IMG/VR virus record: IMGVR_UViG_3300046542_000227
Span: 203,321 to 267,320 of that record
DNA length: 64,000 nucleotides
Strand: one strand, 5' to 3'
From: a virus
Part shown: piece by piece, positions 1-64,000 of the stretch
Position numbering within the stretch: position 1 is the first letter of the stretch
Layout: each line of letters begins with the position of its first letter
The notes under the pieces: model-generated
What the model was told of the DNA's origin: nothing
Databases searched by the model: none
The model's input: the letters and a program-made list of their open reading frames with translations, nothing else
Program-made: the position numbers and the translations under genes

Positions 1-719
1 AAGCTACGAACCTTGCAGACATCCTGATGTTGAAGGACCTGTCGGGTTACCCTGTCACCAACGCTACTGAGCTCAGCCAGATCCACGTTCAAGTGGAAAC
101 GGCAGAAGGCACAGTGTCGGACATCCTCACGGTCTCGCTGTATAACCGTAAGTCCAGTCTGACCATCGAAGTGTTGGAATACCTGCGCAAGCATAAGTGG
201 GAATACGACAGCCGTGGCAACCTGATCATCGACCTGTCAAACTTCGACACCACCAAGCCAATCCTGATCCTGCCGAATAAACATGTCAACATGTACGAAG
301 TAATGAAGCGTATTCGTTCCTTCTTGCACAGTGGCAGCGACGACGGCGCGAAATCGAAGTTGGATCCTCTGGAATATTCGGGCAAGATCTACCTGAAGAA
401 CTTCAAAGATCCGACCACTGGGTTGCTGGTGTTCACGAACATGCTCAACGAGAAACTGAAGATCAACATCGTTCATTGCGAGATCCTGGTTTACGCTATG
501 ATGGTGAGATCTGCCGTGCATCGCGATTACCGGTTGCCAAAGCCGGGTATCGATGGTGTGTTCGAGAAGTACAATCGTCTGATGTTGAACCGCAGCCTGT
601 CGGGTGCCATGGCATTCGAGAAGCAGCATGAACCATTCAACAACCCAGCGTGCTACTTGACGCTGGAGCGTGACGATCACCCGTATGACCACGTCCTGTT
701 GGGCGGGAAGATGAACTGA
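1..719 (+). CDS. Unrecognised protein, C-terminal part only
   Basis: The window opens inside this gene. The frame is already open at base 3 and ends with TGA at 717-719, so about 238 C-terminal residues are visible. The Met at base 27 has no ribosome site and is not taken as a start. The visible part is a soluble, mixed-charge domain ending in LLGGKMN, with no motif I can name. A helicase follows after two RNA hairpins. In phiKZ, RNA polymerase pieces lie among replication-type genes, so an RNA polymerase subunit is possible, but no catalytic motif is visible to support this. Confidence 0.75.
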   Translation, partial: ATNLADILMLKDLSGYPVTNATELSQIHVQVETAEGTVSDILTVSLYNRKSSLTIEVLEYLRKHKWEYDSRGNLIIDLSNFDTTKPILILPNKHVNMYEVMKRIRSFLHSGSDDGAKSKLDPLEYSGKIYLKNFKDPTTGLLVFTNMLNEKLKINIVHCEILVYAMMVRSAVHRDYRLPKPGIDGVFEKYNRLMLNRSLSGAMAFEKQHEPFNNPACYLTLERDDHPYDHVLLGGKMN

Positions 720-724
720 CGGCT

Positions 725-764
725 GTGGACTCCGTCCACGGTTAGTCACCTAATGTGGACGGAG
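725..764 (+). promoter_or_regulatory. Mutually exclusive hairpins before the helicase gene
   Basis: GTGGAC (725-730) can pair with GTCCAC (734-739) around a three-base loop. The longer CTCCGTCCAC (730-739) pairs perfectly over 10 bp with GTGGACGGAG (755-764). The two structures use the same bases and cannot form together. The region lies between a stop codon and the terminator-like hairpin at 771-790. Attenuation-like control is an inference. Confidence 0.45.
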
Positions 765-770
765 GTAGTG

Positions 771-790
771 TGGGGAGCTTCGGCTCCCCA
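771..790 (+). terminator. UUCG-capped hairpin terminator
   Basis: A perfect 8-bp stem, TGGGGAGC/GCTCCCCA, is closed by a TTCG tetraloop and followed by TGCCTTTAAAAAA. It ends 12 bases before the helicase start codon, so the helicase ribosome site lies in or right after it. Confidence 0.6.
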
Positions 791-802
791 TGCCTTTAAA
801 AA

Positions 803-2317
803 ATGTCAGTCAGCCTTAAGATCGAGAAGTACTCCCACGGCTGCCGTGTGACTGGGTTCGACGTGGATAGCCTCCATAAGACCACACGGTTCTTGGAATC
901 CCTCTCACTGAAGGAACCCCAACGCGTTCAGAACCGCATGACCATGGTGCTTAAGAAAAAGTACTACGGCATGACGGAGAACAAGCGCGAGCTATTTATC
1001 CACCGCAACTCGTTACCTGAATACGTCAACCATCTGAGCGAGTCGGGGTATCCAACCGCAAAGATCGTCTACAACCAAATCCCTGTACCACCTGCTGCCA
1101 ACGCCGATTACCTAATCGACGAGAAGTATCAGTTGCGGGATTACCAAATTCCTATCGTGGGCGAACTGTCTGACGATACTTACTCACGTCGCCTTGACCT
1201 ACAAACAGGTAAGGGCAAAACGTTCACCACCCTCGCTGCTGTAGCGCGGATGGGTTGCCGGGCTGTTGTAATGATTCCGCCTAAGTATTTCGGGATCTGG
1301 AAGACAGCGCTGGATGAAACCTACGGTGACTCTGCGAAGTTCCGACTCGTCTCGGGCTCCGGAGAGCTCAAGCAGCTAATCCTAGATGGATTGGATGGCA
1401 ATATACACGAAGAGGTCTTAATCGTCTCCTGTGTGTCCTACAGGGGCTACATCGAGGCCTATGAGACCTACGGCGAGAACATTGAGTCTTCGGGCTATCC
1501 GGTTCCGCCACCGCGCTTCCATGAAGCGGTAGGTGCTGGTGTACAGATCAACGATGAGTTCCAAGAAGACCCGGGTCTGTACTTCCGGATTGACGTGTAC
1601 TCTAACGTCAAGAAAATGATCTACTTGTCTGCTACACCATACACAGGTAACGCTTACGTTACCCGCATGATCGATGTGATGACTCCTGCAGAAACCCGTT
1701 GCACCTTGCCGGAGTGGGATCGTTACATTGATGTGGTGTGGTTGCTGTATAGCGATCCAACGGTGCAAGCCAAGGATTACCTCACCCCTTTCAAGAACAC
1801 CTACAACCATGCCCGTTATGAAACGAAGCTGCTTGAGAAGAAGAAGCGCCTTGAGTTCTACTTGGCCTACGTCCGTCGTATGGTCGAAGGTCTCTTCGTC
1901 CGCGATCGTCAAGTCGGTCAAAAGGCGTTGGTCCTCTGTTCCACGGTTAAGTTCATTCATGTCCTAACGGACTTCCTCAAACAGCAGTTCCCGGATCTGA
2001 GCATTGGGTTCCACGTTGCAGGTTGTGACTACAAGAAACTGGTGACGTACGACATAATCGTCTCTACGCCTAAGTCTTGCGGTACTGGGGTAGACATCCC
2101 AAACCTGCGTGAAACCTTCCTGTGCGTGGCTACAGGCTCTGAGAAGGACGCTGTGCAGATCATGGGTCGTACTCGTCCGCTGAAAGGCTGGCCTGAGCAT
2201 ACCCCACGACTGAACGTGCTGGTGTGTAACAACATCCCCCAACATCTACGCTACATGGATGGTAACAAAGAGGTCTTCTCCAAGAAGGCACGTTACCAGC
2301 GCATGGCTCGACTTTAA
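803..2317 (+). CDS. Superfamily 2 DEAD/H-like helicase
   Basis: This is a 504-residue ATP-dependent nucleic-acid helicase or translocase of superfamily 2. The motifs appear in order: LRDYQ at about 111-115 (adenine-binding side), Walker A TGKGKT at 135-140, motif II DEFQ at 251-254 (a DEAD variant), motif III SAT at 276-278, and QIMGRTR (motif VI, arginine finger) near residue 460. The two RecA-like lobes are complete and there is no obvious extra domain. UvsW-like or RAD25-like enzymes of large phages have the same layout, so a role in replication, recombination or fork remodelling is likely but inferred. It stands alone between two hairpins. The ATG at 803 lies 12 bases after the upstream hairpin and has no strong ribosome site, so translation may depend on RNA folding there. 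Confidence 0.85.
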   Translation: MSVSLKIEKYSHGCRVTGFDVDSLHKTTRFLESLSLKEPQRVQNRMTMVLKKKYYGMTENKRELFIHRNSLPEYVNHLSESGYPTAKIVYNQIPVPPAANADYLIDEKYQLRDYQIPIVGELSDDTYSRRLDLQTGKGKTFTTLAAVARMGCRAVVMIPPKYFGIWKTALDETYGDSAKFRLVSGSGELKQLILDGLDGNIHEEVLIVSCVSYRGYIEAYETYGENIESSGYPVPPPRFHEAVGAGVQINDEFQEDPGLYFRIDVYSNVKKMIYLSATPYTGNAYVTRMIDVMTPAETRCTLPEWDRYIDVVWLLYSDPTVQAKDYLTPFKNTYNHARYETKLLEKKKRLEFYLAYVRRMVEGLFVRDRQVGQKALVLCSTVKFIHVLTDFLKQQFPDLSIGFHVAGCDYKKLVTYDIIVSTPKSCGTGVDIPNLRETFLCVATGSEKDAVQIMGRTRPLKGWPEHTPRLNVLVCNNIPQHLRYMDGNKEVFSKKARYQRMARL

Positions 2318-2331
2318 CTAACTGCATAGCG

Positions 2332-2349
2332 CCTCCCCATATGGGGAGG
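2332..2349. terminator. GC-rich hairpin terminator
   Basis: CCTCCCC (2332-2338) pairs with GGGGAGG (2343-2349) around ATAT, followed by GACTATGTCGC. This is the same stem/TATG layout as at most gene ends in this genome. Confidence 0.6.
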
Positions 2350-2373
2350 TGACTATGTCGCATCGGAGCTTAC

Positions 2374-2925
2374 ATGAAAGAAGAGAATTGGATTGAAAAG
2401 TCGTTTGTTATCTACTTCAAATACTATCTGGAGAACGGTCGAACGCAACGGGCCCTGACGATATTCGGGGTACCCCTGCTGATCGGTGCTGAAATGCCAT
2501 ATGTCTGGCATTCGGGCTTTATGCTGTCTTTGTATAACTTCATCTATCTCAAAGATGTCGAACCGAAGACCGTGTCACAGGCACTGAAACAGCACAGGAC
2601 GGTCCCTCTGCTGAGCTGGCTTCTGGGTAACCATGTGGAAAAGGAAGAACCCTTCGAGGGATCTGCCTACAACACCACAGTTCGGGGTATTCGTTACACA
2701 ATCACCCGCCATGGTAGATGGACCTCGTATGAGCGGTTCCAATGGCTCGCCCTTAAAGGCAGCCGTATGGACGTATACAGCATCGCCAGCGATGAGGATA
2801 AACAGATACCGGAATTTACCTTTGCACCACCGGAATGGGCTGACCGCACGCCTTCCCCTGAAGAGGTGGTAAACGTAGCGCATGAGATGTACAAGCTCAC
2901 TGATTTCAGCCAACTCAACGAGTAA
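2374..2925 (+). CDS. Hypothetical protein, 183 aa
   Basis: I do not recognise this protein. The N-terminal half has a hydrophobic stretch around residues 28-55 (aromatic and aliphatic) that could be a buried core or one weak membrane segment. The rest is soluble and the end is acidic. It is followed after 13 bases by the next small gene, whose ribosome site (AAGGAAG) lies in the gap, so the two are probably co-transcribed. The ATG at 2374 is the first start after the upstream terminator. Confidence 0.7.
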   Translation: MKEENWIEKSFVIYFKYYLENGRTQRALTIFGVPLLIGAEMPYVWHSGFMLSLYNFIYLKDVEPKTVSQALKQHRTVPLLSWLLGNHVEKEEPFEGSAYNTTVRGIRYTITRHGRWTSYERFQWLALKGSRMDVYSIASDEDKQIPEFTFAPPEWADRTPSPEEVVNVAHEMYKLTDFSQLNE

Positions 2926-2938
2926 ATAAGGAAGACCG

Positions 2939-3409
2939 ATGAATACTGAACAACTCCAGACCATCCAAACCGCGCTCGATGAGCATACCCGTGAAACTGG
3001 ACATCGTTACCGTCTGGGTTCCACCCAAGTCAACCACGAGGTGCTGGGTGAACATTATTTCTACGTCGAGCGTCGGGTGAACTCCCTGACCCAACCTCAT
3101 GTTCGTGAGATGTTCGGCGAGTGGATGAACTTCTTTGAGGTGGCCATTAGCCCCAAGAAGATCTGGCCCAAAGAGCGTAAAGATCTGAACACGCGCATCG
3201 AGCCCGATGCCATCCTCCACCTGCTGTACACGTCGTCAGTAATACACGAGCGGGGGATTATCAAGACTTGGCTTGATGTCATGGCTGAACTGGGTTACGC
3301 GATTTATGCCGTCGACATCCGTGGGCAAGATGATCACATCACTGCCGACATCATTGTCTCTAACCGTACGCTGGTGTACCAAGCCGCCATCACTATCAAC
3401 ACTAAGTAA
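2939..3409 (+). CDS. Hypothetical protein, 156 aa
   Basis: This is a soluble protein with no motif I can name. It begins with a charged helix-like segment and carries alternating hydrophobic stretches in its second half (IYAVDIRG, ADIIVSN), which suggests a small alpha/beta fold. AAGGAAG sits 6 bases before the ATG. It is the middle gene of a three-gene unit (2374-3696), with short gaps before and after. Confidence 0.7.
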   Translation: MNTEQLQTIQTALDEHTRETGHRYRLGSTQVNHEVLGEHYFYVERRVNSLTQPHVREMFGEWMNFFEVAISPKKIWPKERKDLNTRIEPDAILHLLYTSSVIHERGIIKTWLDVMAELGYAIYAVDIRGQDDHITADIIVSNRTLVYQAAITINTK

Positions 3410-3420
3410 GGAGCAACACC

Positions 3421-3696
3421 ATGGACCAATCCGTAAAGCTGGATCCTATTGTACTGGGTTCGTCGGTACCAAATCCGTTCTTCCGCGGTGTTTCACCTAA
3501 CCGTACTTTGATGTATACCGAACACCTGAAGCTGCGTGAGCGTGAGATGGCAGCAGGTCACGAACAGCTGGGTCATCTGCCCTTCAAGGCTACCGACCAA
3601 CACGGTGCTCGTGGTGTAGTAGTAGAAATCAAGGATCCTAAAAGGATTCCTAACTTCCGCCTGTCTGATATCCCCGGTGCGCCGAAAAGCGTCTGA
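3421..3696 (+). CDS. Hypothetical protein, 91 aa
   Basis: A small basic protein of unknown function. It has a strong ribosome site (AAGGAGC) 5 bases before the ATG. The middle is a charged helix (KLREREMAAGHEQ) and the end is proline-rich. It is last in the 2374-3696 unit and is closed by a strong hairpin at 3706-3728, where it meets a gene from the other strand. Confidence 0.7.
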   Translation: MDQSVKLDPIVLGSSVPNPFFRGVSPNRTLMYTEHLKLREREMAAGHEQLGHLPFKATDQHGARGVVVEIKDPKRIPNFRLSDIPGAPKSV

Positions 3697-3705
3697 CGAC
3701 ATAAA

Positions 3706-3728
3706 GCCCCTCCCATCGCGGGAGGGGC
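3706..3728. terminator. Bidirectional terminator between convergent genes
   Basis: A 9-bp stem GCCCCTCCC/GGGAGGGGC with a five-base loop, flanked by GACATAAA on the left and CTATGCCGCTTTTTC on the right. It separates a + strand gene end (3696) from a - strand gene end (3749). Confidence 0.75.
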
Positions 3729-3748
3729 CTATGCCGCTTTTTCTTTTG

Positions 3749-4267
3749 TTACGAGGTGACCCCATTCAATCCATTCTGCAATGCTCGCTCCGCAGCTGCT
3801 GCGGCCGAGTCCTTCTGACGAATGGTGTCTTCAGCCATGTCCAGAATAAATGCAGCGATTGGATAAGGGAGGTTCCAGAACTCAGTCAGTGAATAACCTT
3901 GTTCATGGATCCGGTACGTATGGTAACGACGAACCAAACTAAACATTGGCCCACCTTCCCAAGCGTTCTCCTTATCATGCATGGCCATCAGCGCTAGCGG
4001 GCGCATCGGGTCAGGGGCATTAATGTGATCGTAGATACCATAGTCAGTTTGATAAGCCATCAAACTAAGCTGAGCCGCGGCTGTTGGTCTTACGGCTGGT
4101 GACTCACGCAGCAGCTGATCGATAAGACCATACTGCTGCGCTTGCTTTAGACCGAATGTACCAAACAGGACGTGTCCGTTCTTGTCGTCCTCGTTGATAG
4201 AGAGACGACTGTAGCGGGCGTCGGTGTTCGTTACATGATGCGGCTGAGCTTCCGGCTGGCCAACATG
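3749..4267 (-). CDS. Start-less -1 frame extension of the 4231-5916 gene
   Basis: This frame is open from 4339 down to the TAA at 3751-3749, but it has no ATG, GTG or TTG before the TTG at 4063 and ATG at 4060, and those lack a ribosome site. It reads as normal protein well upstream of them (for example NTDARYSRLSINEDDKNGH). It is the -1 frame relative to the gene ending at 4231. A slip at G TTT TTC (4273-4267) would join residue 550 of that protein to 172 residues from here, giving about 722 aa. The tail holds EFWNLPYPIAAFILDMAEDT, which resembles in style the frameshifted half of tail assembly chaperones (my inference). The alternatives are one missing T in the assembled sequence, or a short independent gene from 4060. 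Confidence 0.6.
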   Translation of the reverse strand, partial: HVGQPEAQPHHVTNTDARYSRLSINEDDKNGHVLFGTFGLKQAQQYGLIDQLLRESPAVRPTAAAQLSLMAYQTDYGIYDHINAPDPMRPLALMAMHDKENAWEGGPMFSLVRRYHTYRIHEQGYSLTEFWNLPYPIAAFILDMAEDTIRQKDSAAAAAERALQNGLNGVTS

Positions 4268-5916
4268 AAAAACTCCGCCAGTGGATCGACAGTGATCAGG
4301 TTCTCGAAACGCTCTTTGAACTTGGTCGCTGCAGGCGTGTTACAGACCGGGCAGTTGAAGGAGTTGATTGCAGTCATGGCAATCAGGCTGTCGTCGATAT
4401 ACTTCTCGACAGCGTCGTTGAATTCTTTGATGTGCTCATCGGCCGAGTAAACGTCAGACAGGATGTCAGCGATGAAGTCCTTCTCTTCCGAGAGAACCAC
4501 GTAGCCATCTGGCGCTTCTGGGTTGATGTCAACAATGGCTTTGATCCAGTGCGTGTATTCACGCGCAGCGGTGGACTCAGCCAGTTGTTCGATAAAGCGA
4601 GTACGGTTACGACCTTCAGGCGGTTCGTTGAATGCGCCTTGAGTCATTTCGATGATGCCGGTCAACCAAGCACGTCCGAGCTCTTCGTGATCCCAGACCG
4701 ACGGGCATTGCAACAGGAAGCCCATCTCGCCAATCTGCACCAGACGCTCACGACCATAGACGTGATGCGACTTGTACGTGGCCAGGTCTTCCTTGGTACG
4801 CGGTGCACGCGCATCGATACGGAAGGCCATATGGGTTTTCTGCCATGGAGTCAGACCGTTCATGTCGACCCACCACATGTTCACCACTTGCATCAGTTCT
4901 TTGGTGATATGGTTGCACTTGCCGATATCGGCGATGCATGGCGACGCGTACGGATAACCGGCTGGGTACAGAGTAGCAGCCAGACCCAGGATTACCGCAG
5001 GGATGTCACGGGTGTCGATCAATGGCTTGAGGTCAGTCGGCGTAGCAAACGAAACGTTCGCATTGCTGACGTGCTGCAAAGCAAAGTCAACCACGATGGT
5101 CTTGATGTAGTGGGCGACGTTAGAGAACGCCAGACCACGGGTTTCAGAACCTACCGATACTTTGACCTGTGCCACTTCCTGGTTCATCGCGGTCAGTTCA
5201 ACCAACGATGGGGCCTTGAAGCGCAGCCAGATACCCGAATGCCACAATGGCATATCAACGGTACCACCAACGCCCGCCTTACGGGTGACGTAGGACTTCA
5301 GCTCTTCACGGGTGTACTTGCCATCAGCAGCCAGACGCTGGACAGGAATACCACCACCGATGTGCTTGCCTTCGTGTTCAACCGTTTGACCCCAGTGCGA
5401 ACCTTCACGATGCAAGGCAGCAGTGTGACGGTCTGGATCGTTAACGATCTGACGGGACAATGCACCGAGCAGCAGACGCAGGTGAGGATCACCTTTGTCG
5501 TCCGGGATAAAGTCGGCAGTACGACCGATGGCTTCAGCCAGTTTGGTTTCGGATGTAATCATCCGTTCCATAATAGCCGAGCTGTGGTTCAGCACCTGGG
5601 TAACCGTTTCAACCGTTTCACGCAGGATCGCGACGCAGTCACTCAGGCTAGGCTCAGGCTGCTTATCAGGCAGTGGTTTGGTAACCGGGCGGGTAACCGT
5701 ATGGTTAGTGCCGGGTTGATCTGGCGTGAAGGGCTCCAGAGGAGGCAACTCTTCGTCAGGAGCATCCTGGATCAACTGCTGCACTTCAGCCTCACCAAGC
5801 GGTGGTGTGGCGATGTGTGGGTTGATCGGTGTTTCACCAGACGGCACAGCAGCGCCGGCAGCTGCCGGCTCCACTGCGTCGCCCTGACCGGCTTTCGGAT
5901 CATCAGGCAGTTGCAT
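4231..5916 (-). CDS. Virion/tail assembly-type protein, 0-frame product, 561 aa
   Basis: The first ~90 residues are acidic, rich in Pro and Ala, and probably disordered. The rest is a folded domain with a CPVC pair (C522, C525) shortly before the end, which could bind zinc. The ATG at 5916 overlaps the stop of the upstream gene by 14 bases, so the two are translationally coupled. The last 11 residues (from M551) follow a run of five T at FF549-550, where a -1 slip would lead into the open frame 4267-3749. A CxxC followed by a short conserved end is seen in gp26-like baseplate or tail-chaperone proteins of myophages. I infer a tail assembly role from this and from the recoding layout, not from a clear sequence match. 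Confidence 0.8.
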   Translation of the reverse strand: MQLPDDPKAGQGDAVEPAAAGAAVPSGETPINPHIATPPLGEAEVQQLIQDAPDEELPPLEPFTPDQPGTNHTVTRPVTKPLPDKQPEPSLSDCVAILRETVETVTQVLNHSSAIMERMITSETKLAEAIGRTADFIPDDKGDPHLRLLLGALSRQIVNDPDRHTAALHREGSHWGQTVEHEGKHIGGGIPVQRLAADGKYTREELKSYVTRKAGVGGTVDMPLWHSGIWLRFKAPSLVELTAMNQEVAQVKVSVGSETRGLAFSNVAHYIKTIVVDFALQHVSNANVSFATPTDLKPLIDTRDIPAVILGLAATLYPAGYPYASPCIADIGKCNHITKELMQVVNMWWVDMNGLTPWQKTHMAFRIDARAPRTKEDLATYKSHHVYGRERLVQIGEMGFLLQCPSVWDHEELGRAWLTGIIEMTQGAFNEPPEGRNRTRFIEQLAESTAAREYTHWIKAIVDINPEAPDGYVVLSEEKDFIADILSDVYSADEHIKEFNDAVEKYIDDSLIAMTAINSFNCPVCNTPAATKFKERFENLITVDPLAEFFMLASRKLSRIM

Positions 5917-6445
5917 TGAGTTCGCTCTCCAGGATGCTGGTGTATTCTTTCTCTACGGTTTCAGCCAGCGAAACCAGCAGTGGCTGAATGCCGGATTCGT
6001 AGTGGGTAGCCAGCTTGTTGTAGCCGGTAGCCAGATCGAATACATCGGTGATCTCTTCAGCGCTTGGAGCACCCGACTTGTCTTTGTGGACTTCCCACAG
6101 CGACGCGAGGTTCTCGTTGTAGTTGGCGATATCGCCGCACAGCGTACCGAAGCTACGCTTGAAGCCTTCGGCGTCAGCCAAGTGCTTGCAGATGTTCGGC
6201 AGTTCTTGTTTGACCGGGATGACGAAGTTGCTGGTGCTGAGGATCAGACCGGCACACTCGCTGTACAGTTCGCGAAGGATGTCGTAGCCATCGGCGCCCT
6301 TGAGTACAGCTTCAGCGGTGAGGCTTTGCATGTCCTGGACTTGGCCAACGATTTCTTTTTGTTCGGTCGCCGGCAGAGTTGCGAAGGCTTCCAGTTTCTT
6401 TTGTTCCGGCACAGCAATGGCGCTACCGGCGATCAGCTCACTCAT
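5903..6445 (-). CDS. Hypothetical protein, 180 aa
   Basis: A soluble, mainly helical, acidic protein with no motif I recognise. Its first part (PEQKKLEAFATLPATEQKEI) looks like a helical bundle segment. It is the first gene of a leftward two-gene unit and overlaps the next gene by 14 bases. It starts at ATG 6445, with AGGAGAACGGG (on the - strand) in good ribosome-site position. The intergenic region upstream is shared with a divergent + strand operon. Confidence 0.75.
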   Translation of the reverse strand: MSELIAGSAIAVPEQKKLEAFATLPATEQKEIVGQVQDMQSLTAEAVLKGADGYDILRELYSECAGLILSTSNFVIPVKQELPNICKHLADAEGFKRSFGTLCGDIANYNENLASLWEVHKDKSGAPSAEEITDVFDLATGYNKLATHYESGIQPLLVSLAETVEKEYTSILESELNATA

Positions 6446-6473
6446 CCCGTTCTCCTAGGACATAATTTGACAA

Positions 6474-6487
6474 TGACATATATATTG
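6474..6487 (+). promoter_or_regulatory. Putative early-type phage promoter
   Basis: TGACATATATATTG lies 70-85 bases before the ATG at 6557, in an AT-rich divergent intergenic region. It matches the TGA-plus-TATAT motif found at about the same distance before five other genes (39768, 40231, 42827, 47727, 50775). Confidence 0.5.
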
Positions 6488-6556
6488 CTTAATGCAGTAA
6501 AATCCCACAGAAGAGTAAAACCCTATGGGTAACTTTTTTCGATAGAAGGTGATGAC

Positions 6557-7408
6557 ATGCAAGACATGTTCAAAGAACGCATGAATGCCGTGCTGCCGTT
6601 GGAACAGTTGGAACTGGGTGCGAGCATCCTGAGTCTCTTTGAAGACGTGGGCTTTACCTCTCCATACGAACCTCTTCAAGAGATAATGGAAGTCAGTACT
6701 TCGCTTATTGCGACTGACCAGTACGTGTCTCGTGTACTGACCTGTTTGTCCGACTCGATGGACGACCTGCTCAAAGCGTTTGGCGTGGAAGTAACTGAGT
6801 CCTGCCCGCTGCAATATAAGCTCGATGTAGGGACGACCCTGATCAAGCTGCCGAACTATTATTTGCCAGCGGAAGTGTTGGCTATTACCACCACTAGCTT
6901 CGACAATGAAGTGATCTTGGCTGAGCTGGTCATGCTCACTCAGGGCGTAATAGTAGAAGAGTCGTTGGAACACCTCTACGGCGTCGACGATGGGTTGATC
7001 CCGAAGCTGACCGCAGAGATGCAGAAGATGGCGGCCTACGACGAAGCATTCAATACTCCGCTGGACATGATCGACCTGGATCGTAAGCGGATCATCAACA
7101 TCAACCGTCTGCTGAAAGACGCCCGTGCTAAAGAGCATTTGGTTTGCGTCGGCGAACTGATCGAAGCTGGCGCCAAGATGGGTGCAGACTTTGAACCGTT
7201 GGTACAGCAATACGTCGAACAACTGACGATGCTTCCTGCGGATCATATGACCATCGAGCTCCTCGGCCTGGCCTTGTTCAGCAAACTCCCTGCTGAGCAA
7301 TGGATCGACACTGTGCAACACACAGCCGGGGAATTTACGGATCTGTTGTCCGACCATCGCAAGATCGAGATCGTGCTTAACGATTATCGAGTCTTCTTCG
7401 AGATGTGA
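6557..7408 (+). CDS. Hypothetical protein upstream of RNA polymerase beta-prime fragment
   Basis: A 283-residue acidic, mostly helical soluble protein. I do not recognise its family. It starts at ATG 6557 behind GAAGGTGATG and ends two bases before the next start, so it is translationally coupled to the RNA polymerase fragment that follows. Co-transcription suggests a transcription-related role, for example an accessory subunit like the fifth, non-beta subunit of the phiKZ non-virion polymerase. This rests on position only. Confidence 0.75.
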   Translation: MQDMFKERMNAVLPLEQLELGASILSLFEDVGFTSPYEPLQEIMEVSTSLIATDQYVSRVLTCLSDSMDDLLKAFGVEVTESCPLQYKLDVGTTLIKLPNYYLPAEVLAITTTSFDNEVILAELVMLTQGVIVEESLEHLYGVDDGLIPKLTAEMQKMAAYDEAFNTPLDMIDLDRKRIININRLLKDARAKEHLVCVGELIEAGAKMGADFEPLVQQYVEQLTMLPADHMTIELLGLALFSKLPAEQWIDTVQHTAGEFTDLLSDHRKIEIVLNDYRVFFEM

Positions 7409-7410
7409 GC

Positions 7411-8796
7411 ATGAATAAACGCGACTTCTTTCTTAAGGGGTTGAAGTCTGGCGCGTGTAAGAAGCGCGCTTGGGTTATGGGTTGCTTTAGCTTCATTATT
7501 AAAGACGGCCCCCGTAACCTCTACCCCGATTATCCTTACCGTCTCTTTAAGATCGGTGAGGACATGTACTTCATTGATCCTGAACCCACCCAGCCATCGC
7601 CAGCCACTGAGCTGCTGCCGGCTAACCTGACCAAGATCGACGACTACATCCAAGGTGAGCCGTTGTTCGATTGGTTGGAAGAATTCGAACTGCGTCCAGG
7701 TGAGCTGGAGAACTTCGAAGGCACTGAGCCAATCATTACCGCTGCGGGTAACGTCTTCGTTAACCACCTAGCGTTCTGTCTGCCATTCGGGGATATCATC
7801 CCTTACCAAGACGGGGCGATCAACGCAGGCAAGCTCAACGACAAGATCCTGGAACTGCTGGTCGATGATCCAGAACCAGATGACGGTGAGTCTCGACATC
7901 CAGAAGGCAAGATCTACGTTCGCCAACTGCTGATGTACAACGAGTACATGTTGAGCCTAACTGCTTGGGCTGAAGACAACGTCACTCCTGTTACTCCGAA
8001 ATCGCTGACGGGTCACCCGGATCGACACAAGGTAATGAAGGAGCTGATCGAGCAGTACAAGGACCAACTCGACAACCCATCGATCATTGCCCGTATCGGT
8101 AATATCATGGAAGAGATGGACATGGAGTATTTGAAGGACGACCCATCCTTCCAGTTCTACATGTCGAAGCGCGCTAAGCTCTTCTCTGGTTCTCGTAAGA
8201 AACAGTTCTACATGTTCGGTGGTGAGTCGCCATTCCAAGACGGTACTTCGGTAACGTTCATCAGCAAGTCGCTGGAAGAAGGCATCGACACCAACAACCT
8301 GCCCACGATGATCAACTCGCAACGTGCGGGTTCGTTTAACCGGGGCTTCCAGACACGTCTGGGTGGTGAGGTAACCAAGACCATTTACCGGATGCTGGGT
8401 ACAACCCGTATCGAGGTAGGCGACTGTGGTGCCACGATCGGTATCCCAACCCTGATCCATCCACAATACAAACATCGTTTCACCGGCTTCTATTACGTAG
8501 AGAACGGGGTCACTAAAAAGATCTCGAACGACAACGTTGGGGCACTCGCTGGCAAGGTTGTCGATCTGCGTGATCCGATGGCCTGCAAGCAAGACCAGAA
8601 CCGTGTGGAGAACGAACCGGGTAAAGGTAAGAACATCTGCAGCATCTGTGCTGGCGATGCTCTATCGGAAATGCCCGATGGTATTCCTGCAGCGTCTGCT
8701 GCGGTCGGTGGTCGGTTCCTGACGTTGTTCTTGAAGAAGATGCACGCCGGTTCCTTGAAAACCACCAAGTGGAACTTCCAACAACACATCCACTGA
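7411..8796 (+). CDS. RNA polymerase beta-prime-like subunit, C-terminal part
   Basis: This 461-residue fragment matches the region of bacterial beta-prime around the second zinc site and the trigger-loop side. SQRAGSFNRGF...KTIYRMLGTTRIEVGDCG aligns by eye with the bacterial segment that leads to DDCGTHEG. NICSICAGDAL aligns with the GVCAHCYGRDL block. The four zinc cysteines are present: one in GDCG, one in MACKQ and two in CSIC. The catalytic DFDGD motif is absent, as expected for a polymerase split into several proteins, as in phiKZ (gp55 or gp80 type). It forms part of a complete phage RNA polymerase with subunits encoded elsewhere. The ATG at 7411 is preferred over the GTG at 7405, which sits only two bases after the likely GAG. 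Confidence 0.85.
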   Translation: MNKRDFFLKGLKSGACKKRAWVMGCFSFIIKDGPRNLYPDYPYRLFKIGEDMYFIDPEPTQPSPATELLPANLTKIDDYIQGEPLFDWLEEFELRPGELENFEGTEPIITAAGNVFVNHLAFCLPFGDIIPYQDGAINAGKLNDKILELLVDDPEPDDGESRHPEGKIYVRQLLMYNEYMLSLTAWAEDNVTPVTPKSLTGHPDRHKVMKELIEQYKDQLDNPSIIARIGNIMEEMDMEYLKDDPSFQFYMSKRAKLFSGSRKKQFYMFGGESPFQDGTSVTFISKSLEEGIDTNNLPTMINSQRAGSFNRGFQTRLGGEVTKTIYRMLGTTRIEVGDCGATIGIPTLIHPQYKHRFTGFYYVENGVTKKISNDNVGALAGKVVDLRDPMACKQDQNRVENEPGKGKNICSICAGDALSEMPDGIPAASAAVGGRFLTLFLKKMHAGSLKTTKWNFQQHIH

Positions 8797-8856
8797 TTTG
8801 GGCCATGTTATGTGGTCTTTCCGTTGACTATGGGTATTCACCCTGAGGACAAATAG

Positions 8857-10116
8857 ATGAGCGATAACGAACAACTCGACCAAGCTGAACAAGAAGCAGT
8901 CGACACGGCAGCCGCTAATGGCGAGCAGAATGACGCTGGCGGTGAAGCTGGCCCTACTGGCGAACAAAGCGGTGTTGCTGGTGATACCGGCGAAGGTGCT
9001 GACAATGGCGAAGCCCCTGCTGCCGAAGAAACCGATCCGGCCAGTGCTGAGCCGGAAAACGAACCGGACGTCGTAGGTCTGGCCCGTAACGCATACGAAG
9101 CCGATCCAGCGGTAAGTGACGAAGTCTGCATCGAGTTCGTGCAGAAGATCGCCGGTGAGATCATGGACATCGGCGGCATGTCGACTGCCTTGCTGACAGC
9201 GCTGATCAAAGGCCAGATCCGTTTCCCGGAATCCGACCTCAAGCACGTGATCGTGGTTTACCGTCAGCGTATCGAACTGCCTTCGGCGTGGGACGACAAA
9301 GGCGTGATCGTCTTCCTGCGTTCTGGCGAAGAGCCGAAGAAGACTTCCACTGGCGCCTGGGTAGTTGACGTAACCCGTAGCGGTCGTGTGGCTGCTGAAT
9401 GGTTGACTTCCGAACTGGAAGCGTGGGCCAAGCAAGAAATTCAAGCCGGCGGCAAAACCAGCGATGCTGGCGTAGCGCTGGAACTGAAAGCCCGCCTGGG
9501 CCTGAAGTGTGAAGACAGTCCGAAAGCGGTGCGTAAAGCTTACCGTGCTCTGGCTCCTTCCGATATCAAAGTCGTTGGCGCTGAAGCTTCCACTCCGGTG
9601 GTAGTCGAAGCCGCTACCGACACCGACGAAACCGAGCAACTGCAGCGTGCAAAAGCCGTCACTGCTCAGATCGAACAAGTAGAAGGTCTCACCACCATGA
9701 ACGTCGCAATGATCGATGATGGCCTGCGCAAGTACATCGAAGCTGTAGCGCCTAACCGCGTGATCGGCGAAGCTGCTGCGCTGAAAGCCCAGAACGACCT
9801 GGACAACACCCTGCAGTTGGCAGTGGGCCTGGAACCACAGGCCATGGTTGCGGCCATGGAACGCATCAAAGCCACCTTCAAGCGTGAGATGGCTGGCAAT
9901 GGCGTGTTCAGCTTCAACAACGTCTTCCGCTTCACCCACCTGATGCGCAACGACAACAAACGTCGTGATCGTCACGTTGGTATGCTGGAAGCCATGCGTG
10001 TGTTCTTCGCTGATGCCAAGGAAGGACGCAAGCAGGTTGACGTGCGTAATCTGCTGCAATACCAAGCTGACGAAAAAGCTGTACTGCTGGCCGAATACTT
10101 CGCCCGCATCGCCTAA
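8857..10116 (+). CDS. Acidic N-terminal protein, 419 aa
   Basis: The first ~75 residues are very acidic and rich in Ala, Gly and Glu with no predicted fold. The remaining ~340 residues form a folded, helical, charged domain that I do not recognise. Codons are strongly biased to C/G-ending forms, as in the capsid gene, which suggests high expression and perhaps a virion or scaffold-like role. It is a single gene: the upstream 60 bases hold GACTATGGG and the ribosome region CCTGAGGAC, and the end is closed by a terminator. Confidence 0.75.
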   Translation: MSDNEQLDQAEQEAVDTAAANGEQNDAGGEAGPTGEQSGVAGDTGEGADNGEAPAAEETDPASAEPENEPDVVGLARNAYEADPAVSDEVCIEFVQKIAGEIMDIGGMSTALLTALIKGQIRFPESDLKHVIVVYRQRIELPSAWDDKGVIVFLRSGEEPKKTSTGAWVVDVTRSGRVAAEWLTSELEAWAKQEIQAGGKTSDAGVALELKARLGLKCEDSPKAVRKAYRALAPSDIKVVGAEASTPVVVEAATDTDETEQLQRAKAVTAQIEQVEGLTTMNVAMIDDGLRKYIEAVAPNRVIGEAAALKAQNDLDNTLQLAVGLEPQAMVAAMERIKATFKREMAGNGVFSFNNVFRFTHLMRNDNKRRDRHVGMLEAMRVFFADAKEGRKQVDVRNLLQYQADEKAVLLAEYFARIA

Positions 10117-10125
10117 CGGTTATAG

Positions 10126-10146
10126 CCCTCCCTTTTGCGGGGAGGG
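10126..10146 (+). terminator. Hairpin terminator with T run
   Basis: CCCTCCC (10126-10132) pairs with GGGAGGG (10140-10146), followed by TTTTATGCCGCC. Confidence 0.75.
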
Positions 10147-10240
10147 TTTTATGCCGCCTAACGGCTAAATGTATGTGTCTAACCTTAGACCTGCCCACGC
10201 TAGGGTGCATTTATAACCATTCGGAGTCACGGAGCAAATC

Positions 10241-12331
10241 ATGCTCGAACTGCTACTCACCGTAGGGCGGAAGACGACCGCAGCTGATGATTCGGATGTG
10301 CCATTTAATCCAGGCACTCCGTTCAAAGGCGTAGTACCAGCAGCGTCCTTTATCACAGGCGATACTCTCGCCGCCGCCATCAACTACCAAGGTGGTGTAT
10401 CCATTAACACGGACGCTGGATGGCTGCACTTTATCGAAGACAATGGTCTTGAGCTGTATATTGCCAAGAAGCCATTGCGTTATGGTATCTCCCCATCATA
10501 CAACGCCGAAGCATATGCTAGTGTTAACGGTGAAATCAATATCGCTGGTACCGTATACGTAATACGGGACATGTACGGTGCCGCCAGTATTTCAGGCGGT
10601 TACGGTCCAAGCAACGCTGGCGGTGAATGGAACCGTTACATGTACAACGTCTACGATCAAACCGATCGGGCGGGTATTCCAGAGGCCCTACTCTGGGGTA
10701 ATTACACCAACCCAATGTTGGGACTCCCTACCTCAACCGACGGGACCGACCTAGGAGATGGCGTCTTCAGCATCTGTGCGGACCACATCGCTGAAGGCAT
10801 AATAGTGCGCGGCAATGACTGGTACAACAGCAGTGGTGGTTACCACATTAAGGGTATCTGGTACGCACCACCCGGTAATATCCAGTCCTATTATGGCTGG
10901 CGTCCCATCCTGATCAAGAAGTCCACGATTCCACCAACACCGTTCAAAGGTGTGGTAGCACCCGAAGACTTAATTAGCGCACCTGACCTCGCCACCACCG
11001 TCGGTCTAACCACCGGTTCCCTCGGCTACGATCCTAATCCGGGCTGGCTGAAGTTTGTCAACAATGGCAAAACCGTCTACATCGCCAAGAAGCCGTTCCG
11101 GGTTAGCATCCTCTGGACGACGCTCAATGACTTGGGTGTGGTCTTCGGTACCAAGACTCTGGCGATCGGTGGTAAGCTCTATAAAGTTCGCTTGATGACG
11201 GGTAGTAACACTGACCCAGCGGATTTGGCTGCTGGTGAGTACGACACTCTCTTCTCACGAGTCACTGCGCTATATAGCGGTCCTGGTGAGCGTTGGGGTG
11301 AGCTTACGTACGATGACGTCGGATGGTACGGGGGTACGGGCACAGGTGAATTGTGTCTGTGTCAAGAACAATACGGCGGTGGACCGCTAACCCGAGGCTA
11401 TCCTGGTTTCGGTGGTATGTGGTATCAAGTGCCTACCGATACACATCCTGGCTATAGCTGGCGTCCAGTGTTGGAGCTGATAGGTGATGCTCCTACCATC
11501 ACTGACAGTTGGACCAAGCTGGGTGATCTGCCTGTGGCGATCAACGGGGCATCGGCTTGTGTCATCGGCAACAAGATGTACGTGTTCGGTGGCCAAGATG
11601 CTGGCTTTGCGGTTAAAGGCGGACTGTACGAAGTTGACCTGACTACGGGTGCTGTAGTTACCAAAGCGTCCGATGCGGCCAGACGTTACCACACGGCGGC
11701 AGCGATCAACGGCAAGATGTATATCTACGGGGGCTACACCACAGCTTACGTGGGTGATGTCAGGGTCTATGATCCGGCAACCAACACTTGGGCGAACGGT
11801 GCATTAAACGGCGTTGCTACAGACCGACATGCAGGTGTGGTGTACAACAACCTGTTCTACAACTTCGGTGGTAACGCAAGTCAGACACAGGCACGTTCTT
11901 ATAACACAGTGGGTGCTGCATGGTCTAACTACACCCCAACTGGTCTGGGTGGTTCTCCTTGCTACTTGGGTTCGGCTGACGTCCTTGGCACCAACATCTA
12001 CACCCACACTGGCTACCAATCGCAGAAGCAGTTCCGTAAGATCGACATGGTTGCTAACGTGTCGAGTGCACTGGCTAACCCACCGCATGGTTCGTATGGT
12101 CATGCACACGGTGCGATGCAGGGTGGTATCTACCTGCTGGGTGGTACGGTTGACGTGACTGGTAAAGACAAGGTAGTTACTCGTTACGATATCAACTCGA
12201 ACACCTGGAGTTATCTCGGTGCGATTCCTTACACCATCGGTGAACGGGCAGCTTGTGCGCAGGATGCAACCAACATTTACGTAGTGGGTGGCGTGGGTAG
12301 TCCAACAGCGATATGGAAATACACCCCGTAG
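10241..12331 (+). CDS. Tail-fibre-like protein: two repeat domains plus kelch propeller
   Basis: The 696 residues hold two copies of a ~190-residue domain (about 27-227 and 233-412). Each copy starts TPFKGVV, has a YIAKKP(L/F)R core and a GGEW- or GEY-like turn, and ends GWRP(I/V)L. From about 422 to the end there are kelch repeats (YVFGGQ, YIYGGYT, YNFGGNA, YLLGGT, YVVGGVG), predicted to form a beta-propeller. The same domain occurs three times in the next gene. Such modules suit a virion adhesin that binds the host surface. It starts at ATG 10241 after CGGAGCAAATC. The protein starts MLELLL, like the MLEYLL and MLETML starts of the next two genes, which supports this start. Confidence 0.8.
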   Translation: MLELLLTVGRKTTAADDSDVPFNPGTPFKGVVPAASFITGDTLAAAINYQGGVSINTDAGWLHFIEDNGLELYIAKKPLRYGISPSYNAEAYASVNGEINIAGTVYVIRDMYGAASISGGYGPSNAGGEWNRYMYNVYDQTDRAGIPEALLWGNYTNPMLGLPTSTDGTDLGDGVFSICADHIAEGIIVRGNDWYNSSGGYHIKGIWYAPPGNIQSYYGWRPILIKKSTIPPTPFKGVVAPEDLISAPDLATTVGLTTGSLGYDPNPGWLKFVNNGKTVYIAKKPFRVSILWTTLNDLGVVFGTKTLAIGGKLYKVRLMTGSNTDPADLAAGEYDTLFSRVTALYSGPGERWGELTYDDVGWYGGTGTGELCLCQEQYGGGPLTRGYPGFGGMWYQVPTDTHPGYSWRPVLELIGDAPTITDSWTKLGDLPVAINGASACVIGNKMYVFGGQDAGFAVKGGLYEVDLTTGAVVTKASDAARRYHTAAAINGKMYIYGGYTTAYVGDVRVYDPATNTWANGALNGVATDRHAGVVYNNLFYNFGGNASQTQARSYNTVGAAWSNYTPTGLGGSPCYLGSADVLGTNIYTHTGYQSQKQFRKIDMVANVSSALANPPHGSYGHAHGAMQGGIYLLGGTVDVTGKDKVVTRYDINSNTWSYLGAIPYTIGERAACAQDATNIYVVGGVGSPTAIWKYTP

Positions 12332-12339
12332 CGGCATAA

Positions 12340-12359
12340 CCCTCCCCTACGGGGGAGGG
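12340..12359 (+). terminator. Hairpin terminator
   Basis: CCCTCCCC (12340-12347) pairs with GGGGAGGG (12352-12359) around TACG, preceded by GCGGCATAA. Confidence 0.7.
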
Positions 12360-12399
12360 CTGTGTGTTTAAACCGAATTACAGCTTAAGGGTGAAAACC

Positions 12400-14322
12400 A
12401 TGTTGGAATATTTATTGGCATCAGGAACAGCCGCCGTGGAGGGACCATTTATCCCGCCAACGGTGGAGAGCGGTAAAGCGTTTAAAGGCTGGGTCAGCAG
12501 TGCGGCGCTGATCGACGGTGATGCATTGGCTACGGCCATTGGCCTGAGTGCAGGTACGTCGCATAACGCTGATGCTGGCTGGTTGCACTACATCGACGGG
12601 GCACGGGAGTTCTACATTGCCCGCAAGACCTTTCGTTATGGCCTAGGGCATGCCCCGATTGAAGCAGCCATCAGCAATGGCACCAAGGTAATCCAGATCG
12701 GCGCTGACTATTATAAGGTCAAGCAGATCTCGGCGATGGCTGCTGATCCATTCAGTAGTATCGTTGGCGTAGGTGGCGGTGGTGACTGGGATAAGTACAT
12801 CTATCCATTGGTCACCGGTCCAGCTCGGGCACAGATCACGGCTGAGGTTTGGTCGTACTATACCGAGAAGGATCTGGGTCTGTCACCGAACTGGGGCACA
12901 CAACCTAATGGATCGATCACACATGCTGCAGACAAGCACAGTGCGCTAACTACGGCACGTGCCTCCCGTGGTCGGAACTATGGCGGCGGGACGTCGATCG
13001 CTTCTGTGGTGGGTCGTACGGTTTATTACTCGGACAACCCTAACGAAGGTAACGCTGGTACGGGTCTGAACCAATACGGCTGGCGCCCGATGTTGGAGAA
13101 AACCACAGCGCCACCACCACCAGATGTATTCTACGGTGAGGTTGCGTCAGGAAGCTTCATCACACCGGGTGCGCTGACGACAGCGGTGGGTATGGGTGCC
13201 GTAGGTTCGGTTACCAACATTGATACGGTCTGGCTGAAGTATAAGATCGCTGGCAAGACTCTGTACACGCCGAAGCTACCACTGCGTCATGGTATTACGT
13301 GGGATGCTTTGAATGCCCTGGGCATCGTGTACGGTACGAAGGTAATCGTTATCGGTGGCAAGCGCTATTCGGTACGTCTGCCAAAAGGTGTCGATCCAGC
13401 AGTACCTTCCGCCAACGTCTACAACCCACTACACATGGGTGGTGACTTCAACAGCATGATCTATCCAGTCTATGGTGGTGTGGCCCTCAATAACGCACTG
13501 GTGCAAGCATATCCACGCTGGGCAGCTTACACAGATGCTGAGTTGGGTCTGAGTGTGTCTAAGTCGGGTATCCCTAATGGTGCCTTGACCATGTGCCAAG
13601 AGATGACCGCCAACGGTGGGTATCTGGTGCGGGGTTATAACGACAACGATAATGCTGGTACTGCACAGATCATCGCTGGCTGGTATGTCGGTGGTTCGGT
13701 TGTGCAGGCGTACGCAGGTTGGCGTCCGGTATTGGAAGAGTTGCCTGATCTGGTCGAGTCCTTCATGGGCGAGGTATCAGCAGCTAACTTCATCACTAAC
13801 AGTGCCTTAACCACAGCGGTCGGTGTAACCATGGGTACGCAGATCAACGCCAGTGAGGGTTGGTTGCATTACTACGTGGACAACACCGAGTACTATCTGG
13901 CGAAGAAACCGTTCCGTCAAAGCTTGACCCGAGAACACCTCCACTCGCTGGGGGCCGCAGTCGGGACCAAGACTGTAACGATCGGTGGCAACGTCTACAA
14001 AGTGCGACTGATGCTCTGTAAAGATCCAGCAGCAGCTAAGCCGGGTCAAGAATGGGCTAAGTTTATCTACCGTGTCTATGGGGGTTCTACAGCGAGCCAT
14101 CCAGATGTACAGGCACAGCCACGTTGGGCTGCTTACACCGATGCCGAGTTGGGCTTAGGTAATGAGAGTCCTGCAGATGGCCACATCAACATCGGTCAGG
14201 ATGCTTACAATGGGGGTTGGGCATCGCCTGGCTACCATAGTCCGACTGAACTGTGGTATCAACCTGCCAACACCACTAACGAAGGCTATGGATGGCGTCC
14301 GTTGCTGGAACTGGTACCGTAG
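12400..14322 (+). CDS. Tail-fibre-like protein with three repeat domains
   Basis: The 640 residues are three tandem copies of the ~190-residue domain seen in the previous gene (about 24-235, 244-448 and 458-638). Each runs from F(K/Y/M)G(W/E)V to GWRP(M/V/L)LE. Internal marks shared by the copies are WL(H/K)Y, an IGG.YKVR-like strand and AYTDAELGL. There is no kelch part. It is probably a structural shaft or receptor-binding component of the same tail organelle as its neighbours. The GTG at 12364 is in frame, but ATG 12400 has the ribosome site TAAGGG and gives the shared MLEYLL start. Confidence 0.8.
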   Translation: MLEYLLASGTAAVEGPFIPPTVESGKAFKGWVSSAALIDGDALATAIGLSAGTSHNADAGWLHYIDGAREFYIARKTFRYGLGHAPIEAAISNGTKVIQIGADYYKVKQISAMAADPFSSIVGVGGGGDWDKYIYPLVTGPARAQITAEVWSYYTEKDLGLSPNWGTQPNGSITHAADKHSALTTARASRGRNYGGGTSIASVVGRTVYYSDNPNEGNAGTGLNQYGWRPMLEKTTAPPPPDVFYGEVASGSFITPGALTTAVGMGAVGSVTNIDTVWLKYKIAGKTLYTPKLPLRHGITWDALNALGIVYGTKVIVIGGKRYSVRLPKGVDPAVPSANVYNPLHMGGDFNSMIYPVYGGVALNNALVQAYPRWAAYTDAELGLSVSKSGIPNGALTMCQEMTANGGYLVRGYNDNDNAGTAQIIAGWYVGGSVVQAYAGWRPVLEELPDLVESFMGEVSAANFITNSALTTAVGVTMGTQINASEGWLHYYVDNTEYYLAKKPFRQSLTREHLHSLGAAVGTKTVTIGGNVYKVRLMLCKDPAAAKPGQEWAKFIYRVYGGSTASHPDVQAQPRWAAYTDAELGLGNESPADGHINIGQDAYNGGWASPGYHSPTELWYQPANTTNEGYGWRPLLELVP

Positions 14323-14332
14323 CAAACATCTA

Positions 14333-14350
14333 GCCCTCCTTCGGGAGGGC
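14333..14350 (+). terminator. TTCG-loop terminator
   Basis: GCCCTCC (14333-14339), TTCG loop, GGAGGGC (14344-14350), then TTTATGTCG. Confidence 0.75.
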
Positions 14351-14408
14351 TTTATGTCGTCGATGGTATGTTGATTGTTTTTGATAGTGGTAATAAAGGG
14401 AATTGGTT

Positions 14409-15362
14409 ATGTTGGAAACAATGTTAATGACGAAGCCACCTGCCGGATGGGTACCTGATCCGGACGGTAGTAGTTGGGTAGGGCTAGCTCCCGACTGGAC
14501 GCTTGTGGGTACTGGACCCATCAACACACCAACGTACAATAACTGCTTTGGGGCATATGGTGGTAAGCTGTACACTTTTAGTGGTGACCTAAATGCCGAA
14601 CTCTGGCAGGGCGACACAGCGAACCTAACTACATGGACAAAGAAGACCAATGGGGCATTAGCCAAGGATGATGCCGCAGGTTGTTTCTGTAAGGGCAAGT
14701 TCTATGTGCATGGTGGTTACGACACTGGTGGTAGTAACACCACCAACAACGTCATGCGAGCCTACGACCCATCTAAGAACACGTGGGCGGGCGTAGCAGC
14801 AGGTCCGGTTAAACGGGCAAGTCATGCTATGGAAAACCTGAACGACCAGATCTATCTATTCGGTGGGTATAGTGCAACATCGGGCGATCTTCTACTTGAC
14901 CTATGGCGATACAACCCAACCTCTAACGCGTGGGTTCGTTTAGCCGATGCGCCGAGTACACGTCGTGCCTTTGGTTTAGCTGCAGCCGACGGTAAGGTAT
15001 ACGTGTACGGAGGTTATACACTACCGGGACTTACAACAACAGACGGCTTCATGGTTTATGATGTCGCGACCAATACATGGTCTACATTACCCAATACACC
15101 GGGCCCGCGGTTTCAATGCACATTAACCGCACTGAATGGCAAGATCTATCTATTCGGGGGTCAACTTAGCAGCACCTACTACAACGAGTTATGGGTATTT
15201 GATCCAGTGGTGGGTGAATGGACGTTACTAACACCAGCGGCGCCATTACCAGCCGCCCGACGGTGGCATCATGCAGCAGTCCAGCAAAACAAGCTGGTGA
15301 TCTACGGTGGTTACACAGGTGCAGTTAACCGTGAGGTTTGGGTGTACACGCCGCCGGCATAA
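14409..15362 (+). CDS. Kelch-repeat protein, probable tail adhesin
   Basis: The 317 residues are almost entirely kelch repeats (YTFSGD, YVHGGYD, YLFGGYS, YVYGGYT, YLFGGQ, VIYGGYT) separated by W-rich strands such as NTW.. and NAWVRLAD, enough for one six-bladed beta-propeller. It starts MLETMLMTK, like the two fibre genes before it, but lacks their repeat domain. It is probably a third, free-standing version of the receptor-binding head. The ATG at 14409 follows AAGGGAATTGGTT; the in-frame TTG at 14403 lies inside that ribosome region. Confidence 0.8.
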   Translation: MLETMLMTKPPAGWVPDPDGSSWVGLAPDWTLVGTGPINTPTYNNCFGAYGGKLYTFSGDLNAELWQGDTANLTTWTKKTNGALAKDDAAGCFCKGKFYVHGGYDTGGSNTTNNVMRAYDPSKNTWAGVAAGPVKRASHAMENLNDQIYLFGGYSATSGDLLLDLWRYNPTSNAWVRLADAPSTRRAFGLAAADGKVYVYGGYTLPGLTTTDGFMVYDVATNTWSTLPNTPGPRFQCTLTALNGKIYLFGGQLSSTYYNELWVFDPVVGEWTLLTPAAPLPAARRWHHAAVQQNKLVIYGGYTGAVNREVWVYTPPA

Positions 15363-15381
15363 ACGTAAGACGGCATAAAAC

Positions 15382-15400
15382 CCCTCCCATGAGGAGGGGG
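15382..15400. terminator. Bidirectional terminator between convergent genes
   Basis: CCCCTCC (15382-15388) pairs with GGAGGGG (15394-15400), flanked by GGCATAAA and GGCTTATGTC. It lies between the + strand gene ending at 15362 and the - strand gene ending at 15414. Confidence 0.75.
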
Positions 15401-15413
15401 CTTATGTCAGTGT

Positions 15414-16043
15414 TTAAACAGGAACGATCTCGACGCGCTCTGTGGTTAACACACTACCAGTACTACGGCTGTACTTGCTGTAGACATAGCACTCGCGACT
15501 AATATTTAGTACGTGATTGATCTGCGTCGTATCATTCAACCATTGGTACTCCACAGTACCGTCGAAGTTAACGCCGCGCAATACCGCAGGTCCGGCATCC
15601 AACCCGAACATGGTGATGAGACGATCACAGTTACTGGTCATGACCTCATCCAAACCCTGCAGTAAATACTCACGGCGTGCTTCTGGAATACAAGTCAGTT
15701 GAATATGACGATCTAGGTCGGCCTGCGTAGTACCCAACTGACCTGGAATAATGTCTGCCAGTTTATTTGGGAAGATACCACCTAGCGAGTTACGGCAGGA
15801 ATGCATGTGTCGCTCTTTCAGCACGGAAGCCATCGCGTGGGTCACGTAGGTAAAGGTGATCTTACCATCCTCACCGCTACGGTTCATGCCATAGCTGGTG
15901 TAGCCAGCTACTTCCATTGCGGCATGGACCATCGCATGCCATGCTGGATCATCGACAGCCATGGTGATGTTGCGGTAGCCATCTTCGGCTTTGTACATCT
16001 GATACGAATCGATCTTGATTACTGGTTCGCCCTGATCCACCAC
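15414..16043 (-). CDS. Hypothetical protein, 209 aa
   Basis: Not recognised. A soluble protein with a mixed alpha/beta look and six scattered cysteines or histidines, but no clear metal motif. It begins with GTG at 16043, immediately after the TGA of the upstream gene (TGAGTG, no spacer), so translation is coupled. It is last in a leftward unit with the MazG-like gene and the DNA polymerase, which hints at nucleotide or replication metabolism. Confidence 0.7.
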   Translation of the reverse strand: MVDQGEPVIKIDSYQMYKAEDGYRNITMAVDDPAWHAMVHAAMEVAGYTSYGMNRSGEDGKITFTYVTHAMASVLKERHMHSCRNSLGGIFPNKLADIIPGQLGTTQADLDRHIQLTCIPEARREYLLQGLDEVMTSNCDRLITMFGLDAGPAVLRGVNFDGTVEYQWLNDTTQINHVLNISRECYVYSKYSRSTGSVLTTERVEIVPV

Positions 16044-16475
16044 TCACCCCCGAAATGAAATATCACCGATGTAAGCCATGTTGTTTTGAGCACCATAGCG
16101 AATTGCCGCCGCCCTGACGAAGTTCCATTCAGGGATCGTCAAGGTTAGATTACCCGACTTGTACGCAAACATCGCGTAGTAACACATGCGGTCGATCTTC
16201 GAATACTTGATGTCGTAGATGTCATCATCCACGTCATCACTCTGCTGTGGGATCATGCTGTACGGACCCAGCGCATCACTAACCGAGTTTTGATCACCCA
16301 GTGTTTGTGCCACAGCCAGCATTTCAACGATCTCATTGCGCAGTTCAAAGATGGCCGCCCGACCTTTCCACGGACTGGCCACCCCTTGCTGCTGACACTT
16401 CATCGCTTCTTTAGCGACCTCACTGGCCTCTTCAGCCAACTTGCCTAAGAGGTACTGCACCCACGTCATGCTCAT
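16044..16475 (-). CDS. MazG-like nucleotide pyrophosphohydrolase-type protein
   Basis: The N-terminal half has the all-alpha MazG/HisE look: LAEEASEVAKEAMK at about 12-25 (an EExxE type motif) followed by ELRNEIVEMLAVAQTL at about 45-60, where the usual ExxD is replaced by E(I/V)xE. The family hydrolyses non-canonical or alarmone nucleoside triphosphates using magnesium held by these acidic residues. The C-terminal ~70 residues are unlike the family core. The ATG at 16475 has CGGAG 7 bases upstream and overlaps the end of the upstream -1 frame by 44 bases. Activity is uncertain because of the ExxE substitution. Confidence 0.6.
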   Translation of the reverse strand: MSMTWVQYLLGKLAEEASEVAKEAMKCQQQGVASPWKGRAAIFELRNEIVEMLAVAQTLGDQNSVSDALGPYSMIPQQSDDVDDDIYDIKYSKIDRMCYYAMFAYKSGNLTLTIPEWNFVRAAAIRYGAQNNMAYIGDISFRG

Positions 16476-16851
16476 TTAACAGCTCCGCTAAGGCCCGGGC
16501 TTGTGATACCGGGGTAGTTGCAAAACGATCTGAGATCAATCCACCTGCCTCTGTAGCCTTAACCCGTAGCTCTGCGAACAGTTGAGGGTTTTCGTCTACC
16601 CAGCGACGCCACAGCTCCTTGTAGGCAGCATATAGGTCGATTGTAGGGTCAAGCGGTGGTTTACCTTTACCAATACGCCAGTCATCAACACCCAGATCAC
16701 CATAACCCTTAACACCGAGCTGGTAATGTTCCTCAATAGTAAACCCGTCACTAAGACGGGCTACTAATGCCGAGAAGCGACGGTCTCCTTTGGTGGAGAC
16801 TTCTATGCCGCCAAATCTTTCGAAGCGGAACTGGATGGACTGGCTGGCAGC
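16432..16851 (-). CDS. Start-less -1 frame extension of the DNA polymerase gene (139 residues)
   Basis: Between the polymerase stop (16803) and the MazG-like start (16475) there is a clearly protein-like frame with no ATG, GTG or TTG near its beginning. It is open from the polymerase end through to TGA at 16434-16432. It reads for example FGGIEVSTKGDRRFSALVA, VDDWRIGKGKPPLDP and ISDRFATTPVSQARALAELL, a set of motifs I associate with a small stand-alone protein family of large phages, function unknown. It is exactly -1 to the polymerase and can be entered at A AAA AAG (16857-16851). The predicted fusion is 624 + 139 = 763 residues. The alternative is an assembly error in the six-A run. Confidence 0.7.
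   Translation of the reverse strand, partial: AASQSIQFRFERFGGIEVSTKGDRRFSALVARLSDGFTIEEHYQLGVKGYGDLGVDDWRIGKGKPPLDPTIDLYAAYKELWRRWVDENPQLFAELRVKATEAGGLISDRFATTPVSQARALAELLNEHDVGAVPLRQVG
16783..16800 (-). other. Hairpin just after the polymerase 0-frame stop
   Basis: GTCTCC/GGAGAC with a six-base loop, flanked by the same GCGGCATAGA context that precedes true terminators in this genome, 3 bases after the polymerase TAG. It lies inside the -1 reading frame. It may be a terminator remnant or a structure affecting recoding; it is about 50 bases from the slippery site, too far for a classical stimulatory hairpin. Confidence 0.4.
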
Positions 16852-18722
16852 TTTTTTCCTTTGTGTTCCAGATAGGCTTCCAAGATGCGATCCATCGACG
16901 GAGCATTCAGAACCTTCTGTGCTATCTCCACAGCATTAACCCGACCACCCGTTAGGTTCACCCCGAACTCACGCCGTATCGCTTCAGTGAGTCCTTGAAT
17001 CTGACAGAACTCCATCACCGTAGTTTCACGAGCGATGTTGAGAATCTGCGAGACGTTAGGGTAAGTCGATACAATGTCGAGGTCGGCTACGTGCGTGAAG
17101 ATTAGCGTCAGGTATTCCCGCATCTCTTCGACACAGGCCATCCCCTCAGCCGCAGCCATATACGACGGTAGCGTGACGATCCAGTCGTCATGTCCAATCA
17201 CGAACTTATCCAGTTCATGAGACATCTGGTCAGACGCTGTACCAATCACCGACTTCTGCGGACGGTTCAGATACCAGAAATGCATATCGTCGCAAAGACG
17301 TTTCGGGTTGGAGTTAAAGTTCTTAAAGTCCGAGTTCTTCGAATACATCGTAATCGACGAAGCCAAGTCTTTAGTCTTCTCATCCAACTGCTCCAAGCGC
17401 ACGCTGTCGACGATGTTATAAACACCGTAAACGATCTTGTGCTTGGCTTGCATCACTTCGTGCCAACGCAGACCGGTGAGGTGATCGGTTGGTTTGTATT
17501 TCAGCTTACCGAAGTCGTTACGGACTTCGAGGACGTCGCCGACCTTCACGTTTTCAGGAGTGATGTCCTTACGAGCGATGTCTTGCTCGTTCAAGCTGTA
17601 ATAAACGAAGCCACCTTTGCCTTTAGTCAGGTCATCGGCTTTATCGAGGAATGCTTGAATGTCACCCACCGCACTGATCTTGGACTCATAGTCACCATTG
17701 AGTTCCTTCTTCAGAATGCGGTCCAGGGCATAAGAGGGATCTTTACCGTTTGCCAGTCGAGTAATGCGATATACCGTCATGGCATCGATGCATTGGAAGG
17801 TAGCCGGATGGGTTACCCAGTTCCAACGGTCTTCCACGTTGATCGACATTACTTTACCAGAAGCGGTGGTCTTCTGTGTGTTGCCTTTGCGATAGTTGAA
17901 GTACTTGTATTTGTCCGGAACCGTAGGGTCACTGAACACCATGCGCAGATCGATACCTTCCTTCTCCAGAGCACGGATGATTTTGCTCATGTCGAAGTCC
18001 ATGTTCCAGAAGGCAAACCAATCAGGCTTCCATTCATGGAGCTTCTCGATGCAGAGCATAACCACTTGAGCTGGAGTGTCAGCGATCAACACTTCAATTT
18101 CAAGGCCACGTTCTTCGAGTAGTTCAGGGATCAGTTCTTTCGCAGTACGGTGCGTATCACCAATTGGATCATCGATGTCTGCGACCCAACGCTTGAGGTA
18201 AACCAGACGTACGTTCTTCTTGTGACTAACCGACATGCAGATGATGTCATCTGTACCATCAACTACGTCGGTCTCAATGTCACCACCACCAACTGTGTTA
18301 AAGCTGATGGTTTCTGGATACTTGGTACGGTACTCTGCTTTAGCACAGCACGCCGAGCTGACATCAGCTCCATAGACGTACGGGTTACGTTGCAGAACAC
18401 GTTGTTGCATATGGGGGCCACCGGTACCCATACCCAAGGTACGGGCGATGGACTTGACCAGATCGAGCTGCGTCGAGGAATACTCTTGCAGGTTGCTGGC
18501 AAATTCGTAGTCTTTCTTCTCTTCGTGGTTACGACGGCCTTTGTGGGTGATCCAGTAAGGACGCTTATAGTTCTCTTCAAAACGAAGACGGGGCACACGC
18601 CGCCCATCTTCCAAATGTACGACTTCTTTAATCACCAGCATGTCGCTGATGCCACGTTCTTGGTCTACAACGTAGGTAATGTGTTTCGCTTCAAAGCCGG
18701 TTGGTTTAACAATAGAGCTCAC
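16803..18722 (-). CDS. Family B DNA polymerase, exonuclease domain through motif A
   Basis: The 639-residue 0-frame product carries the 3'-5' exonuclease triad: Exo I DIE (D148, E150), Exo II FWNMDFD (N240, D244) and Exo III YNIVD (Y435, D439). Polymerase motif A is DIVSTYP (D549 to P555), followed by LNIARETT. Motif B (KxxxNxxYG) and motif C (DTDS) are not seen before the stop, so the palm is incomplete and a partner chain may exist elsewhere in the genome. The last 15 residues are Ser/Ala-rich and follow a perfect A AAA AAG slippery site at codons 622-624. It starts at ATG 18722 and is the first gene of a leftward replication-type unit, divergent from the metallopeptidase operon. Confidence 0.85.
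   Translation of the reverse strand: MSSIVKPTGFEAKHITYVVDQERGISDMLVIKEVVHLEDGRRVPRLRFEENYKRPYWITHKGRRNHEEKKDYEFASNLQEYSSTQLDLVKSIARTLGMGTGGPHMQQRVLQRNPYVYGADVSSACCAKAEYRTKYPETISFNTVGGGDIETDVVDGTDDIICMSVSHKKNVRLVYLKRWVADIDDPIGDTHRTAKELIPELLEERGLEIEVLIADTPAQVVMLCIEKLHEWKPDWFAFWNMDFDMSKIIRALEKEGIDLRMVFSDPTVPDKYKYFNYRKGNTQKTTASGKVMSINVEDRWNWVTHPATFQCIDAMTVYRITRLANGKDPSYALDRILKKELNGDYESKISAVGDIQAFLDKADDLTKGKGGFVYYSLNEQDIARKDITPENVKVGDVLEVRNDFGKLKYKPTDHLTGLRWHEVMQAKHKIVYGVYNIVDSVRLEQLDEKTKDLASSITMYSKNSDFKNFNSNPKRLCDDMHFWYLNRPQKSVIGTASDQMSHELDKFVIGHDDWIVTLPSYMAAAEGMACVEEMREYLTLIFTHVADLDIVSTYPNVSQILNIARETTVMEFCQIQGLTEAIRREFGVNLTGGRVNAVEIAQKVLNAPSMDRILEAYLEHKGKKLPASPSSSASKDLAA
16851..16857 (-). promoter_or_regulatory. 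A AAA AAG slippery heptamer (-1 frameshift candidate)
   Basis: On the - strand the codons read GGA AAA AAG CTG, so the heptamer sits in the correct X XXY YYZ phase. This is the same site as in E. coli dnaX. The -1 frame beyond it is open for 139 codons and has no start of its own. Confidence 0.65.
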
Positions 18723-18812
18723 GGGGATCCCCTCAGGGTCTGACTACGTACCATAACACGGCAAAGTATTTCTTATGAATATGATTACAACATCCTTCAT
18801 TGGGATCGTGCC

Positions 18813-20138
18813 ATGCTAAAAGAAACTGTATCGCTTGAGCTTTTGAACGTAAAAGCTAAGCGTGCGTTGGGTATCCGAATCGAAGCTGTTATTGAGCAAT
18901 GGATCGCCCGTCGTGAATTCGCCTATTTCTACACCAGTGAACAGCTTGTTGAACTGGCCACCATCGTTAAAGAAGAGATGGGTGTAAACGTTGAGTTCGT
19001 AATGAACCCACGTCCAGTCATCAATGCTGCAGCCAACGTTATCCAGTTGCCAGGGCACAGCGGTAGCACCTATAACGGTCCGGGCACCAAGCCATTGACT
19101 GTAACGGGGCGCGACGTACCACAGCAATTGCGCAAGATCAAGATCGACCTCGATAAAGGGAAGATCACTGGCGAAGTTATTGATGGCTTGAAGAATCGCA
19201 TCACACTGTTCGCCGGTTTGGTTAGCGACGATGTAATGCTGACGGCTGAAGAGATCGCTGCGGTTGTCGTGCACGAGCTGGGTCATGTTTGGAACCAGTA
19301 CTTCGCATTGGGTGATTATGTCTGGCTGAACTATTACCTACAGGACGGCCTGGAAGTTCTGTCTGGGAAGAAGCCCAACATCTATAAGCTGGAGATCTTG
19401 ACCGAAGCAGGCTTGGATAAGTACTGTGACGATAAAGATGCACTGGCTGCGATGAAGGCTAACCCCTCTGCGAAGAACGTACGCCGTGCGTTGCTAATTG
19501 CTGCGCAGAAAGCACCGCGACAACACCTGTCGTCTAAAGAGACCGATATCTCCTTGCTGCGTGAAGAGCAGTTGGCCGATATGTTCGCCTCCCGGATGGG
19601 TTACGCCCGAGCCTCTATCTCGCTGCATGTTAAATGTAGCAAGAAGTATGGCAGTCGTTTCCTCATCAGCTCTAGCGCCATGACCTTCATGGAAACCACC
19701 AAGGTTCTCCTAAACGTCGGGGCTATTGTTACGGCATTCGCTGCGATCGCATTACCGCCACTGTTGGTTGCGGCATTGGCACTGCGCATCACAGCCGTCT
19801 GCATGACTGACTACAATGTCAAGGAACCGGCGACTTACGATAACGACATCGAACGCCCGATGAAGTTCCGTCGTGACCTCGTGGCTCAGCTGAAGATCTT
19901 GGGTGAAGACAAAGCACTCGAAGAAAAGATCCTCGAAGACATTCGAGTGGTAGATGATCTGTTAGCTATCTACCGTAAGAACACCACGCTCTGGGAAGCT
20001 TTCGAACTGTTAGTTAACCCAAGCGTCCGCCGTAATCGCCACCAACGTGCTGGTGAAGAAGAACTGGAACAATTGCTCAACAACGACCTATTCGTTGCTG
20101 CTGCTAAATTCAATGCCCTGTCGAGGAAGTTGTCATGA
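18813..20138 (+). CDS. HExxH metallopeptidase with membrane segment (M48-like)
   Basis: A 441-residue probable zinc metallopeptidase. VVVHELGH places the zinc ligands at H154 and H158 with catalytic E155. A downstream EQLAD (E252 to D256) fits the third-ligand ExxAD pattern of M48-type gluzincins. Residues ~300-330 are a long hydrophobic stretch (GAIVTAFAAIALPPLLVAAL), long enough for one or two membrane helices. The C-terminal ~100 residues are charged and helical. It leads a four-gene + strand operon and overlaps the next gene by 4 bases (ATGA). A role in envelope entry, virion processing or host takeover is possible; the active-site residues are seen, the role is inferred. Confidence 0.75.
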   Translation: MLKETVSLELLNVKAKRALGIRIEAVIEQWIARREFAYFYTSEQLVELATIVKEEMGVNVEFVMNPRPVINAAANVIQLPGHSGSTYNGPGTKPLTVTGRDVPQQLRKIKIDLDKGKITGEVIDGLKNRITLFAGLVSDDVMLTAEEIAAVVVHELGHVWNQYFALGDYVWLNYYLQDGLEVLSGKKPNIYKLEILTEAGLDKYCDDKDALAAMKANPSAKNVRRALLIAAQKAPRQHLSSKETDISLLREEQLADMFASRMGYARASISLHVKCSKKYGSRFLISSSAMTFMETTKVLLNVGAIVTAFAAIALPPLLVAALALRITAVCMTDYNVKEPATYDNDIERPMKFRRDLVAQLKILGEDKALEEKILEDIRVVDDLLAIYRKNTTLWEAFELLVNPSVRRNRHQRAGEEELEQLLNNDLFVAAAKFNALSRKLS

Positions 20139-20578
20139 CCACTGCACATCAATTCGCTCAGATGCTCCGTAACATCGAGCCTGGTAACACCAACGTACGT
20201 CTGGCCCGTAGCCTGACCCTGATCCACGCGTTCGCCATGGTTATTCCGTGCGCTAACTACGCCAACGCTGACCAAGCGGCCGAAGCTTCCCAGCCATTGC
20301 TGAAGAAGCTGATCAACGACGTGAACGAACACGTAGCTGTTGATACCAAGCTGTGCATGGGCCTGCTGTTGCCTACCCTGAAGCTGCGCTTCGAGCTGAT
20401 CAATGGCACCACCGATCCTGCGCTGATCAAGATGGTCCTGAACTCGGAAGCAGCTGCCGAGCTCAAAGGTCCGGACGATCTTGCCATGACCGAATACATG
20501 ACCAGTCGTCCTGGTTTCGCCAAAGAACAAATTCTCATCAGCGAAGCTGTGCGGGATCTGATCTCCGAAAACAGCTGA
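20135..20578 (+). CDS. Hypothetical protein, 147 aa
   Basis: A helical, soluble protein with no motif that I recognise. Its ATG overlaps the stop of the metallopeptidase gene (ATGA), so expression is coupled. Codon use is C/G-ending and optimised. It is followed after 10 bases by another small gene. It may be a partner of the metallopeptidase, judging only from coupling. Confidence 0.75.
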   Translation: MTTAHQFAQMLRNIEPGNTNVRLARSLTLIHAFAMVIPCANYANADQAAEASQPLLKKLINDVNEHVAVDTKLCMGLLLPTLKLRFELINGTTDPALIKMVLNSEAAAELKGPDDLAMTEYMTSRPGFAKEQILISEAVRDLISENS

Positions 20579-20588
20579 GTGTGGCGCG

Positions 20589-20897
20589 ATGAACTCTGAA
20601 TCGCTTAGCGAGGGCACCCTGGTGTATCCTCGCCTTACCACGGAGTATCTGAAGTCTCTGATTGCGACCATCAGTTACAGTCATGTACCGGAAGCCCGTA
20701 CCACGGTCTGTACGGTGATGCTGAAGATCGATTACGCCATTACCGAATCGGTAGTGTGTCCTAATCCCGACCTCTACGATCCGGTAGCGGGTGAGAAGCA
20801 CGCGTTGATCAAGGTGCTGGCTGAACTCAGAGATAAAGAGTACTACGTGTTACGCCGCCTCCTCCACGTTGAGAAGTTGTCCAAGACAGGTGAATGA
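20589..20897 (+). CDS. Hypothetical protein, 102 aa
   Basis: Unknown function. A small, mostly helical protein (for example ALIKVLAELRDKEYYVLRRL near the end). It starts at ATG 20589 after GTGTGGCGCG and ends overlapping the ATG at 20894 of the next gene. It is third in the 18813-22129 operon. Confidence 0.7.
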   Translation: MNSESLSEGTLVYPRLTTEYLKSLIATISYSHVPEARTTVCTVMLKIDYAITESVVCPNPDLYDPVAGEKHALIKVLAELRDKEYYVLRRLLHVEKLSKTGE

Positions 20898-20899
20898 AG

Positions 20900-22129
20900 A
20901 TGGACGAAGAGATTAAAGCAATCCCGGAGCTGGAGAAAGCTCTGGAAGAACAGATCACTGGTGAAGTCGAAGTTGACACCCCCGTGGTCGAACCGCTCAA
21001 GCTGGCTTCGGACAGTTTGAACGAGCTGGTTGAAATCGGCGACACGATCAAGGTCGAAGGTGTTTCGCAAGAAGACATCCGTTCGGTGTTCACCATCATC
21101 AAGCGTCTAAGCGATGCTGGTATGGATGTGGGCGTCAGTGCTTCCTTGGAAGACTACGAGATCAACCACTTCACCCCGACTCGCAGCATGGTTAACCAGA
21201 CGATCTCCCAAGAAGGTATTGGTGCTACGATCGTTAACGTGATCAAGGCAGTGATCGAGCGTTTGGTTGAGTACGTGATCAAAGCCGTGCGTTTCTTCAA
21301 GGTCATGGGTGCCAAGGACAAAGCGATCGAAGCTTCGTTCGAAAAGGCCAAGGAGAAATCCAAGGACGTACAGGCAGCTATCGCATTGTTCCAACGTGCG
21401 AACATGGCTGACTCCAGTAAGGTTGATGCCGAAGCTGAAGTCTACGCCAAGGCTCTGCTGACTGACTCCAGCCTGCCACGTAACTACCTGACCCTGGCTG
21501 CACTGTTCCACCAACCATCGGTCGATGAAGTTAAAACGATCCATGCGAAGGTTGAGCGTGCGACCCTGTTCCTGCGTAAGTCGGTCAAGTCGCTGTCGAT
21601 GTTCCTGACCACCCCAACCGCTGATCTGAACGTCGACGTAACGATGATGGAAGACCTAGCGTCCGTGCGCCAGCAGATCGGCCTGATGCAGCAAGTGGAC
21701 CCGGACCAAAAGTTCATCCACATGTTCATCAAGCCTGACTTCTTCGCGACCAACACCGTGCGTAAGCAAGCTGAACCATTGGCTCGCTATGAGTACATCC
21801 TCAAGGCGTACTACTCGGTAGCCGATGACCTGCGTTCGATCCGCAAGTACAATCAGGATGCTTACGATGAAGAAGCCGTACGCTTCATCAATGAAGTGAT
21901 TGCTGAAATCACTCAAGCGTTCGAAGACCTCGGTCTGGTGATTGACTTCTTCGCTAACCTGAAGAACGTGCAGATGGCTGTGTTCAAAGTACAGCTCAAG
22001 TACCTCAACCGTTACACCTCCTTGCTGTATCTGAACTGCCGCGACAACGCGGTCTCCGATATCACCAAGAAGCAAGTCGAAGGCATCTTCACCGATCTGG
22101 AGAAGAAGCTGAAATCCTACGGGGTTTAA
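20900..22129 (+). CDS. Inner-body-like virion protein, S-x-E processed type
   Basis: A 409-residue protein with an acidic N-terminal ~45 residues, followed by SASLEDYEI and TISQEGIG, two S-x-E sites of the kind cut by the phiKZ prohead protease. After the second site comes a long amphipathic helix (VNVIKAVIERLVEYVIKAVR) and then an all-alpha domain. This layout (acidic leader, S-x-E, amphipathic helix, helical body) is shared with the genes at 28825, 30150, 31479, 32831 and 44667, so it probably belongs to the internal capsid protein set. AGGTGA lies 6 bases before ATG 20900; the ATG at 20894 is an alternative. Confidence 0.7.
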   Translation: MDEEIKAIPELEKALEEQITGEVEVDTPVVEPLKLASDSLNELVEIGDTIKVEGVSQEDIRSVFTIIKRLSDAGMDVGVSASLEDYEINHFTPTRSMVNQTISQEGIGATIVNVIKAVIERLVEYVIKAVRFFKVMGAKDKAIEASFEKAKEKSKDVQAAIALFQRANMADSSKVDAEAEVYAKALLTDSSLPRNYLTLAALFHQPSVDEVKTIHAKVERATLFLRKSVKSLSMFLTTPTADLNVDVTMMEDLASVRQQIGLMQQVDPDQKFIHMFIKPDFFATNTVRKQAEPLARYEYILKAYYSVADDLRSIRKYNQDAYDEEAVRFINEVIAEITQAFEDLGLVIDFFANLKNVQMAVFKVQLKYLNRYTSLLYLNCRDNAVSDITKKQVEGIFTDLEKKLKSYGV

Positions 22130-22143
22130 GTAGACGACATAAA

Positions 22144-22165
22144 GCCCCTCCCTACGGGGAGGGGC
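22144..22165. terminator. Bidirectional terminator between convergent genes
   Basis: GCCCCTCCC/GGGAGGGGC around TACG, flanked by GACATAA and CTATGCCGC. It separates the gene ends at 22129 (+) and 22175 (-). Confidence 0.8.
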
Positions 22166-22174
22166 CTATGCCGC

Positions 22175-25063
22175 TTAGTGACGCAGGAAGTTGATCGTGA
22201 GATCGTCTTCAATCATCAGCTCTTGGTTGGTCAGTACGGTTGGCTTCTTGCGCAGGGACAGACGCACAGAGTCATCTTCCACAGTCAAGATAGCGAAGTC
22301 CGCAGAACCACCCAAGCCGGAGACTTCCACACCACTAACGTCATCACCGGCAGCGAGTTTCAATGCCGCGATAATGTCAGAGCGCACTACACGAGTTTGA
22401 CCAAGCAGTTCAGTGATGATCTTCTTGGTGGTTTCGATCAGTGCAGGACGCAACGATGTATTACGATAGCTAGCCGCATCCATGAAGTAGGTAACGTTGA
22501 GGCCTTGGTCGAGGGTGATATCTGCAAGCAGACCATCCTTAACTGTAGCCGTGGTGTTACCGAAGGTGGTGATCGGGTAGAAGTAGATCTCCGCTTCATC
22601 CAGCAACTGCTTACGGATGTTAGCGATGTCGCCTTGAATCCACTCTACTACTTGCATCGGGATCTCGTCTCGGTAGTCTGCCGAGGCCGCTTCGGTGGCG
22701 AAGTAGTACATGCCATCCACCAAGAACATGGTGAACTCACGCTGGATCTTACGTGGTGCCAGCAACACTGGCTGTTGAGTAGTAGGGTCGAGGATCGTGT
22801 CACCCTTGCGATACTGCATGACTGGTTGGTTCTGTGCATCCAGAATCGGATCACCAGCACGGTGCAAGATGGTGTACACCAGAGAGTTCCCTGGACCTGA
22901 AGTAACAATGATGTTGCCATCTTCGTCACGCAGATACACGTTGTCAGCGTAGACCGCTGGAACGTCAGCGCCGTAATGCTGATAGGACTCTTGACTCAAC
23001 ACCGTCCGGTTACGACGCCACAGGTCAGTGAGTTCATAACCAAAGCGGATGGTCAGACGCTCACGGATAACCGCCATGAAGGTGTGATCGAGTAGATGCT
23101 CTTGCAGCAATGCATCGATCTCGTTACCCACATAGCCCGGCGATTCGATCTGGTCAACGATAATGGTGAAGTCCACATCGTGTTCCATGCTCAAAGCAAA
23201 GTGGTTCTGTGCCAAGTCGAACATCGACATGTTGGTGGTGTAAAGACTGTTGGCCGAGTCCACATCGAAGTTGGTAAGGATATCGAACTGATAGATCCGC
23301 TCGTTATCCTCCATCCCGATCAGTGTGCCGTTCAAGCTGGCGTAGTTGTTCTCACCGACGGGCTTGTAGCCCATCTGTACTACCACGAGTTCATCTGCCA
23401 ACAACTTGAACTGATCATCAGTCTTGAGTTTGGTCTTGATGCGGAAGCCTTTGTCGATACGCTCGATCGAGTAGGTATCAATGCTGGCTTGCAGTTGACT
23501 GCTGTCGTTGTCGCCGGCGAAGGTCTTACGCACTACAGTCGGCTCACCGAAGTAATACGGACGCACATCGAAGTTCGCACTGGATGCATCGAGCACATAG
23601 TGGAACGGCGTGTACATATAGCTGCCGTCGATGATCAACCGCGATACGACTTCAGAACTGGCATTACGCAGTTGCGCAATACGACCGTCGTCCACTACCG
23701 AGATCACCCCATCCTTATAATCGAACAGGATCGTGGGCAGCAGAGTAATGCGGTCACCATTGTCTGCTACGTGAGCACTCAGTGCCAGCTCTTCCATGGA
23801 CTGTTGAGTCTGTGCCATCATCGTACCCACAGCCGAAGCTACAGAGTTGTTCGACGGGGCAGGCAAACGACGCGAGGCCAAGAACTGACGATGGGTAATG
23901 TTGTTGACGTTGGAGACGAGGTTGTAACCTTTACGTTGCAGGAAGTAGTTCAACTGCACGTCAGTGATCGGGAACGGAGCACCATCCATCACACCGTCGA
24001 TTACTGTGTTACGCAGGGTCTCGAAGTCCACCGCATTAGAACCACCACGAACCCGGGTTGGGTTCATTGCCGAGAACTCACCAATGTGGTTGAGTGGATC
24101 GGTGTAGGTCTTGTCGTCATCGATGGTGTTGAAGTCCACCTCAAACGACTTACGGTCATAGCTACCCAAGTCAACGTCAATGACACCCTTAGTAGTGAAC
24201 ACGTCAACTCGCAGTTCACCGGTCGCGCTACCGTTAGTGGTGTAGACCAACGGGAACTCAGCGAAGACTTTACCGTTGAGGACTTTGAGCACCAACGTTA
24301 AACGCGTCGGGTCAAAGACCTGATCGCTGTGCGTGGTGTTGATCTCACGCCAACCCAGCTTAGTGTCGCTGATATAAGCCCGAACGTGGAAGAACTGATC
24401 GGTAAAGCTGAAGGTCCCCTCGAAAGGCAGAGTAGGGTTCAGTGTTTCCGTATAGGTCTTCATGCTGAACTGCAACACCGGAATGCGCAGCAGCAGATAC
24501 CACTTACGGTTGATCAACAGTTCCTTGCTTTGCACGATGTTCGAATCGAGCGTTTGCAGCGGAGACGGTTTGTCCAAGTCGTAAACGATCTGCAAACCAC
24601 CGTGACGCATCTGGCGGATCTCAATCGGGTACTGCATGGTGAAGTCGTGACCGGCAACCTTAATCACCGTGTTACGAGGGATCACTACCTTCTTGATTCC
24701 GTCCAACCCCACCGGAACCATCTTCGAGATAATCTCATCTTTACTGAAATAGAACTCGAAGTAAGTCGGCGCTGGGTTAGCGAAACGGTTGAGGTAGTTG
24801 TCATCGGACATGTGCAGATAAAGATCCTCTGCAGCGATAACGTTACTGGCATACAAACGACGCACCAGTGAGATGCCTTCGTTCATTGCCATGGCGGCTA
24901 CCAGAGTGCCGTTCTCGATAGCAAAGACAAACGGATGAGATCCATCAGGAACCTCAAACGTGCCTTGACCATTGACCTGGCGATCCAGTTCATCCATGGC
25001 AAGCTGGATCATCAGGTTCGGGTTAGTCCGCACCTGTTCCAGTTTATCAAGATACTCGCTCAT
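22175..25063 (-). CDS. Large virion structural protein, probable baseplate component, 962 aa
   Basis: A 962-residue protein with a beta-rich, low-cysteine composition typical of virion proteins. A segment near residue 365 (VQLNYFLQRKGYNLVSNVNN, then QFLASRRLPAPS) resembles in style the baseplate wedge proteins of myophages (gp6 type), which is the only functional hint. The C-terminal part has several repeated acidic beta-turn stretches. It starts at ATG 25063 and follows the 352-residue gene upstream by 12 bases on the same strand, so the two form a two-gene unit. No enzymatic motif is seen. Baseplate assignment is inference. Confidence 0.75.
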   Translation of the reverse strand: MSEYLDKLEQVRTNPNLMIQLAMDELDRQVNGQGTFEVPDGSHPFVFAIENGTLVAAMAMNEGISLVRRLYASNVIAAEDLYLHMSDDNYLNRFANPAPTYFEFYFSKDEIISKMVPVGLDGIKKVVIPRNTVIKVAGHDFTMQYPIEIRQMRHGGLQIVYDLDKPSPLQTLDSNIVQSKELLINRKWYLLLRIPVLQFSMKTYTETLNPTLPFEGTFSFTDQFFHVRAYISDTKLGWREINTTHSDQVFDPTRLTLVLKVLNGKVFAEFPLVYTTNGSATGELRVDVFTTKGVIDVDLGSYDRKSFEVDFNTIDDDKTYTDPLNHIGEFSAMNPTRVRGGSNAVDFETLRNTVIDGVMDGAPFPITDVQLNYFLQRKGYNLVSNVNNITHRQFLASRRLPAPSNNSVASAVGTMMAQTQQSMEELALSAHVADNGDRITLLPTILFDYKDGVISVVDDGRIAQLRNASSEVVSRLIIDGSYMYTPFHYVLDASSANFDVRPYYFGEPTVVRKTFAGDNDSSQLQASIDTYSIERIDKGFRIKTKLKTDDQFKLLADELVVVQMGYKPVGENNYASLNGTLIGMEDNERIYQFDILTNFDVDSANSLYTTNMSMFDLAQNHFALSMEHDVDFTIIVDQIESPGYVGNEIDALLQEHLLDHTFMAVIRERLTIRFGYELTDLWRRNRTVLSQESYQHYGADVPAVYADNVYLRDEDGNIIVTSGPGNSLVYTILHRAGDPILDAQNQPVMQYRKGDTILDPTTQQPVLLAPRKIQREFTMFLVDGMYYFATEAASADYRDEIPMQVVEWIQGDIANIRKQLLDEAEIYFYPITTFGNTTATVKDGLLADITLDQGLNVTYFMDAASYRNTSLRPALIETTKKIITELLGQTRVVRSDIIAALKLAAGDDVSGVEVSGLGGSADFAILTVEDDSVRLSLRKKPTVLTNQELMIEDDLTINFLRH

Positions 25064-25075
25064 CGCGCACCTTTA

Positions 25076-26134
25076 TTATTGCTGCGGAGTTGCCGCATTG
25101 GTTGGGAGGTCTACACGCAACACACCAGCTTTCTGTGTTTCGTAAGTCTGCTTGAATACCCACCACTCCAGCTCCATCGTCGATGGCTCGATGCGGGGGT
25201 AGGAACCTTTGTGGTTGAAGTACTCACGTTCCCATGGTTTCAACTTGACCATCTGGTTGTTACGGTTCTCATCACGCATGCCAGGATTGAAGTCCTGTTG
25301 CAGCTCGTTGAACTCGTAAATCAGAATGTGATCGTAATAAGTGAAGCCGACAGCTTTAAAGACGAAGGTGATGTTATCACCGACGCCAGCGAACGGGGTG
25401 TTGTTACCCGAGGCATCGAAGTCAGCGTGCTGGGATAAGCTTGCGGTAACCGGGTACGCAGCGCCACATGCAAACAGACGGGTCACGTAAGTCTTGGTCA
25501 CGTCCATAACCAAACGGTAGACGCGAGTGTTGTAGTCGATGACGTTGTACATCACGTTATCGGGATACGGCAGAATGCGCCCCTCACGGGCCAGACCTTG
25601 ATACCGCTCCCACATCAACAGCATGAATGTTATAGGGTCACCAATAAGGTTCTTAAAGGTGCATTGCAGGTCGAAGGTACCGTACATATACGGCACGTCA
25701 TCAACGTACGTATAGACCTCACGATACAACCCTGGGTCTGAACTAAACGTCCCCAGAGTGAAGTCTTCCCACCCTGAGATACTCACCAAGTTATTGCCCA
25801 ACAGGGGAATAAAAGGATTGAGTGGATCGACGTTCTCACAGGTCAAACCGCTACGATGGGCCTCAGGGTCCATGTAGGAGCGCAAGGCCCGCTGGATGCC
25901 GCTGGGGGCTTCCATGAGCAAGTTCTGCATCACCCGATCGATCTGTAAGTTATCGTATGACAAATTCAAATCGGGTTTCGTGAAGAACGTGAAGCCGTGG
26001 TTCTCTGTGTTCAGCTGAGTCGGCGAGAACCGGCCCACCATGTTGTTCCCGTACAACGTATCAGACAGAACCCGATCCGCAGGAGAAAACCCACTATTCT
26101 GTGTGATCTGATTTAGATAGTTCTCATATGACAT
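25076..26134 (-). CDS. Virion structural protein, 352 aa
   Basis: A beta-rich protein with many aromatic and Asn residues, probably a tail or baseplate component. No named motif is recognised. The start is taken at ATG 26134 (MSYENYLNQ), with GGTGTGCGAC just before it; a further in-frame start at 26146 has no better site. It is the first gene of a leftward pair with the 962-residue protein. A 32-base gap separates it from a divergent + strand structural gene at 26167. Confidence 0.75.
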   Translation of the reverse strand: MSYENYLNQITQNSGFSPADRVLSDTLYGNNMVGRFSPTQLNTENHGFTFFTKPDLNLSYDNLQIDRVMQNLLMEAPSGIQRALRSYMDPEAHRSGLTCENVDPLNPFIPLLGNNLVSISGWEDFTLGTFSSDPGLYREVYTYVDDVPYMYGTFDLQCTFKNLIGDPITFMLLMWERYQGLAREGRILPYPDNVMYNVIDYNTRVYRLVMDVTKTYVTRLFACGAAYPVTASLSQHADFDASGNNTPFAGVGDNITFVFKAVGFTYYDHILIYEFNELQQDFNPGMRDENRNNQMVKLKPWEREYFNHKGSYPRIEPSTMELEWWVFKQTYETQKAGVLRVDLPTNAATPQQ

Positions 26135-26166
26135 GTCGCACACCACTTGTGTAAAAGGAAAAAACC

Positions 26167-27330
26167 ATGCCGCTTCCCGCCGCTGCTATTCCACTCGCTA
26201 TGGCCGTCGCTAAAACGACTGGCGCGCAAATTGCTGGTAACGCTGCAACTACTCTGCTCGGGTCGCTGGTGTCTGCCGCACGTAACGGCACCGACATCAG
26301 TTCGTTGGCCGACCTGTCGCGCCCAGCGCGCGTTGAACCGCTGGTGCTGGTTGAACAAACCCTGCAGAACCAACCGTTCATGGAAAACGTAATGAAGATG
26401 GGTCTGACCCAATTCGCTGCGTACTACCTGCAAGCATTCAGCATGCTGATGAACGTCGGCCGTATCGAGACCCTCAAGGTCTTCGACAGCCTGAATCCGA
26501 ACCGCAACATGGGTATGGGTCAGGGTGCGTTGCTGCAAGGTACCGTGCTGTCCCAAGAAGACTTCGCGCATGGCTTGCCATCGCTGGAAGCTTATGATCG
26601 TCCAGCGGTTCCAGGCCTGATCGGTACTGTCTCGATTGAAGACGGTGACGACAATGCCAAGACCAACTACAGCGCCAAAGTCGACAAGCTGTACGAAGTC
26701 GAGAACCTGTCTGTTGGTAAGCTGATCAACGTCGAACTCAAGGACGGCGATCAAGTCGCCAAGATCCCTGTGCTGATCCGTCTGTTGGCCACCACGGTCA
26801 AGACCGATATCATGACACATATCTTTACCGCTGGCGGCCGCGACAGCTGGGGTGAGCGTTTCCAATTGGCCCGCGCTGGCATGATCCGTCCGATCCGTGA
26901 CCTGATCTTCGGCATCGATCTGATCGACGAACACCGCCGTGCTTTGATGAACGATACCAGCGGTGCCTACAAGGCCATCACTGACCGTCGTCGCAACAAC
27001 GTCAAGAAGGCAGCCCTGTCCGGCGTGGTTTCTGCAGCCGATGCTTCGAACATCGCTGTGATCACCAAAGAAACCGCCAAGCTCATCGGCACCAAGCTGT
27101 ACGGCAAGCTCGACAACACTGCTGTGCGTGAGCGCGTCTTCAACAACAGCTACCTGCTGCTACTGATCGTCGTTGACGAGCAGTACGAACAAGTCACCGT
27201 CTATCACCGCGGTCTGGAAATCCCGAGCAAGTATTCTTTCAAGGAAATCGCTGGTTCCGAGAAAGGTCGCGGTCAGGATATCACCGAGGTGTACAAGATG
27301 ATCCTCGGCGCCATGGGCTCGAACATCTGA
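26167..27330 (+). CDS. Virion protein with hydrophobic N-terminus, 387 aa
   Basis: The first ~45 residues are Ala-rich and hydrophobic (AAAIPLAMAVAKTTG...TTLLGSLVSAA), like a membrane-active or amphipathic segment, followed by a soluble alpha/beta body. VLSQEDF (S-Q-E near residue 128) and TVSIED are potential prohead-protease sites. Codon use is strongly biased, as in the capsid gene, which suggests abundant expression. AAGGAAAAAACC precedes ATG 26167. It starts a three-gene + strand run to 28783. Function unknown; a capsid or internal virion protein is likely. Confidence 0.7.
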   Translation: MPLPAAAIPLAMAVAKTTGAQIAGNAATTLLGSLVSAARNGTDISSLADLSRPARVEPLVLVEQTLQNQPFMENVMKMGLTQFAAYYLQAFSMLMNVGRIETLKVFDSLNPNRNMGMGQGALLQGTVLSQEDFAHGLPSLEAYDRPAVPGLIGTVSIEDGDDNAKTNYSAKVDKLYEVENLSVGKLINVELKDGDQVAKIPVLIRLLATTVKTDIMTHIFTAGGRDSWGERFQLARAGMIRPIRDLIFGIDLIDEHRRALMNDTSGAYKAITDRRRNNVKKAALSGVVSAADASNIAVITKETAKLIGTKLYGKLDNTAVRERVFNNSYLLLLIVVDEQYEQVTVYHRGLEIPSKYSFKEIAGSEKGRGQDITEVYKMILGAMGSNI

Positions 27331-27347
27331 ATAAGGGCTGAACCAGA

Positions 27348-28259
27348 ATGAACTCGATTATTGAATACCTGAAGTCCCTGGTGCCATCGGCCGAGCGTCG
27401 TGAGATGCTCAGTGCTCTGTCGGCCTTGCGTGACGAACACAACGACACGCTGATGCCTGTTGTGAACGAATACCGTGAGCTGCTGGGTGACCACCAGTTC
27501 AAGTCCATGCTGTACAAGAACTTCGAGATTCGTCTGCGTCGTCACGTACAGTTCCAACAGCCGGCGATCACCTTGGTTATCAAGGCTATCGAAAACCTGC
27601 AGTCGGTGTTCCCGTTCCTGGAAAAAGAAATCCAGAGCAACTTCGGTCCACAGATCGCAACCGCCAGCCTGACCTACGACAGCGTTAACGTTCTGCGTTA
27701 CCTGGACTCGGTAGCCTTCTATATCCGCTACGCTCGCAAGTTTCTACTTAAGGTAGTAGCCGACGAAGCATCCGCTATCGGCGGCACCAAGCCGGATTGG
27801 GTTCGTGGCGAACTCGATTACCTCGACAACAACCTCGACAACTTCGCCGGTCTGTTGACTGCGATGTTGAAATCGGAAGGCGAGCTGCGCGCTACCTTCC
27901 GTAAGGTTTCGACTGCTATGGTCGATGAAGCTACCAGCGACCTCGCGATGAAGTCCCTGGGCAACGAGAAGATCGACCCGATGAAACTGGCCAACTTCTC
28001 TCCGCAGAAGAACTGGCTGATGTCCTTCGGCAAGATGCTCGCTGAATGGCAAGTCGGTCGCTATCGCGCCGGTAAGGAAGACCTCGCGGCTCTGCAGATG
28101 CGTCTGCAAGAAATGCGTGAGCTGCAATCGAGCGGTAAGGCTAGCCCGGTTGTACAGGGTCAGATCAAGAAGCTTGAAGATCGTATCGGCAAGCTCGACG
28201 CCAAACTCAACGAGATCGAAGAAGAAGCTCGTGATGACCGTGGGATGGCCTCCGTATGA
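27348..28259 (+). CDS. Probable virion protein with C-terminal coiled coil, 303 aa
   Basis: A mostly helical, charged protein. Residues ~235-300 have heptad-like patterning (ALQMRLQEMRELQ, then KKLEDRIGKLDAKLNEIEEE), which indicates a coiled coil. AAGGGCTG lies 8 bases before ATG 27348. Its stop overlaps the next gene (ATGA), so the two are coupled. Biased codons match its neighbours. Function not recognised. Confidence 0.7.
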   Translation: MNSIIEYLKSLVPSAERREMLSALSALRDEHNDTLMPVVNEYRELLGDHQFKSMLYKNFEIRLRRHVQFQQPAITLVIKAIENLQSVFPFLEKEIQSNFGPQIATASLTYDSVNVLRYLDSVAFYIRYARKFLLKVVADEASAIGGTKPDWVRGELDYLDNNLDNFAGLLTAMLKSEGELRATFRKVSTAMVDEATSDLAMKSLGNEKIDPMKLANFSPQKNWLMSFGKMLAEWQVGRYRAGKEDLAALQMRLQEMRELQSSGKASPVVQGQIKKLEDRIGKLDAKLNEIEEEARDDRGMASV

Positions 28260-28783
28260 TCATGCCCAACGCAGTCAAGGAACATCGCGGTAACCCAGGT
28301 TACCATGGCGGTCAAGCTGACTCGTTGCCTGTATCTGCTTTCCGTGATGGGCAACGCGATGTTGTTGCCCTTTACCAAGAATTCACAGGTCCAGGTGCAC
28401 AGGTCAATAACTGGGAATTCCGTAAGAAGGTAATCAAGCTGGCCTACCGCTTGTTCACTGGACGGACCAACTGGTTTATCGGCATCGACGACGACCGTAG
28501 CGTACAGCAGTACAACTACGAGTTCATTCTCGACACCGTGCGCTACATCGCCACCGGCAGTCGCCGCATCAGCATCCACAGCTGGCCAGACCTCATCGGT
28601 CACAACCAGCCAGGGTTTATCCGCAAGGAACACTCTGAAGTGCGGAACCTGTTTAAAGACCTGGCTCTGTCGAATGACATGGTCACGTTGATCCAGCGCT
28701 GGTGCGCACAGAAGGGTGGGGTTGATGATCTCATGTTGACCCTGAACATCCTCTTCGGCGATCGTGTCGTACAGGTCGATTGA
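28256..28783 (+). CDS. Hypothetical protein, 175 aa
   Basis: Unknown, soluble, with a His- and Gly-containing basic start and a folded body that has W/Y-rich helices (RTNWFIGIDDDR). It starts at ATG 28256, which overlaps the previous stop, or at ATG 28262; nothing in the sequence decides. It ends the 26167-28783 run and is closed by a terminator. Confidence 0.65.
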   Translation: MIMPNAVKEHRGNPGYHGGQADSLPVSAFRDGQRDVVALYQEFTGPGAQVNNWEFRKKVIKLAYRLFTGRTNWFIGIDDDRSVQQYNYEFILDTVRYIATGSRRISIHSWPDLIGHNQPGFIRKEHSEVRNLFKDLALSNDMVTLIQRWCAQKGGVDDLMLTLNILFGDRVVQVD

Positions 28784-28787
28784 TTAA

Positions 28788-28805
28788 GGGTGGGTTCGCC
28801 CACCC
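28788..28805 (+). terminator. TTCG-loop terminator
   Basis: GGGTGGG (28788-28794), TTCG loop, CCCACCC (28799-28805), then CTTTATTT. Confidence 0.8.
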
Positions 28806-28824
28806 CTTTATTTAGGAACTCGCT

Positions 28825-30096
28825 ATGAACAAGCTGGGTCGTTACATTGAACGCGTCTCGAATGAAGACGCTGAGAATGCAGAGATGGATCTGCAAAAGG
28901 ATCAGGTAGCCGCTGTTGGCGCTGAGCCTGAAGCTCTCGATGAAGTCGAGGCTGATGAACTGGTCACCCCAGAGCCAAGTGCGGACAATGTCCGTGCTGA
29001 ACTCGAAGAAACCCGCGACATCCAGGAATCGCTGGAGCACTTTCAGGTTATCCTGAAAGAAGCTGCTGATCGTGGCGGTCTGCGCCCTGAAGAAGGCGTG
29101 ATGTTCCAGACCTCGATGGAACATTTCAACAAGCGTCTGGGTATCCAGCCTAAAGTAACACTGGGTATGGAAGACTTCGGCGGTACCATGTCCCGTGCTA
29201 AGGCCACCACCATCTCCCAAGAAGACCTCGGTGAGAAGGCTAAAGCGGCCGTCAAGAAGATCATGGAACTGCTGAAGAAATTGGCAGAGTTCGTGAAAGA
29301 AGCCGTTGCGCGTTTCGATGGACAAGGTGCTAAGGTCGCTGAGATCTGCACTAAGCTGAAGCAAAACTTCCGTATGTTCGTCACCGGCCAAGTCATGTAT
29401 GAGAGCGACAAGTTCACTCGGATCACCGAGAAAGACTTGCGTCGCCCTGAAATGCTGATGCAGGGTAACGAATGGGTGCATGATCTGTGCATCGACTTCC
29501 GTAGCGCTGTCACCGGTATACTACCGGCATGCAAGACATTCGCGATGTCTGAAGGTACCGATGCAGACCTGCGGGAATTCCAGGAACGGTTCAATATCCA
29601 ATGGGGTAAAGACCACCCATTCCGCCTAGCGTTCAGTGGTGTTGAAGAAATCACGTTGTCTTCGGCTGCGCAAGCACGCTATAAAGAAGATCCACGTGGC
29701 AGCATCTCCGCCATGCAACATCGCATCGATACCGTTATCGAAGGCGAACCGACTCCAATCAAGGCAGAGTTCAGCAAAGCTGAATTTGCAACCCTGTTGG
29801 CGAAAACGGAGAAGTTGAACGATGCGGTGCGTAAAACCAGCGCCGTGTTCAATAACATCCGTGGTGACATCACCAAGCTGGGCCAAGCGTCCATGGGTGC
29901 GAAGAACAATACTGCTGGCTTGATCTTGGCGGGTACCATGCAGTACATCGTCGAGCTGTTGGACGGCGATGTGTTCCGTTTGTTCGAATACATCAACCGT
30001 GCCCGCTCTGAAGTTGGGTACGCTTTGATGGGTATCGGCAAAGAGTTCGGTGGCGCCCGAGAGCAAGACTCGGTTAGTGTTGTTAATAAACGTTAA
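28825..30096 (+). CDS. Inner-body-like virion protein with S-N-E leader
   Basis: A 423-residue protein. It begins MNKLGRYIERVSNEDAE, a leader shared almost word for word with the next gene and with 32831. VSNE (S-x-E) is followed by an acidic region to about residue 60. A second site, TISQEDLG near residue 127, is followed by an amphipathic helix (VKKIMELLKKLAEFVKEAV) and a helical body. In phiKZ, internal capsid proteins are cut by the prohead protease after S/A/G-x-E, so removal of this leader on assembly is expected. AGGAACTCGCT precedes ATG 28825. It is a tandem paralog of the next gene. Confidence 0.75.
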   Translation: MNKLGRYIERVSNEDAENAEMDLQKDQVAAVGAEPEALDEVEADELVTPEPSADNVRAELEETRDIQESLEHFQVILKEAADRGGLRPEEGVMFQTSMEHFNKRLGIQPKVTLGMEDFGGTMSRAKATTISQEDLGEKAKAAVKKIMELLKKLAEFVKEAVARFDGQGAKVAEICTKLKQNFRMFVTGQVMYESDKFTRITEKDLRRPEMLMQGNEWVHDLCIDFRSAVTGILPACKTFAMSEGTDADLREFQERFNIQWGKDHPFRLAFSGVEEITLSSAAQARYKEDPRGSISAMQHRIDTVIEGEPTPIKAEFSKAEFATLLAKTEKLNDAVRKTSAVFNNIRGDITKLGQASMGAKNNTAGLILAGTMQYIVELLDGDVFRLFEYINRARSEVGYALMGIGKEFGGAREQDSVSVVNKR

Positions 30097-30112
30097 TCTG
30101 TAACCATTAATG

Positions 30113-30132
30113 GCGCCGTCGTGAGACGGCGC
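30113..30132 (+). terminator. GTGA-loop terminator
   Basis: GCGCCGTC (30113-30120), GTGA loop, GACGGCGC (30125-30132), then TGTTATGAGGAG. The following ribosome site is within 15 bases of the hairpin. Confidence 0.7.
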
Positions 30133-30149
30133 TGTTATGAGGAGTTGTG

Positions 30150-31424
30150 ATGAATAAGCTGGGTCGTTACATTGAAAAGGTGTCGGTAGAAGACGCCACC
30201 ACCACCGATGTGGAAATCAAAGAAACTCAAGGCGTCGGCTCTGAGCCAGAAGAGATCAAAGATATCGAAGCCGATTGCTTGGTTGATGCAGAACCCGAGC
30301 ACGACATCGAGAAATCGCAGATCATCGAACTGACCGACATCAAGCATTCGCTGGAACAATACAGCGAACTGTTGCGTGCATCCGCTGACCGTGGTGGTCT
30401 GCGTGCTGGTGAAGCTGCTCTGTTGGCTGCTGGCGTTAACTTCTGCCGTAAGCGTGCTGGTATCACCGGTGTGGGCGAAGGCGTCTCCGTGGAAGACTTC
30501 GGTAGCGTGCCTAATGCACGTGCCACCAAGGTGTCTCTGGAAGCCATCGATATCGACGTCAAGGCTGTCATGGCCAAGATTGCCGAGGTGATCAAGAAGT
30601 TGATCGAACGTGGCAAAGCGATGATTGTTGAGTTCGACCTGCAGAGCACCAAGGTCGGTCAGATTGCTCAAGCTGCTAAAGACGGCTTGAACAAGTGGCG
30701 TACCGGTGAGCTGACCATCGATACGTCACTCAGCGTCGTTATCACCAAAGACGACCTGAAGTCGCAAGGCTTGGCTGGCTTGAAAGAGACGTCCGTATGG
30801 GTTGGTGGTTTGCTCGGTGCGTTCGAAACCCAAGTTTCTGCTACCATGAAAGTATTCATGGGTGTGGTCGCTGATCCGAAATCCGCTGACCTGGCCACGT
30901 ACAAAGCCGACATACGCGCGATCTGGGCGGAGGGTAGTCCACTGCGTACGATGATTAAAGGCGACACGCATAAGTTCAGCGGCTCGTTGTCGTGGGAATT
31001 GGTCCATAAACCAAACTCGACGTCGGCAGTCATGGCATACATGCCTGATCTGAAGACGGACTACGATCACACGAATCGCCAGACAATCACCATGAACAAG
31101 GCTGAGTTCAAAGCGTTGGTGGACACCACCTTCACGATGAACCTACAGACGCGCAAGAACTCCCAAGCATACACTGCGGCCATGGCCCATGTGAAAAGCT
31201 TGAGTGATGTGGTGGGTAAAGCCGGTGAGCACCAGATCCTCTTCGCTCTGCGTAGTGACATCATGGATATCACTGACATGCTCAACACTGACATCGCTGA
31301 AGCCATCCGTGTGTCGGTGCGTATCCGTAACGCATTGGGTCGCTTTATCCTAGGCGTGGGCCAAGAGTTCGATAAGAGCCAGGGTACGCGTGATGTTGGT
31401 AGCGATGCTAACGCTGTAACTTAA
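30150..31424 (+). CDS. Inner-body-like virion protein, tandem paralog
   Basis: A 424-residue protein. It begins MNKLGRYIEKVSVEDAT, with S-V-E at residues 12-14, then an acidic stretch. KHSLEQYSELLRASADRGGL matches the equivalent place in the previous gene. GVSVEDFG and KVSLEAID are further S-x-E sites, followed by an amphipathic helix (MAKIAEVIKKLIERGKAMI). It probably arose by tandem duplication and then diverged, and is a likely internal capsid protein processed at assembly. ATG 30150 follows GAGGAGTTGTG; the GTG at 30147 is inside that site. Confidence 0.75.
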   Translation: MNKLGRYIEKVSVEDATTTDVEIKETQGVGSEPEEIKDIEADCLVDAEPEHDIEKSQIIELTDIKHSLEQYSELLRASADRGGLRAGEAALLAAGVNFCRKRAGITGVGEGVSVEDFGSVPNARATKVSLEAIDIDVKAVMAKIAEVIKKLIERGKAMIVEFDLQSTKVGQIAQAAKDGLNKWRTGELTIDTSLSVVITKDDLKSQGLAGLKETSVWVGGLLGAFETQVSATMKVFMGVVADPKSADLATYKADIRAIWAEGSPLRTMIKGDTHKFSGSLSWELVHKPNSTSAVMAYMPDLKTDYDHTNRQTITMNKAEFKALVDTTFTMNLQTRKNSQAYTAAMAHVKSLSDVVGKAGEHQILFALRSDIMDITDMLNTDIAEAIRVSVRIRNALGRFILGVGQEFDKSQGTRDVGSDANAVT

Positions 31425-31433
31425 CGGCATAAA

Positions 31434-31449
31434 GGCGCCTTCGGGCGCC
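31434..31449 (+). terminator. TTCG-loop terminator
   Basis: GGCGCC, TTCG loop, GGCGCC (31434-31449), flanked by GGCATAAA and CTTATGTTTG. Confidence 0.75.
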
Positions 31450-31478
31450 CTTATGTTTGTCTGCCCATGGAGGTGCGT

Positions 31479-32726
31479 ATGACCGACCTTTTGCTGCAAG
31501 GCTTAGAGGTACCTGAAGACACCCGCTACGTGATGACGGGTGACTCGGATATCGAGAAGCTGCACAACCGTTTGAACCCACCGGGTGTACTCGGTGTGGC
31601 TGCCAGTTTCTTTGGCGGTATGAACACCGGCTATTACTCCGGTGAAGACTTCAATACACTGTCTGACGAAGAGTTAGGCAACAACGCCAAGTACATCGCT
31701 GATCTGTTGTCGGTTGACGATGAGAACGCCATGAGCGTGCTGCGCTTGGTGGATAGTGCTGAGGAATTCGAAGCCCATCCGATTGATGTAGACCTCCTGC
31801 AACTGGAGATCTCGCAAGAGGACATGGCGGCGACTAGCCTTAAGGCACTGAAGACTATCTTGGGTTGGACTAAGTCCGTCGCTAAGCAGCTCTTCAACGA
31901 GATGACCAACATGGAGCTGGTAGCCCGCTACCTGTCGTTCCATGCGGCAAACATTCAGACCTTGGCCAAAGACCGTCGTGGTACCACGGCGTTCAGCAAT
32001 AGCGCACCACTGATCGTCAACACCCGGATTGCTAACCTGTCGGTTCGTTATAACCCGGTTAAGGACGTGGCCAGTTTGTTGATGGCGTTGCGTACCCTGA
32101 GTGTAACTACTAAGGGCTACTACGCTTACAACAACGATGACCTGTTGAAGATCATCGACCGTCTGCCATCCCTCCTCGGTGATGCGGATAATCTGGAGTC
32201 GGCTATCTCTGGTGTGAGTCCTGCGAAGCTGTTGCGTAACGGCAGTTTCTTCCCAGGTCAAGACACCGGCGTGCAAGTCTCTGGGCATCTGTTGGGTTGC
32301 CATCGTCTGAGTGTTAAGACTCAAGACGGTGTCGGCATGCTGGACCAACGTTACACCGTGCGACTGATTCCTTCTGATCTGTCACCTCGTCCGCTCCCTG
32401 AGAAGATCGAGTTCCCACGCTTCACTATCCAAGCCATGGATCAGGTATTGAATCTGGTGCAGGATCTGGCCAACTTTCTACAGGAAGTCAATACCCCGAT
32501 GATTCGTCAACGGCGTATGGCTCGACTGGAGCGTCTGGGTCTGATCACCAACCGAGTTGCCAAAGAGATTGAGAGTGGCAACTTCGATGCTGAGCGTCAC
32601 CGCAAAGTGATCGCTGTAGTGAATCAGTACAACGACTGGATCACGAGTCCGTATAAGGAATTGTATGGTTTAGTATGTCGGGATCTGAGAGCAGTACTCA
32701 ACGTATGTGAGTTGAATGCTCAATAA
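31479..32726 (+). CDS. Inner-body-like virion protein, 415 aa
   Basis: A protein with an acidic first ~100 residues and then EISQEDMAAT (S-Q-E near residue 106), followed by an amphipathic helix (LKALKTILGWTKSVAKQLFN) and a helical body. It lacks the MNKLGRYI leader of its neighbours but has the same S-x-E plus helix layout. GGAGGTGCGT gives a strong ribosome site for ATG 31479; the ATG at 31467 lies before that site. Probably an internal virion protein. Confidence 0.7.
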   Translation: MTDLLLQGLEVPEDTRYVMTGDSDIEKLHNRLNPPGVLGVAASFFGGMNTGYYSGEDFNTLSDEELGNNAKYIADLLSVDDENAMSVLRLVDSAEEFEAHPIDVDLLQLEISQEDMAATSLKALKTILGWTKSVAKQLFNEMTNMELVARYLSFHAANIQTLAKDRRGTTAFSNSAPLIVNTRIANLSVRYNPVKDVASLLMALRTLSVTTKGYYAYNNDDLLKIIDRLPSLLGDADNLESAISGVSPAKLLRNGSFFPGQDTGVQVSGHLLGCHRLSVKTQDGVGMLDQRYTVRLIPSDLSPRPLPEKIEFPRFTIQAMDQVLNLVQDLANFLQEVNTPMIRQRRMARLERLGLITNRVAKEIESGNFDAERHRKVIAVVNQYNDWITSPYKELYGLVCRDLRAVLNVCELNAQ

Positions 32727-32830
32727 TTTGCGAATCATATAGGCTAAGTGCCACGCATCTTAGTCATTCCTAACCGGCTAAGCTGATCCCCTAGCTGGCA
32801 ATCTTCTGTACAGAAAAAAGGTTGAACAAC

Positions 32831-34213
32831 ATGAGCAAGCTGCAATCGTACCTCCTGCGCGTTTCGAACGAAGACGCCGAAGCAGAACAAGCGGCCCTGG
32901 AGCCGGAAATCGTCGAGCAGGCTGAAATCGAACAGGAACAAGAACTCGAAGTTCCTGAGCCTGATGCCGAAATCACTCCAGAAATCGTCGAAGACGCCGA
33001 GTTCGAATCCGAGCAGGCCACCGAAGAACTGGAAGAGCTGCCGGCCGCTATCGAAGAAGGCACCGAAGTCGAAGACATGGTCTCCGACGAAATCACCTCG
33101 ATCGAAGAATTCGTCCAGGTAATGCGCCACGGCGTTCGCACCAAGGCGTTCTCCCCACAGACCGCTGCTCTGGCTCAACAGCGCCTGACCCGTCTGGCCG
33201 GCCTGTTCGGCGACGAAGGCACCGGCAAGGCTTCCCTGGAAAACTTCAACGGCGACAGCCTGGGCGAGTTCTACAACGTTTCGATCGAAGCCTTCGAAGG
33301 TTTCGCCAAGCGTCTGAGCGACACCCTGTCCGGCGCTGCCTACAAGCTGGCTGAAAAGCTGAAGCTGAAGTGGAACGTGGAAACCTACGCCAAGTACGCT
33401 GCTGAAATGAACGCTAAGGCGGATGCCATCCTGGCCGCCGAAGGCAAGCCTGAGCCAGTTACCCTCAAGGGTAAGCACGTGGCCTGGGACTTCCAGATCG
33501 GTAAGGAATTCGACGGCAATATCCTGGGTCAACTGACCAAAGACATGCGCTTCATGTCTGGCGAAGGCTCGGCCCTGATCAAAGGCACCGACGCATACCT
33601 GAAAGGCATCATTGCCATTCTGGAAGAAGGCGTTAAAGAAGGCGGTAAGGGCAAGACCGGCGACATCACTGCCAAGGTCCTGCAGCTCAAGCGTCCTGTT
33701 GACATCCTGTCGGCAGGTGCTTTCAACGGCGCAATGTGCGGCGGCCTGAAGTTCGCCAAAATCGAAAGCAAGGGCAAAGAGGGCGACAACCGCAGCAACT
33801 ACAAGGACATCGTCCGCTCGGCTCTGCCTCGTGTCGACGGCGACGGCTGGAAAGGCGAAGCGGCTGACATCCAACTGGACAAAGCCGGTGCTGACAAAAT
33901 TGCCAAGCTGTGCAAAACCTACACCGCTCTGGCGCTGAAGATTGCTAACGGCTCGGCGTTGAAGTCGGTAGAAGAATACTACCAGAACATCGGTAACGTG
34001 CAGAAGCGTGTACGCGGCGGTGCCAACTCCACTTCCTGGGGTGAGAACAAGGATCTGAACATCGTGGCCGCTGGCCTGATGAACTTGGGTGAGCAGCAGT
34101 TCACTCTGCTCTTCACCCTGTGCCACACCATGTTCGACACCATTGGTAGCGCCCTGCACACCGCTGAAAAGGCCTGCGTTAAAGGCGGCTCCAAAGCGGC
34201 AGCTGCCGAGTAA
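32831..34213 (+). CDS. Abundant inner-body-like virion protein with S-N-E leader
   Basis: A 460-residue protein. It begins MSKLQSYLLRVSNEDAEAE, the third copy of the shared leader with S-N-E. The next ~75 residues are extremely Glu-rich. ASLENFNG and VSIEAFEG (S-x-E) follow, then a helical, Lys/Ala-rich body ending KGGSKAAAAE. Codons are nearly all C- or G-ending, the strongest bias in the window together with the capsid gene, so this should be one of the most abundant proteins. It is likely a major internal capsid protein. ATG 32831 follows AAAAAAGG; the in-frame TTG at 32822 lies at the site itself. Confidence 0.75.
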   Translation: MSKLQSYLLRVSNEDAEAEQAALEPEIVEQAEIEQEQELEVPEPDAEITPEIVEDAEFESEQATEELEELPAAIEEGTEVEDMVSDEITSIEEFVQVMRHGVRTKAFSPQTAALAQQRLTRLAGLFGDEGTGKASLENFNGDSLGEFYNVSIEAFEGFAKRLSDTLSGAAYKLAEKLKLKWNVETYAKYAAEMNAKADAILAAEGKPEPVTLKGKHVAWDFQIGKEFDGNILGQLTKDMRFMSGEGSALIKGTDAYLKGIIAILEEGVKEGGKGKTGDITAKVLQLKRPVDILSAGAFNGAMCGGLKFAKIESKGKEGDNRSNYKDIVRSALPRVDGDGWKGEAADIQLDKAGADKIAKLCKTYTALALKIANGSALKSVEEYYQNIGNVQKRVRGGANSTSWGENKDLNIVAAGLMNLGEQQFTLLFTLCHTMFDTIGSALHTAEKACVKGGSKAAAAE

Positions 34214-34230
34214 TCGGTCAGTAGCTTAAA

Positions 34231-34258
34231 CATAAAGGGGCCTTCGGGTCCCTTTATG
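34231..34258 (+). terminator. TTCG-loop terminator with CATA/TATG stem
   Basis: CATAAAGGGGCC pairs with GGTCCCTTTATG (one G-T pair) around TTCG. Here the CATA/TATG flanks are clearly part of the stem. Confidence 0.8.
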
Positions 34259-34305
34259 CCGTCTTGCCCTGATCTTATAGACAGACTTTGAACGAGGATC
34301 AGACC

Positions 34306-35982
34306 ATGCCTAAGGGCCTTATCCCCATTGCAGCTTCCGGTACATCCGTAGGCCGTCGTGTGGCCGTCCACATAGTTCAGCATTTGACTGAGCTGATGGG
34401 CTTACCAGAATCCACCCAGGTGTTTCTGCCGGGTAGTACTCAAGCAGTCCCGCTGAACAATGCTGAGTTCGGTAACTGCTGTAAGTCCAACCACGTCTAT
34501 CCGGGTGATAGTCGTATGATCGTCACTGTAGTAGAAGAGGCTGAAGAAGAACATGCCTTGACGACTTCGGTTAACGACAAACAGAACCGTCCGATCATTG
34601 AAGACAAGATCCACAACGTCTCCGTCACCCCGGTCTATCGCTACGTGAAGATGACGTGCAACATTGAGTTCGTAGCATCGTCTACTACTCAAGCACAGCG
34701 TTGGCTCGATGACATGCGGGCGATGTTCTCTGTAGGACGCACTGAGCAGCTCCATGACCTCGAATACTACTTCCAGCTGCCTGATGGGTTGATCTTTGCT
34801 CTAAAGGCCTGCCACGACGCTCTGATGAAGTCTCCGTGGCCTTTGACCGATACTTTCGAAGACTGGGTGGTCAGTAAGCTGGTTAACGGGGCGTATCCGA
34901 AAGACCTGACGACGCTGGCTGGTACTCACCACACTCTCGCTGTAGCAGAACATCAGTACGATGCCTTGGGTTGGTTTGACTGGACGACTACTCCTGACAC
35001 CCCGGAGCGTAACTCCGATGGTTCCGGTACGTTCACAGTGAACCTGAACTACCAGCTGCAATACCAGCGCCCTACCCACGTCTACATCGACTACCCTTTC
35101 GTCCTGAACCAATACCCGATCTCCAAGAAGTTCCGCTTCACGGAACCGTACTGGTTCTATCGGGATCGGTTGCGTAAGGTCAGCATTACCAAAGAAGCCT
35201 TTGATGAGTTCCGCTTCATCCAAGACAACGCTGGCGCTGTACCCTACGTGCATTACCCAAACACCAATGACTGGTATCCGCCGGTTACCCAGAAGCTTGG
35301 TTATGCACTGCCACTGTTTACTGGATTGGTAATGTTGAGTATCGACGATCAACAGACCCTGATGGATCTGTCGAACTTGGGTAACTGCCGGTTCACACCA
35401 CACTTCCTCGAATACTTCTATGCCCAAGGTGATGCAACACTCGATGACCTGTTGGGTATGTTTGAATTCCGGTTGTGGAAGAACAATGAACACATGCACG
35501 GCCACAAGTTCCGCTTCAAGCCAGGGACGTTGCAGATCCAGTCGGTAGATCCATTGGACCCGCAGTACATGTACCACATCCAGATCTGCATTAAACGCAA
35601 CTGGGCACTGGTACACCCTAAGGTAATCCAATGCCTGCGTAACTGGCCTACCGTAGCCTGGACGCTGCTCAAAGCGATCGGTGTGCGCTTAGGTGGTGCA
35701 GAGCTGTTGGCTGACCTCGAACTGCTGGCGCCTAATACCCCAAGGCCTAACACGGCTCCATGTCGTGGTGAGGGCTATCTGTTGCCTGAGATCCAACCAC
35801 CTGAAGTTAACTGGGGTGTGCGTGGAGACGACGTGTTCATTAAGAACGGGTTGGTTAAGGCTAAGGACCTCGAACAGGCTGTGCGTGACACTGACACCAT
35901 TAGCGACAACTACATTAACCACACGTCCATCGGACCGCTGACGGTAATGTTCTTTGACATCTTGACCTTCCGAAACAAGTAG
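34306..35982 (+). CDS. Tail/baseplate-type structural protein, 558 aa
   Basis: A beta-rich protein with many aromatic residues and without catalytic motifs; no family recognised. It starts a five-gene + strand run (34306-39755) with gaps of 2-26 bases that looks like a tail or baseplate cluster. CGAGGATCAGACC precedes ATG 34306, which is chosen over the TTG at 34288. The C-terminal part has a QPPEVNWGVRGDDVFIKNGL segment. The assignment as a virion component is from composition and context. Confidence 0.7.
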   Translation: MPKGLIPIAASGTSVGRRVAVHIVQHLTELMGLPESTQVFLPGSTQAVPLNNAEFGNCCKSNHVYPGDSRMIVTVVEEAEEEHALTTSVNDKQNRPIIEDKIHNVSVTPVYRYVKMTCNIEFVASSTTQAQRWLDDMRAMFSVGRTEQLHDLEYYFQLPDGLIFALKACHDALMKSPWPLTDTFEDWVVSKLVNGAYPKDLTTLAGTHHTLAVAEHQYDALGWFDWTTTPDTPERNSDGSGTFTVNLNYQLQYQRPTHVYIDYPFVLNQYPISKKFRFTEPYWFYRDRLRKVSITKEAFDEFRFIQDNAGAVPYVHYPNTNDWYPPVTQKLGYALPLFTGLVMLSIDDQQTLMDLSNLGNCRFTPHFLEYFYAQGDATLDDLLGMFEFRLWKNNEHMHGHKFRFKPGTLQIQSVDPLDPQYMYHIQICIKRNWALVHPKVIQCLRNWPTVAWTLLKAIGVRLGGAELLADLELLAPNTPRPNTAPCRGEGYLLPEIQPPEVNWGVRGDDVFIKNGLVKAKDLEQAVRDTDTISDNYINHTSIGPLTVMFFDILTFRNK

Positions 35983-35989
35983 GTGAACC

Positions 35990-37405
35990 ATGGCTGGTCT
36001 TTTCCGTGAAGTTGACGATGATGAACTCCCCGCTGGTACTCCGGTTCCGTCGCCTATTCAGGTGCACATCGAACCGAAGAACTATTCGGGTATCACCATC
36101 GACACTGAGTATGTTCCATCGTCAGCGATCCTCGTTTGGGCTGGTGGCTCGACTTGGAACGTTGACTACTATAGTCAAGCATTGGGTATGTCCACGGAAC
36201 TCAAACCGTTGGACTTGCACCTCTCCCCGATCGAACAGCAATACCGCCTGTTGCGTAAAGTACCACTCAAGGTAACTGACGCACTGTCGTGGTCGTTGCA
36301 AGACACCCAGTCGAACGTGATGGTGGGGACAGGTGGTGGTTACACCTACCCGTTCATGCCAGCACAAGTGGGTGACATGTTTGTTGCCAACATCGGCGAT
36401 GGCCGTGTTGGGTTGTTCACCATTACCTCTTCGACTCCGGCCACCGTATTGCGTGACTCGGTGTACAAGGTCGAGTGGATCATGGTGGGGTTGGCTGAAC
36501 CCCTGCAGATGGAGAACTTAGCTGCTAAGGTAATCCAGACCCTGTACTTCTCGATGAACAGTCTTGAAGGTGGTTGTGGTCCTTTCGTAACCTCAGAAGA
36601 GCTCGCTCGGATTGAGTCCTACGATGAGATCCTCAAGGAAATGATCCGTCGTTACTTCACGGACTTCCTGAGCCTCGAACACTTCAGCCTGCTTGTGCCT
36701 GACCAGTGCCGTAAGACCTACGACCACTTCGTCGTGCGTACCATGCTGAAGATGATTGCGCCACAAGAAGACCCACGTATCCGTAAGGTGCGTGAGCAGA
36801 ACGTCATGGGTGACTCGGTGATGAAACAACCGACCATCTACGACGCTGTATTGCGTGGTGATCCTGTACAACTGTACGGGTCTACTGAGCGCGTACATCT
36901 TGTGACTACGCAGAACTTCCGTGGCAGTCCTTTGCTGCAAGCGATCGGCTACACTGGCATTCCGTACATTGTCTATCCGCAAGACGCACCCACCGACGTC
37001 GATTCGCAATACGACCAACGTGATGTGAACCGTCCTGTGGGTATGCCATTCCGTGAAGGCCGACCACGTCGTCCACCAGCCGGTGAGTTCCAGACACAGA
37101 CAGAGCGTGACCCCGTGTGGTTCCGTGCAATCCCTGATGACGTACTGGACGTTCCGATCTGGAAGAAACCTGCGACCATCCATCCCGTGGTAACCGATGA
37201 CTTCTACGTGTTGTCTGAAGCTTTCTATCGTGAAGGCCCAGGGCAATCGAAATTGGAGTTGCTGGTTCGCCAGTTCCTGAACCGAGAATCGCTCCACGTC
37301 GAACAGCTCAACGATCTGTTGGGTTCGGTCTACGACTGGGATAACCTCGAACGGTATTACTACCACCCGTTGGTTATTGCGATCCTGAAAACAATGCTGA
37401 GGTAA
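35990..37405 (+). CDS. Tail/baseplate-type structural protein, 471 aa
   Basis: A beta-rich protein whose first ~180 residues look like stacked strands with aromatic turns. There is a conserved-looking TGGGYTYPFMPAQVGDMF segment near residue 115. No family recognised. It follows the previous stop by 7 bases with TAGGTGAACC as ribosome site, and is followed after 3 bases by the next gene. The second half is rich in Pro and Arg. Confidence 0.7.
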   Translation: MAGLFREVDDDELPAGTPVPSPIQVHIEPKNYSGITIDTEYVPSSAILVWAGGSTWNVDYYSQALGMSTELKPLDLHLSPIEQQYRLLRKVPLKVTDALSWSLQDTQSNVMVGTGGGYTYPFMPAQVGDMFVANIGDGRVGLFTITSSTPATVLRDSVYKVEWIMVGLAEPLQMENLAAKVIQTLYFSMNSLEGGCGPFVTSEELARIESYDEILKEMIRRYFTDFLSLEHFSLLVPDQCRKTYDHFVVRTMLKMIAPQEDPRIRKVREQNVMGDSVMKQPTIYDAVLRGDPVQLYGSTERVHLVTTQNFRGSPLLQAIGYTGIPYIVYPQDAPTDVDSQYDQRDVNRPVGMPFREGRPRRPPAGEFQTQTERDPVWFRAIPDDVLDVPIWKKPATIHPVVTDDFYVLSEAFYREGPGQSKLELLVRQFLNRESLHVEQLNDLLGSVYDWDNLERYYYHPLVIAILKTMLR

Positions 37406-37408
37406 TCC

Positions 37409-37960
37409 ATGTACGCCCCGGACGTCACTGCGGCTAATCACATCTTCACCGAGCGGTACAACGTCTTGATACCGCGCAGCTTCATGTACGGCCCAGAGTA
37501 CATTCGCAAGGCAGGCTACGGCACCACAGGTGATGCTACTGTGGACCGGATGCAGGCTTCCAGCTTGGAGCGAATGAACCAGACGATCGCGGGGCTAAGT
37601 GTGCTTTACTGTCAAGGGGCTGAGCCGCTGTTGGCTAACCCTCCCGATTGCATCCCGATCTACAAGGCTATCGTTAAACACCTTAACGATTGGAAGGACT
37701 TCTCTCACCAAGGACTGAACCCTGAGTACTGTCCTCCGATGGAAGACTTCCGTGCCTTGGAAGCCTTGGCTGTCTATTTCCACTTCACGGTACAAGAGCT
37801 GGAACCTATCCCTCAGTCTAATAGCAAACTGGTGGACAGCATCCTCAGCATGAACCGTGGGGCTCGGATGACTCAACGTACGCAACAAGCGGAAGAGCCA
37901 TCCATTCCAGCCTTCGTCTCGATAGCTGACACCATCGAAGAAAACATCTACGGAGGCTAG
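37409..37960 (+). CDS. Small tail-cluster protein, 183 aa
   Basis: A soluble protein of unknown function that starts 3 bases after the previous stop (GAGGTAATCC as ribosome site). It contains a Tyr/Pro-rich N-terminal half and a helical end with a low-complexity RGARMTQRTQQAEEP stretch. Tight packing in the 34306-39755 cluster suggests a tail or baseplate connector, which is inference. Confidence 0.7.
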   Translation: MYAPDVTAANHIFTERYNVLIPRSFMYGPEYIRKAGYGTTGDATVDRMQASSLERMNQTIAGLSVLYCQGAEPLLANPPDCIPIYKAIVKHLNDWKDFSHQGLNPEYCPPMEDFRALEALAVYFHFTVQELEPIPQSNSKLVDSILSMNRGARMTQRTQQAEEPSIPAFVSIADTIEENIYGG

Positions 37961-37962
37961 CC

Positions 37963-39321
37963 GTGTCTACCGACAATACGTTAATCAATACCGAGATGAA
38001 CGAGGTGCGTACCAGCGGTAAAGGTGCACACTACTTTATCAAGGTTCAGCTGTTGGTGAATAAGAAGTGGATCACTCCACTGAAGATGGACCTGTACTCA
38101 GTAGACCGTGATTATGAAGGTGGCTATGCGGACATCCGTGTACTGTCGTTCATGATGCTGCTGGGTGCTTACACCTTTGACCTGTTGCCGTTTCGTAATG
38201 ACATTCAGGTAGACGTCACGTACGTCCCTGTGGGTGAATCAGGTGGTGGGCAGTCTACTGGCCAGCGTGCGTTCACACGACGCTTCAGAGGGCTGCTGAT
38301 GGACCCTACGGACCCTGCGCTGTCGACTAACGTCAGCAGTCAAGGTACCCGCGATGCCATGGACAACCAAATGCCTCAACAGGTGGAGATCCAGTTAGTA
38401 GAAGAAAGTGTCTACGATCTGCAGATGCGTTCGGTAGGTGGTAAGTACCGCAACATGACGCCGTACGAGGTGTTGATGACAGTGCTCACCGCTACCCAAG
38501 GTTATATGGATGGCAAGGATGAGAAACGCATCCTTGGGGTGAATCCAGTCGGTACACCGAATGCCACTAAGCGAACGCAGATTGTGCTGCCACACGGCAC
38601 AAAAATCGGCAAGGTGCCGAACATTCTGCAGAACGATGAAGGCGGTGTGTTTGGAGCAGGACTGGGTTGCTATTTGCAGGATCAGTACTGGTATGTGTTC
38701 CCGCTGTATGACACGGCCCATGCGTCCAAGCAAAAGAAAACCGTTACCATCTATGCTGTACCATCTGACCGTTACGATGGCTCTGAGAAAACATATCGGG
38801 AAACCGATAACCGTTTGATCATCCTCGCTTCGGGTGATGTGCAATCGCTGAACATCTCCGACAATGCCCAAGTGCAATCCGGTAACGGCCTGCGCTTCTT
38901 GGATGCGACTAAGCTGCTTAATGGCTTCGCTACCAATAACGGCAATCGGATGCTGATCGATAAGGCTACCAACTTGTTTGAGTTTGCAGCCAAAAACATC
39001 ACAGAAGGTATTAACAATATACAGTGGTCCGCAAAACCGATTTCCAGTAACCCGTTTGTTCACTATAGTGCGATGGCTCGTCTCAACGGACGGATCGTTA
39101 CAGTGCAGTGGCGACATGGTGATGGCGATCTATTGGACCCAGGCGAACTTGTCGAATTCTACGCTGTAGCTGAGGGCAAGATCGATAAGTTCAAGGGCGT
39201 GTTGTTAGGCACCCGTGAGAACCGCGTGGCGGCAGAGCCCGGTATGAATGTTACACGTCATGCTGGTATTGTCGATCTTAAGCTCTTCATCGAGAACCAA
39301 CCGGCGACTGCAGGGGGTTAG
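37963..39321 (+). CDS. Tail/baseplate hub-type structural protein, 452 aa
   Basis: A beta-rich protein starting at GTG 37963, set by a strong GGAGGCTAGCC ribosome site. The first ~110 residues and the DVQSLNISDNAQVQ region have the feel of baseplate hub or late-control-type proteins (beta-barrel domains threading the tail tube). The end has a short strand domain (WRHGDGDLLDPGELVEFYAV). No certain family match. It is fourth in the cluster. Confidence 0.7.
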   Translation: MSTDNTLINTEMNEVRTSGKGAHYFIKVQLLVNKKWITPLKMDLYSVDRDYEGGYADIRVLSFMMLLGAYTFDLLPFRNDIQVDVTYVPVGESGGGQSTGQRAFTRRFRGLLMDPTDPALSTNVSSQGTRDAMDNQMPQQVEIQLVEESVYDLQMRSVGGKYRNMTPYEVLMTVLTATQGYMDGKDEKRILGVNPVGTPNATKRTQIVLPHGTKIGKVPNILQNDEGGVFGAGLGCYLQDQYWYVFPLYDTAHASKQKKTVTIYAVPSDRYDGSEKTYRETDNRLIILASGDVQSLNISDNAQVQSGNGLRFLDATKLLNGFATNNGNRMLIDKATNLFEFAAKNITEGINNIQWSAKPISSNPFVHYSAMARLNGRIVTVQWRHGDGDLLDPGELVEFYAVAEGKIDKFKGVLLGTRENRVAAEPGMNVTRHAGIVDLKLFIENQPATAGG

Positions 39322-39347
39322 CCCCCTGCAGCACCTATGGACCTTTT

Positions 39348-39755
39348 ATGCCCGATCCGAAAAATATATTCATCAAGGTCGATCCAGAGTGGTCCTACAA
39401 CTACATTGGGTCGATCAAAGAATTCGTTCAGCTTGACCCCGGCGTATTGGCTGAGTATTACAACTTAGCCTGCGCCTACCTCACCCTACGCCACAACTTT
39501 GTCACTGGCCACATAGACAACGTTGGTTACTCCAATCAGATCTACAGCCTGTTCAAGCCGTTTGAGAACAGCTCTATCCTCCACGGTGTAATATCCTACT
39601 GCACAGAGAACCTATATAGGCGTGTCCGTCCAGTGCTGGATATGTACCGGCGTATGCTCGCTCGTGTTAGTTTCTTTAATGACGACAAAGGTGAAGTGCA
39701 GGGTTTGGTGTTCCAATACGTGGAACATTACCCCATGACCACGCTCCAGTTTTGA
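39348..39755 (+). CDS. Small tail-cluster protein, 135 aa
   Basis: A helical, Tyr-rich soluble protein with no recognised family, last in the 34306-39755 run. ATG 39348 follows ATGGACCTTTT, a weak ribosome site. The gap before it holds an imperfect CCCCCTGCAG repeat (39310-39335) around the previous stop. It ends just before an early-type promoter motif, so it marks the edge of the structural cluster. Confidence 0.65.
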   Translation: MPDPKNIFIKVDPEWSYNYIGSIKEFVQLDPGVLAEYYNLACAYLTLRHNFVTGHIDNVGYSNQIYSLFKPFENSSILHGVISYCTENLYRRVRPVLDMYRRMLARVSFFNDDKGEVQGLVFQYVEHYPMTTLQF

Positions 39756-39767
39756 ATGCACTATCCT

Positions 39768-39782
39768 TGAGAACTATATCAC
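39768..39782 (+). promoter_or_regulatory. Putative early-type phage promoter
   Basis: TGAGAACTATATCAC, 46 bases before ATG 39814. The first 11 bases are identical to the copy at 42827, and the downstream TCCGGTGA is shared with the copy at 50775. Confidence 0.6.
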
Positions 39783-39813
39783 TCCGGTGAATTGTAACCA
39801 AGAGGTACGCAAC

Positions 39814-40191
39814 ATGGTTCGTATAGGTGCTATGGGTATCTTCCTTTTACTGTGCCTAGGCTTTCTCTTAGCTGGCGGTTGGACAGTAATCGAAGGAGTA
39901 AAGCGGTACGCTACTAAGGGATCGCGCAAAGCAGCCCGTAACGAGAACTTGGGTCAGATCATGGTTCAGCTCAAACAAGAAGGTTTCTTTGAGCCTTCAA
40001 CTGAGCCAGTGATGATCCGCAATCGGGCAATCTCTGAAGCACTCTCAGAATCCTCTAAACAGGAAGGCTTCTTCTGGGGTATCAGTAAACGCAATATCTT
40101 CATTAAGGATAACCCTTACGAAGATCGCTTTGACACGATCCTGGTGTATGGCAATAAGAGCATTGGCTTTAACTGGCGCGGGCAGCTGTAA
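39814..40191 (+). CDS. Small membrane protein, 125 aa
   Basis: An N-terminal hydrophobic segment (GIFLLLCLGFLLAGGWTVIE, about residues 8-27) serves as a membrane anchor or uncleaved signal. It is followed by a basic linker (KRYATKGSRKAARNE) and a soluble domain, so it is probably anchored in the inner membrane with the C-terminus in the cytoplasm. AAGAGGTA precedes ATG 39814; an in-frame GTG at 39787 lacks a site. It is driven by the promoter motif at 39768 and closed by its own hairpin. Function unknown. Confidence 0.75.
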   Translation: MVRIGAMGIFLLLCLGFLLAGGWTVIEGVKRYATKGSRKAARNENLGQIMVQLKQEGFFEPSTEPVMIRNRAISEALSESSKQEGFFWGISKRNIFIKDNPYEDRFDTILVYGNKSIGFNWRGQL

Positions 40192-40198
40192 AGCTGCC
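40181..40198 (+). terminator. Hairpin overlapping the stop codon
   Basis: GGCAGCT (40181-40187), GTAA loop, AGCTGCC (40192-40198), then TTTATGCC. The TAA stop at 40189-40191 is in the loop. Confidence 0.7.
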
Positions 40199-40230
40199 TT
40201 TATGCCCTGAAAACTTGATTGCAAAAAATC

Positions 40231-40245
40231 TGAGATATATATTCT
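40231..40245 (+). promoter_or_regulatory. Putative early-type phage promoter
   Basis: TGAGATATATATTCT, about 73 bases before ATG 40304, in an AT-rich gap. It shares TGAG and TATAT with the other copies. Confidence 0.55.
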
Positions 40246-40303
40246 AAAGGTGAATTAGGAGCATTAAGCGACTAATCACATTCCCCTGTTCAGGAGTAAT
40301 ACC

Positions 40304-40519
40304 ATGTCCGTTATCAAATCCGCTGTTGCTAAAATCAAGCCTTTCGCTAAAGTGGCTGGCTACGCTGTTGGTGGTGTTGTAGTTGGCGGTGGTGCATACC
40401 TCGCCTACCAGGCTCTCAAAGCTGGTGGTGCAAGTGTCGCTGCTGAAGCGGTGGGTTCGGTTGCCGATGCGGCGGCCGATGCTGTAACTGATGCTGTTGC
40501 AGCCGCGTTCCGCGGTTAA
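40304..40519 (+). CDS. Small Ala/Gly-rich membrane peptide, 71 aa
   Basis: The middle (GYAVGGVVVGGGAYLAYQAL, about residues 19-38) is a glycine-zipper-like hydrophobic helix, and the rest is a long Ala/Val helix (SVADAAADAVTDAVAAA). CAGGAGTAATACC gives a good ribosome site. It is a monocistronic unit with its own promoter motif and terminator, so it is probably made early and strongly. It could be a membrane-modifying or holin-like peptide; the sequence does not decide. Confidence 0.75.
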   Translation: MSVIKSAVAKIKPFAKVAGYAVGGVVVGGGAYLAYQALKAGGASVAAEAVGSVADAAADAVTDAVAAAFRG

Positions 40520-40531
40520 GGAATAAAGCAT

Positions 40532-40547
40532 GGGGGCTTCGGCCCCC
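40532..40547 (+). terminator. TTCG-loop terminator with T-rich tail
   Basis: GGGGGC, TTCG loop, GCCCCC (40532-40547), then GTGTCTCTTTATCTTTTT. Confidence 0.8.
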
Positions 40548-40580
40548 GTGTCTCTTTATCTTTTTGTTACTGGAGTTAAC

Positions 40581-40934
40581 ATGGAACAACAAAACCCTGA
40601 CGCGGTCATCTCTCGATTGGCTGAGCGTTACCAAGAATATCGCGACACCCACACCAGCCTCAAGCCAGGTAAGATCCTGACTGTGGTTAGGGATCACGGT
40701 AATCCACATGCGATCCCGTACGTACCTAACCCGGTCACTAGCCTTGCGGTGGTTGTGGAAGTACAGTCGGTATTCGTTAAGGTAGTGGAACGTCAGCGTG
40801 GCCTTACTGCTGAACCCCTGCGTCTCGAACAACGGGTAATGGTGATCGTGGACGGGCGACCTGACCAATCACTGTTGTCTGAATACGATTCCTGGTCGCT
40901 GTACATGCCTGATGAAATTACTTTCAGCTTGTGA
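40581..40934 (+). CDS. Hypothetical protein, 117 aa
   Basis: A soluble protein with an N-terminal helix and a beta-rich rest (SLAVVVEVQSVFVKVVERQR). Not recognised. ATG 40581 follows TGGAGTTAAC; an in-frame ATG at 40530 lies in the terminator and is rejected. Its end overlaps the macro-domain gene by 23 bases, so the two are coupled. Confidence 0.7.
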   Translation: MEQQNPDAVISRLAERYQEYRDTHTSLKPGKILTVVRDHGNPHAIPYVPNPVTSLAVVVEVQSVFVKVVERQRGLTAEPLRLEQRVMVIVDGRPDQSLLSEYDSWSLYMPDEITFSL

Positions 40935-41376
40935 CCTGTTCCAAGTCCCTGGTGATTGCCACGTTATCACAGTCAACTGTGTTGGCGCTATGGGTCGTGG
41001 CGTAGCGGAAGTCTTCCGGGATCGCTACATGAAGCAGTATTGGGAATACAAGAACCGCTGTAGGAAGAAACAAGTGTGGCTAGGTGTTCCTTACCTAGTC
41101 ACTACTGATGATGGCCGTCATTGGCTGTTCTTCCCTACTAAGGATCATTGGCGCGGTAACTCCCAATACCACTGGATCCATGAGGGACTGCAATACCTCG
41201 TTGACAACATCGGCGAGCCTGATTACATTCAACACGACTGGCATCTAGTATTCCCACCTTTGGGTTGCGGCAATGGCCACCTAGACTTCCAGCACATCGC
41301 TCGGCTAATGGACATGTTTGATGGACATGTACCGAACGATATTACTCTTATCGCACCTCAGGACTACGAAATATGA
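40912..41376 (+). CDS. Macro-domain protein, DarG-like ADP-ribosyl hydrolase
   Basis: A 154-residue single macro domain. [15 protein letters not shown] (about 21-35) is the ADP-ribose-binding loop. [12 protein letters not shown] (73-84) matches the TKxHWRxxS signature of DarG-type macro domains, whose lysine (here K77) removes ADP-ribose from thymidine in [15 protein letters not shown] (~115-126) is the second glycine-rich loop. DarG is the antitoxin that reverses DarT. A phage copy could undo DarT modification of phage DNA and so defeat a DarTG defence. The motifs are seen; the anti-defence role is inferred. It overlaps both neighbours (23 bases before, 4 after), in an early-gene island. Confidence 0.8.
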
Positions 41377-41810
41377 AACCTCTTCGCCAAGCAGTATACT
41401 CCAGCCGTACCGCAGACAAGTTTGTTGTTCGTCTGCCAGACGGAATGCGTGAGACTATCGCGCAACGTGCCCGAGTGCACCATCGGTCGATGAACTCTGA
41501 GATCATTGCCGTGCTGGAAAAGGATCTGGCGATTCCGGTTGATGAAACCGCGGTCCAGATGGAGCAGCACACCAACCCTACGGTAACTACCCCGGTGTCC
41601 ATGGGTATGCTGGCGTACTACCGTTTGGAAGATACTGGCGATAAGTACTCGCTGGCTGTGATTACCGGTATCTCGGTAAACGTGGACGACGACGTATGGG
41701 TCACCTTCGACAAGCCACCAACACCAGCGCCTGCTGGTTACTCAGGCCCTGCTGGTCCTGATGGTCGTCGTTGGATCCCTATCGCCAACATCAAACCTTT
41801 CTTGATCTAA
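41373..41810 (+). CDS. Arc-type ribbon-helix-helix regulator with C-terminal domain
   Basis: A 145-residue protein. Residues ~10-50 ([20 protein letters not shown], then [17 protein letters not shown]) have the Arc/MetJ ribbon-helix-helix pattern: one beta strand, then two helices with the MNSEI turn. This is a small dimeric DNA-binding fold common in phage repressors and toxin-antitoxin regulators. Residues ~75-145 form an added beta-rich domain with a Pro/Gly-rich [14 protein letters not shown] turn. The ATG overlaps the macro-domain stop (ATGA). It may control the island that encodes it. Confidence 0.8.
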
Positions 41811-41825
41811 CCCCCGGGGTGCTGC

Positions 41826-42149
41826 ATGTCGCTTGATAGCTTATTAGCTTTGTTTCAAGCGGTACAACTCGAAGCCCAAGCACACTTGGCTTTGATCTAC
41901 TGTGCCAGCACCCTGACCACTTTCTCTCTGGCCTTTGTAAAGGCCTTCCAGTCACGCAACATCGTACTGGGTCACTACAAGGCAGCGTTCATTACTTCGT
42001 GGGGTGTATCTACCCTAGAGGTCGTGGGCGTGAGCCTCGTAGTAATAGGTGGTTGGTGGATTATACTCTCCTCTGGCATCGGTGGTTCTATTGGAACCCT
42101 CGTGGCCATGCATACTCACGAACGTTTCTTCAGGAAGATAAAACCATGA
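41826..42149 (+). CDS. Small membrane protein, 107 aa
   Basis: Hydrophobic segments at about 20-37 (LALIYCASTLTTFSLAFV) and 62-85 (LEVVGVSLVVIGGWWIILSS), plus a third glycine-rich stretch to residue 98, indicate two or three membrane helices with a basic C-terminus (RFFRKIKP). It is coupled to the next gene by an ATGA overlap. The holin-like or membrane-takeover type is possible, but no family is recognised. Confidence 0.7.
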   Translation: MSLDSLLALFQAVQLEAQAHLALIYCASTLTTFSLAFVKAFQSRNIVLGHYKAAFITSWGVSTLEVVGVSLVVIGGWWIILSSGIGGSIGTLVAMHTHERFFRKIKP

Positions 42150-42814
42150 CTACGAACATTCTCTTTGCTGGCAGCTACAGTAGCGTCCGTCAACGAATCC
42201 AGCAAACGGATATCGTTACGGTGCAACCCAGCGCTATGTTGTCTATTCCAGCCAACGCTAATCCGTTTCACCACGATAGCTTCAGCATGGGTTCTGATCT
42301 GCCTCGTGGTTGGATGGTCATGCATGCGGGTTTTGATGACACCAATGGCTTTGAAGACATGTACTTGGTTAACACCAAGACCGGTCAACGAATCCAACTC
42401 GACTTCGAACCCGAAACACCACAGTGGGAAGAGGCGGTCTACATCGACGAGACACCTGAACTCGATCTCTTGCAGCGCTACTGCTGGGTGCGTCAAGGCG
42501 GTCAAGTGTTCTGGTACAACTACCAGCAGTTCCTGTTGGCTACCCTCGGCGACTCGCAACAGATGTTGGTGAAACCCACACCACTCTACATGGTCGTGGA
42601 CAAGTGGATGGTGTTGATGGATGTCCTCGCTGATCACCATCGGTTTGCGCGCTTCTGTGCATCGCATGAACCGGATCTCCAATGGTCAGCTGATACACTT
42701 AGCCAAGCCATGCGTTTGGTGGAAGCTGAAAAGCTGTTGGCTGCTGAGGGCCACCCAACCACTACTTTACCAATCCACAAGTTGGTTGATATCCGCGATC
42801 GTAGCGATTCTTGA
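42146..42814 (+). CDS. Hypothetical protein, 222 aa
   Basis: A soluble alpha/beta protein rich in His, Trp and Asp. I do not recognise its family. ATG 42146 overlaps the previous stop. It ends the 40581-42814 operon of the macro-domain island, before a fresh promoter motif at 42827. Confidence 0.7.
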   Translation: MTTNILFAGSYSSVRQRIQQTDIVTVQPSAMLSIPANANPFHHDSFSMGSDLPRGWMVMHAGFDDTNGFEDMYLVNTKTGQRIQLDFEPETPQWEEAVYIDETPELDLLQRYCWVRQGGQVFWYNYQQFLLATLGDSQQMLVKPTPLYMVVDKWMVLMDVLADHHRFARFCASHEPDLQWSADTLSQAMRLVEAEKLLAAEGHPTTTLPIHKLVDIRDRSDS

Positions 42815-42826
42815 TTGAAATGAAAC

Positions 42827-42843
42827 TGAGAACTATATTGTAC
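42827..42843 (+). promoter_or_regulatory. Putative early-type phage promoter
   Basis: TGAGAACTATATTGTAC, about 70 bases before ATG 42897. It shares TGAGAACTATAT with the copy at 39768. The TATATTGTAC part is close to the phiKZ early consensus TATATTAC. Confidence 0.6.
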
Positions 42844-42896
42844 TCTTGAGTTATGGGGCTTCCATGCCTCTAATATTAGACCCATAGGGGATAACC

Positions 42897-43208
42897 ATGC
42901 GAGCCGCACATCACAGCTCTATGTTCTACCGAATGATCCGCACCTTCAATGGTGAGAGTGCCTTCCTGCATCGGCAAATGTACATCATCCTGGAAGAAGT
43001 AAAGACCAGTGGTTACCTCGTTAACCTGTGTGCCAACATCGAGTTCACCAAAGCGTGTATGGCATACCAGCAATCGATTGACAAGTTGACACAACGTCAG
43101 ATCAGTCCAGAGCTGGCCACTGAGATCCGCACTAACGCCACGGCGGTTGTTACACACATCCGCAACCACTTAACCGAACACGATGTTGATTATCGTAAAC
43201 TGATTTGA
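42897..43208 (+). CDS. Hypothetical protein, 103 aa
   Basis: An all-helical soluble protein with no recognised motif. GGGGATAACC precedes ATG 42897. It is the first gene of an early-type unit (42897-43798). It overlaps by 4 bases an in-frame TTG of the next gene, but that gene is better started downstream. Confidence 0.7.
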   Translation: MRAAHHSSMFYRMIRTFNGESAFLHRQMYIILEEVKTSGYLVNLCANIEFTKACMAYQQSIDKLTQRQISPELATEIRTNATAVVTHIRNHLTEHDVDYRKLI

Positions 43209-43219
43209 TCGAGGCTGTA

Positions 43220-43444
43220 ATGAGTGACTTCTTTGAGATGCGTGCCATGCTAGACCGTAAGAACGCTGAGAAGCGTGAGAAGAAGCTTTGTGGTCGTGTC
43301 TACCAAGCAATCGTCGTAATGCTCCTGTGCGGCGCTGTAGGGCTTCACAGCGGTATTCGTGACCTCGAACAACCAGTCGGTTATGTAACTGAAGCTTTTT
43401 CTCAGCAAAAACAACTAGTTGTAACCTTTACACCCAACCCTTAA
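43220..43444 (+). CDS. Small membrane-anchored protein, 74 aa
   Basis: A charged N-terminal helix (RKNAEKREKKL) is followed by one hydrophobic segment (AIVVMLLCGAVGLHSG, about 32-47) and a short soluble tail. The N-in topology is likely from the basic flank. CGAGGCTGTA decides for ATG 43220. It is co-transcribed with the genes on both sides. Confidence 0.7.
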   Translation: MSDFFEMRAMLDRKNAEKREKKLCGRVYQAIVVMLLCGAVGLHSGIRDLEQPVGYVTEAFSQQKQLVVTFTPNP

Positions 43445-43459
43445 GCAAGAGGATTTACC

Positions 43460-43798
43460 ATGCAAGTTAAAATCGGTGGCTTCGCAGCATTCTGTATCGC
43501 CTGTGTTGTAGTGGGTGGTATCGAACGTATTACCAGTTCGATCTGTGTTTCCCGCATCGGTCGTGGGCGTAAGTTGCCTAAGCAATCGCTGTTCTGGAAA
43601 GAGTTGGCACACCAGGTCGAAGCGCTGCGTACGGAAACCCCGGACATCAGCATCGACGATCTGCGCACCAAGCTGAAAGAAAAGCTGTCGCCGCTGTATG
43701 AAAGCGCTCTGATGGAATGCGAAACACCAGAAGAGATCGAACGCTTCACCATGCAGTGGAACATGAAGCTGGAAGCACTCGGCGAACCGGCCAAGTAA
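43460..43798 (+). CDS. Small membrane-anchored protein, 112 aa
   Basis: An N-terminal hydrophobic segment (GFAAFCIACVVVGGIE, about 7-22) is followed by a charged, helical soluble part with optimised codons. Not recognised. CAAGAGGATTTACC precedes ATG 43460. It is the last gene before a terminator. Three of the genes in this island have such an anchor. Confidence 0.7.
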   Translation: MQVKIGGFAAFCIACVVVGGIERITSSICVSRIGRGRKLPKQSLFWKELAHQVEALRTETPDISIDDLRTKLKEKLSPLYESALMECETPEEIERFTMQWNMKLEALGEPAK

Positions 43799-43813
43799 TC
43801 CACTTCGATATAC

Positions 43814-43831
43814 CCCTGCCTTCGGGCAGGG
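43814..43831 (+). terminator. TTCG-loop terminator with T run
   Basis: CCCTGCC, TTCG loop, GGCAGGG (43814-43831), then TTTTATTCC. Confidence 0.85.
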
Positions 43832-43886
43832 TTTTATTCCTTGCACCCCTTTCTTTTATATCTAACTAAACCCGATGAGGCTTAAC

Positions 43887-44285
43887 ATGATGCGTAACCA
43901 CCCTACACTCCCGCTGTCCTCTGGCGATACCCTGATTGCTAAAGCTGAGATGGCATGCAGCTTTGCAGCACTCGGTGAAGGTAACTGGTCTGAATGGCGT
44001 TTCGGTGACCACGTTGGTCTGTGCTATGCAACCGACACCTACTGCGTATTCTTCAACGCTAACGGTCAAGCGTTCACTGGTAGCTTCAGTGTGTTTGCCG
44101 ACAGCAAATGGAAAGCTAAGTTCATGGACTTGGCCACCCGGATGCACTACAGGCAACTGGACCTCATGCCCCTGTTCGAATGCATGAACCAGTTGACGAT
44201 TATCGAGGGTAGCTGTAAACTCGATGACGCTGTACTGGATACCTTCCGTAACGAACTCATTGATCACATCAAAGGAATGCAATAA
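43887..44285 (+). CDS. Hypothetical protein, 132 aa
   Basis: A soluble alpha/beta protein with a central beta stretch (YCVFFNANGQAFTGSFSVF) and a helical end. Not recognised. GATGAGG (43874-43880) is the ribosome site and favours ATG 43887 over ATG 43875, which lies within it. TTTATATCTAAC at 43855-43866 may be a weak promoter. Its stop TAA touches the next ATG. Confidence 0.7.
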   Translation: MMRNHPTLPLSSGDTLIAKAEMACSFAALGEGNWSEWRFGDHVGLCYATDTYCVFFNANGQAFTGSFSVFADSKWKAKFMDLATRMHYRQLDLMPLFECMNQLTIIEGSCKLDDAVLDTFRNELIDHIKGMQ

Positions 44286-44615
44286 ATGAACTGGTACGCA
44301 ATCATGCTGTTTATGTTGTTCTCGCCAATCGGCTGGATCATCTGCGGTGTGCTGTTGGCAATCTTTATCTTCGCCAACCTGAAGTTCAACATGGCTGTCA
44401 ATGTCTCACGCCGGATCCTGCAGCCTATCGATCCCGATGATCCACATCCAGCAGACACCATGGCCTTCATGCGCAAACATCTGGAAGACAGTGGTATCAA
44501 CCGGAACAAGCGGTTCTGGTTTACCATCCTCGCTACATCGGGCATTGCCCTGATCGTGGTGCTGGGTTTCCCAATGCTCTGCACATTCACTAGCTTCACC
44601 ACCTACTGCCCTTAA
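44286..44615 (+). CDS. Two-helix membrane protein, 109 aa
   Basis: Hydrophobic segments at about 4-31 (IMLFMLFSPIGWIICGVLLA...) and 82-102 (FTILATSGIALIVVLGFPML) flank a charged loop of ~50 residues (IDPDDPHPADTMAFMRKHL). It therefore spans the membrane twice with a sizeable loop. It is coupled to the previous gene and closed by a strong bidirectional terminator at the end of the early-type island. Confidence 0.75.
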   Translation: MNWYAIMLFMLFSPIGWIICGVLLAIFIFANLKFNMAVNVSRRILQPIDPDDPHPADTMAFMRKHLEDSGINRNKRFWFTILATSGIALIVVLGFPMLCTFTSFTTYCP

Positions 44616-44626
44616 CGACATAAAGC

Positions 44627-44646
44627 CCCCTCCCACTCGGGAGGGG
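44627..44646. terminator. Bidirectional terminator between convergent genes
   Basis: CCCCTCCC/GGGAGGGG around ACTC, flanked by GACATAAAG and CCTATGCCGCTTTTTT. It separates gene ends at 44615 (+) and 44667 (-). Confidence 0.8.
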
Positions 44647-44666
44647 CCTATGCCGCTTTTTTCTTT

Positions 44667-45725
44667 TTACTTCTGCAGGACTTGTTCCAGGTAAACAATC
44701 AACGCCTCACCCAGACCACTCATGCGTTCCACGAGGTTGGTCAGGAAGTAGCTGTTGTTGGCCTCGAAGATCTCCATCGCCCAGTTGGAGTTCGACAACT
44801 CAGTGTCGACCTGGTCGTAGTCGTAGTAACCACGAATCGGTGGATCAGTGAAGTCGAAACCATAGGCGTAGTCATCGCTGTAGATCTCGATGGCCGCAAA
44901 CGTCTCACACAGAGCCCGCAGCTCTTTAACGATTGCGGTCAGCTCTGCCTTCGATGGGAACGGCAGGGTAACTTCAGTGCTACTGTCGATCTGGGCAGGG
45001 AGATAGCTGAACTCCCCTTTACCGGTCGATGCGCTCTTGTCGAGGAATGGTTGCTTACCCCAACCCATGAACACATGAGACACTTCAGTCCACTTACCAG
45101 CCAGCCCGTCAGTTTGCTTGGCATTGATCGACTTGATCAGCGCAGCGAACTCGTCAGGCTTGTCATCATTACCCATGAACGGTTTGAATGCATTGTCAAT
45201 ACTAGCCATGAACCTGGCTTGATTGTCGAGTTCAGGCTTGGCCTTACTGAAGACACCTTTATAGTTAACGGTGTCAGCTTTGATCTGAGCAGCCAAAGCA
45301 CCTTGGCCTTTGAAGAATGGGGCGTAACGCTTAGCGATCGTTACAGAGCCTTCACGGTCCTCGTAGGCGGCCAGCAGTCCTTCGACCTCGGAGTCCAGCC
45401 AGTTAAGGCGCTGCCAGAATGGTACGTCTTCTTTCTTGGACACGGCTTCCTTGGTTTTACCCGTGAGGAAGTTCTTGATCGCCGACAGCAAACCTTCCAT
45501 CGAGACGACACGCTTGTTCAGGTCTTCGCCTTGTTGGTAGTCTTCTACCGACACCATCGAAGAGAACCCGCCGAGGATATTGTCAGCGACAGCATTGAAG
45601 CGTACGATCTCAGCGTACTGCTCCAGACCCAGACCACGACGACGCAGGCGATAACCTACGGTCAGGTGTTTTTGAAGACGACTCAGCTGGTCTTTAGCCA
45701 GAGCCACTTCTGCAGATTGTTTCAT
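44667..45725 (-). CDS. Inner-body-like virion protein, 352 aa
   Basis: SMVSVEDYQQ (S-V-E near residue 60) and RVVSMEGL (S-M-E near 75) are prohead-protease-type sites, and the second is followed by a helix (SAIKNFLTGKTKEAV). The body is helical with an acidic, Tyr-rich C-terminal part. The layout matches the 28825-34213 family, although it lies apart from it on the other strand. CTAGGAGTGGCT on the - strand is a strong site for ATG 45725; the frame extends 16 codons further without one. Likely an internal capsid protein. Confidence 0.7.
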   Translation of the reverse strand: MKQSAEVALAKDQLSRLQKHLTVGYRLRRRGLGLEQYAEIVRFNAVADNILGGFSSMVSVEDYQQGEDLNKRVVSMEGLLSAIKNFLTGKTKEAVSKKEDVPFWQRLNWLDSEVEGLLAAYEDREGSVTIAKRYAPFFKGQGALAAQIKADTVNYKGVFSKAKPELDNQARFMASIDNAFKPFMGNDDKPDEFAALIKSINAKQTDGLAGKWTEVSHVFMGWGKQPFLDKSASTGKGEFSYLPAQIDSSTEVTLPFPSKAELTAIVKELRALCETFAAIEIYSDDYAYGFDFTDPPIRGYYDYDQVDTELSNSNWAMEIFEANNSYFLTNLVERMSGLGEALIVYLEQVLQK

Positions 45726-45772
45726 AGCCACTCCTAGTGTATACCGATTTACATACGATTGATGGCATAGCA

Positions 45773-45792
45773 CCCGCCCGGTTAGGGGCGGG
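45773..45792. terminator. Hairpin terminator
   Basis: CCCGCCC/GGGCGGG around the loop GGTTAG, followed by CTTTATGCCGC. The same loop occurs at 58173-58192. Confidence 0.7.
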
Positions 45793-45803
45793 CTTTATGC
45801 CGC

Positions 45804-46124
45804 TTAACGGAAGTCCGCAAAGATGACTGTAGGACCAACCGCTTCATAACGTACGTAGCTGTGCGCCGCCGTCATGATCGGTTGCATGATGATGAAGAAC
45901 AACAAACCACAGTGCTGAGACAACCAGCGCTCAATACACTCGATCTCTTTAACCACCATTCCACTGTACTGCAGTTCGAACTGCAACTTGGCTTCCTGGA
46001 AGAACGTCGGCATGTTGTCTTGCTTAATGTAGACGTACACAGGTTTCCGTAGATCACGGTGACGCTTCTGATGATCCAGATGCGCCAGTAACTCCTTTAC
46101 AAACGATTCGTACGGTCTTGTCAT
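45804..46124 (-). CDS. Hypothetical protein, 106 aa
   Basis: A basic, helical N-terminal half (KELLAHLDHQKRHRDLRKP) and a hydrophobic C-terminal part (CGLLFFIIMQPIM, ~72-84). No recognised family. It starts at ATG 46124, directly at the end of the upstream helicase gene (stop 46125), so the two are coupled. It might be a helicase accessory or loader-like protein by position only. Confidence 0.7.
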   Translation of the reverse strand: MTRPYESFVKELLAHLDHQKRHRDLRKPVYVYIKQDNMPTFFQEAKLQFELQYSGMVVKEIECIERWLSQHCGLLFFIIMQPIMTAAHSYVRYEAVGPTVIFADFR

Positions 46125-47663
46125 TTAAGCTGCTTCCCACCATGGTGATTCATCATCGGAACCCATACGTCCGCCGCCAGGCATGGCCACACTGCGATCT
46201 TCACCATCGACGTCCCAAGGGATAGTACCGATGATTTCAAATGGCAGTACGCAATACTGATCTTTCTCGGACGTTACGGTGTTACGGTGCTTACCACGAG
46301 CAATAGTCAAGTACGCTTTGCCATTAACGCGTACGATGTGGATCATGATTTCCAGATCCGGTTCTTGGCCCAGACGACGACAGCCGTCATAGTAACCTTT
46401 GTTGGCAATGTTGCGGACAAAGTCATCTACGTTCTCACGGGTCATTTGCAGCGCATCAGACGACAGCTGATGTGGCGACAGGAACGTGATACCGCGAGGT
46501 GAGGTGTAGTTACGGATACGACGGAACAACAGACGAATATCGTCACCGGCTACCTTGGCTTCCAAACCAGTCTTCGGCAACATGTTCAGGTAGTCGACAA
46601 TCAACATCTGGATTTCGTAGCCTTCAGCGATCAGGCCATCCAGGTGAGTAGTCAACGACGCAGCAGAGAATTCGGTTGGATCGAAACGATCCATCCGTAC
46701 TTCAAAGCCAGTTTCCCGCAGACGTGCCGACACATAAGCCGAAGCTTCTTGAATGTCGATCATGTCATCCAGTACGGGTTGCCCGGTGTCGTTCTCCTTA
46801 AGATACTTGTAGACCCAGAGCAGGTTATCTGACGCCTCGTTCTCGAAGGTGATGAACTGGATCAGTGGCTTACGGGTCACATCGCGCATAACTGGTTTGT
46901 TGAACAAACAGAAATGTACGAACAGCGACAACATAAAGCCAGACTTAAAGTTGTGCTGCAGACCACCGACGATCCCGAACTCACCGCGCTTGAGTGCGCC
47001 GATCTTGCCGAGCATGCGGTTGAGTGCTTGCCAACCTGTACGGAAGGCACCATCAGTCGATAGCAATGCTTTAACAGCACCGAACTGTTCTTCTAGACTG
47101 GAGATATCTGAGAAGTCCATGCCACCCATTTGAGCCGGGTGGGTCATCCGCTCACGAGCAGTAACGTAAGGTTCCAGGCGTTGACCCATCTCTGCGATTT
47201 CAGAGACGACGTCACTAATAGCTGTCCGCTTGAAGGTCAGCTTGTGATGGTATTCTTTGAGGATACTGGTGATCTTCTCCTCATTAAGGTAGGCCGAGAG
47301 CTTACGACGGTACGAGTGGATACGCTTGACGATCTCATCAGGCGAAGCAAACGTTTCGGTCAGAGCAATAGCCAACGCTTCGTAAAGGTATTCTTCTTCA
47401 CGGCAAGCAACCTTAAGTTGCTGCAGGATTTCCGTGTCGGTAGGAAAGTCTTCGACTCGTTGTGCACAGAGCCAGATAACAATCTTGTAGACCTCAGTGA
47501 AGATCTGACGACCGCTGTCAATGTCGACGGTCACGTCAGGCTGAGGAATAGAGTTGACGATCTCGGTGATGACACCGGTGGATGCAGATGTAGCCACCCC
47601 AGGACGATGTTCGAGGCACAACAAGCTAATGCATTGGATTAGTAGCTGCTTAGGTGTAAACAT
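46125..47663 (-). CDS. DnaB-like replicative helicase
   Basis: A 512-residue protein: N-terminal helical domain, then a RecA-like core from about residue 205. GEFGIVGGLQHNFKS (228-241) sits where Walker A belongs, but the usual third glycine is replaced (F239 before K240 S241). ITFENEASDNL (271-281) matches the SLEM-type catalytic Glu segment. MLIVDYLNML (353-362) is Walker B with D357. LSPHQLS is the H4-like sensor. These are the marks of the hexameric 5'-3' replication-fork helicase (phiKZ gp203 is the likely counterpart). It starts at ATG 47663, opposite a divergent promoter region. Confidence 0.8.
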   Translation of the reverse strand: MFTPKQLLIQCISLLCLEHRPGVATSASTGVITEIVNSIPQPDVTVDIDSGRQIFTEVYKIVIWLCAQRVEDFPTDTEILQQLKVACREEEYLYEALAIALTETFASPDEIVKRIHSYRRKLSAYLNEEKITSILKEYHHKLTFKRTAISDVVSEIAEMGQRLEPYVTARERMTHPAQMGGMDFSDISSLEEQFGAVKALLSTDGAFRTGWQALNRMLGKIGALKRGEFGIVGGLQHNFKSGFMLSLFVHFCLFNKPVMRDVTRKPLIQFITFENEASDNLLWVYKYLKENDTGQPVLDDMIDIQEASAYVSARLRETGFEVRMDRFDPTEFSAASLTTHLDGLIAEGYEIQMLIVDYLNMLPKTGLEAKVAGDDIRLLFRRIRNYTSPRGITFLSPHQLSSDALQMTRENVDDFVRNIANKGYYDGCRRLGQEPDLEIMIHIVRVNGKAYLTIARGKHRNTVTSEKDQYCVLPFEIIGTIPWDVDGEDRSVAMPGGGRMGSDDESPWWEAA

Positions 47664-47726
47664 TGATGATTAATCCGTGACCGAGGTTTTTACTAACGTA
47701 TCATGTACCGTGACTGTATTGTTTTG

Positions 47727-47744
47727 TGAAGTCTATATTTGTAT
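47727..47744 (+). promoter_or_regulatory. Putative early-type phage promoter
   Basis: TGAAGTCTATATTTGTAT, 67 bases before ATG 47794, in the AT-rich divergent gap between the DnaB-like helicase and a + strand gene. Confidence 0.5.
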
Positions 47745-47793
47745 GAAGGTTTTGACACCCCAAGAAACCTATGATGCCCTCAGGTGAACGCGA

Positions 47794-48303
47794 ATGACTA
47801 CGTTAGTGGTTGTACCGAAAGACGTCGCCGCCGTCATTGAAGGTCAAGGTTTGAACTTTGATCTCTTCAAAGATACCAACAGTATGTTGAAGTATCTGTC
47901 CGCTGCTGACGTAGCTGACATCGTGATTGCGTCGAACGATTTCCCCTTCGATTACGGTTCCATGTTTACTATTGATATGGAACAGAACCTGCATGCCTAC
48001 TTGCAGGCAAATGAAAATGCCGATAAAGCGCGCCGGATTCAGAGCCGTCTCGAAACAGCCAAACTGAAGTTTGCTGAGGAAGTAGATAGCTTTGTGTCGT
48101 CGTATCAGCTTTATAGTGTAGACGAGAAGCTATGGGTTGCGGTGCAGCAGAGGCAGCACATCGGTGATAGCGATCCTAAACAGCTCCTCCTGAAAGCGAA
48201 CAGCGGATTCTTCGATTCGTTGATTGCTCAAGCATTGCATACTACATCCTTTGAGAAAGTGTGCACCACAAACCTGTTCAACGATTATTTGAACTCGCTC
48301 TGA
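47794..48303 (+). CDS. Hypothetical protein, 169 aa
   Basis: A soluble, helical protein of unknown function. It is a single gene with an early-type promoter motif upstream, just before the major capsid gene. Its codon use is less biased than the capsid gene, so it is probably expressed separately. The following 90 bases hold CACACTTATGTGT and GCTTAAGC hairpin-like repeats but no clear terminator. Confidence 0.7.
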   Translation: MTTLVVVPKDVAAVIEGQGLNFDLFKDTNSMLKYLSAADVADIVIASNDFPFDYGSMFTIDMEQNLHAYLQANENADKARRIQSRLETAKLKFAEEVDSFVSSYQLYSVDEKLWVAVQQRQHIGDSDPKQLLLKANSGFFDSLIAQALHTTSFEKVCTTNLFNDYLNSL

Positions 48304-48391
48304 TTCGCACACTTATGTGTATGGGTTAGTGCGCATTTAGGTAACCCTGCTTAAGCAGCAAACAGAAAACTCCTCTATAGGGAACCGTTCC

Positions 48392-50617
48392 ATGGAAAAC
48401 ATCAAGCAACTGTTCGCACAGCGCCAGAAAGTTGGTGCTCAATTCAACGTCAAAGCTCTGGTAGAAAACCTGGAAGCCTCGATCGTTGCCGCTGGCTCGG
48501 GCCTGCGCATTCAGCCAGAAATGGCAGAGCGCGTTTCGCAGGAAGACTTCGGTTCTTCCGACGTTAAAGACAAGATGGTCAACGTGTACGAAGAGCTGTC
48601 TCGCTCTCTGGCCACCCTGGGCTTCGAATCGTACAACGCCGACCGTGGTGAAGACGCCGCTCGCATCAGCGACAACATGGCTACCGCTGCCACCATGGGC
48701 CTGTTCGGTGCTTCGAACGAATCCGCGTACAAGAAAGCTCTGCTGGCTTCGACCCGTTCGATCAGCTCCAGCGACAAGAACGTCATCGTTTCCCGTGGCC
48801 AGATGGTCGGCGCTGCCGGTTCCATCCCTGCTTTCGGCGAAGGCGTCTCCCTGGAAAACTACAACGAGAAGTCCAGCCGTGACTTCCGTATCGTTACCGC
48901 GGCCTACAACCTGAGCTCCTCGCGTCAGGATGCGTTCGCTGAAGCGATCTACCGCACCACCCTGATCAATGCTCAGGAAGGCGGCGCTGTTCAAATCGTG
49001 CCTTACGTGGCACTGATGAAAGACGTATACCACAAGACCACTGGCGCCAAGATGGACACCCAGGAAGTCAACGTGGTCGACGCCTACCGCGATCCTTCGA
49101 TCCTGGACCAAGAAAGCACCATGCTGATCCCGGCCGTTGCTGCCGGTAACACCGCCAACTTCGTAGCTGCTGGCGACGTCGCCGTTGCTCCGAAAGTCGA
49201 CGAGCGTGGCCACAGCTACAACACCGCTCCGCTGAAAATGGGCGCGAAGTTCGATCTGATCGGTATCTCCAACCACAACGCCCTGGTTGCTGGCGGCGTG
49301 CTGGACATCTCCGACACCATCGACCCAGCCGGTTCCATGAAGAACCTGTACATCAAGGCTGTTGGTAACGGCACCGAGCCTAGCCAGGTCCTGAAGTTCA
49401 AAACCGACAAGCTGCCTACCGCTACCTTCGTTCCGAAGCTGGTTGGTGACACTCGTCAAATCGCTGTTAGCTTCGAATCCGAGAAGCTGAAAGTGGTTGG
49501 TTCGACTCGCGGCGTGGGCGGCGGTACTCTGGAAGCGATCACCGCTCTGGACGCAGCCAAGTACACCCTGCACCTGGGCATCAAAGTCGACGGTTCGGTC
49601 TCGGTATCCCGTGGCCAGTGCCAGTTCATCTCCGGCCCTGTGGTCGTTGAAGGCATCGTTGACGAAGACGGCGTAGCAATCGACCACACCACTGGTGCGG
49701 GCGCTGCTCTGGTTGCCAAGCTCGGCGCTCTGACCGCTATCGGTTACGACCTCGACGCTCGCTTCACCAACACGAACAAACGTAAACGCGGTCAGCTTCT
49801 GCAGACCCGCGCCGTTCAGTTCCGTTACCCGATCTGGATGCACAGCCCAGTAACCCTGCTGCTGTCCACCATGGACGAGCAAGGCCCAGGCGAAGTTGCC
49901 CGCGCCCTGACCGTGGTAACCGACATCCGTAACAGCGCCAACGCTGTAACGGCTGCTCTGAACTACGTTGCTCAGCTGAAAGAAGTGGTTGGCGACAGCG
50001 CTGCTATCGCTGAGTTCGGCGACGTCGAAGGTGCTCTGAGCATCATGATGCGTCCGACCTACCGTTACTTCAAGCTGGACCTGACCGATGGTCGTCTCGA
50101 CACCATCCGTTCGGGCGACCGCTGGAACGACGTTACCGCTGCAATCCTCAACACCATCAAAGGCCTGCTGTTCCCGGCCTACCGTGATTCGAACATCGAA
50201 TCCGTGTTCCAGGTGGTGTCGGGTAACATCGACGAGAAGCCGAAGTTCCTGATCTGCACCGATCGCGAAATCGCGAACTACCTGCAGGAAGTCGGCGATA
50301 ACCGTACTCTGGGTGCTTACCTGAAGTACGACGTTGTTGCTACCAACAACAAGAAGTTCGACGGCAAGATCCTCGTGATCCCAACCCGTGAGAACCCAGG
50401 CGAGAACGACGTTCTGAGCTGGGGTCAGTTCTTCTTCGTACCAACCATCGTCGGCGACATGCCGATCGCTCGTGATGGCCAGACCTCCCGCGAAATCACC
50501 GCGGTACCGTTCAACCGTCACGTCAACAACATTCCGTTCGCAATCGAGATCGACGTTGTCGGCCTGCGCGACGTAATGTCCAGCTCCATGTACAACGTTC
50601 TGCTGCAACAGCCTTGA
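48392..50617 (+). CDS. Major capsid protein, phiKZ gp120 type
   Basis: At 741 residues it is nearly the length of phiKZ gp120 (747). It has an N-terminal propeptide of ~155 residues with S-x-E sites at RVSQEDF (S49-E51) and GVSLENY (S153-E155). Cutting after E155 would leave a mature HK97-fold protein of about 586 residues, as in phiKZ, where the prohead protease removes a similar propeptide. The body is beta-rich, with a long middle domain and a C-terminal ...RDVMSSSMYNVLLQQP. Codons are almost all C/G-ending, fitting very high expression. TATAGGGAACCG precedes the ATG. The TATG at 48317 may be part of a late promoter. A structured RNA and a terminator follow. Confidence 0.85.
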   Translation: MENIKQLFAQRQKVGAQFNVKALVENLEASIVAAGSGLRIQPEMAERVSQEDFGSSDVKDKMVNVYEELSRSLATLGFESYNADRGEDAARISDNMATAATMGLFGASNESAYKKALLASTRSISSSDKNVIVSRGQMVGAAGSIPAFGEGVSLENYNEKSSRDFRIVTAAYNLSSSRQDAFAEAIYRTTLINAQEGGAVQIVPYVALMKDVYHKTTGAKMDTQEVNVVDAYRDPSILDQESTMLIPAVAAGNTANFVAAGDVAVAPKVDERGHSYNTAPLKMGAKFDLIGISNHNALVAGGVLDISDTIDPAGSMKNLYIKAVGNGTEPSQVLKFKTDKLPTATFVPKLVGDTRQIAVSFESEKLKVVGSTRGVGGGTLEAITALDAAKYTLHLGIKVDGSVSVSRGQCQFISGPVVVEGIVDEDGVAIDHTTGAGAALVAKLGALTAIGYDLDARFTNTNKRKRGQLLQTRAVQFRYPIWMHSPVTLLLSTMDEQGPGEVARALTVVTDIRNSANAVTAALNYVAQLKEVVGDSAAIAEFGDVEGALSIMMRPTYRYFKLDLTDGRLDTIRSGDRWNDVTAAILNTIKGLLFPAYRDSNIESVFQVVSGNIDEKPKFLICTDREIANYLQEVGDNRTLGAYLKYDVVATNNKKFDGKILVIPTRENPGENDVLSWGQFFFVPTIVGDMPIARDGQTSREITAVPFNRHVNNIPFAIEIDVVGLRDVMSSSMYNVLLQQP

Positions 50618-50643
50618 AGTAATAGGGCCCGCCCCCGGATCCT

Positions 50644-50710
50644 CGAAGACGGAAGTCTACGGTTTCTAGAGGGCGGCGTACCTAGAAGGCAGGAGTAGCA
50701 CGGAGTGCTG
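50644..50710 (+). ncRNA. Three-hairpin, GGA-rich structured RNA after the capsid gene
   Basis: Three consecutive hairpins: AGAC-GGAA-GTCT (50647-50658, extendable by C-G/G-C pairs), TTCTAG...CTAGAA (50664-50687), and AGCAC-GGA-GTGCT (50697-50709). Two loops present GGA after AC. The 106 bases 50637-50742 hold six GGA in total. This is the pattern of RsmA/CsrA-binding RNAs of Pseudomonas. A terminator hairpin at 50717-50757 ends the transcript. Whether it is a separate RNA or the capsid mRNA tail cannot be told. Confidence 0.45.
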
Positions 50711-50716
50711 GAACAA

Positions 50717-50757
50717 CATAAAGCCCCCGGCCCTGCAATGGAGTCGGGGGCTTTATG
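50717..50757 (+). terminator. Strong terminator after the capsid transcript
   Basis: CATAAAGCCCCCG (50717-50729) pairs with CGGGGGCTTTATG (50745-50757), a 13-bp perfect stem with a 15-base loop that carries one more GGA. Confidence 0.85.
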
Positions 50758-50774
50758 CCGCATTTCAAAGTAAA

Positions 50775-50790
50775 TAGAGATATATATCAT
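50775..50790 (+). promoter_or_regulatory. Putative early-type phage promoter
   Basis: TAGAGATATATATCAT then TCCGGTGA, 64 bases before ATG 50839. It shares TATATCA(C/T)TCCGGTGA with the copy at 39768. Confidence 0.55.
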
Positions 50791-50838
50791 TCCGGTGACC
50801 CTCTGCCTATTAAACGGCATCAACTTTAGGATTGCATC

Positions 50839-51306
50839 ATGAATTTCCTCCTTAAAGTAGTAGCTGCTTATCAGGCAGTGCGGCACGTGGCAGAATGCTG
50901 TCGCGAAGCTAAATGTGAGACAGCCAAAGCTGACGTAGTTGCCCCTGCTCCCCAGGCAGTGGTAATCACCGAAGTTATTCCACCTCAGGATAGTGGCTAT
51001 CTGACAGCTGTAGAGAAAGAAAATACTCCCGACGCTAATAAAGTAGGTGTCAGCGCTTGTGCTGGCTCTATACCTGTTGCCGCGTTGTCAGGTTTTATAC
51101 CGACTGCTGTCGAGGAAGGAGACTCCTTCCGAAAATCCACAGGGCGAATCGGAGTCGATAAAGACTGCTCCACCGGTTCGCCTCTTATGGAGCAGCGACG
51201 TCGCAAAAAGAAACGTAGGTCGCCCCAGAAGCGGGCGAGTCTTCGTGAAGAGATCCCCAGATTCACCATAGTCGAACCGACCTTGGTTTCTGTGGAGATC
51301 ATCTAA
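50839..51306 (+). CDS. Basic-tract protein, 155 aa
   Basis: A short helical N-terminus (LLKVVAAYQAVRHVAECC), a Pro/Ala-rich middle that is probably disordered, and a very basic tract near residues 117-134 (QRRRKKKRRSPQKRASLR). The basic tract suggests nucleic-acid binding. It is driven by its own promoter motif and followed after 14 bases by the coiled-coil gene. Function not recognised. Confidence 0.65.
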   Translation: MNFLLKVVAAYQAVRHVAECCREAKCETAKADVVAPAPQAVVITEVIPPQDSGYLTAVEKENTPDANKVGVSACAGSIPVAALSGFIPTAVEEGDSFRKSTGRIGVDKDCSTGSPLMEQRRRKKKRRSPQKRASLREEIPRFTIVEPTLVSVEII

Positions 51307-51320
51307 ACAGGAATAGAGCA

Positions 51321-52541
51321 ATGAGTCGTGACCTACAGCACCTGTTTGGATCGATCACAGTCGACCCACAGGAAGAACCCAAGCGTAAGAACCCCAACAT
51401 CGCCACCAACGTGCGGTACGAGTTCTATAGTACCCTACGTAAGAAGATCTTCTGGCGTGACTCCAGAGGTGTGGTAGCAATCGAGGGACCCAATGCGGCA
51501 CCGAGTGGTGAGGCTTTCTATATCACCATCGAATACGAACTGCAAACGAGTGTTGAACTGGATGCTCGTGAACTGTTTGCGACCTTTAGCTTAGCGGACA
51601 ACAGTCCGTTACGCAAAGAGCTCTATACCCGCATCAATGCGTTGCAGAACACCGTAACGTGGAATAACAATCGGAGGTTCCGTTACACCGTAGCAGTAAC
51701 CGCTGAACAAATCGATGCTGCTGGCGGTGTCGTGTATCTGCGGGACTTCGATCTGATCATCGGCTATGAGCACTTGCGGGAGCAAGCGCTGCATCCGTAT
51801 TCCCAAGAAGGGCAACTGGCTAGAATGCGTCGGCAGATGCATTACGGCAACCAAGGGGCTAACCTGCGGTTTGTGTTGATCGACAATACTGGGCGGGTAG
51901 ATCCAGTGTGGTTCAACAACGGGATTACGGTAGTCGAAATAAAACCCCAGCGGGATGCCCAACTGGAAGACGGGTTGTATCTGTTCTATCAGTACGGTGA
52001 GGGGGAAGAAGTAGAAGCAGAGTTCGTGGCATTGAAAGATGCCAAGACTAAGTACCACTTGTTCGATACTCGGGTTGAGGCCATCAATCTAGGTAAGCTG
52101 GATAAGGTGATTGAACGAATCAAGATCGAACATGAAACCATCCTGCTCGAAAAGAAACAAGAATTAGCTCAACTAGATGCGGAAGCTCGGCGTGAGAAGA
52201 CTGAACTGGATCGGGAGAAAGTCCGGTTACAGGCTGAACGCGAAGAGGACGAACGTCGGCGTAAAGATGAGCAAGCAGATATGGACGCTAGGGAGCGTAG
52301 GTTCCAAGAAGACCATAGTCGACAAATGGCACAACTAAAAATGGATCGCGAACGTATCGAATGGGATCGCCAGCAGTTATCTGAAGGCAGGAAGTTTGAC
52401 ATGGATATGCGTTCAAGGGTACAGCGAGACAATAACGATGCCGTAAAGAATCTCTTTGAAGTATTGAAGATTGGGGTCGGACTACTTGGTCCGTTGATCT
52501 CGGCCTATGTCCTGTTTAAGGGTGGGTCCGGTAAGAAGTAA
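51321..52541 (+). CDS. Coiled-coil protein with C-terminal membrane helix, 406 aa
   Basis: Residues 1-~250 form a soluble beta-rich domain. Residues ~255-365 are a long charged coiled coil (KKQELAQLDAEARREKTELD and similar heptads). The last ~25 residues contain a hydrophobic helix (VLKIGVGLLGPLISAYVLFK) ending GGSGKK, so it is a tail-anchored, rod-like protein. AGGAATAGAGC precedes ATG 51321. It lies between the basic-tract gene and the RNA polymerase gene. I do not recognise it; a membrane-attached organising or tethering protein is a possibility drawn from shape alone. Confidence 0.7.
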   Translation: MSRDLQHLFGSITVDPQEEPKRKNPNIATNVRYEFYSTLRKKIFWRDSRGVVAIEGPNAAPSGEAFYITIEYELQTSVELDARELFATFSLADNSPLRKELYTRINALQNTVTWNNNRRFRYTVAVTAEQIDAAGGVVYLRDFDLIIGYEHLREQALHPYSQEGQLARMRRQMHYGNQGANLRFVLIDNTGRVDPVWFNNGITVVEIKPQRDAQLEDGLYLFYQYGEGEEVEAEFVALKDAKTKYHLFDTRVEAINLGKLDKVIERIKIEHETILLEKKQELAQLDAEARREKTELDREKVRLQAEREEDERRRKDEQADMDARERRFQEDHSRQMAQLKMDRERIEWDRQQLSEGRKFDMDMRSRVQRDNNDAVKNLFEVLKIGVGLLGPLISAYVLFKGGSGKK

Positions 52542-52565
52542 CCGTTACATCGCTGGGGATCTGCT

Positions 52566-54224
52566 ATGCACAACGCCATGGTTGAACGCGTCAAGAATCG
52601 TATTGCACCCTTTACCGAAACAATCGCTGAAGGGCTTGCTTACGAGCACATGATGGGTCGGCCGAAACCCATTGGAAAGGACGACGAGTCGCCCCTCCTC
52701 AACAACACCATGCTCTACAATGAGCGGGTGATCAAAGTTAACCAGGTCCTGTTCCCGCCTGGACTCAAGTTCGAAGGTAGCCGCATGTGTACGGCTATCG
52801 AGCACTTCGAGAAGATCACTCACGAGTACCAGTCCAAACGTACAGCCAACATTGCCAAGCACGGTACCTATCTGGTTGAATACAACTTCAGCTACGATTG
52901 CGGCGATGGCCGTGGTGCGGTAATGCTACAACCTCGTTACGTGCTCCTGCCCACCGTTCGACCAGGTGGCTTGATGGAGCTCAATGGCGCCACTTATACC
53001 GTCTCGCCCGTTCTGGCCGACATCGGTTACTCAGTGAGCCGTAACAGTATCTTCGTTCCATTCCGTCGTGCGAAGCTTACCTTTAACCGGGTAGACTATC
53101 GTTACATGCGTGACGGCAAGATGGAGATCGTTTACGTGATCTGGTCGACTGTGCACCAAGAGATGCACAATCGCAAGAACTCAGACCGTAACAATCGTCA
53201 ACACATCGAAAGCTGCATGGCGCATTACTTCTTCTGTGAATACGGAGTGAAGGAAACGTTCAAGCGCTGGGGCGGGGCTGACGTAGAGATCGTTCATCGT
53301 TCGGATCTGAAGGACTACCCGAAGAGCAAGTTCCACATCTACGAGTCCTGCGTGACCCGTGGTCGTCACCCTGCTGGTGACGTGTGCTTGGTCTTGCCTA
53401 AAGAGCAGTGCACGGCGTTCACGGATATGTTGGTGGGTGGTTTCTACTACGTCGCTGATACATTCCCTGATCGTTTCGTGAACATGCAATACATCGATGG
53501 TCGCGCCTTGTGGCGTACGATCCTCGGTATGATGGTATTCGGTGACTTCGAGCACGTTGGTAAACTGACGGAGAACATCGACAACCACATGGTGGGTTTC
53601 AACAACTACCTGGATGAAATGACCATGGACGATCTGGCGAAAGCTGGTATCAAGGTCAAGACAATCTGGGAGCTGCTGTTCCACATCATGACCGAACTGG
53701 CACACCACTTCTACCAGACCAACCGCGAAGAAACATCGATGTACGGAAAGCAATTGACCGTGCTGCGGTATGTGATGGAAGAGTTCAACAGCGCCATCAG
53801 TCTCCTGACCTATAGCTTCCAGGGTCGGCGGGATATCGTGTGGAAATCCACAGCGATTGAAGACATGTTGAAGAAGTACCTGAAACTCAATACGTGCATC
53901 CGGTTGCTGACCAGTAAGCACAACGAACTGAGCACAGTCAACTATCCAGGGGACAACAAGATCATCCGGATTACTTCGGTGATTGTGCCTCAGGACCAAG
54001 CACGTGCAGCCAACACGCACAACCGGGGTTTGATCAATGACTCCAGTCGTCTGTTGGATGCGTCGATCGCAGAGATCGGGCAATATAAGAACCAACCAAA
54101 GTCCGCGCCCGATGGACGCTCACGAATCGGTACTCATGTCAAGCTCGGCAAGGATGGTACTATCATCCGTCGTGATGACTGCCGTGAACTGATCGACACC
54201 ACCCAAGAACGAATCCAACGTTAA
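52566..54224 (+). CDS. Probable RNA polymerase beta-like subunit, N-terminal part
   Basis: A 552-residue protein in the place where phiKZ encodes gp123, the N-terminal beta piece of the non-virion RNA polymerase (capsid gp120, two genes, then gp123). Near the C-terminus, NDSSRLLDASIAEIGQYKNQ and KSAPDGRSRIGT are reminiscent of the fork-loop region of bacterial beta (the segment around SHLLDQ and KRRLSALGPGG). The match is weak by eye, so the assignment rests on synteny plus this resemblance. Within the polymerase it would pair with the beta-prime fragment at 7411-8796 or another. It starts at ATG 52566, with GGGGATCTGCT upstream; the ATG at 52578 is possible. Confidence 0.6.
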   Translation: MHNAMVERVKNRIAPFTETIAEGLAYEHMMGRPKPIGKDDESPLLNNTMLYNERVIKVNQVLFPPGLKFEGSRMCTAIEHFEKITHEYQSKRTANIAKHGTYLVEYNFSYDCGDGRGAVMLQPRYVLLPTVRPGGLMELNGATYTVSPVLADIGYSVSRNSIFVPFRRAKLTFNRVDYRYMRDGKMEIVYVIWSTVHQEMHNRKNSDRNNRQHIESCMAHYFFCEYGVKETFKRWGGADVEIVHRSDLKDYPKSKFHIYESCVTRGRHPAGDVCLVLPKEQCTAFTDMLVGGFYYVADTFPDRFVNMQYIDGRALWRTILGMMVFGDFEHVGKLTENIDNHMVGFNNYLDEMTMDDLAKAGIKVKTIWELLFHIMTELAHHFYQTNREETSMYGKQLTVLRYVMEEFNSAISLLTYSFQGRRDIVWKSTAIEDMLKKYLKLNTCIRLLTSKHNELSTVNYPGDNKIIRITSVIVPQDQARAANTHNRGLINDSSRLLDASIAEIGQYKNQPKSAPDGRSRIGTHVKLGKDGTIIRRDDCRELIDTTQERIQR

Positions 54225-54246
54225 TTAAGAAGTACGGAGAAGTACC

Positions 54247-56325
54247 ATGTATTCCCAGACCGGCGTCCAACTTCCAGTGAACCCATCCCAAGTGGATGGT
54301 AGCTGCTTTAACCAACAGTTACCTCAGGGTAACGATGCATGGCCACAGGTTAACTTTAACCCAGGTGCCGATACCCAAGTCGGTAGCTACGCCATCGCCC
54401 TGTTCCGTACCTACGCACAAACCCGTGCCCAGAAAACCCCGATCCATTGCTTCTGCTACAACCTGCTGCAGATGAACGGTTTCAGTAACCAGTTCTGGCA
54501 GACGTGGTGTCAGTACGTGGTTGACTTCGCTGACTTCTTGATGCGTGGGCAGAACCAGCCGCCGCAACAAGCAGCGGATAAAGCCGCTAGCCGGATCTAC
54601 CAGTCGATGTTGGCGTCAGTAGCGCAACAGTACCCTGCTGTTAAGCAGATGCTGGATGCGCAAACCCAAGCTGGTTTACAAGATGCGTTGGTGGTAGCGA
54701 ACAACATCACCAACGACATCAACAACTTCAAAGCCCGCATGGCAGGCGGGATGGGTGTGGGTGGTCCAGGTGTAGGTATGGGTGGCGTTGGCATGGCTGG
54801 TGGCGGTAACCCGTCACACACCCAGCATGTGAATGCCTTTGCGGTATCGGGTATTGGTCAATCTACCAATACCTTCAACAACCCAGCAGCACCAGAAGCT
54901 ACCGGTTCGGCCGGCATGTTGTTGATGGGTGATGCCGCCAAAGCAGAACCAAGCAAGCCTACGTCGAGCTGGGGTGCGAATACCAGCTCGCAGATCCAGC
55001 AGCAACCTCAGCGTCCAGCACAAGGCTTTGCACCACAAGCTGGTGCCGCAGCGGCCGCTCCACACAAAGGTGACGCTTCTGATGTCATCGACCACATCCA
55101 CGTAGCACCGATCTCGGTTGAAGACATTAAAGTTGATCCTAACTTCTATGTACCGAAAGGTCTGGTGGTGAACCCTGCGCGTCCATTCGACAACATCCGT
55201 AACCCGGGTGGCGTTGAGATCCGTCCGGCCTACCAGGTGCCTAAGTGGAAACGGACCGTCGGTAGCGACGTGCCTTACGCCAAGTTGTACAACCCGAACA
55301 CCCACATCTGCTTCCTGGCAAAATGGGTTGATGGCATTATTAAGGAGGTCGTTGTGCCTATCACTCCAGAAATGGATTACCTCAAGCACGAAATCAATGA
55401 GGAGCTACGCCGTAAGGCCATGCGTCCAAAAGGGATTGTCGTGCCTTTGGCGAAGTACTCGACGTCGGAAGACAAAACTGTCAAGACCATCGAGCAGACC
55501 AAAGAAGCATTGGCCGACGGTAGCGTCGTAGCAGCGCATCTGAGCCCGGTCGCACTGGAAGGTTACATCACCGGTACGACCGATCTGGAAAACGAAGCCA
55601 TGGCGCGTAGCCAGGTTATCGAAGCCCTGGGTCTGAGCAAAGAAGATCCGGTTCCTCCGCATGAGTACATCACTGCACGCATGCATGAACTGGACATCAC
55701 CGAAGCCTGCTACGAAAAGCTGTACGAGATCAGCAAGTTCACTACGCCGGCTGAAGTTGTAGCCGCGCTGAAAGTACTGGTTGAATCGGGCGAGCTGTCG
55801 CTGCGTTACTTCACCTTCATCAACAAGCGTCTGACTGACGCGGTTAACGACTTCCTGCGTGATAGCCTGTCGATCGAGAAGATCGCAATCGGCGATTACT
55901 TTGAAGATGCGGTGGAGCTGGGTCCATACCTGACCAAGAAACGTGGCCAGGAATACCAGACCACCTACGAAGGCAACACTGCTTCGATCGTTGGCCGTAG
56001 CCTGTGGGTTGCTTGTGAAGAATCCGATGCGGCAGAAGGTGAAGCTGTAGTCAAGAACTACGGCATCCTCGATGAGTACCTGAACTTCCAGCTGGGCCTG
56101 CCTAGCGAAGAGCTCTCCAACCTCAACCTGTCTGAAGAAGCGTGTCTGGTGACTCCACATTCGCATCAGCATTTGATCACTGCCCTGCGTGCAATGGCCG
56201 AACGTGCCACCAACAGCGGCACGATCACTCGCGCTCGTCTGCGGATCATCACCAGCGATGGCTTCTACTACAACGTCATCGTCGGCAAGCTGGTCAAAGG
56301 TGCCTTGCTGTTGAAGAAGGCGTAA
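54247..56325 (+). CDS. Large protein with Gly/Ala/Gln-rich linker, 692 aa
   Basis: Three parts: a helical N-terminal domain (~1-160) with several aromatic and Cys residues, a low-complexity Gly/Met and Gln/Pro/Ala-rich linker (~165-285), and a folded C-terminal domain (~290-692). APISVEDIKV near residue 295 carries an S-V-E site at the linker/domain border, so processing by the prohead protease is conceivable. ACGGAGAAGTACC gives a good start at 54247, 22 bases after the RNA polymerase gene. In phiKZ this place is held by gp124/gp125-type genes of unknown function. Confidence 0.65.
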   Translation: MYSQTGVQLPVNPSQVDGSCFNQQLPQGNDAWPQVNFNPGADTQVGSYAIALFRTYAQTRAQKTPIHCFCYNLLQMNGFSNQFWQTWCQYVVDFADFLMRGQNQPPQQAADKAASRIYQSMLASVAQQYPAVKQMLDAQTQAGLQDALVVANNITNDINNFKARMAGGMGVGGPGVGMGGVGMAGGGNPSHTQHVNAFAVSGIGQSTNTFNNPAAPEATGSAGMLLMGDAAKAEPSKPTSSWGANTSSQIQQQPQRPAQGFAPQAGAAAAAPHKGDASDVIDHIHVAPISVEDIKVDPNFYVPKGLVVNPARPFDNIRNPGGVEIRPAYQVPKWKRTVGSDVPYAKLYNPNTHICFLAKWVDGIIKEVVVPITPEMDYLKHEINEELRRKAMRPKGIVVPLAKYSTSEDKTVKTIEQTKEALADGSVVAAHLSPVALEGYITGTTDLENEAMARSQVIEALGLSKEDPVPPHEYITARMHELDITEACYEKLYEISKFTTPAEVVAALKVLVESGELSLRYFTFINKRLTDAVNDFLRDSLSIEKIAIGDYFEDAVELGPYLTKKRGQEYQTTYEGNTASIVGRSLWVACEESDAAEGEAVVKNYGILDEYLNFQLGLPSEELSNLNLSEEACLVTPHSHQHLITALRAMAERATNSGTITRARLRIITSDGFYYNVIVGKLVKGALLLKKA

Positions 56326-56335
56326 GTTCTACCTG

Positions 56336-56387
56336 AGCGCTGCTGTCTGGTCTGGGGAGCAGTGCTTACTTCGTGACGTCTTGTCAC
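56336..56387 (+). other. Two RNA hairpins before a terminator
   Basis: AGCGCTGCT (56336-56344) pairs with AGCAGTGCT (56358-56366) with one G-T pair. GTGAC (56373-56377) pairs with GTCAC (56383-56387). With the terminator at 56389-56410 this makes three hairpins in a row, like the region after the capsid gene. Confidence 0.4.
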
Positions 56388-56388
56388 A

Positions 56389-56410
56389 CCCCCTCTCTTC
56401 GGGGAGGGGG
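56389..56410 (+). terminator. TTCG-loop terminator
   Basis: CCCCCTC pairs with GAGGGGG (56389-56410) around a short inner pair and TTCG, then CTTTATTCCG. Confidence 0.75.
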
Positions 56411-56453
56411 CTTTATTCCGTCTAACTGAAATATTCCTGATAGGAGTTATCCC

Positions 56454-57335
56454 ATGTCGTCTACTCAACACGTGAACACCCAGCAATCCCGTATGGCCAA
56501 TATCCTGAGCAACCTGCCGTTCTTCACTCCGGAAGAGCTGAGTCAGAAAGCTGAACCGATGAAGATCTACACCGGCAAACCGATTAGCCAACGTACGCTC
56601 AGTGCCAATCCAGCATGGGATGAAGTGCGTCCACGCTTTGAAGTACCGCAAGGGTTCTTCTCCCGTCCACGTCCGGAGCATCGGTTGGATAAGCTGTTGA
56701 TTGACTCACCTGCCCACAAGGCACTGGCTGCGCGATTGTTCAAACCTGCGGAACATTATGACAACACGCCGCCGGCTTGCAACATTGATTCGGGCTATCT
56801 CACAATGCCAGACTTGGCACTGTACCCATTGGACCCACATCGCTTCGGCGATACCCAACCTGCACCTGAAGACCTGACATTCGGGTTTACTGCTGAAGAG
56901 CTCATGGAGGAATACATGGAAAACCAACAACCTGAAATAGTGGCGACTGACGTTGCAGTAGCTGATGTGCTGCAGATCGAAGACGACTTTGTTCATCAAC
57001 TGGTTCGCCCATCCTGCCTGGTTACTCAAGCAGTCACCCTGCTGCGTTTGCTGGAAGACGACATCCGCATGATGGAATCGGTTCGCACCATGACCATCAA
57101 CGATGCCCTGACTCAGAACTCTGAACGTGTCTGGGGTTCCAAGCTCAATGCATTGGTTAACACCAACCACTGCAAGCTGGCACAAGTGCTGCATGAAATC
57201 AAACGTACCGGCAAAACCGTGAAGCTGCAAGAAGCACTGGATCGGATGGACTACAGCAACGCCTACAACCATGACACCCAGGTCCTCAGCCTGCGTCATA
57301 AGAACCATGCCAAGTATGGCATGATCACGATCTAA
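56454..57335 (+). CDS. Hypothetical protein, 293 aa
   Basis: A soluble protein with a Pro-rich first half and a helical second half (VTLLRLLEDDIRMMESVRTM, NDALTQNSERVWG). No family recognised. TAGGAGTTATCCC is a good ribosome site for ATG 56454. It is a single gene between two terminators at the end of the capsid/polymerase region. Confidence 0.7.
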   Translation: MSSTQHVNTQQSRMANILSNLPFFTPEELSQKAEPMKIYTGKPISQRTLSANPAWDEVRPRFEVPQGFFSRPRPEHRLDKLLIDSPAHKALAARLFKPAEHYDNTPPACNIDSGYLTMPDLALYPLDPHRFGDTQPAPEDLTFGFTAEELMEEYMENQQPEIVATDVAVADVLQIEDDFVHQLVRPSCLVTQAVTLLRLLEDDIRMMESVRTMTINDALTQNSERVWGSKLNALVNTNHCKLAQVLHEIKRTGKTVKLQEALDRMDYSNAYNHDTQVLSLRHKNHAKYGMITI

Positions 57336-57349
57336 AGAATGCGACATAA

Positions 57350-57371
57350 GCCCCTCCCGTCTGGGAGGGGC
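57350..57371. terminator. Bidirectional terminator between convergent genes
   Basis: GCCCCTCCC/GGGAGGGGC around GTCT, flanked by GCGACATAA and TGTATGCCGTTTTTTC, between gene ends 57335 (+) and 57390 (-). Confidence 0.8.
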
Positions 57372-57389
57372 TGTATGCCGTTTTTTCTT

Positions 57390-58127
57390 TTACCAATCCA
57401 TGAAGGTTGGTGGGTTCTTCAACCAGTCTTCCATCGAAGCCATGTAGTTGTTAGGCGGCACGTAGTCGAAGTCAGCTTTGGAGATCTGCTTGACAATGTA
57501 CTGCTTATCACTGTCCCACGACTTGACGTTACTGGTAGGCTCAGGCCCTTTGATTTCCCAGTAGCCTTTGGTCAGCTTAATGTTCTTACTGAACAGTAGC
57601 GTATCCTCCAGCACTTCTACCAACAGTGTCATGACCTTGAATGGTAGCTTCCCAGGACGACCAATCAGCAACACGTCCTTATAGAAGCAGCGCGCTGTTT
57701 TGATGGGTACGTAAGTCTGGGTATCGGCGGAGTACGCCACCAACCAACGTTCGTCAGATTGCTTCTGGTCAAAGAGTAGTTTGGTGTTAGGCACTAGCGA
57801 CAAGGGTGTATCAAAACGATACACGATCATTCGCTGCAACAGATCACCATTCTTCTTTTCATCCGGCCAGTAGAAGTTATTCCAGCCCTGTACGTAACCA
57901 ATCAAGCAACCCAACAGACTGGGTGCGGTAGACACCCGAGCTACCGAGCGGTTCTCGTTGTTCCCAGTACGCTGCGTTACCGAAGGAACAAAGCCTTTGA
58001 TTACATGGTTAGTCGATACATGCATCAGCGGTCCAGGCAGCTCTTCTGCTCCGACCACCCTTACTCCGTTTTGAACATGACTTGGCTGAAGGCTCAAGTA
58101 TGTGTTCATCTCTCTACGTGTGGCCAT
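57390..58127 (-). CDS. Virion-type protein, 245 aa
   Basis: A beta-rich protein with many aromatic and Pro residues, without catalytic motifs. It starts at ATG 58127 (MATRREMNT) behind GGGTGTGAG on the - strand. It forms the last of four leftward genes (57390-61682) that look like tail or capsid-vertex components next to the portal. It has its own hairpin upstream at 58173-58192. Family not recognised. Confidence 0.7.
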   Translation of the reverse strand: MATRREMNTYLSLQPSHVQNGVRVVGAEELPGPLMHVSTNHVIKGFVPSVTQRTGNNENRSVARVSTAPSLLGCLIGYVQGWNNFYWPDEKKNGDLLQRMIVYRFDTPLSLVPNTKLLFDQKQSDERWLVAYSADTQTYVPIKTARCFYKDVLLIGRPGKLPFKVMTLLVEVLEDTLLFSKNIKLTKGYWEIKGPEPTSNVKSWDSDKQYIVKQISKADFDYVPPNNYMASMEDWLKNPPTFMDW

Positions 58128-58172
58128 CTCACACCCAATGATAAGTTACGAATCATAAAATACGTGCATAGA

Positions 58173-58192
58173 CCCTCCCGGTTAGGGGAGGG
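58173..58192. terminator. Hairpin terminator
   Basis: CCCTCCC/GGGAGGG around the loop GGTTAG, then CTTATGG, at the end of the 58200-58631 gene (- strand). Confidence 0.7.
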
Positions 58193-58199
58193 CTTATGG

Positions 58200-58631
58200 T
58201 TACCCAGCGAAGGGCAGGACGATCGTTAGGTTAGGCACAAACATCAGGCTGTTGTTACGCCCTTGTAGTGTGGCACTAACAGAACCCGGTACGAGCGCGT
58301 AGCTCACGATATCATCCGGGTCGTAGGGTAGACTGTACTTACCGTAGAACGCCACTAGGGCATCACGTAAGGTGGGGTAGTCAGCGGCTTTACCGGGGAG
58401 GGCATGACCTGCGAAGTGATCGTAGATCCGAACCCGGTTATAGTAGTGCGTATCACTGCCAGTGTAGTCATTGCCGCTAGCCGTTACCAGAATCCGGGTA
58501 TTGGTTGTGCCTTGTAACCACACTTCAGGATTGCCGAACGTAACGTCAGCTACCTTGAGGGGTGGCTTCATGCTACTGTTGGCATTGATCGCCCGCACCA
58601 GAGCGTCTTTAGGAGCTTCGATGTAGAGCAT
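58200..58631 (-). CDS. Virion-type protein, 143 aa
   Basis: A small protein with an alternating alpha/beta pattern. The middle (ATLQGRNNSLMFVPNLTIVL at its end) is strand-rich. ATG 58631 follows TTGAGGCCAAC on the - strand, 7 bases after the upstream stop; an in-frame TTG at 58670 inside the upstream gene is rejected. It is coupled to the 290-residue gene before it. Unknown function, likely a virion component. Confidence 0.7.
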   Translation of the reverse strand: MLYIEAPKDALVRAINANSSMKPPLKVADVTFGNPEVWLQGTTNTRILVTASGNDYTGSDTHYYNRVRIYDHFAGHALPGKAADYPTLRDALVAFYGKYSLPYDPDDIVSYALVPGSVSATLQGRNNSLMFVPNLTIVLPFAG

Positions 58632-58638
58632 GTTGGCC

Positions 58639-59511
58639 TCAATCGTAATGAAGGAGTAAGGAGCCCGCAAGAGCCGTACAGCGCGCTGGGTCGATACGCA
58701 GTACTATGAGGTTCCTTTTGTCCGTTCGTGGCGTGTAGAGCTTAATAGGAGGCCCTGCGTAGAGGATCTCGAATGTAGGCACGATACCTTTGAGTTTTGT
58801 GCAGAGATTCCACGTACTCGGAGCATCTTGACAACGCCAGTCGTCTCCCGTCACTTGCAACAGGACGTTAGCCAAACGTTGTGGGGTCACTCCATTCGGG
58901 CTATCGATCAACGCACCCATGTCGTAACGGAACTTAGTAAAGTCATAACGAGCTCCGTAAACGAAGTCCGCTACACGACCTACCTGCCCCAATGAACGAA
59001 ACACCAAAGGGGCTGACTTCACGTTGAGTGCTGAGGCCAGAGTACGCTTGAGGGTATTGACCAACGATACTTTCAACGAACCAACCCAGCGCAGGCTAGT
59101 TGGCTTACTGACCAGTGTAGCATTGCCGTAGTTCGACACTTCTAACTGTTCAAAGTCATCGATGTCAAACACCACACCAGTTAACACACTCAAACGATCG
59201 AGGATGGCTTGGCCTGTGGTCGGCATGGTCAGGCCATCGATCACCAGAGCCTCTGTCGCGGTACGGAAGAAGCTATCGGGATCTAGTCGGGTGTAGGTAT
59301 ACTCCAAGAGCTTGGGCAGCGCAGGGAGGATCTGAGCACTGGAGGTCGAACGATTCGTCCGGATAGTCACCTTGGTGGCGAGACCACCAAGGGACACCAG
59401 TGCCTCTAAAGAACAGTTGGCAGGTTCCAGACTCAGGTACGTGCGATCAGAGATCATCGTAACCAAGCCAAAGAACGGGTCCATGCTCAAATAGCGGCGA
59501 ACATCAAACAT
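58639..59511 (-). CDS. Virion-type protein, 290 aa
   Basis: A mixed alpha/beta protein with many Leu, Thr and Arg residues; no motif is recognised. It starts at ATG 59511 with a TAGGACCCTCGT region upstream (- strand), 14 bases after the end of the 718-residue gene, and is followed 7 bases on by the next start. Within this compact leftward unit it is probably a structural or assembly protein. Confidence 0.7.
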   Translation of the reverse strand: MFDVRRYLSMDPFFGLVTMISDRTYLSLEPANCSLEALVSLGGLATKVTIRTNRSTSSAQILPALPKLLEYTYTRLDPDSFFRTATEALVIDGLTMPTTGQAILDRLSVLTGVVFDIDDFEQLEVSNYGNATLVSKPTSLRWVGSLKVSLVNTLKRTLASALNVKSAPLVFRSLGQVGRVADFVYGARYDFTKFRYDMGALIDSPNGVTPQRLANVLLQVTGDDWRCQDAPSTWNLCTKLKGIVPTFEILYAGPPIKLYTPRTDKRNLIVLRIDPARCTALAGSLLLHYD

Positions 59512-59525
59512 ACGAGGGTCCTACG

Positions 59526-61682
59526 TTAAGGCCAGTTAGGATCGGTGGAGTTGGTGTATTGATCCATCTGACCGTTCTCGATTGGGGTTTCATCAAAGAC
59601 CAGTTTGTAGCCACGAATACCCACCGACTCAATATCAAACCGGTAATTACCAATCTGACCGTAGAGTTCTTTCATGTCCACCATTGGGTTGATGAAGTAT
59701 GCAGCACCGATCTCAGTGGTCACTGTGACATCTGGATCGATTACTTCAGCCGGTAGTGCGAAGTCAGTGGTCACATCAGCATGCATGTGACGGATGGTGA
59801 TGTCGACAATGTCGATCTTCTTGTAGTCCGAAGTCTCACCCCACTGATCACCGAAGCGAGTGTCCAACATACCCACTACAGTAAAGTCAGTGAAGGCTAC
59901 GTTGTGCATGAACTGCAATGGGTAAGACGACAGACCAGCAATCAGCGACAGCAGCTCACGCTGTACTTCACCGAGGGTCACCACTTTAACCAAGTTCGAA
60001 CCGGTAGCAATGTTGATGCAGTCGGTTAGCAACTGTTCGAGTTCAAAGACATCAAGGTCAGCGATCTCAAACTGGTTGTCAGTGAAGTACTGTTCAAAGC
60101 TGATGACTTCCTCTACCAACGGGCAGCGGACGTGCATGAAGTTACGGCGCACCACTTGCTCAGCGTAAGCACGAGCCATGTAGTGTTCTTGGAAGCTGTA
60201 GAGCTCCCAAAGCTTCAGGTACTCTTTGTGCAGCACCGCACAGTCTTGGTAGAAGCGTTCAGTCGAGATGTACTCGGTCATCGGTGTGATCCGATCCATG
60301 ATCGCTTGGATCATGCCATCACGCAAACCACCTTTGGGTACGATCGATTGCAGTTCGTCATAGGTCGGCAGTGGACTACGCAACACGTCTACTGCTTGCA
60401 ATGCTGGGATCGTTGGGAAGTCGTAACCGTAGATCTTGCCTACAGCGAACGTCGCTACAATCAACGCATCCTTAACCGTCATCGACATGTACTCACCCGA
60501 ACGTGGGTGTGGAATCTGTACATAAGCCCGATAGCGAGAATGCGAAGCCAGATAGGCCCAGTGATGCATCAGTACGTGCAGCAGGTTACGCACGGAGCTG
60601 TTACTGCGGTCGATTACTTCAGAGTCCAGGACCTTCGTCGGCATGTTACCAAAGCCCGACATCTTGACTTTCTCAGTGATCTCCACTTCAGCGTCGTAAG
60701 CCACCTTAAGGTTGTCACGAGCCAGAGTCGATTCCCGATCCAGTACGTTAGCCACAGTCGCCTTTTCATTGCCTGGTGTCACGCTGCGCATGTTGATGTC
60801 ATGCTTGACCATCTCCACGTCAGAGTAGACGTGCTCAGGCATGTTCTCAGTATTCTGGTTAATACTGTAGCGGATCAACGGAATCCCACGCGGGGTCAGG
60901 AGCTTATTGACCAGTCGGTCAAAGATCTCTTGCTTGCCCGGGTTCTTCATAATGAAACGGATGTTCCGATACAACCAGAGCTGCTGGGATTTGTTCAGAT
61001 ACGGCAGGTACTTATCCAGCCGACCGTGGGACGCGAGGTACTCACGGATGTGGAAACTGTGAGCACGACGGGTATTGCAGTTCTTCCACCGTAGGTTCTC
61101 GATGGCCTTCGGCATGTTCAGGTACAACTGGCCGATGTAGTTCTGCAACAGCAGGTCGTCGGTGTTCAGGTAGGCTTCGTTGAACCAGCGCAGCTGATAG
61201 GCGTTGAGCCAAACCTGCAGTTCACGGATCAGGTTGTCCTCGTTGGCTTCGACCAGCGAAGCATCATAGTACAAAATAACCCCATTATTTGAGTTTATAG
61301 CCACCTGTGGATCCACAGGAGCAATGATCCCTTTAATCAGGTCAACTTGTTGAGGATACTTGGCCACGAGGTTGTTGTAGTAGACTGTACCGTACTGATA
61401 CTCCCGAGCAGTCGCTCGGTGATAACGCAGATTCTCTTTGGTGAACTCGATAACTTCACGAGTGTCCATAGAGCGAACCGTCATCATGGTGTCAGCGGCG
61501 TGGTAGATACCCGCCAAGTTCAGGTAGTATTTCCAGCTCGACGGATCCTCCAAGTCGACCACGTAGTTTCGACTAAGTAGGTCGGCATTGATAACGTCAG
61601 CAGTGTGGCTGGACTTAATTACGATCGACCTGACCAAGCGAAAGATTTCATTCCGATACGAAATGTAATTAAACTGACTCAT
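59526..61682 (-). CDS. Large virion-type protein beside the portal gene, 718 aa
   Basis: A 718-residue protein, mostly helical in the first two thirds, with a beta-rich C-terminal ~130 residues (TVVGMLDTRFG, DVTVTTEIGAAYFINPMVDM). No enzymatic motif. It starts at ATG 61682 (MSQFNYISY); a longer frame to 61718 would run into the portal gene's ribosome site and is rejected. It is divergent from the portal gene with only 27 bases between start codons, so the two must share a very small control region. A tail or neck component is inferred from context. Confidence 0.7.
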   Translation of the reverse strand: MSQFNYISYRNEIFRLVRSIVIKSSHTADVINADLLSRNYVVDLEDPSSWKYYLNLAGIYHAADTMMTVRSMDTREVIEFTKENLRYHRATAREYQYGTVYYNNLVAKYPQQVDLIKGIIAPVDPQVAINSNNGVILYYDASLVEANEDNLIRELQVWLNAYQLRWFNEAYLNTDDLLLQNYIGQLYLNMPKAIENLRWKNCNTRRAHSFHIREYLASHGRLDKYLPYLNKSQQLWLYRNIRFIMKNPGKQEIFDRLVNKLLTPRGIPLIRYSINQNTENMPEHVYSDVEMVKHDINMRSVTPGNEKATVANVLDRESTLARDNLKVAYDAEVEITEKVKMSGFGNMPTKVLDSEVIDRSNSSVRNLLHVLMHHWAYLASHSRYRAYVQIPHPRSGEYMSMTVKDALIVATFAVGKIYGYDFPTIPALQAVDVLRSPLPTYDELQSIVPKGGLRDGMIQAIMDRITPMTEYISTERFYQDCAVLHKEYLKLWELYSFQEHYMARAYAEQVVRRNFMHVRCPLVEEVISFEQYFTDNQFEIADLDVFELEQLLTDCINIATGSNLVKVVTLGEVQRELLSLIAGLSSYPLQFMHNVAFTDFTVVGMLDTRFGDQWGETSDYKKIDIVDITIRHMHADVTTDFALPAEVIDPDVTVTTEIGAAYFINPMVDMKELYGQIGNYRFDIESVGIRGYKLVFDETPIENGQMDQYTNSTDPNWP

Positions 61683-61709
61683 TGACTTTATCCGTAAGAG
61701 GTGGAAGTA

Positions 61710-64000
61710 GTGGAACAACGCTATCCTCGCATCCAGGCACGCACGCCACTAGGGGATGCCAACCGATCGGTGTTGAGCAAGTTGGTCCGGGATACTAATA
61801 CTCCCGGTGTCAACAATACCAACCGACATTACATTCTAACTGACCCGCTGTCGATGAACCGGATTTCCCGGAACACTGCGCAGAACGTGGTTGACTCCGA
61901 AGCGATCATGCAAGTGCTGCCAGAAATGGAGCACGTGATTCAGATTATCGTTGGTACGATTCTGAACCCGAAGGACATGTCCAACACGGATCTCAACATC
62001 GCTGTTGACGATAACTCGTTTAACAGCGAGATCACCCGCGTGCTCCTTGAGGTAGTCACTGACTACTTTAAGAAGGACTATAAGATGGGTGACCGGTTGG
62101 AGAAAGTTTTGGAGGATATTGTTGCCCGTAAAGGCGCTTATATCCAAGCCGTTCTTCCAGAAAACGCCCTCGATCTGATCATCAACGGTGAGCGTAAAAT
62201 CTCCACCGAACAGTTCGATACCTACCTCAATCGTTTCGAGCAAGGTCGCCCTCTGGGTATCCTCGGCGCGGCTGACCTGCCAGAAGACTTCGCCAAGCGC
62301 GGGCTTAAGGCTGAACAGATCTCGATCGAGTCGTTCACCCCAGAAGACCAGGTCAAGCTGCAGACCGTGGGTTTCTCTGACAGCGAACTGGTGGTTAGCG
62401 ATAACTTCCATTTGCTCAAGACGCGTACGGTCAACAACCGCCGTGCACGCATGCGGGTTAATGACCTGATCAAACGTGAAACGGTCTCTAACGAAGAACG
62501 CACCGATCCACGTGTGGGTCTGACCCCCGACCAAGTAGAAGACCTCTACCGTCGTACTACGGACAGCTACCAGCAAACACTGATCATCGAGAAGCCTGAG
62601 TTCATGGAACGGCCTTCGGTCGGCCACCCTCTCGTGCTTGACCTCGATCCAGCCGCAGTGGTACCGGTGTTCCCACCAGGACGTCCGTATGAGCCAGTAG
62701 GTCACTTTGTACTGATCGACCTGTATGGTCGCCCTGTATCGACTGACAGCTCGTCTGACTACTACAACGACATGCGCACCGACTTCGACAAGCGCTACGG
62801 GCAAAGCGATAACTCTTCGGAGCTGTTGCGTGTAACCCGTGAAGCCTTGGGTGGTGGTGATACGCAGAACAAGTACGAGATCGAACAGATCCACCAATCC
62901 TACAACAGTATTGTTGAGGCTGACCTGAAGAAGCGTTTGGTCAACGGTGCGTATCGTGAAGAGTTCGAGCTGGGCTTCTCTGAAGAAGTCAAGCGCATCA
63001 TGTTCAGTCGTCACCTGAAGAAGCAGAACACACGTCTGATCTACGTGCCTGCAGAACTGATGGTGTACTCGGCCTTCTACTACGACAGCAACGGCGTGGG
63101 TCAATCCATGCTGGCCCGTTCGAAGATCCTGGCTAACATGCGCTCGGTACTGTTGTTTGCTGAAACCATGGCCGGTGTGCGTAACGCGGTGGGTCGTAAG
63201 AAGGTCAACATCAACCTCGACCCAGGTGATCCGGACAAGACTGCTACCGTAGCCGAGATCCAGCAACTGATCTTGGAATCGGGCCGTCGTGGTTTCCCTG
63301 TGGGTGCTCCAGACCCAGGGCAGATTCTCGATTACTTGAACCGTGCTGGCTATGACTTCAGTATCAATGCCAACGGTGCCGAAGACTACCACCAGATGTC
63401 GGTAGACTACGACGACTACAACACCAACATTCAAGCCGGTAACCCTGAGCTGCAAGAACGTCTGCGGAAGATGCACATTTCCAGCATGTCGGTGCCGCCA
63501 GAGAAAGCCGACCCAGAGAACGGCGCTGAGTTCGCTACCAGTATCGTACACAACGACCTGCTGTTCGCACGTCGCATTCGTTCGATGCAGAAAGCGTTCA
63601 CTGACAGCCTCACCAAATTCGTACGGGTCTACACCCTCAACTCTTCGATCCTCGTCAACAAAATGTTGGCCAAGGTTAAAGAGAACTCGTCGATGATTGC
63701 TCAGGAATACTCGGGCAAGCCAGGCATCGAGATGGTGGAAGACTTCATCAACGCGCTGATCGTTAAGCTCCCAGAGCCAGACACCAGCCGTACCACACTG
63801 ATGTTGGAGATGCTGGAGCAACACGGCCAACTCCTCGACAAAGTGCTGGAACAATACATCACACCAGATCTGTTCCCGCCTGATGAGATGATCAAAGAAG
63901 GTTCGGTCGAGAAAGCCATTGCGGCAATCAAAGCCCACTTCATGCGTTTGTTCATTCAGGACAACAACATCCTCCCTGCGGTGGGTGTGTTGTACGAGAT
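61710..64000 (+). CDS. Portal-like vertex protein, N-terminal part (cut by window)
   Basis: The frame is open from GTG 61710 to the window end, so 763 codons are visible without a stop. GAGGTGGAA (61698-61706) is the ribosome site and selects this GTG over the one at 61701, which lies in it. The composition, size and middle region (MVYSAFYYDSNGVG, then SKILANMRSVLLFAETMAGV and later AGNPELQERLR) have the look of large myophage portal proteins: a helical stem between two charged domains. In phiKZ the portal candidate is gp129, a few genes after gp120/gp123, which agrees with the order here. The match is by style and synteny, not by an invariant motif. Confidence 0.65.
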   Translation, partial: MEQRYPRIQARTPLGDANRSVLSKLVRDTNTPGVNNTNRHYILTDPLSMNRISRNTAQNVVDSEAIMQVLPEMEHVIQIIVGTILNPKDMSNTDLNIAVDDNSFNSEITRVLLEVVTDYFKKDYKMGDRLEKVLEDIVARKGAYIQAVLPENALDLIINGERKISTEQFDTYLNRFEQGRPLGILGAADLPEDFAKRGLKAEQISIESFTPEDQVKLQTVGFSDSELVVSDNFHLLKTRTVNNRRARMRVNDLIKRETVSNEERTDPRVGLTPDQVEDLYRRTTDSYQQTLIIEKPEFMERPSVGHPLVLDLDPAAVVPVFPPGRPYEPVGHFVLIDLYGRPVSTDSSSDYYNDMRTDFDKRYGQSDNSSELLRVTREALGGGDTQNKYEIEQIHQSYNSIVEADLKKRLVNGAYREEFELGFSEEVKRIMFSRHLKKQNTRLIYVPAELMVYSAFYYDSNGVGQSMLARSKILANMRSVLLFAETMAGVRNAVGRKKVNINLDPGDPDKTATVAEIQQLILESGRRGFPVGAPDPGQILDYLNRAGYDFSINANGAEDYHQMSVDYDDYNTNIQAGNPELQERLRKMHISSMSVPPEKADPENGAEFATSIVHNDLLFARRIRSMQKAFTDSLTKFVRVYTLNSSILVNKMLAKVKENSSMIAQEYSGKPGIEMVEDFINALIVKLPEPDTSRTTLMLEMLEQHGQLLDKVLEQYITPDLFPPDEMIKEGSVEKAIAAIKAHFMRLFIQDNNILPAVGVLYE

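Follow-up and report, generated by a model that had tools for sequence, protein, structure and literature searches.

The 3' end of a 561-codon gene in the virus sequence analysed here overlaps a long reading frame, displaced by -1, that has no start of its own, which raises the question of whether one gene yields two proteins and what such a pair would do. The window (the whole 64,000-nucleotide stretch analysed) comes from a virus record of 267 kb, that of a giant Pseudomonas phage. Among named phages, Noxifer, a Pseudomonas phage of the phiKZ group, is closest to it here, at 73% nucleotide identity. The preferred answer, to which we give a probability of roughly 0.7, is programmed -1 frameshifting that yields 561-aa and 722-aa forms acting as a tail (hub) assembly chaperone pair like gpG/gpGT. 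The frameshift itself is strongly supported by sequence comparison, and the chaperone role is suggested by analogy, by gene architecture, and by a fold model of the short form.

Gene order and reading frames at the locus

The features to which the argument refers are as follows.

5903..6445, minus strand: upstream gene, phiKZ gp78 homolog, 180 aa, overlapping the 561-aa gene by 14 nt
4231..5916, minus strand: short-form gene, 561 aa, 0 frame; phiKZ gp77 (PHIKZ077) homolog, phrog_4585
4915..4938, minus strand: first conserved Cys pair, C327 and C334 (CIADIGKC), a possible metal site
4342..4353, minus strand: second conserved Cys pair, C522-P-V-C525 (CPVC), 24 residues before FF
4273-4267, minus strand: slippery heptamer G_TTT_TTC encoding F549-F550, with five Ts at 4272-4268
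4233-4231, minus strand: 0-frame stop TAA, 11 residues past FF
3752..4267, minus strand: -1 frame extension, 172 residues, phrog_12109, without its own start; C-terminal part of the 722-aa long form
3751-3749, minus strand: long-form stop codon
3701..3728, minus strand: GC-rich inverted repeat followed by TTT, read from the sequence, between convergent genes

The gp77 family (phrog_4585) is labelled as of unknown function in the libraries searched. The 561-aa protein is 67 to 68% identical to its Noxifer counterpart and has homologs in 205 phage records, and all four Cys residues (C327, C334, C522, and C525) are at least 90% conserved among 22 phages. Homologs of phiKZ gp78, gp79, and gp80 lie upstream, and the order of the gp78 homolog followed by the gp77 homolog is kept in the related phages that were read. 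Beyond the extension are small genes in convergent orientation and a helicase, and the inverted repeat at 3701-3728 is a probable terminator at which the transcript would end. The immediate neighbours (RNA polymerase subunit and helicase) carry no tail-gene annotation; the position that defines G/GT-type genes is between the major tail protein and tape measure genes, and the neighbours here are homologs of phiKZ gp78 to gp80 and of a helicase. Elsewhere in the window, two adjacent genes (10241-12331 and 12364-14322) have their matches in common, to phrog_1062 and to virion structural families, and are apparently tandem paralogs.

A check of the sequence agreed with the preliminary description, in which the 561-aa gene ends shortly after F549-F550 and the -1 frame lacks a start until 4063/4060. 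This frame opens 109 nt ahead of the 0-frame stop and continues down to 3752, leaving 172 codons after the shift. Its first possible starts, TTG at 4063 and ATG at 4060, are preceded by 69 codons without a start, and no Shine-Dalgarno-like sequence was found at either.

Conservation of the extension and of the slip site

Relatives were sampled among jumbo phages that form a nucleus (Chimalliviridae-type) and their allies, and 21 GenBank phages together with IMG/VR relatives supplied 114 distinct ORFs of the gp77 family. When the 110 sequences that have the standard site are clustered, 97 groups remain at 90% identity and 60 groups at 50%. In 113 of the 114 relatives, the -1 frame continues for 122 to 182 codons beyond the stop as a start-less, overlapping ORF that is conserved as protein. 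The sole exception is RVTF4 (L006), in which the extension breaks and homology resumes in another frame farther downstream, probably because that record contains an error. An open -1 frame was rejected as evidence by itself, since 116 of 941 control ORF ends in relatives (12%) also have a -1 frame of at least 100 codons past the stop, likely because they overlap an ordinary next gene. The features of this locus that exceed chance are the start-less extension, homology beginning at the slip codon, the heptamer in 109/114, and the split frame in 113/114.

The extension has the properties of an ordinary protein segment, as had been proposed for the region ahead of 4063/4060. Searches with the -1 product (tblastn) gave matches in 70 phage records; for distant phages, the match starts at residue 1, the slip-site Phe. 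Among phages with an intact extension that were read individually, it spans 155 to 174 residues, opening with a conserved F-Y/H and containing the motifs AYxxDYGI and HxxE and a C-terminal (Y/L)SLxEFxxLP helix; its AlphaFold2 model is confident and mostly helical (pLDDT 89). Between the window and Noxifer, substitutions beyond the 0-frame stop number 37/21/81 at -1 frame positions 1/2/3, and those in the main frame number 128/85/260, with third positions favoured in both. The pattern past the stop is that of coding sequence in the -1 frame. In phiKZ, the annotated 80-codon ORF PHIKZ076.4 (L003 4186-4428) corresponds to the C-terminal half of the extension only.

The slip site is conserved beyond its coding capacity. 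An in-frame N_TTT_TTY occurs at an invariant Phe-Phe in 109 of the 114 relatives, as T_TTT_TTT (57), T_TTT_TTC (26), G_TTT_TTT (13), A_TTT_TTT (8), G_TTT_TTC (2), and singletons. The remaining five (L096, L097, L105, L108, and L118) keep split frames and have a T5 run in another register (CTT TTT A or GTT TTT [AT]); they may use another slip geometry. TTT is used for the first Phe of the slip in 110/110 sequences, the window included, versus 635/1864 Phe codons (34%) elsewhere in the same genes; these genes contain 53 further FF pairs, none encoded by TTTTTT and 3 by TTTTTC. This bias amounts to strong selection on the nucleotides of the site, exceeding what the protein sequence needs. The -1 frameshift that the preliminary description had proposed at G TTT TTC is supported by the heptamer, the split frames, and the invariant TTT.

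Proposed slippage and its alternatives

Most likely, the run of five Ts makes some ribosomes slip back by one base, so that one gene gives a short and a long form. Most ribosomes would pass G_TTT_TTC in frame and terminate 11 codons later, producing the 561-aa protein. A fraction would slip by -1 with tRNA-Phe on both codons and read on to 3752, producing a 722-aa protein that carries the 172-residue, mostly helical C-terminal extension. The predicted fusion junction in the window is F549-F550-H-V-G, and the predicted phiKZ fusion peptide across FF and the -1 residues is ..STFFYFGGLEVK. In the window heptamer, a G precedes the T run, and the P-site tRNA would therefore re-pair to GTT with a first-base mismatch; natural slip sites that break the ideal pattern exist, e.g., .._UUA_AAC (PMC5009743). 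In E. coli, U_UUU_UUU shifts less readily than A_AAA_AAG (PMC5009743), so the frameshift rate would be expected to be modest.

Stimulatory elements were sought around the site. Local folding energies in 79 representatives gave no consistent minimum 0 to 40 nt past it, and RNAalifold found no pair in 16 Pseudomonas-phage-type sequences. A Shine-Dalgarno stimulator gave a weak signal only, too near the site to be useful. No published description of this frameshift was found in the open literature, although subscription papers may hold one.

Slippage could instead occur in transcription, with the phage RNA polymerase adding or dropping a base at the T run so that the fusion is in frame on some mRNAs. 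These phages possess their own multisubunit RNA polymerases, and T runs, which range from 5 to 9 across relatives, reach 7 to 9 in many. Against this, the run comprises just five Ts, interrupted by a C, in the window, Noxifer, the IMG/VR contig L025, and phiHQ, and the phase of two Phe codons is held in 109/114, a feature that follows from tandem tRNA slippage but is no requirement for slippage by the polymerase. The short, C-terminated runs and the preserved phase make tandem tRNA slippage the likelier mechanism, and we regard slippage by the polymerase as improbable. The downstream frame might also be a separate gene, expressed from an internal start or by re-initiation, and the database records that were read do give the extension as a separate or truncated ORF, most with various start codons. 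In addition to the 69 start-less codons in the window, the first 25 codons of the extension lack any start codon in 77/110 sequences, a start with a Shine-Dalgarno-like match lies within 45 codons in 10/110 only, and conservation begins at the slip codon. No conserved start codon with a ribosome site was found for the extension in relatives; homologs whose downstream part begins at its own ATG with such a site, the outcome that had been named as refuting a frameshift, were thus not seen, and a separate gene is very improbable. Least probable, to the point of being negligible, is a sequencing error, in which a dropped T would have split what is really one frame of 722 codons. Homopolymer runs are error-prone, and RVTF4 does show an error-like frame break downstream, but the identical T5 site and split occur in Noxifer and in the independent contig L025, and frames are split in 113/114 relatives despite run lengths of 5 to 9. 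The missing T that had been considered for the window therefore fails as an explanation.

Relation to tail assembly chaperones

By analogy with lambda gpG/gpGT, and by the match in structure and architecture to T4 gp26/gp51, the two forms would most likely be needed in unequal amounts as tail (baseplate hub/tape measure) assembly chaperones. We infer that the slip is one of translation rather than transcription, that the forms are made at a fixed ratio and bind the tape measure and tube proteins, and that neither is part of the virion.

The fold model of the 561-aa protein (pLDDT 86) points in this direction. Foldseek retrieved its own family first and then three entries named "Baseplate hub assembly protein, bacteriophage T4-like" (E values of 6e-4, 9e-4, and 2e-3; probability 1.0; TM 0.46 to 0.53 by target length), and weak matches included tail assembly chaperones of other phages. 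On the basis of this model, the 561-aa protein is predicted to have the same fold as T4 gp26/gp51 (PF12322). A second structural search, against the PDB, returned unrelated helical proteins as best matches (Z 3.6 and 4.6). The HK97 tail assembly chaperone (PDB 2ob9) matched the 561-aa model weakly (Z 3.3, with 100/107 residues aligned), which is no evidence by itself because the score does not exceed those of unrelated helical proteins in the same list.

Sequence searches were less informative. The Pfam model T4_baseplate (PF12322) matches neither the window protein nor any of 22 family members, and the gp77 family is therefore not filed under it; Pfam found nothing on the whole gp77 family, and PDB sequence searches with both profiles found nothing relevant. 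Pairwise comparison to T4 gp26/gp51, with few sequences, was weak. In a profile comparison with 15 T4 genes, gp51 was best by a clear margin (P of 0.0005 to 0.0009; 0.018 or worse for the other 14), with probabilities of at most 31%, which is weak in itself. The motif alignment (YSL..MxP helix) was likewise best of the 15 T4 genes (P of about 0.001), with low probability. The control, a cyanophage fusion versus T4 gp51, reached 98.6%. Sequence profiles by themselves fall short of proving that the phiKZ-type and T4-type proteins are homologous.

T4-like phages provide a bridge. T4 gp26 and gp51 are paralogs within one Pfam family (PF12322, T4_baseplate; phrog_150 and phrog_634); gp26 proteins typically end in ..GLKEFFxLL and stop, and gp51 continues for about 60 residues, ending in the YSL..MxP helix. 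Whole records were searched with PF12322 and phrog_634. P-SSM2 and S-PM2 have a single PF12322 gene, with the gp51 C terminus in another frame: the junction is TTT TTC at FF, the 0-frame stop follows one codon on, and the -1 frame runs for 57 codons further. The P-SSM2 record annotates two genes, gp26 and a short (174-nt) gp51 (PSSM2_014/015). T_TTT_TTC lies at the FF of the gp26 end, with the gp51 extension following in the -1 frame, in 79/79 distinct T4-like cyanophages and marine relatives (P-SSM2, S-PM2, and 77 from IMG/VR; L246, L247, and L258-L337). Cronobacter phage GAP32 (L250, NC_019401.1, about 178413-179090) also has just one PF12322 gene; T_TTT_TTC is placed close to where the gene ends, and the -1 frame extends 64 codons past the stop. 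As far as can be read from these sequences, the arrangement and slip site are the same in phiKZ-type and T4-type phages. The likeness to tail assembly chaperone pairs noted in the preliminary description is therefore supported by both the predicted fold and the cyanophage gp26/gp51 arrangement.

The two forms might still be a non-chaperone pair made by programmed -1 frameshifting, e.g., a head or injection factor with two isoforms. The adjacent phiKZ gp79 and gp80, annotated as head/RNA polymerase proteins, and the lack of a Pfam T4_baseplate match fit such a role. Against it stand the match of the fold model to T4-like hub assembly proteins and the placement of the slippery site at the same FF in the gp26/gp51 genes of cyanophages and GAP32; we consider it unlikely, if less so than slippage by the polymerase.

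Tail assembly chaperones appear to have had no assignment in phiKZ-type jumbo phages so far. The chaperone reading names a gene, a site, and a fusion peptide that can be searched for in existing proteomics, and it affects how this gene is annotated in as many as about 200 phage records. It also suggests how T4 gp26/gp51 relate to the gpG/gpGT scheme, i.e., as two duplicated genes versus one frameshifted gene.

The 561/722-aa pair would work like gpG/gpGT and resemble gp26/gp51. In lambda, the ratio of gpG to gpGT is about 30:1. Like that pair, the one described here would comprise short and -1 extended forms of one gene, with the slip near its 3' end (PMC5009743), whereas lambda gpG is far smaller than the 561-aa protein, and no sequence relation between them was found. 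With the cyanophage/T4-like gp26-gp51 genes, it shares the fold match of the short form and appears to share a short Cys-bearing protein ending at FF, a slippery T_TTT_TTC, and a -1 extension with a C-terminal YSLxE..MxP helix. The differences are in size (about 210 to 250 aa for PF12322 proteins versus 561 aa for the gp77 homolog), in the extension past the stop (about 57 to 62 residues for the gp26-gp51 genes versus 122 to 182 in the gp77 family), and in T4 itself, which has two separate paralogous genes without a frameshift. The odds are about even that nucleus-forming jumbo phages and the T4 superfamily inherited one ancestral poly-U -1 frameshift, at the FF where the hub/tail assembly chaperone ends, that phiKZ-like phages, cyanophages, and GAP32 go on using it, and that T4 and its nearest relatives gave it up for a duplication that produced separate gp26 and gp51 genes.

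Follow-up and report, generated by a model that had tools for sequence, protein, structure and literature searches.

How can a conserved protein domain be made when its reading frame has no usable start codon and begins inside the end of a DNA polymerase gene? The question is raised by one locus in the window (the whole stretch of 64,000 nucleotides of viral DNA analysed here), which comes from a phiKZ-like jumbo phage whose closest named relative is Noxifer. The features concerned are the following.

16803..18722, minus strand: 0-frame polymerase gene with a GTG start, 639 aa (phrog_3011 DNA polymerase, E 1.7e-226)
16851..16857, minus strand: slippery heptamer A_AAA_AAG in the polymerase phase (V_VVA_AAG kept in 18 of 18 loci of the -1 type)
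16803..16850, minus strand: 0-frame tail without a slip, 15 codons plus TAG (model residues 625-639 have pLDDT <50, disordered)
16435..16851, minus strand: -1 frame after a slip, 139 codons, conserved domain phrog_9995, no usable start (profile match; AF2 pLDDT 94.7)
16432..16434, minus strand: stop codon TGA of the fusion reading (from the sequence)
16807..16851, minus strand: predicted RNA hairpin, a possible stimulator (107-nt segment, MFE -36.4, z -3.07)
16044..16475, minus strand: downstream gene, nucleoside triphosphate pyrophosphohydrolase-like, phrog_4856, with its own ATG; overlaps the 3′ end of the -1 frame

Reading the sequence directly places the polymerase codons GGA AAA AAG at 16859-16851 on the minus strand, exactly where an earlier sequence-only reading of this DNA had claimed a canonical -1 heptamer in the right phase; in the 646-codon polymerase ORF, this junction site is the sole in-phase XXXYYYZ heptamer of any kind. 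Past the slip site, the 0-frame holds 15 residues (LPASPSSSASKDLAA) and then TAG at 16805-16803, and the -1 frame is open from GCT (16851) through 139 codons, so that the fusion would have 763 residues (624 + 139); the tail length and the fusion length, both given earlier, were recomputed and are exact. The claim that this open frame lacks ATG, GTG, or TTG near its beginning also held on re-reading: the earliest such codon, with numbering from where the site starts, is a TTG at codon 107 (of 141), which sits deep within the conserved domain, and the next is a GTG at codon 132.

The -1 frame had been said to look like a conserved domain, and it is one: its product matches phrog_9995 over residues 10-130 (E 2.8e-43), which gives a domain of about 125 residues, tblastn with the product finds matches in 99 phage records, and an alignment of 57 relatives has 13 invariant columns. 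Per codon of the domain frame, differences at positions 1/2/3 amount to 0.27/0.26/0.57 in one group of relatives and 0.31/0.27/0.62 in another; the third position thus differs about twice as much as either of the first two, which shows selection to keep the frame as a protein. The AlphaFold2 model of the domain is confident (pLDDT as listed), and a structure search with it against the PDB gave no match (best E 1.5); searches of Pfam, NCBIfam, and PADLOC gave no convincing family match either. Beyond the domain's own family, BFVD gave weak matches, among them DUF7831, DUF4326, and NADAR proteins. The NADAR/DUF4326 identity prompted by the motif FSA...DG.TIEEHYQ...K was not supported (hhalign probability of 0.9% against 10 NADAR proteins; structure matches in BFVD at E 0.6-7 only, and none in the PDB).

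The 0-frame gene had been called a family B DNA polymerase; the family stands, the whole enzyme does not, as the gene looks like the N-terminal half (3′-5′ exonuclease plus motif A) of a split family B polymerase. The AF2 model of the 0-frame protein matches RB69 gp43 (E 7e-13), i.e., a family B fold; its DEDDy exonuclease motifs have invariant residues D148/E150, N240-F243-D244, and Y435-D439, and a motif A-like DxxSxYP is invariant at residues 549-555. Polymerase motifs B and C are absent from this protein, and motifs A, B, and C are thus not in one protein: a separate 735-codon ORF of the same genome (G000:C1:180314-181678) has a motif B-like NNNSYSG and the motif C DTDS, and resembles the PF20286/phiKZ gp50 protein of relatives. 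PF00136 has no match in the 267-kb genome, and phrog_262 detects both polymerase halves, with positions 445-705 covered by the 735-codon ORF and 121-430 by the polymerase gene of the window. The polymerase looks broken between motif A and motif B, and because it appears split in this way, with motif A here and motifs B/C in the separate ORF, the active site should need both proteins. In phiKZ terms, the 0-frame protein is the homologue of gp82 (phrog_3011), and the genome also encodes an ORF similar to gp50 (PF20286, a divergent family B polymerase). An earlier survey reported that the polymerase of group-1 jumbo phages has no exonuclease fused to it and that the exonuclease gene lies at another place (PMC7824862), and an antisense essentiality screen picked up both phiKZ 082 and phiKZ 050 (PMC12571901). 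Group I introns (Rfam RF00028) are found at or near motif A of the polymerase gene in PhiPA3, HPP-Temi, and L124 (at L008:1908-2213, L012:1878-2213, and L124:4419-4872); the polymerase ORF of L119 is also interrupted at motif A, without an Rfam match.

The sequence-only reading had suggested comparing relatives for the site and the -1 frame, and there the in-phase -1 heptamer is kept and a start is mostly absent. We drew relatives from named phages and IMG/VR, and read their junctions by script. The domain is in the -1 frame in 18 loci, including the window and phiKZ, and in all 18 the part of the polymerase ORF that was recovered has a single in-phase V_VVA_AAG, which is without exception the one at the junction (because of an intron, this count covers just the last 85 polymerase codons in PhiPA3 and the last 119 in HPP-Temi). 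The heptamer is A_AAA_AAG in the window, L001, Noxifer, L021, L022, and L101; C_CCA_AAG in phiKZ, 201phi2-1, Viktualia, PS119XW, HPP-Temi, PhiPA3, Phabio, L027, L032, L057, and L134; and G_GGA_AAG in L028. PA7, which is near phiKZ, has the same C_CCA_AAG. In contrast to these loci, polymerase relatives that lack the domain and have readable tails (e.g., Xanthomonas LucasX, SPN3US, and L121) have no in-phase heptamer there.

Shuffling synonymous codons yields a tail site by chance at 0.01-0.30 per lineage; the per-lineage chances multiply to about 1e-22, a figure that takes no account of relatedness and should not be read as a P value. Six amino acids (N, S, L, P, A, and V) are encoded by the codon preceding CCA AAG, but its third base is always C, so it is the nucleotide heptamer itself that is conserved. 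The site is therefore conserved beyond the encoded amino acids, as three heptamers of one form (V_VVA_AAG). When measured with stimulators in E. coli, -1 slippage was most efficient on C_CC.A_AA.G, G_GG.A_AA.G, and A_AA.A_AA.G (PMC4066793), and the three junction heptamers are exactly this top-three set. In the CCCAAAG/GGGAAAG group, the domain frame also has a higher share of identical codons over its first 16 (0.65 and 0.58) than overall (0.45). The polymerase stop follows the opening of the -1 frame by just 10 nt in phiKZ, PS119XW, HPP-Temi, Viktualia, L027, L028, and L032, and by 13 nt in L057; in all eight loci the heptamer falls within this short gap.

We therefore consider it very likely that a programmed -1 slip near the 3′-end of the polymerase half-gene yields two forms of the subunit, one of them with the extra domain. 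Ribosomes would reach A_AAA_AAG close to the end of the half-gene; some would stay in the 0-frame and terminate 15 codons on, and a fraction would re-pair one base back (AAA AAG to AAA AAA) and read on in the -1 frame, giving the polymerase-domain fusion of 763 residues. The phage would then make two forms of the exonuclease/motif-A subunit, one carrying the C-terminal domain, with the motif-B/C half supplied by the separate gene. That slippage occurs in the cell, and its rate, are points that we infer from the sequence.

An error in the data was the main alternative put forward earlier (one missing A in the assembly), and a six-A run is indeed a classical error site. Independently sequenced relatives, among them Noxifer and several IMG/VR contigs, share the same in-phase AAAAAAG (Noxifer, L001, L021, L022, and L101), and relatives of phiKZ with CCCAAAG or GGGAAAG, which have no long A-run, keep the frame change across independent data; assembly error is thereby excluded, and the broader explanation, in which an ordinary in-frame fusion gene was wrongly sequenced or assembled, or was recently inactivated by a frameshift, is exceedingly improbable. 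RNA polymerase slippage can arise at A-runs, and phages of the phiKZ-like group encode their own RNA polymerases, so that transcripts with bases added or removed on the A6 run could join the two frames; but the homologues with CCCAAAG or GGGAAAG have the same arrangement with three A only, and we regard transcriptional slippage as very improbable as well.

A less remote, still unlikely, explanation is that the domain is a small protein in its own right, produced either through termination-reinitiation or from a non-canonical start codon, such as ATC or ATA, that overlaps the polymerase end. Five of the 18 loci have an ATG (PhiPA3 and L134, both as TAATG) or a GTG (201phi2-1, Viktualia, and PS119XW) near the junction, so re-initiation could contribute in these relatives, and near the expected start place there is an ATC in the window and an ATA in phiKZ. 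The codon at this place is not conserved, however: between the slip site and the invariant core, 13 of the 18 loci have no NTG start, and L001, Noxifer, HPP-Temi, and Phabio have neither an NTG nor an ATN start. Standalone genes for the domain with an ATG do exist, in Achromobacter, Delftia, and Sphingomonas phages, as the sequence-only reading had envisaged for relatives, but these phages are unrelated and the gene never adjoins this polymerase. A separate protein also leaves the invariant in-phase heptamer unexplained.

The hairpin predicted in the window lies directly 3′ of the heptamer; this element varies across the clade (z from +0.9 to -3.9 in relatives) and is not conserved, and no single conserved stimulatory RNA fold was found across the junctions. 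In the CCCAAAG clade, where the DNA has a mean column identity of 83%, the RNAalifold result is a weak hairpin containing one compensatory pair. Only some of the relatives have a Shine-Dalgarno-like motif 10-14 nt upstream of the site.

Two side branches join the domain to the polymerase differently. In nine loci (Psa21, D6, RVTF4, L025, L034, L037, L043, L045, and L053) the domain is in the +1/-2 frame. This clade has no heptamer of the V_VVA_AAG type; each member has one GAAAAGAAG, in phase 0, with varying upstream codons. No start is conserved here, as the codon at the place where one might lie is GTG, TTG, CTG, ACG, or CGG; an additional TTG is found at -14 in L010, L043, and L053. This clade could use either a -2 slip (AAG to AAA) or a +1 slip. 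GAAAAGAAG is invariant at the +1/-2 junction in L010, L011, L013, L025, L034, L037, L043, L045, and L053, and is a candidate for an unusual frameshift signal. In L023/L119 and L029/L115, the domain follows the polymerase TAG in frame, and the next codon is CTA or CTG. TAG terminates 20 of 102 and 17 of 122 ORFs in these two lineages, and no tRNA genes were found in their 252 kb; with TAG a common stop and no tRNA gene found, global recoding of TAG is unlikely, and stop readthrough would be the simplest reading. In the same genome as L029, another ORF (L189:15126-15599) ends with TAG CTA followed by 144 open codons, a second possible case of readthrough.

The domain is also found with other partners. 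One-ORF fusions link it with Pif1/AAA_30 helicases (L207 and L086), with cpYpsA SLOG (L208, L210, and L211), with DUF4326 plus YAcAr SLOG (L033), and with YAcAr (L038). In L095, the domain and then the PF20286 divergent family B polymerase (E 5.5e-170) are in one ORF (L095:2456-5056, on a 51-kb viral contig), with the domain joined directly to the polymerase N-terminus. The domain thus precedes the motif-B/C half in L095 and follows the motif-A half in the phiKZ group, and in sequence order it is at the polymerase split in both, a hint in Rosetta-stone style from this one contig. We infer a role for the domain at the join of the polymerase halves, and its partners suggest that it is possibly tied to nucleotide- or NAD-based conflict. 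A wider proposal, which we offer tentatively and with rather less than even confidence, is that the domain may be a module of the break point of the split replicative polymerase, joined to the end of the motif-A half by recoding (phiKZ-like phages) and to the start of the motif-B/C half by plain fusion (another phage). Its amount would be set by interchangeable signals (any of three heptamers for a -1 slip, GAAAAGAAG for a +1/-2 slip, or a UAG that is read through), and there would be two forms of the holoenzyme, one with a module that, if the SLOG, DUF4326, and helicase partners found in other contexts are a guide, may connect replication with conflict based on nucleotides or NAD.

A known parallel is dnaX of E. 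coli (DNA polymerase III tau/gamma), where A_AAA_AAG in a replication gene likewise yields two C-terminal variants (PMC5009743). The two genes are unrelated, no conserved stimulator was found at junctions of the window type, and the dnaX slip gives a shorter form, whereas the slip here would give a longer form with a new domain. The tail assembly chaperones G/GT of tailed phages are likewise a conserved phage frameshift that extends a protein at its C-terminus, in a direction (-1 or -2) that differs among phages; they are morphogenesis chaperones, whereas the present case involves a replication enzyme, three alternative heptamers, and side branches that use another frame or a stop codon. Related retroviruses reach the gag-pol fusion by either -1 frameshifting or UAG readthrough, and the two TAG lineages may likewise use UAG readthrough, but here in a DNA phage and with a small domain as the extension.

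Because the domain frame has no start codon, annotators begin at internal codons or leave the region blank: phiKZ has PHIKZ082.1 only (38 codons, in both GenBank and RefSeq), and in Viktualia the region is annotated as three fragments. None of the examined records annotates a frameshift; the region is a 38-codon fragment, a truncated protein, or nothing. In the open-licence PMC literature on frameshifting in phiKZ, jumbo phages, and phage DNA polymerase we found no description of the event, and the C-terminal extension of phiKZ gp82 is undescribed in this literature and in the examined records. Although phiKZ is a model jumbo phage, the C-terminal form of its gene 082 product appears to have been missed. 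If the proposed slip is real, the replicative polymerase of these Pseudomonas jumbo phages comes in two forms under the control of translational recoding, and a phage replication machine that has been studied in depth would have a conserved feature that annotation had overlooked; the swap between -1 heptamers, another frame, and a stop codon in one gene family would then amount to a natural experiment in the evolution of recoding signals.

Two further observations concern the plus strand of the window. A 441-aa protein with an HELGH metalloprotease motif is encoded beside the polymerase gene, at 18813-20138, and three large adjacent genes at 10241-15362 encode tail-fibre-like proteins with Kelch-like repeats and repeated GEV..ITP..LTTAVG modules.
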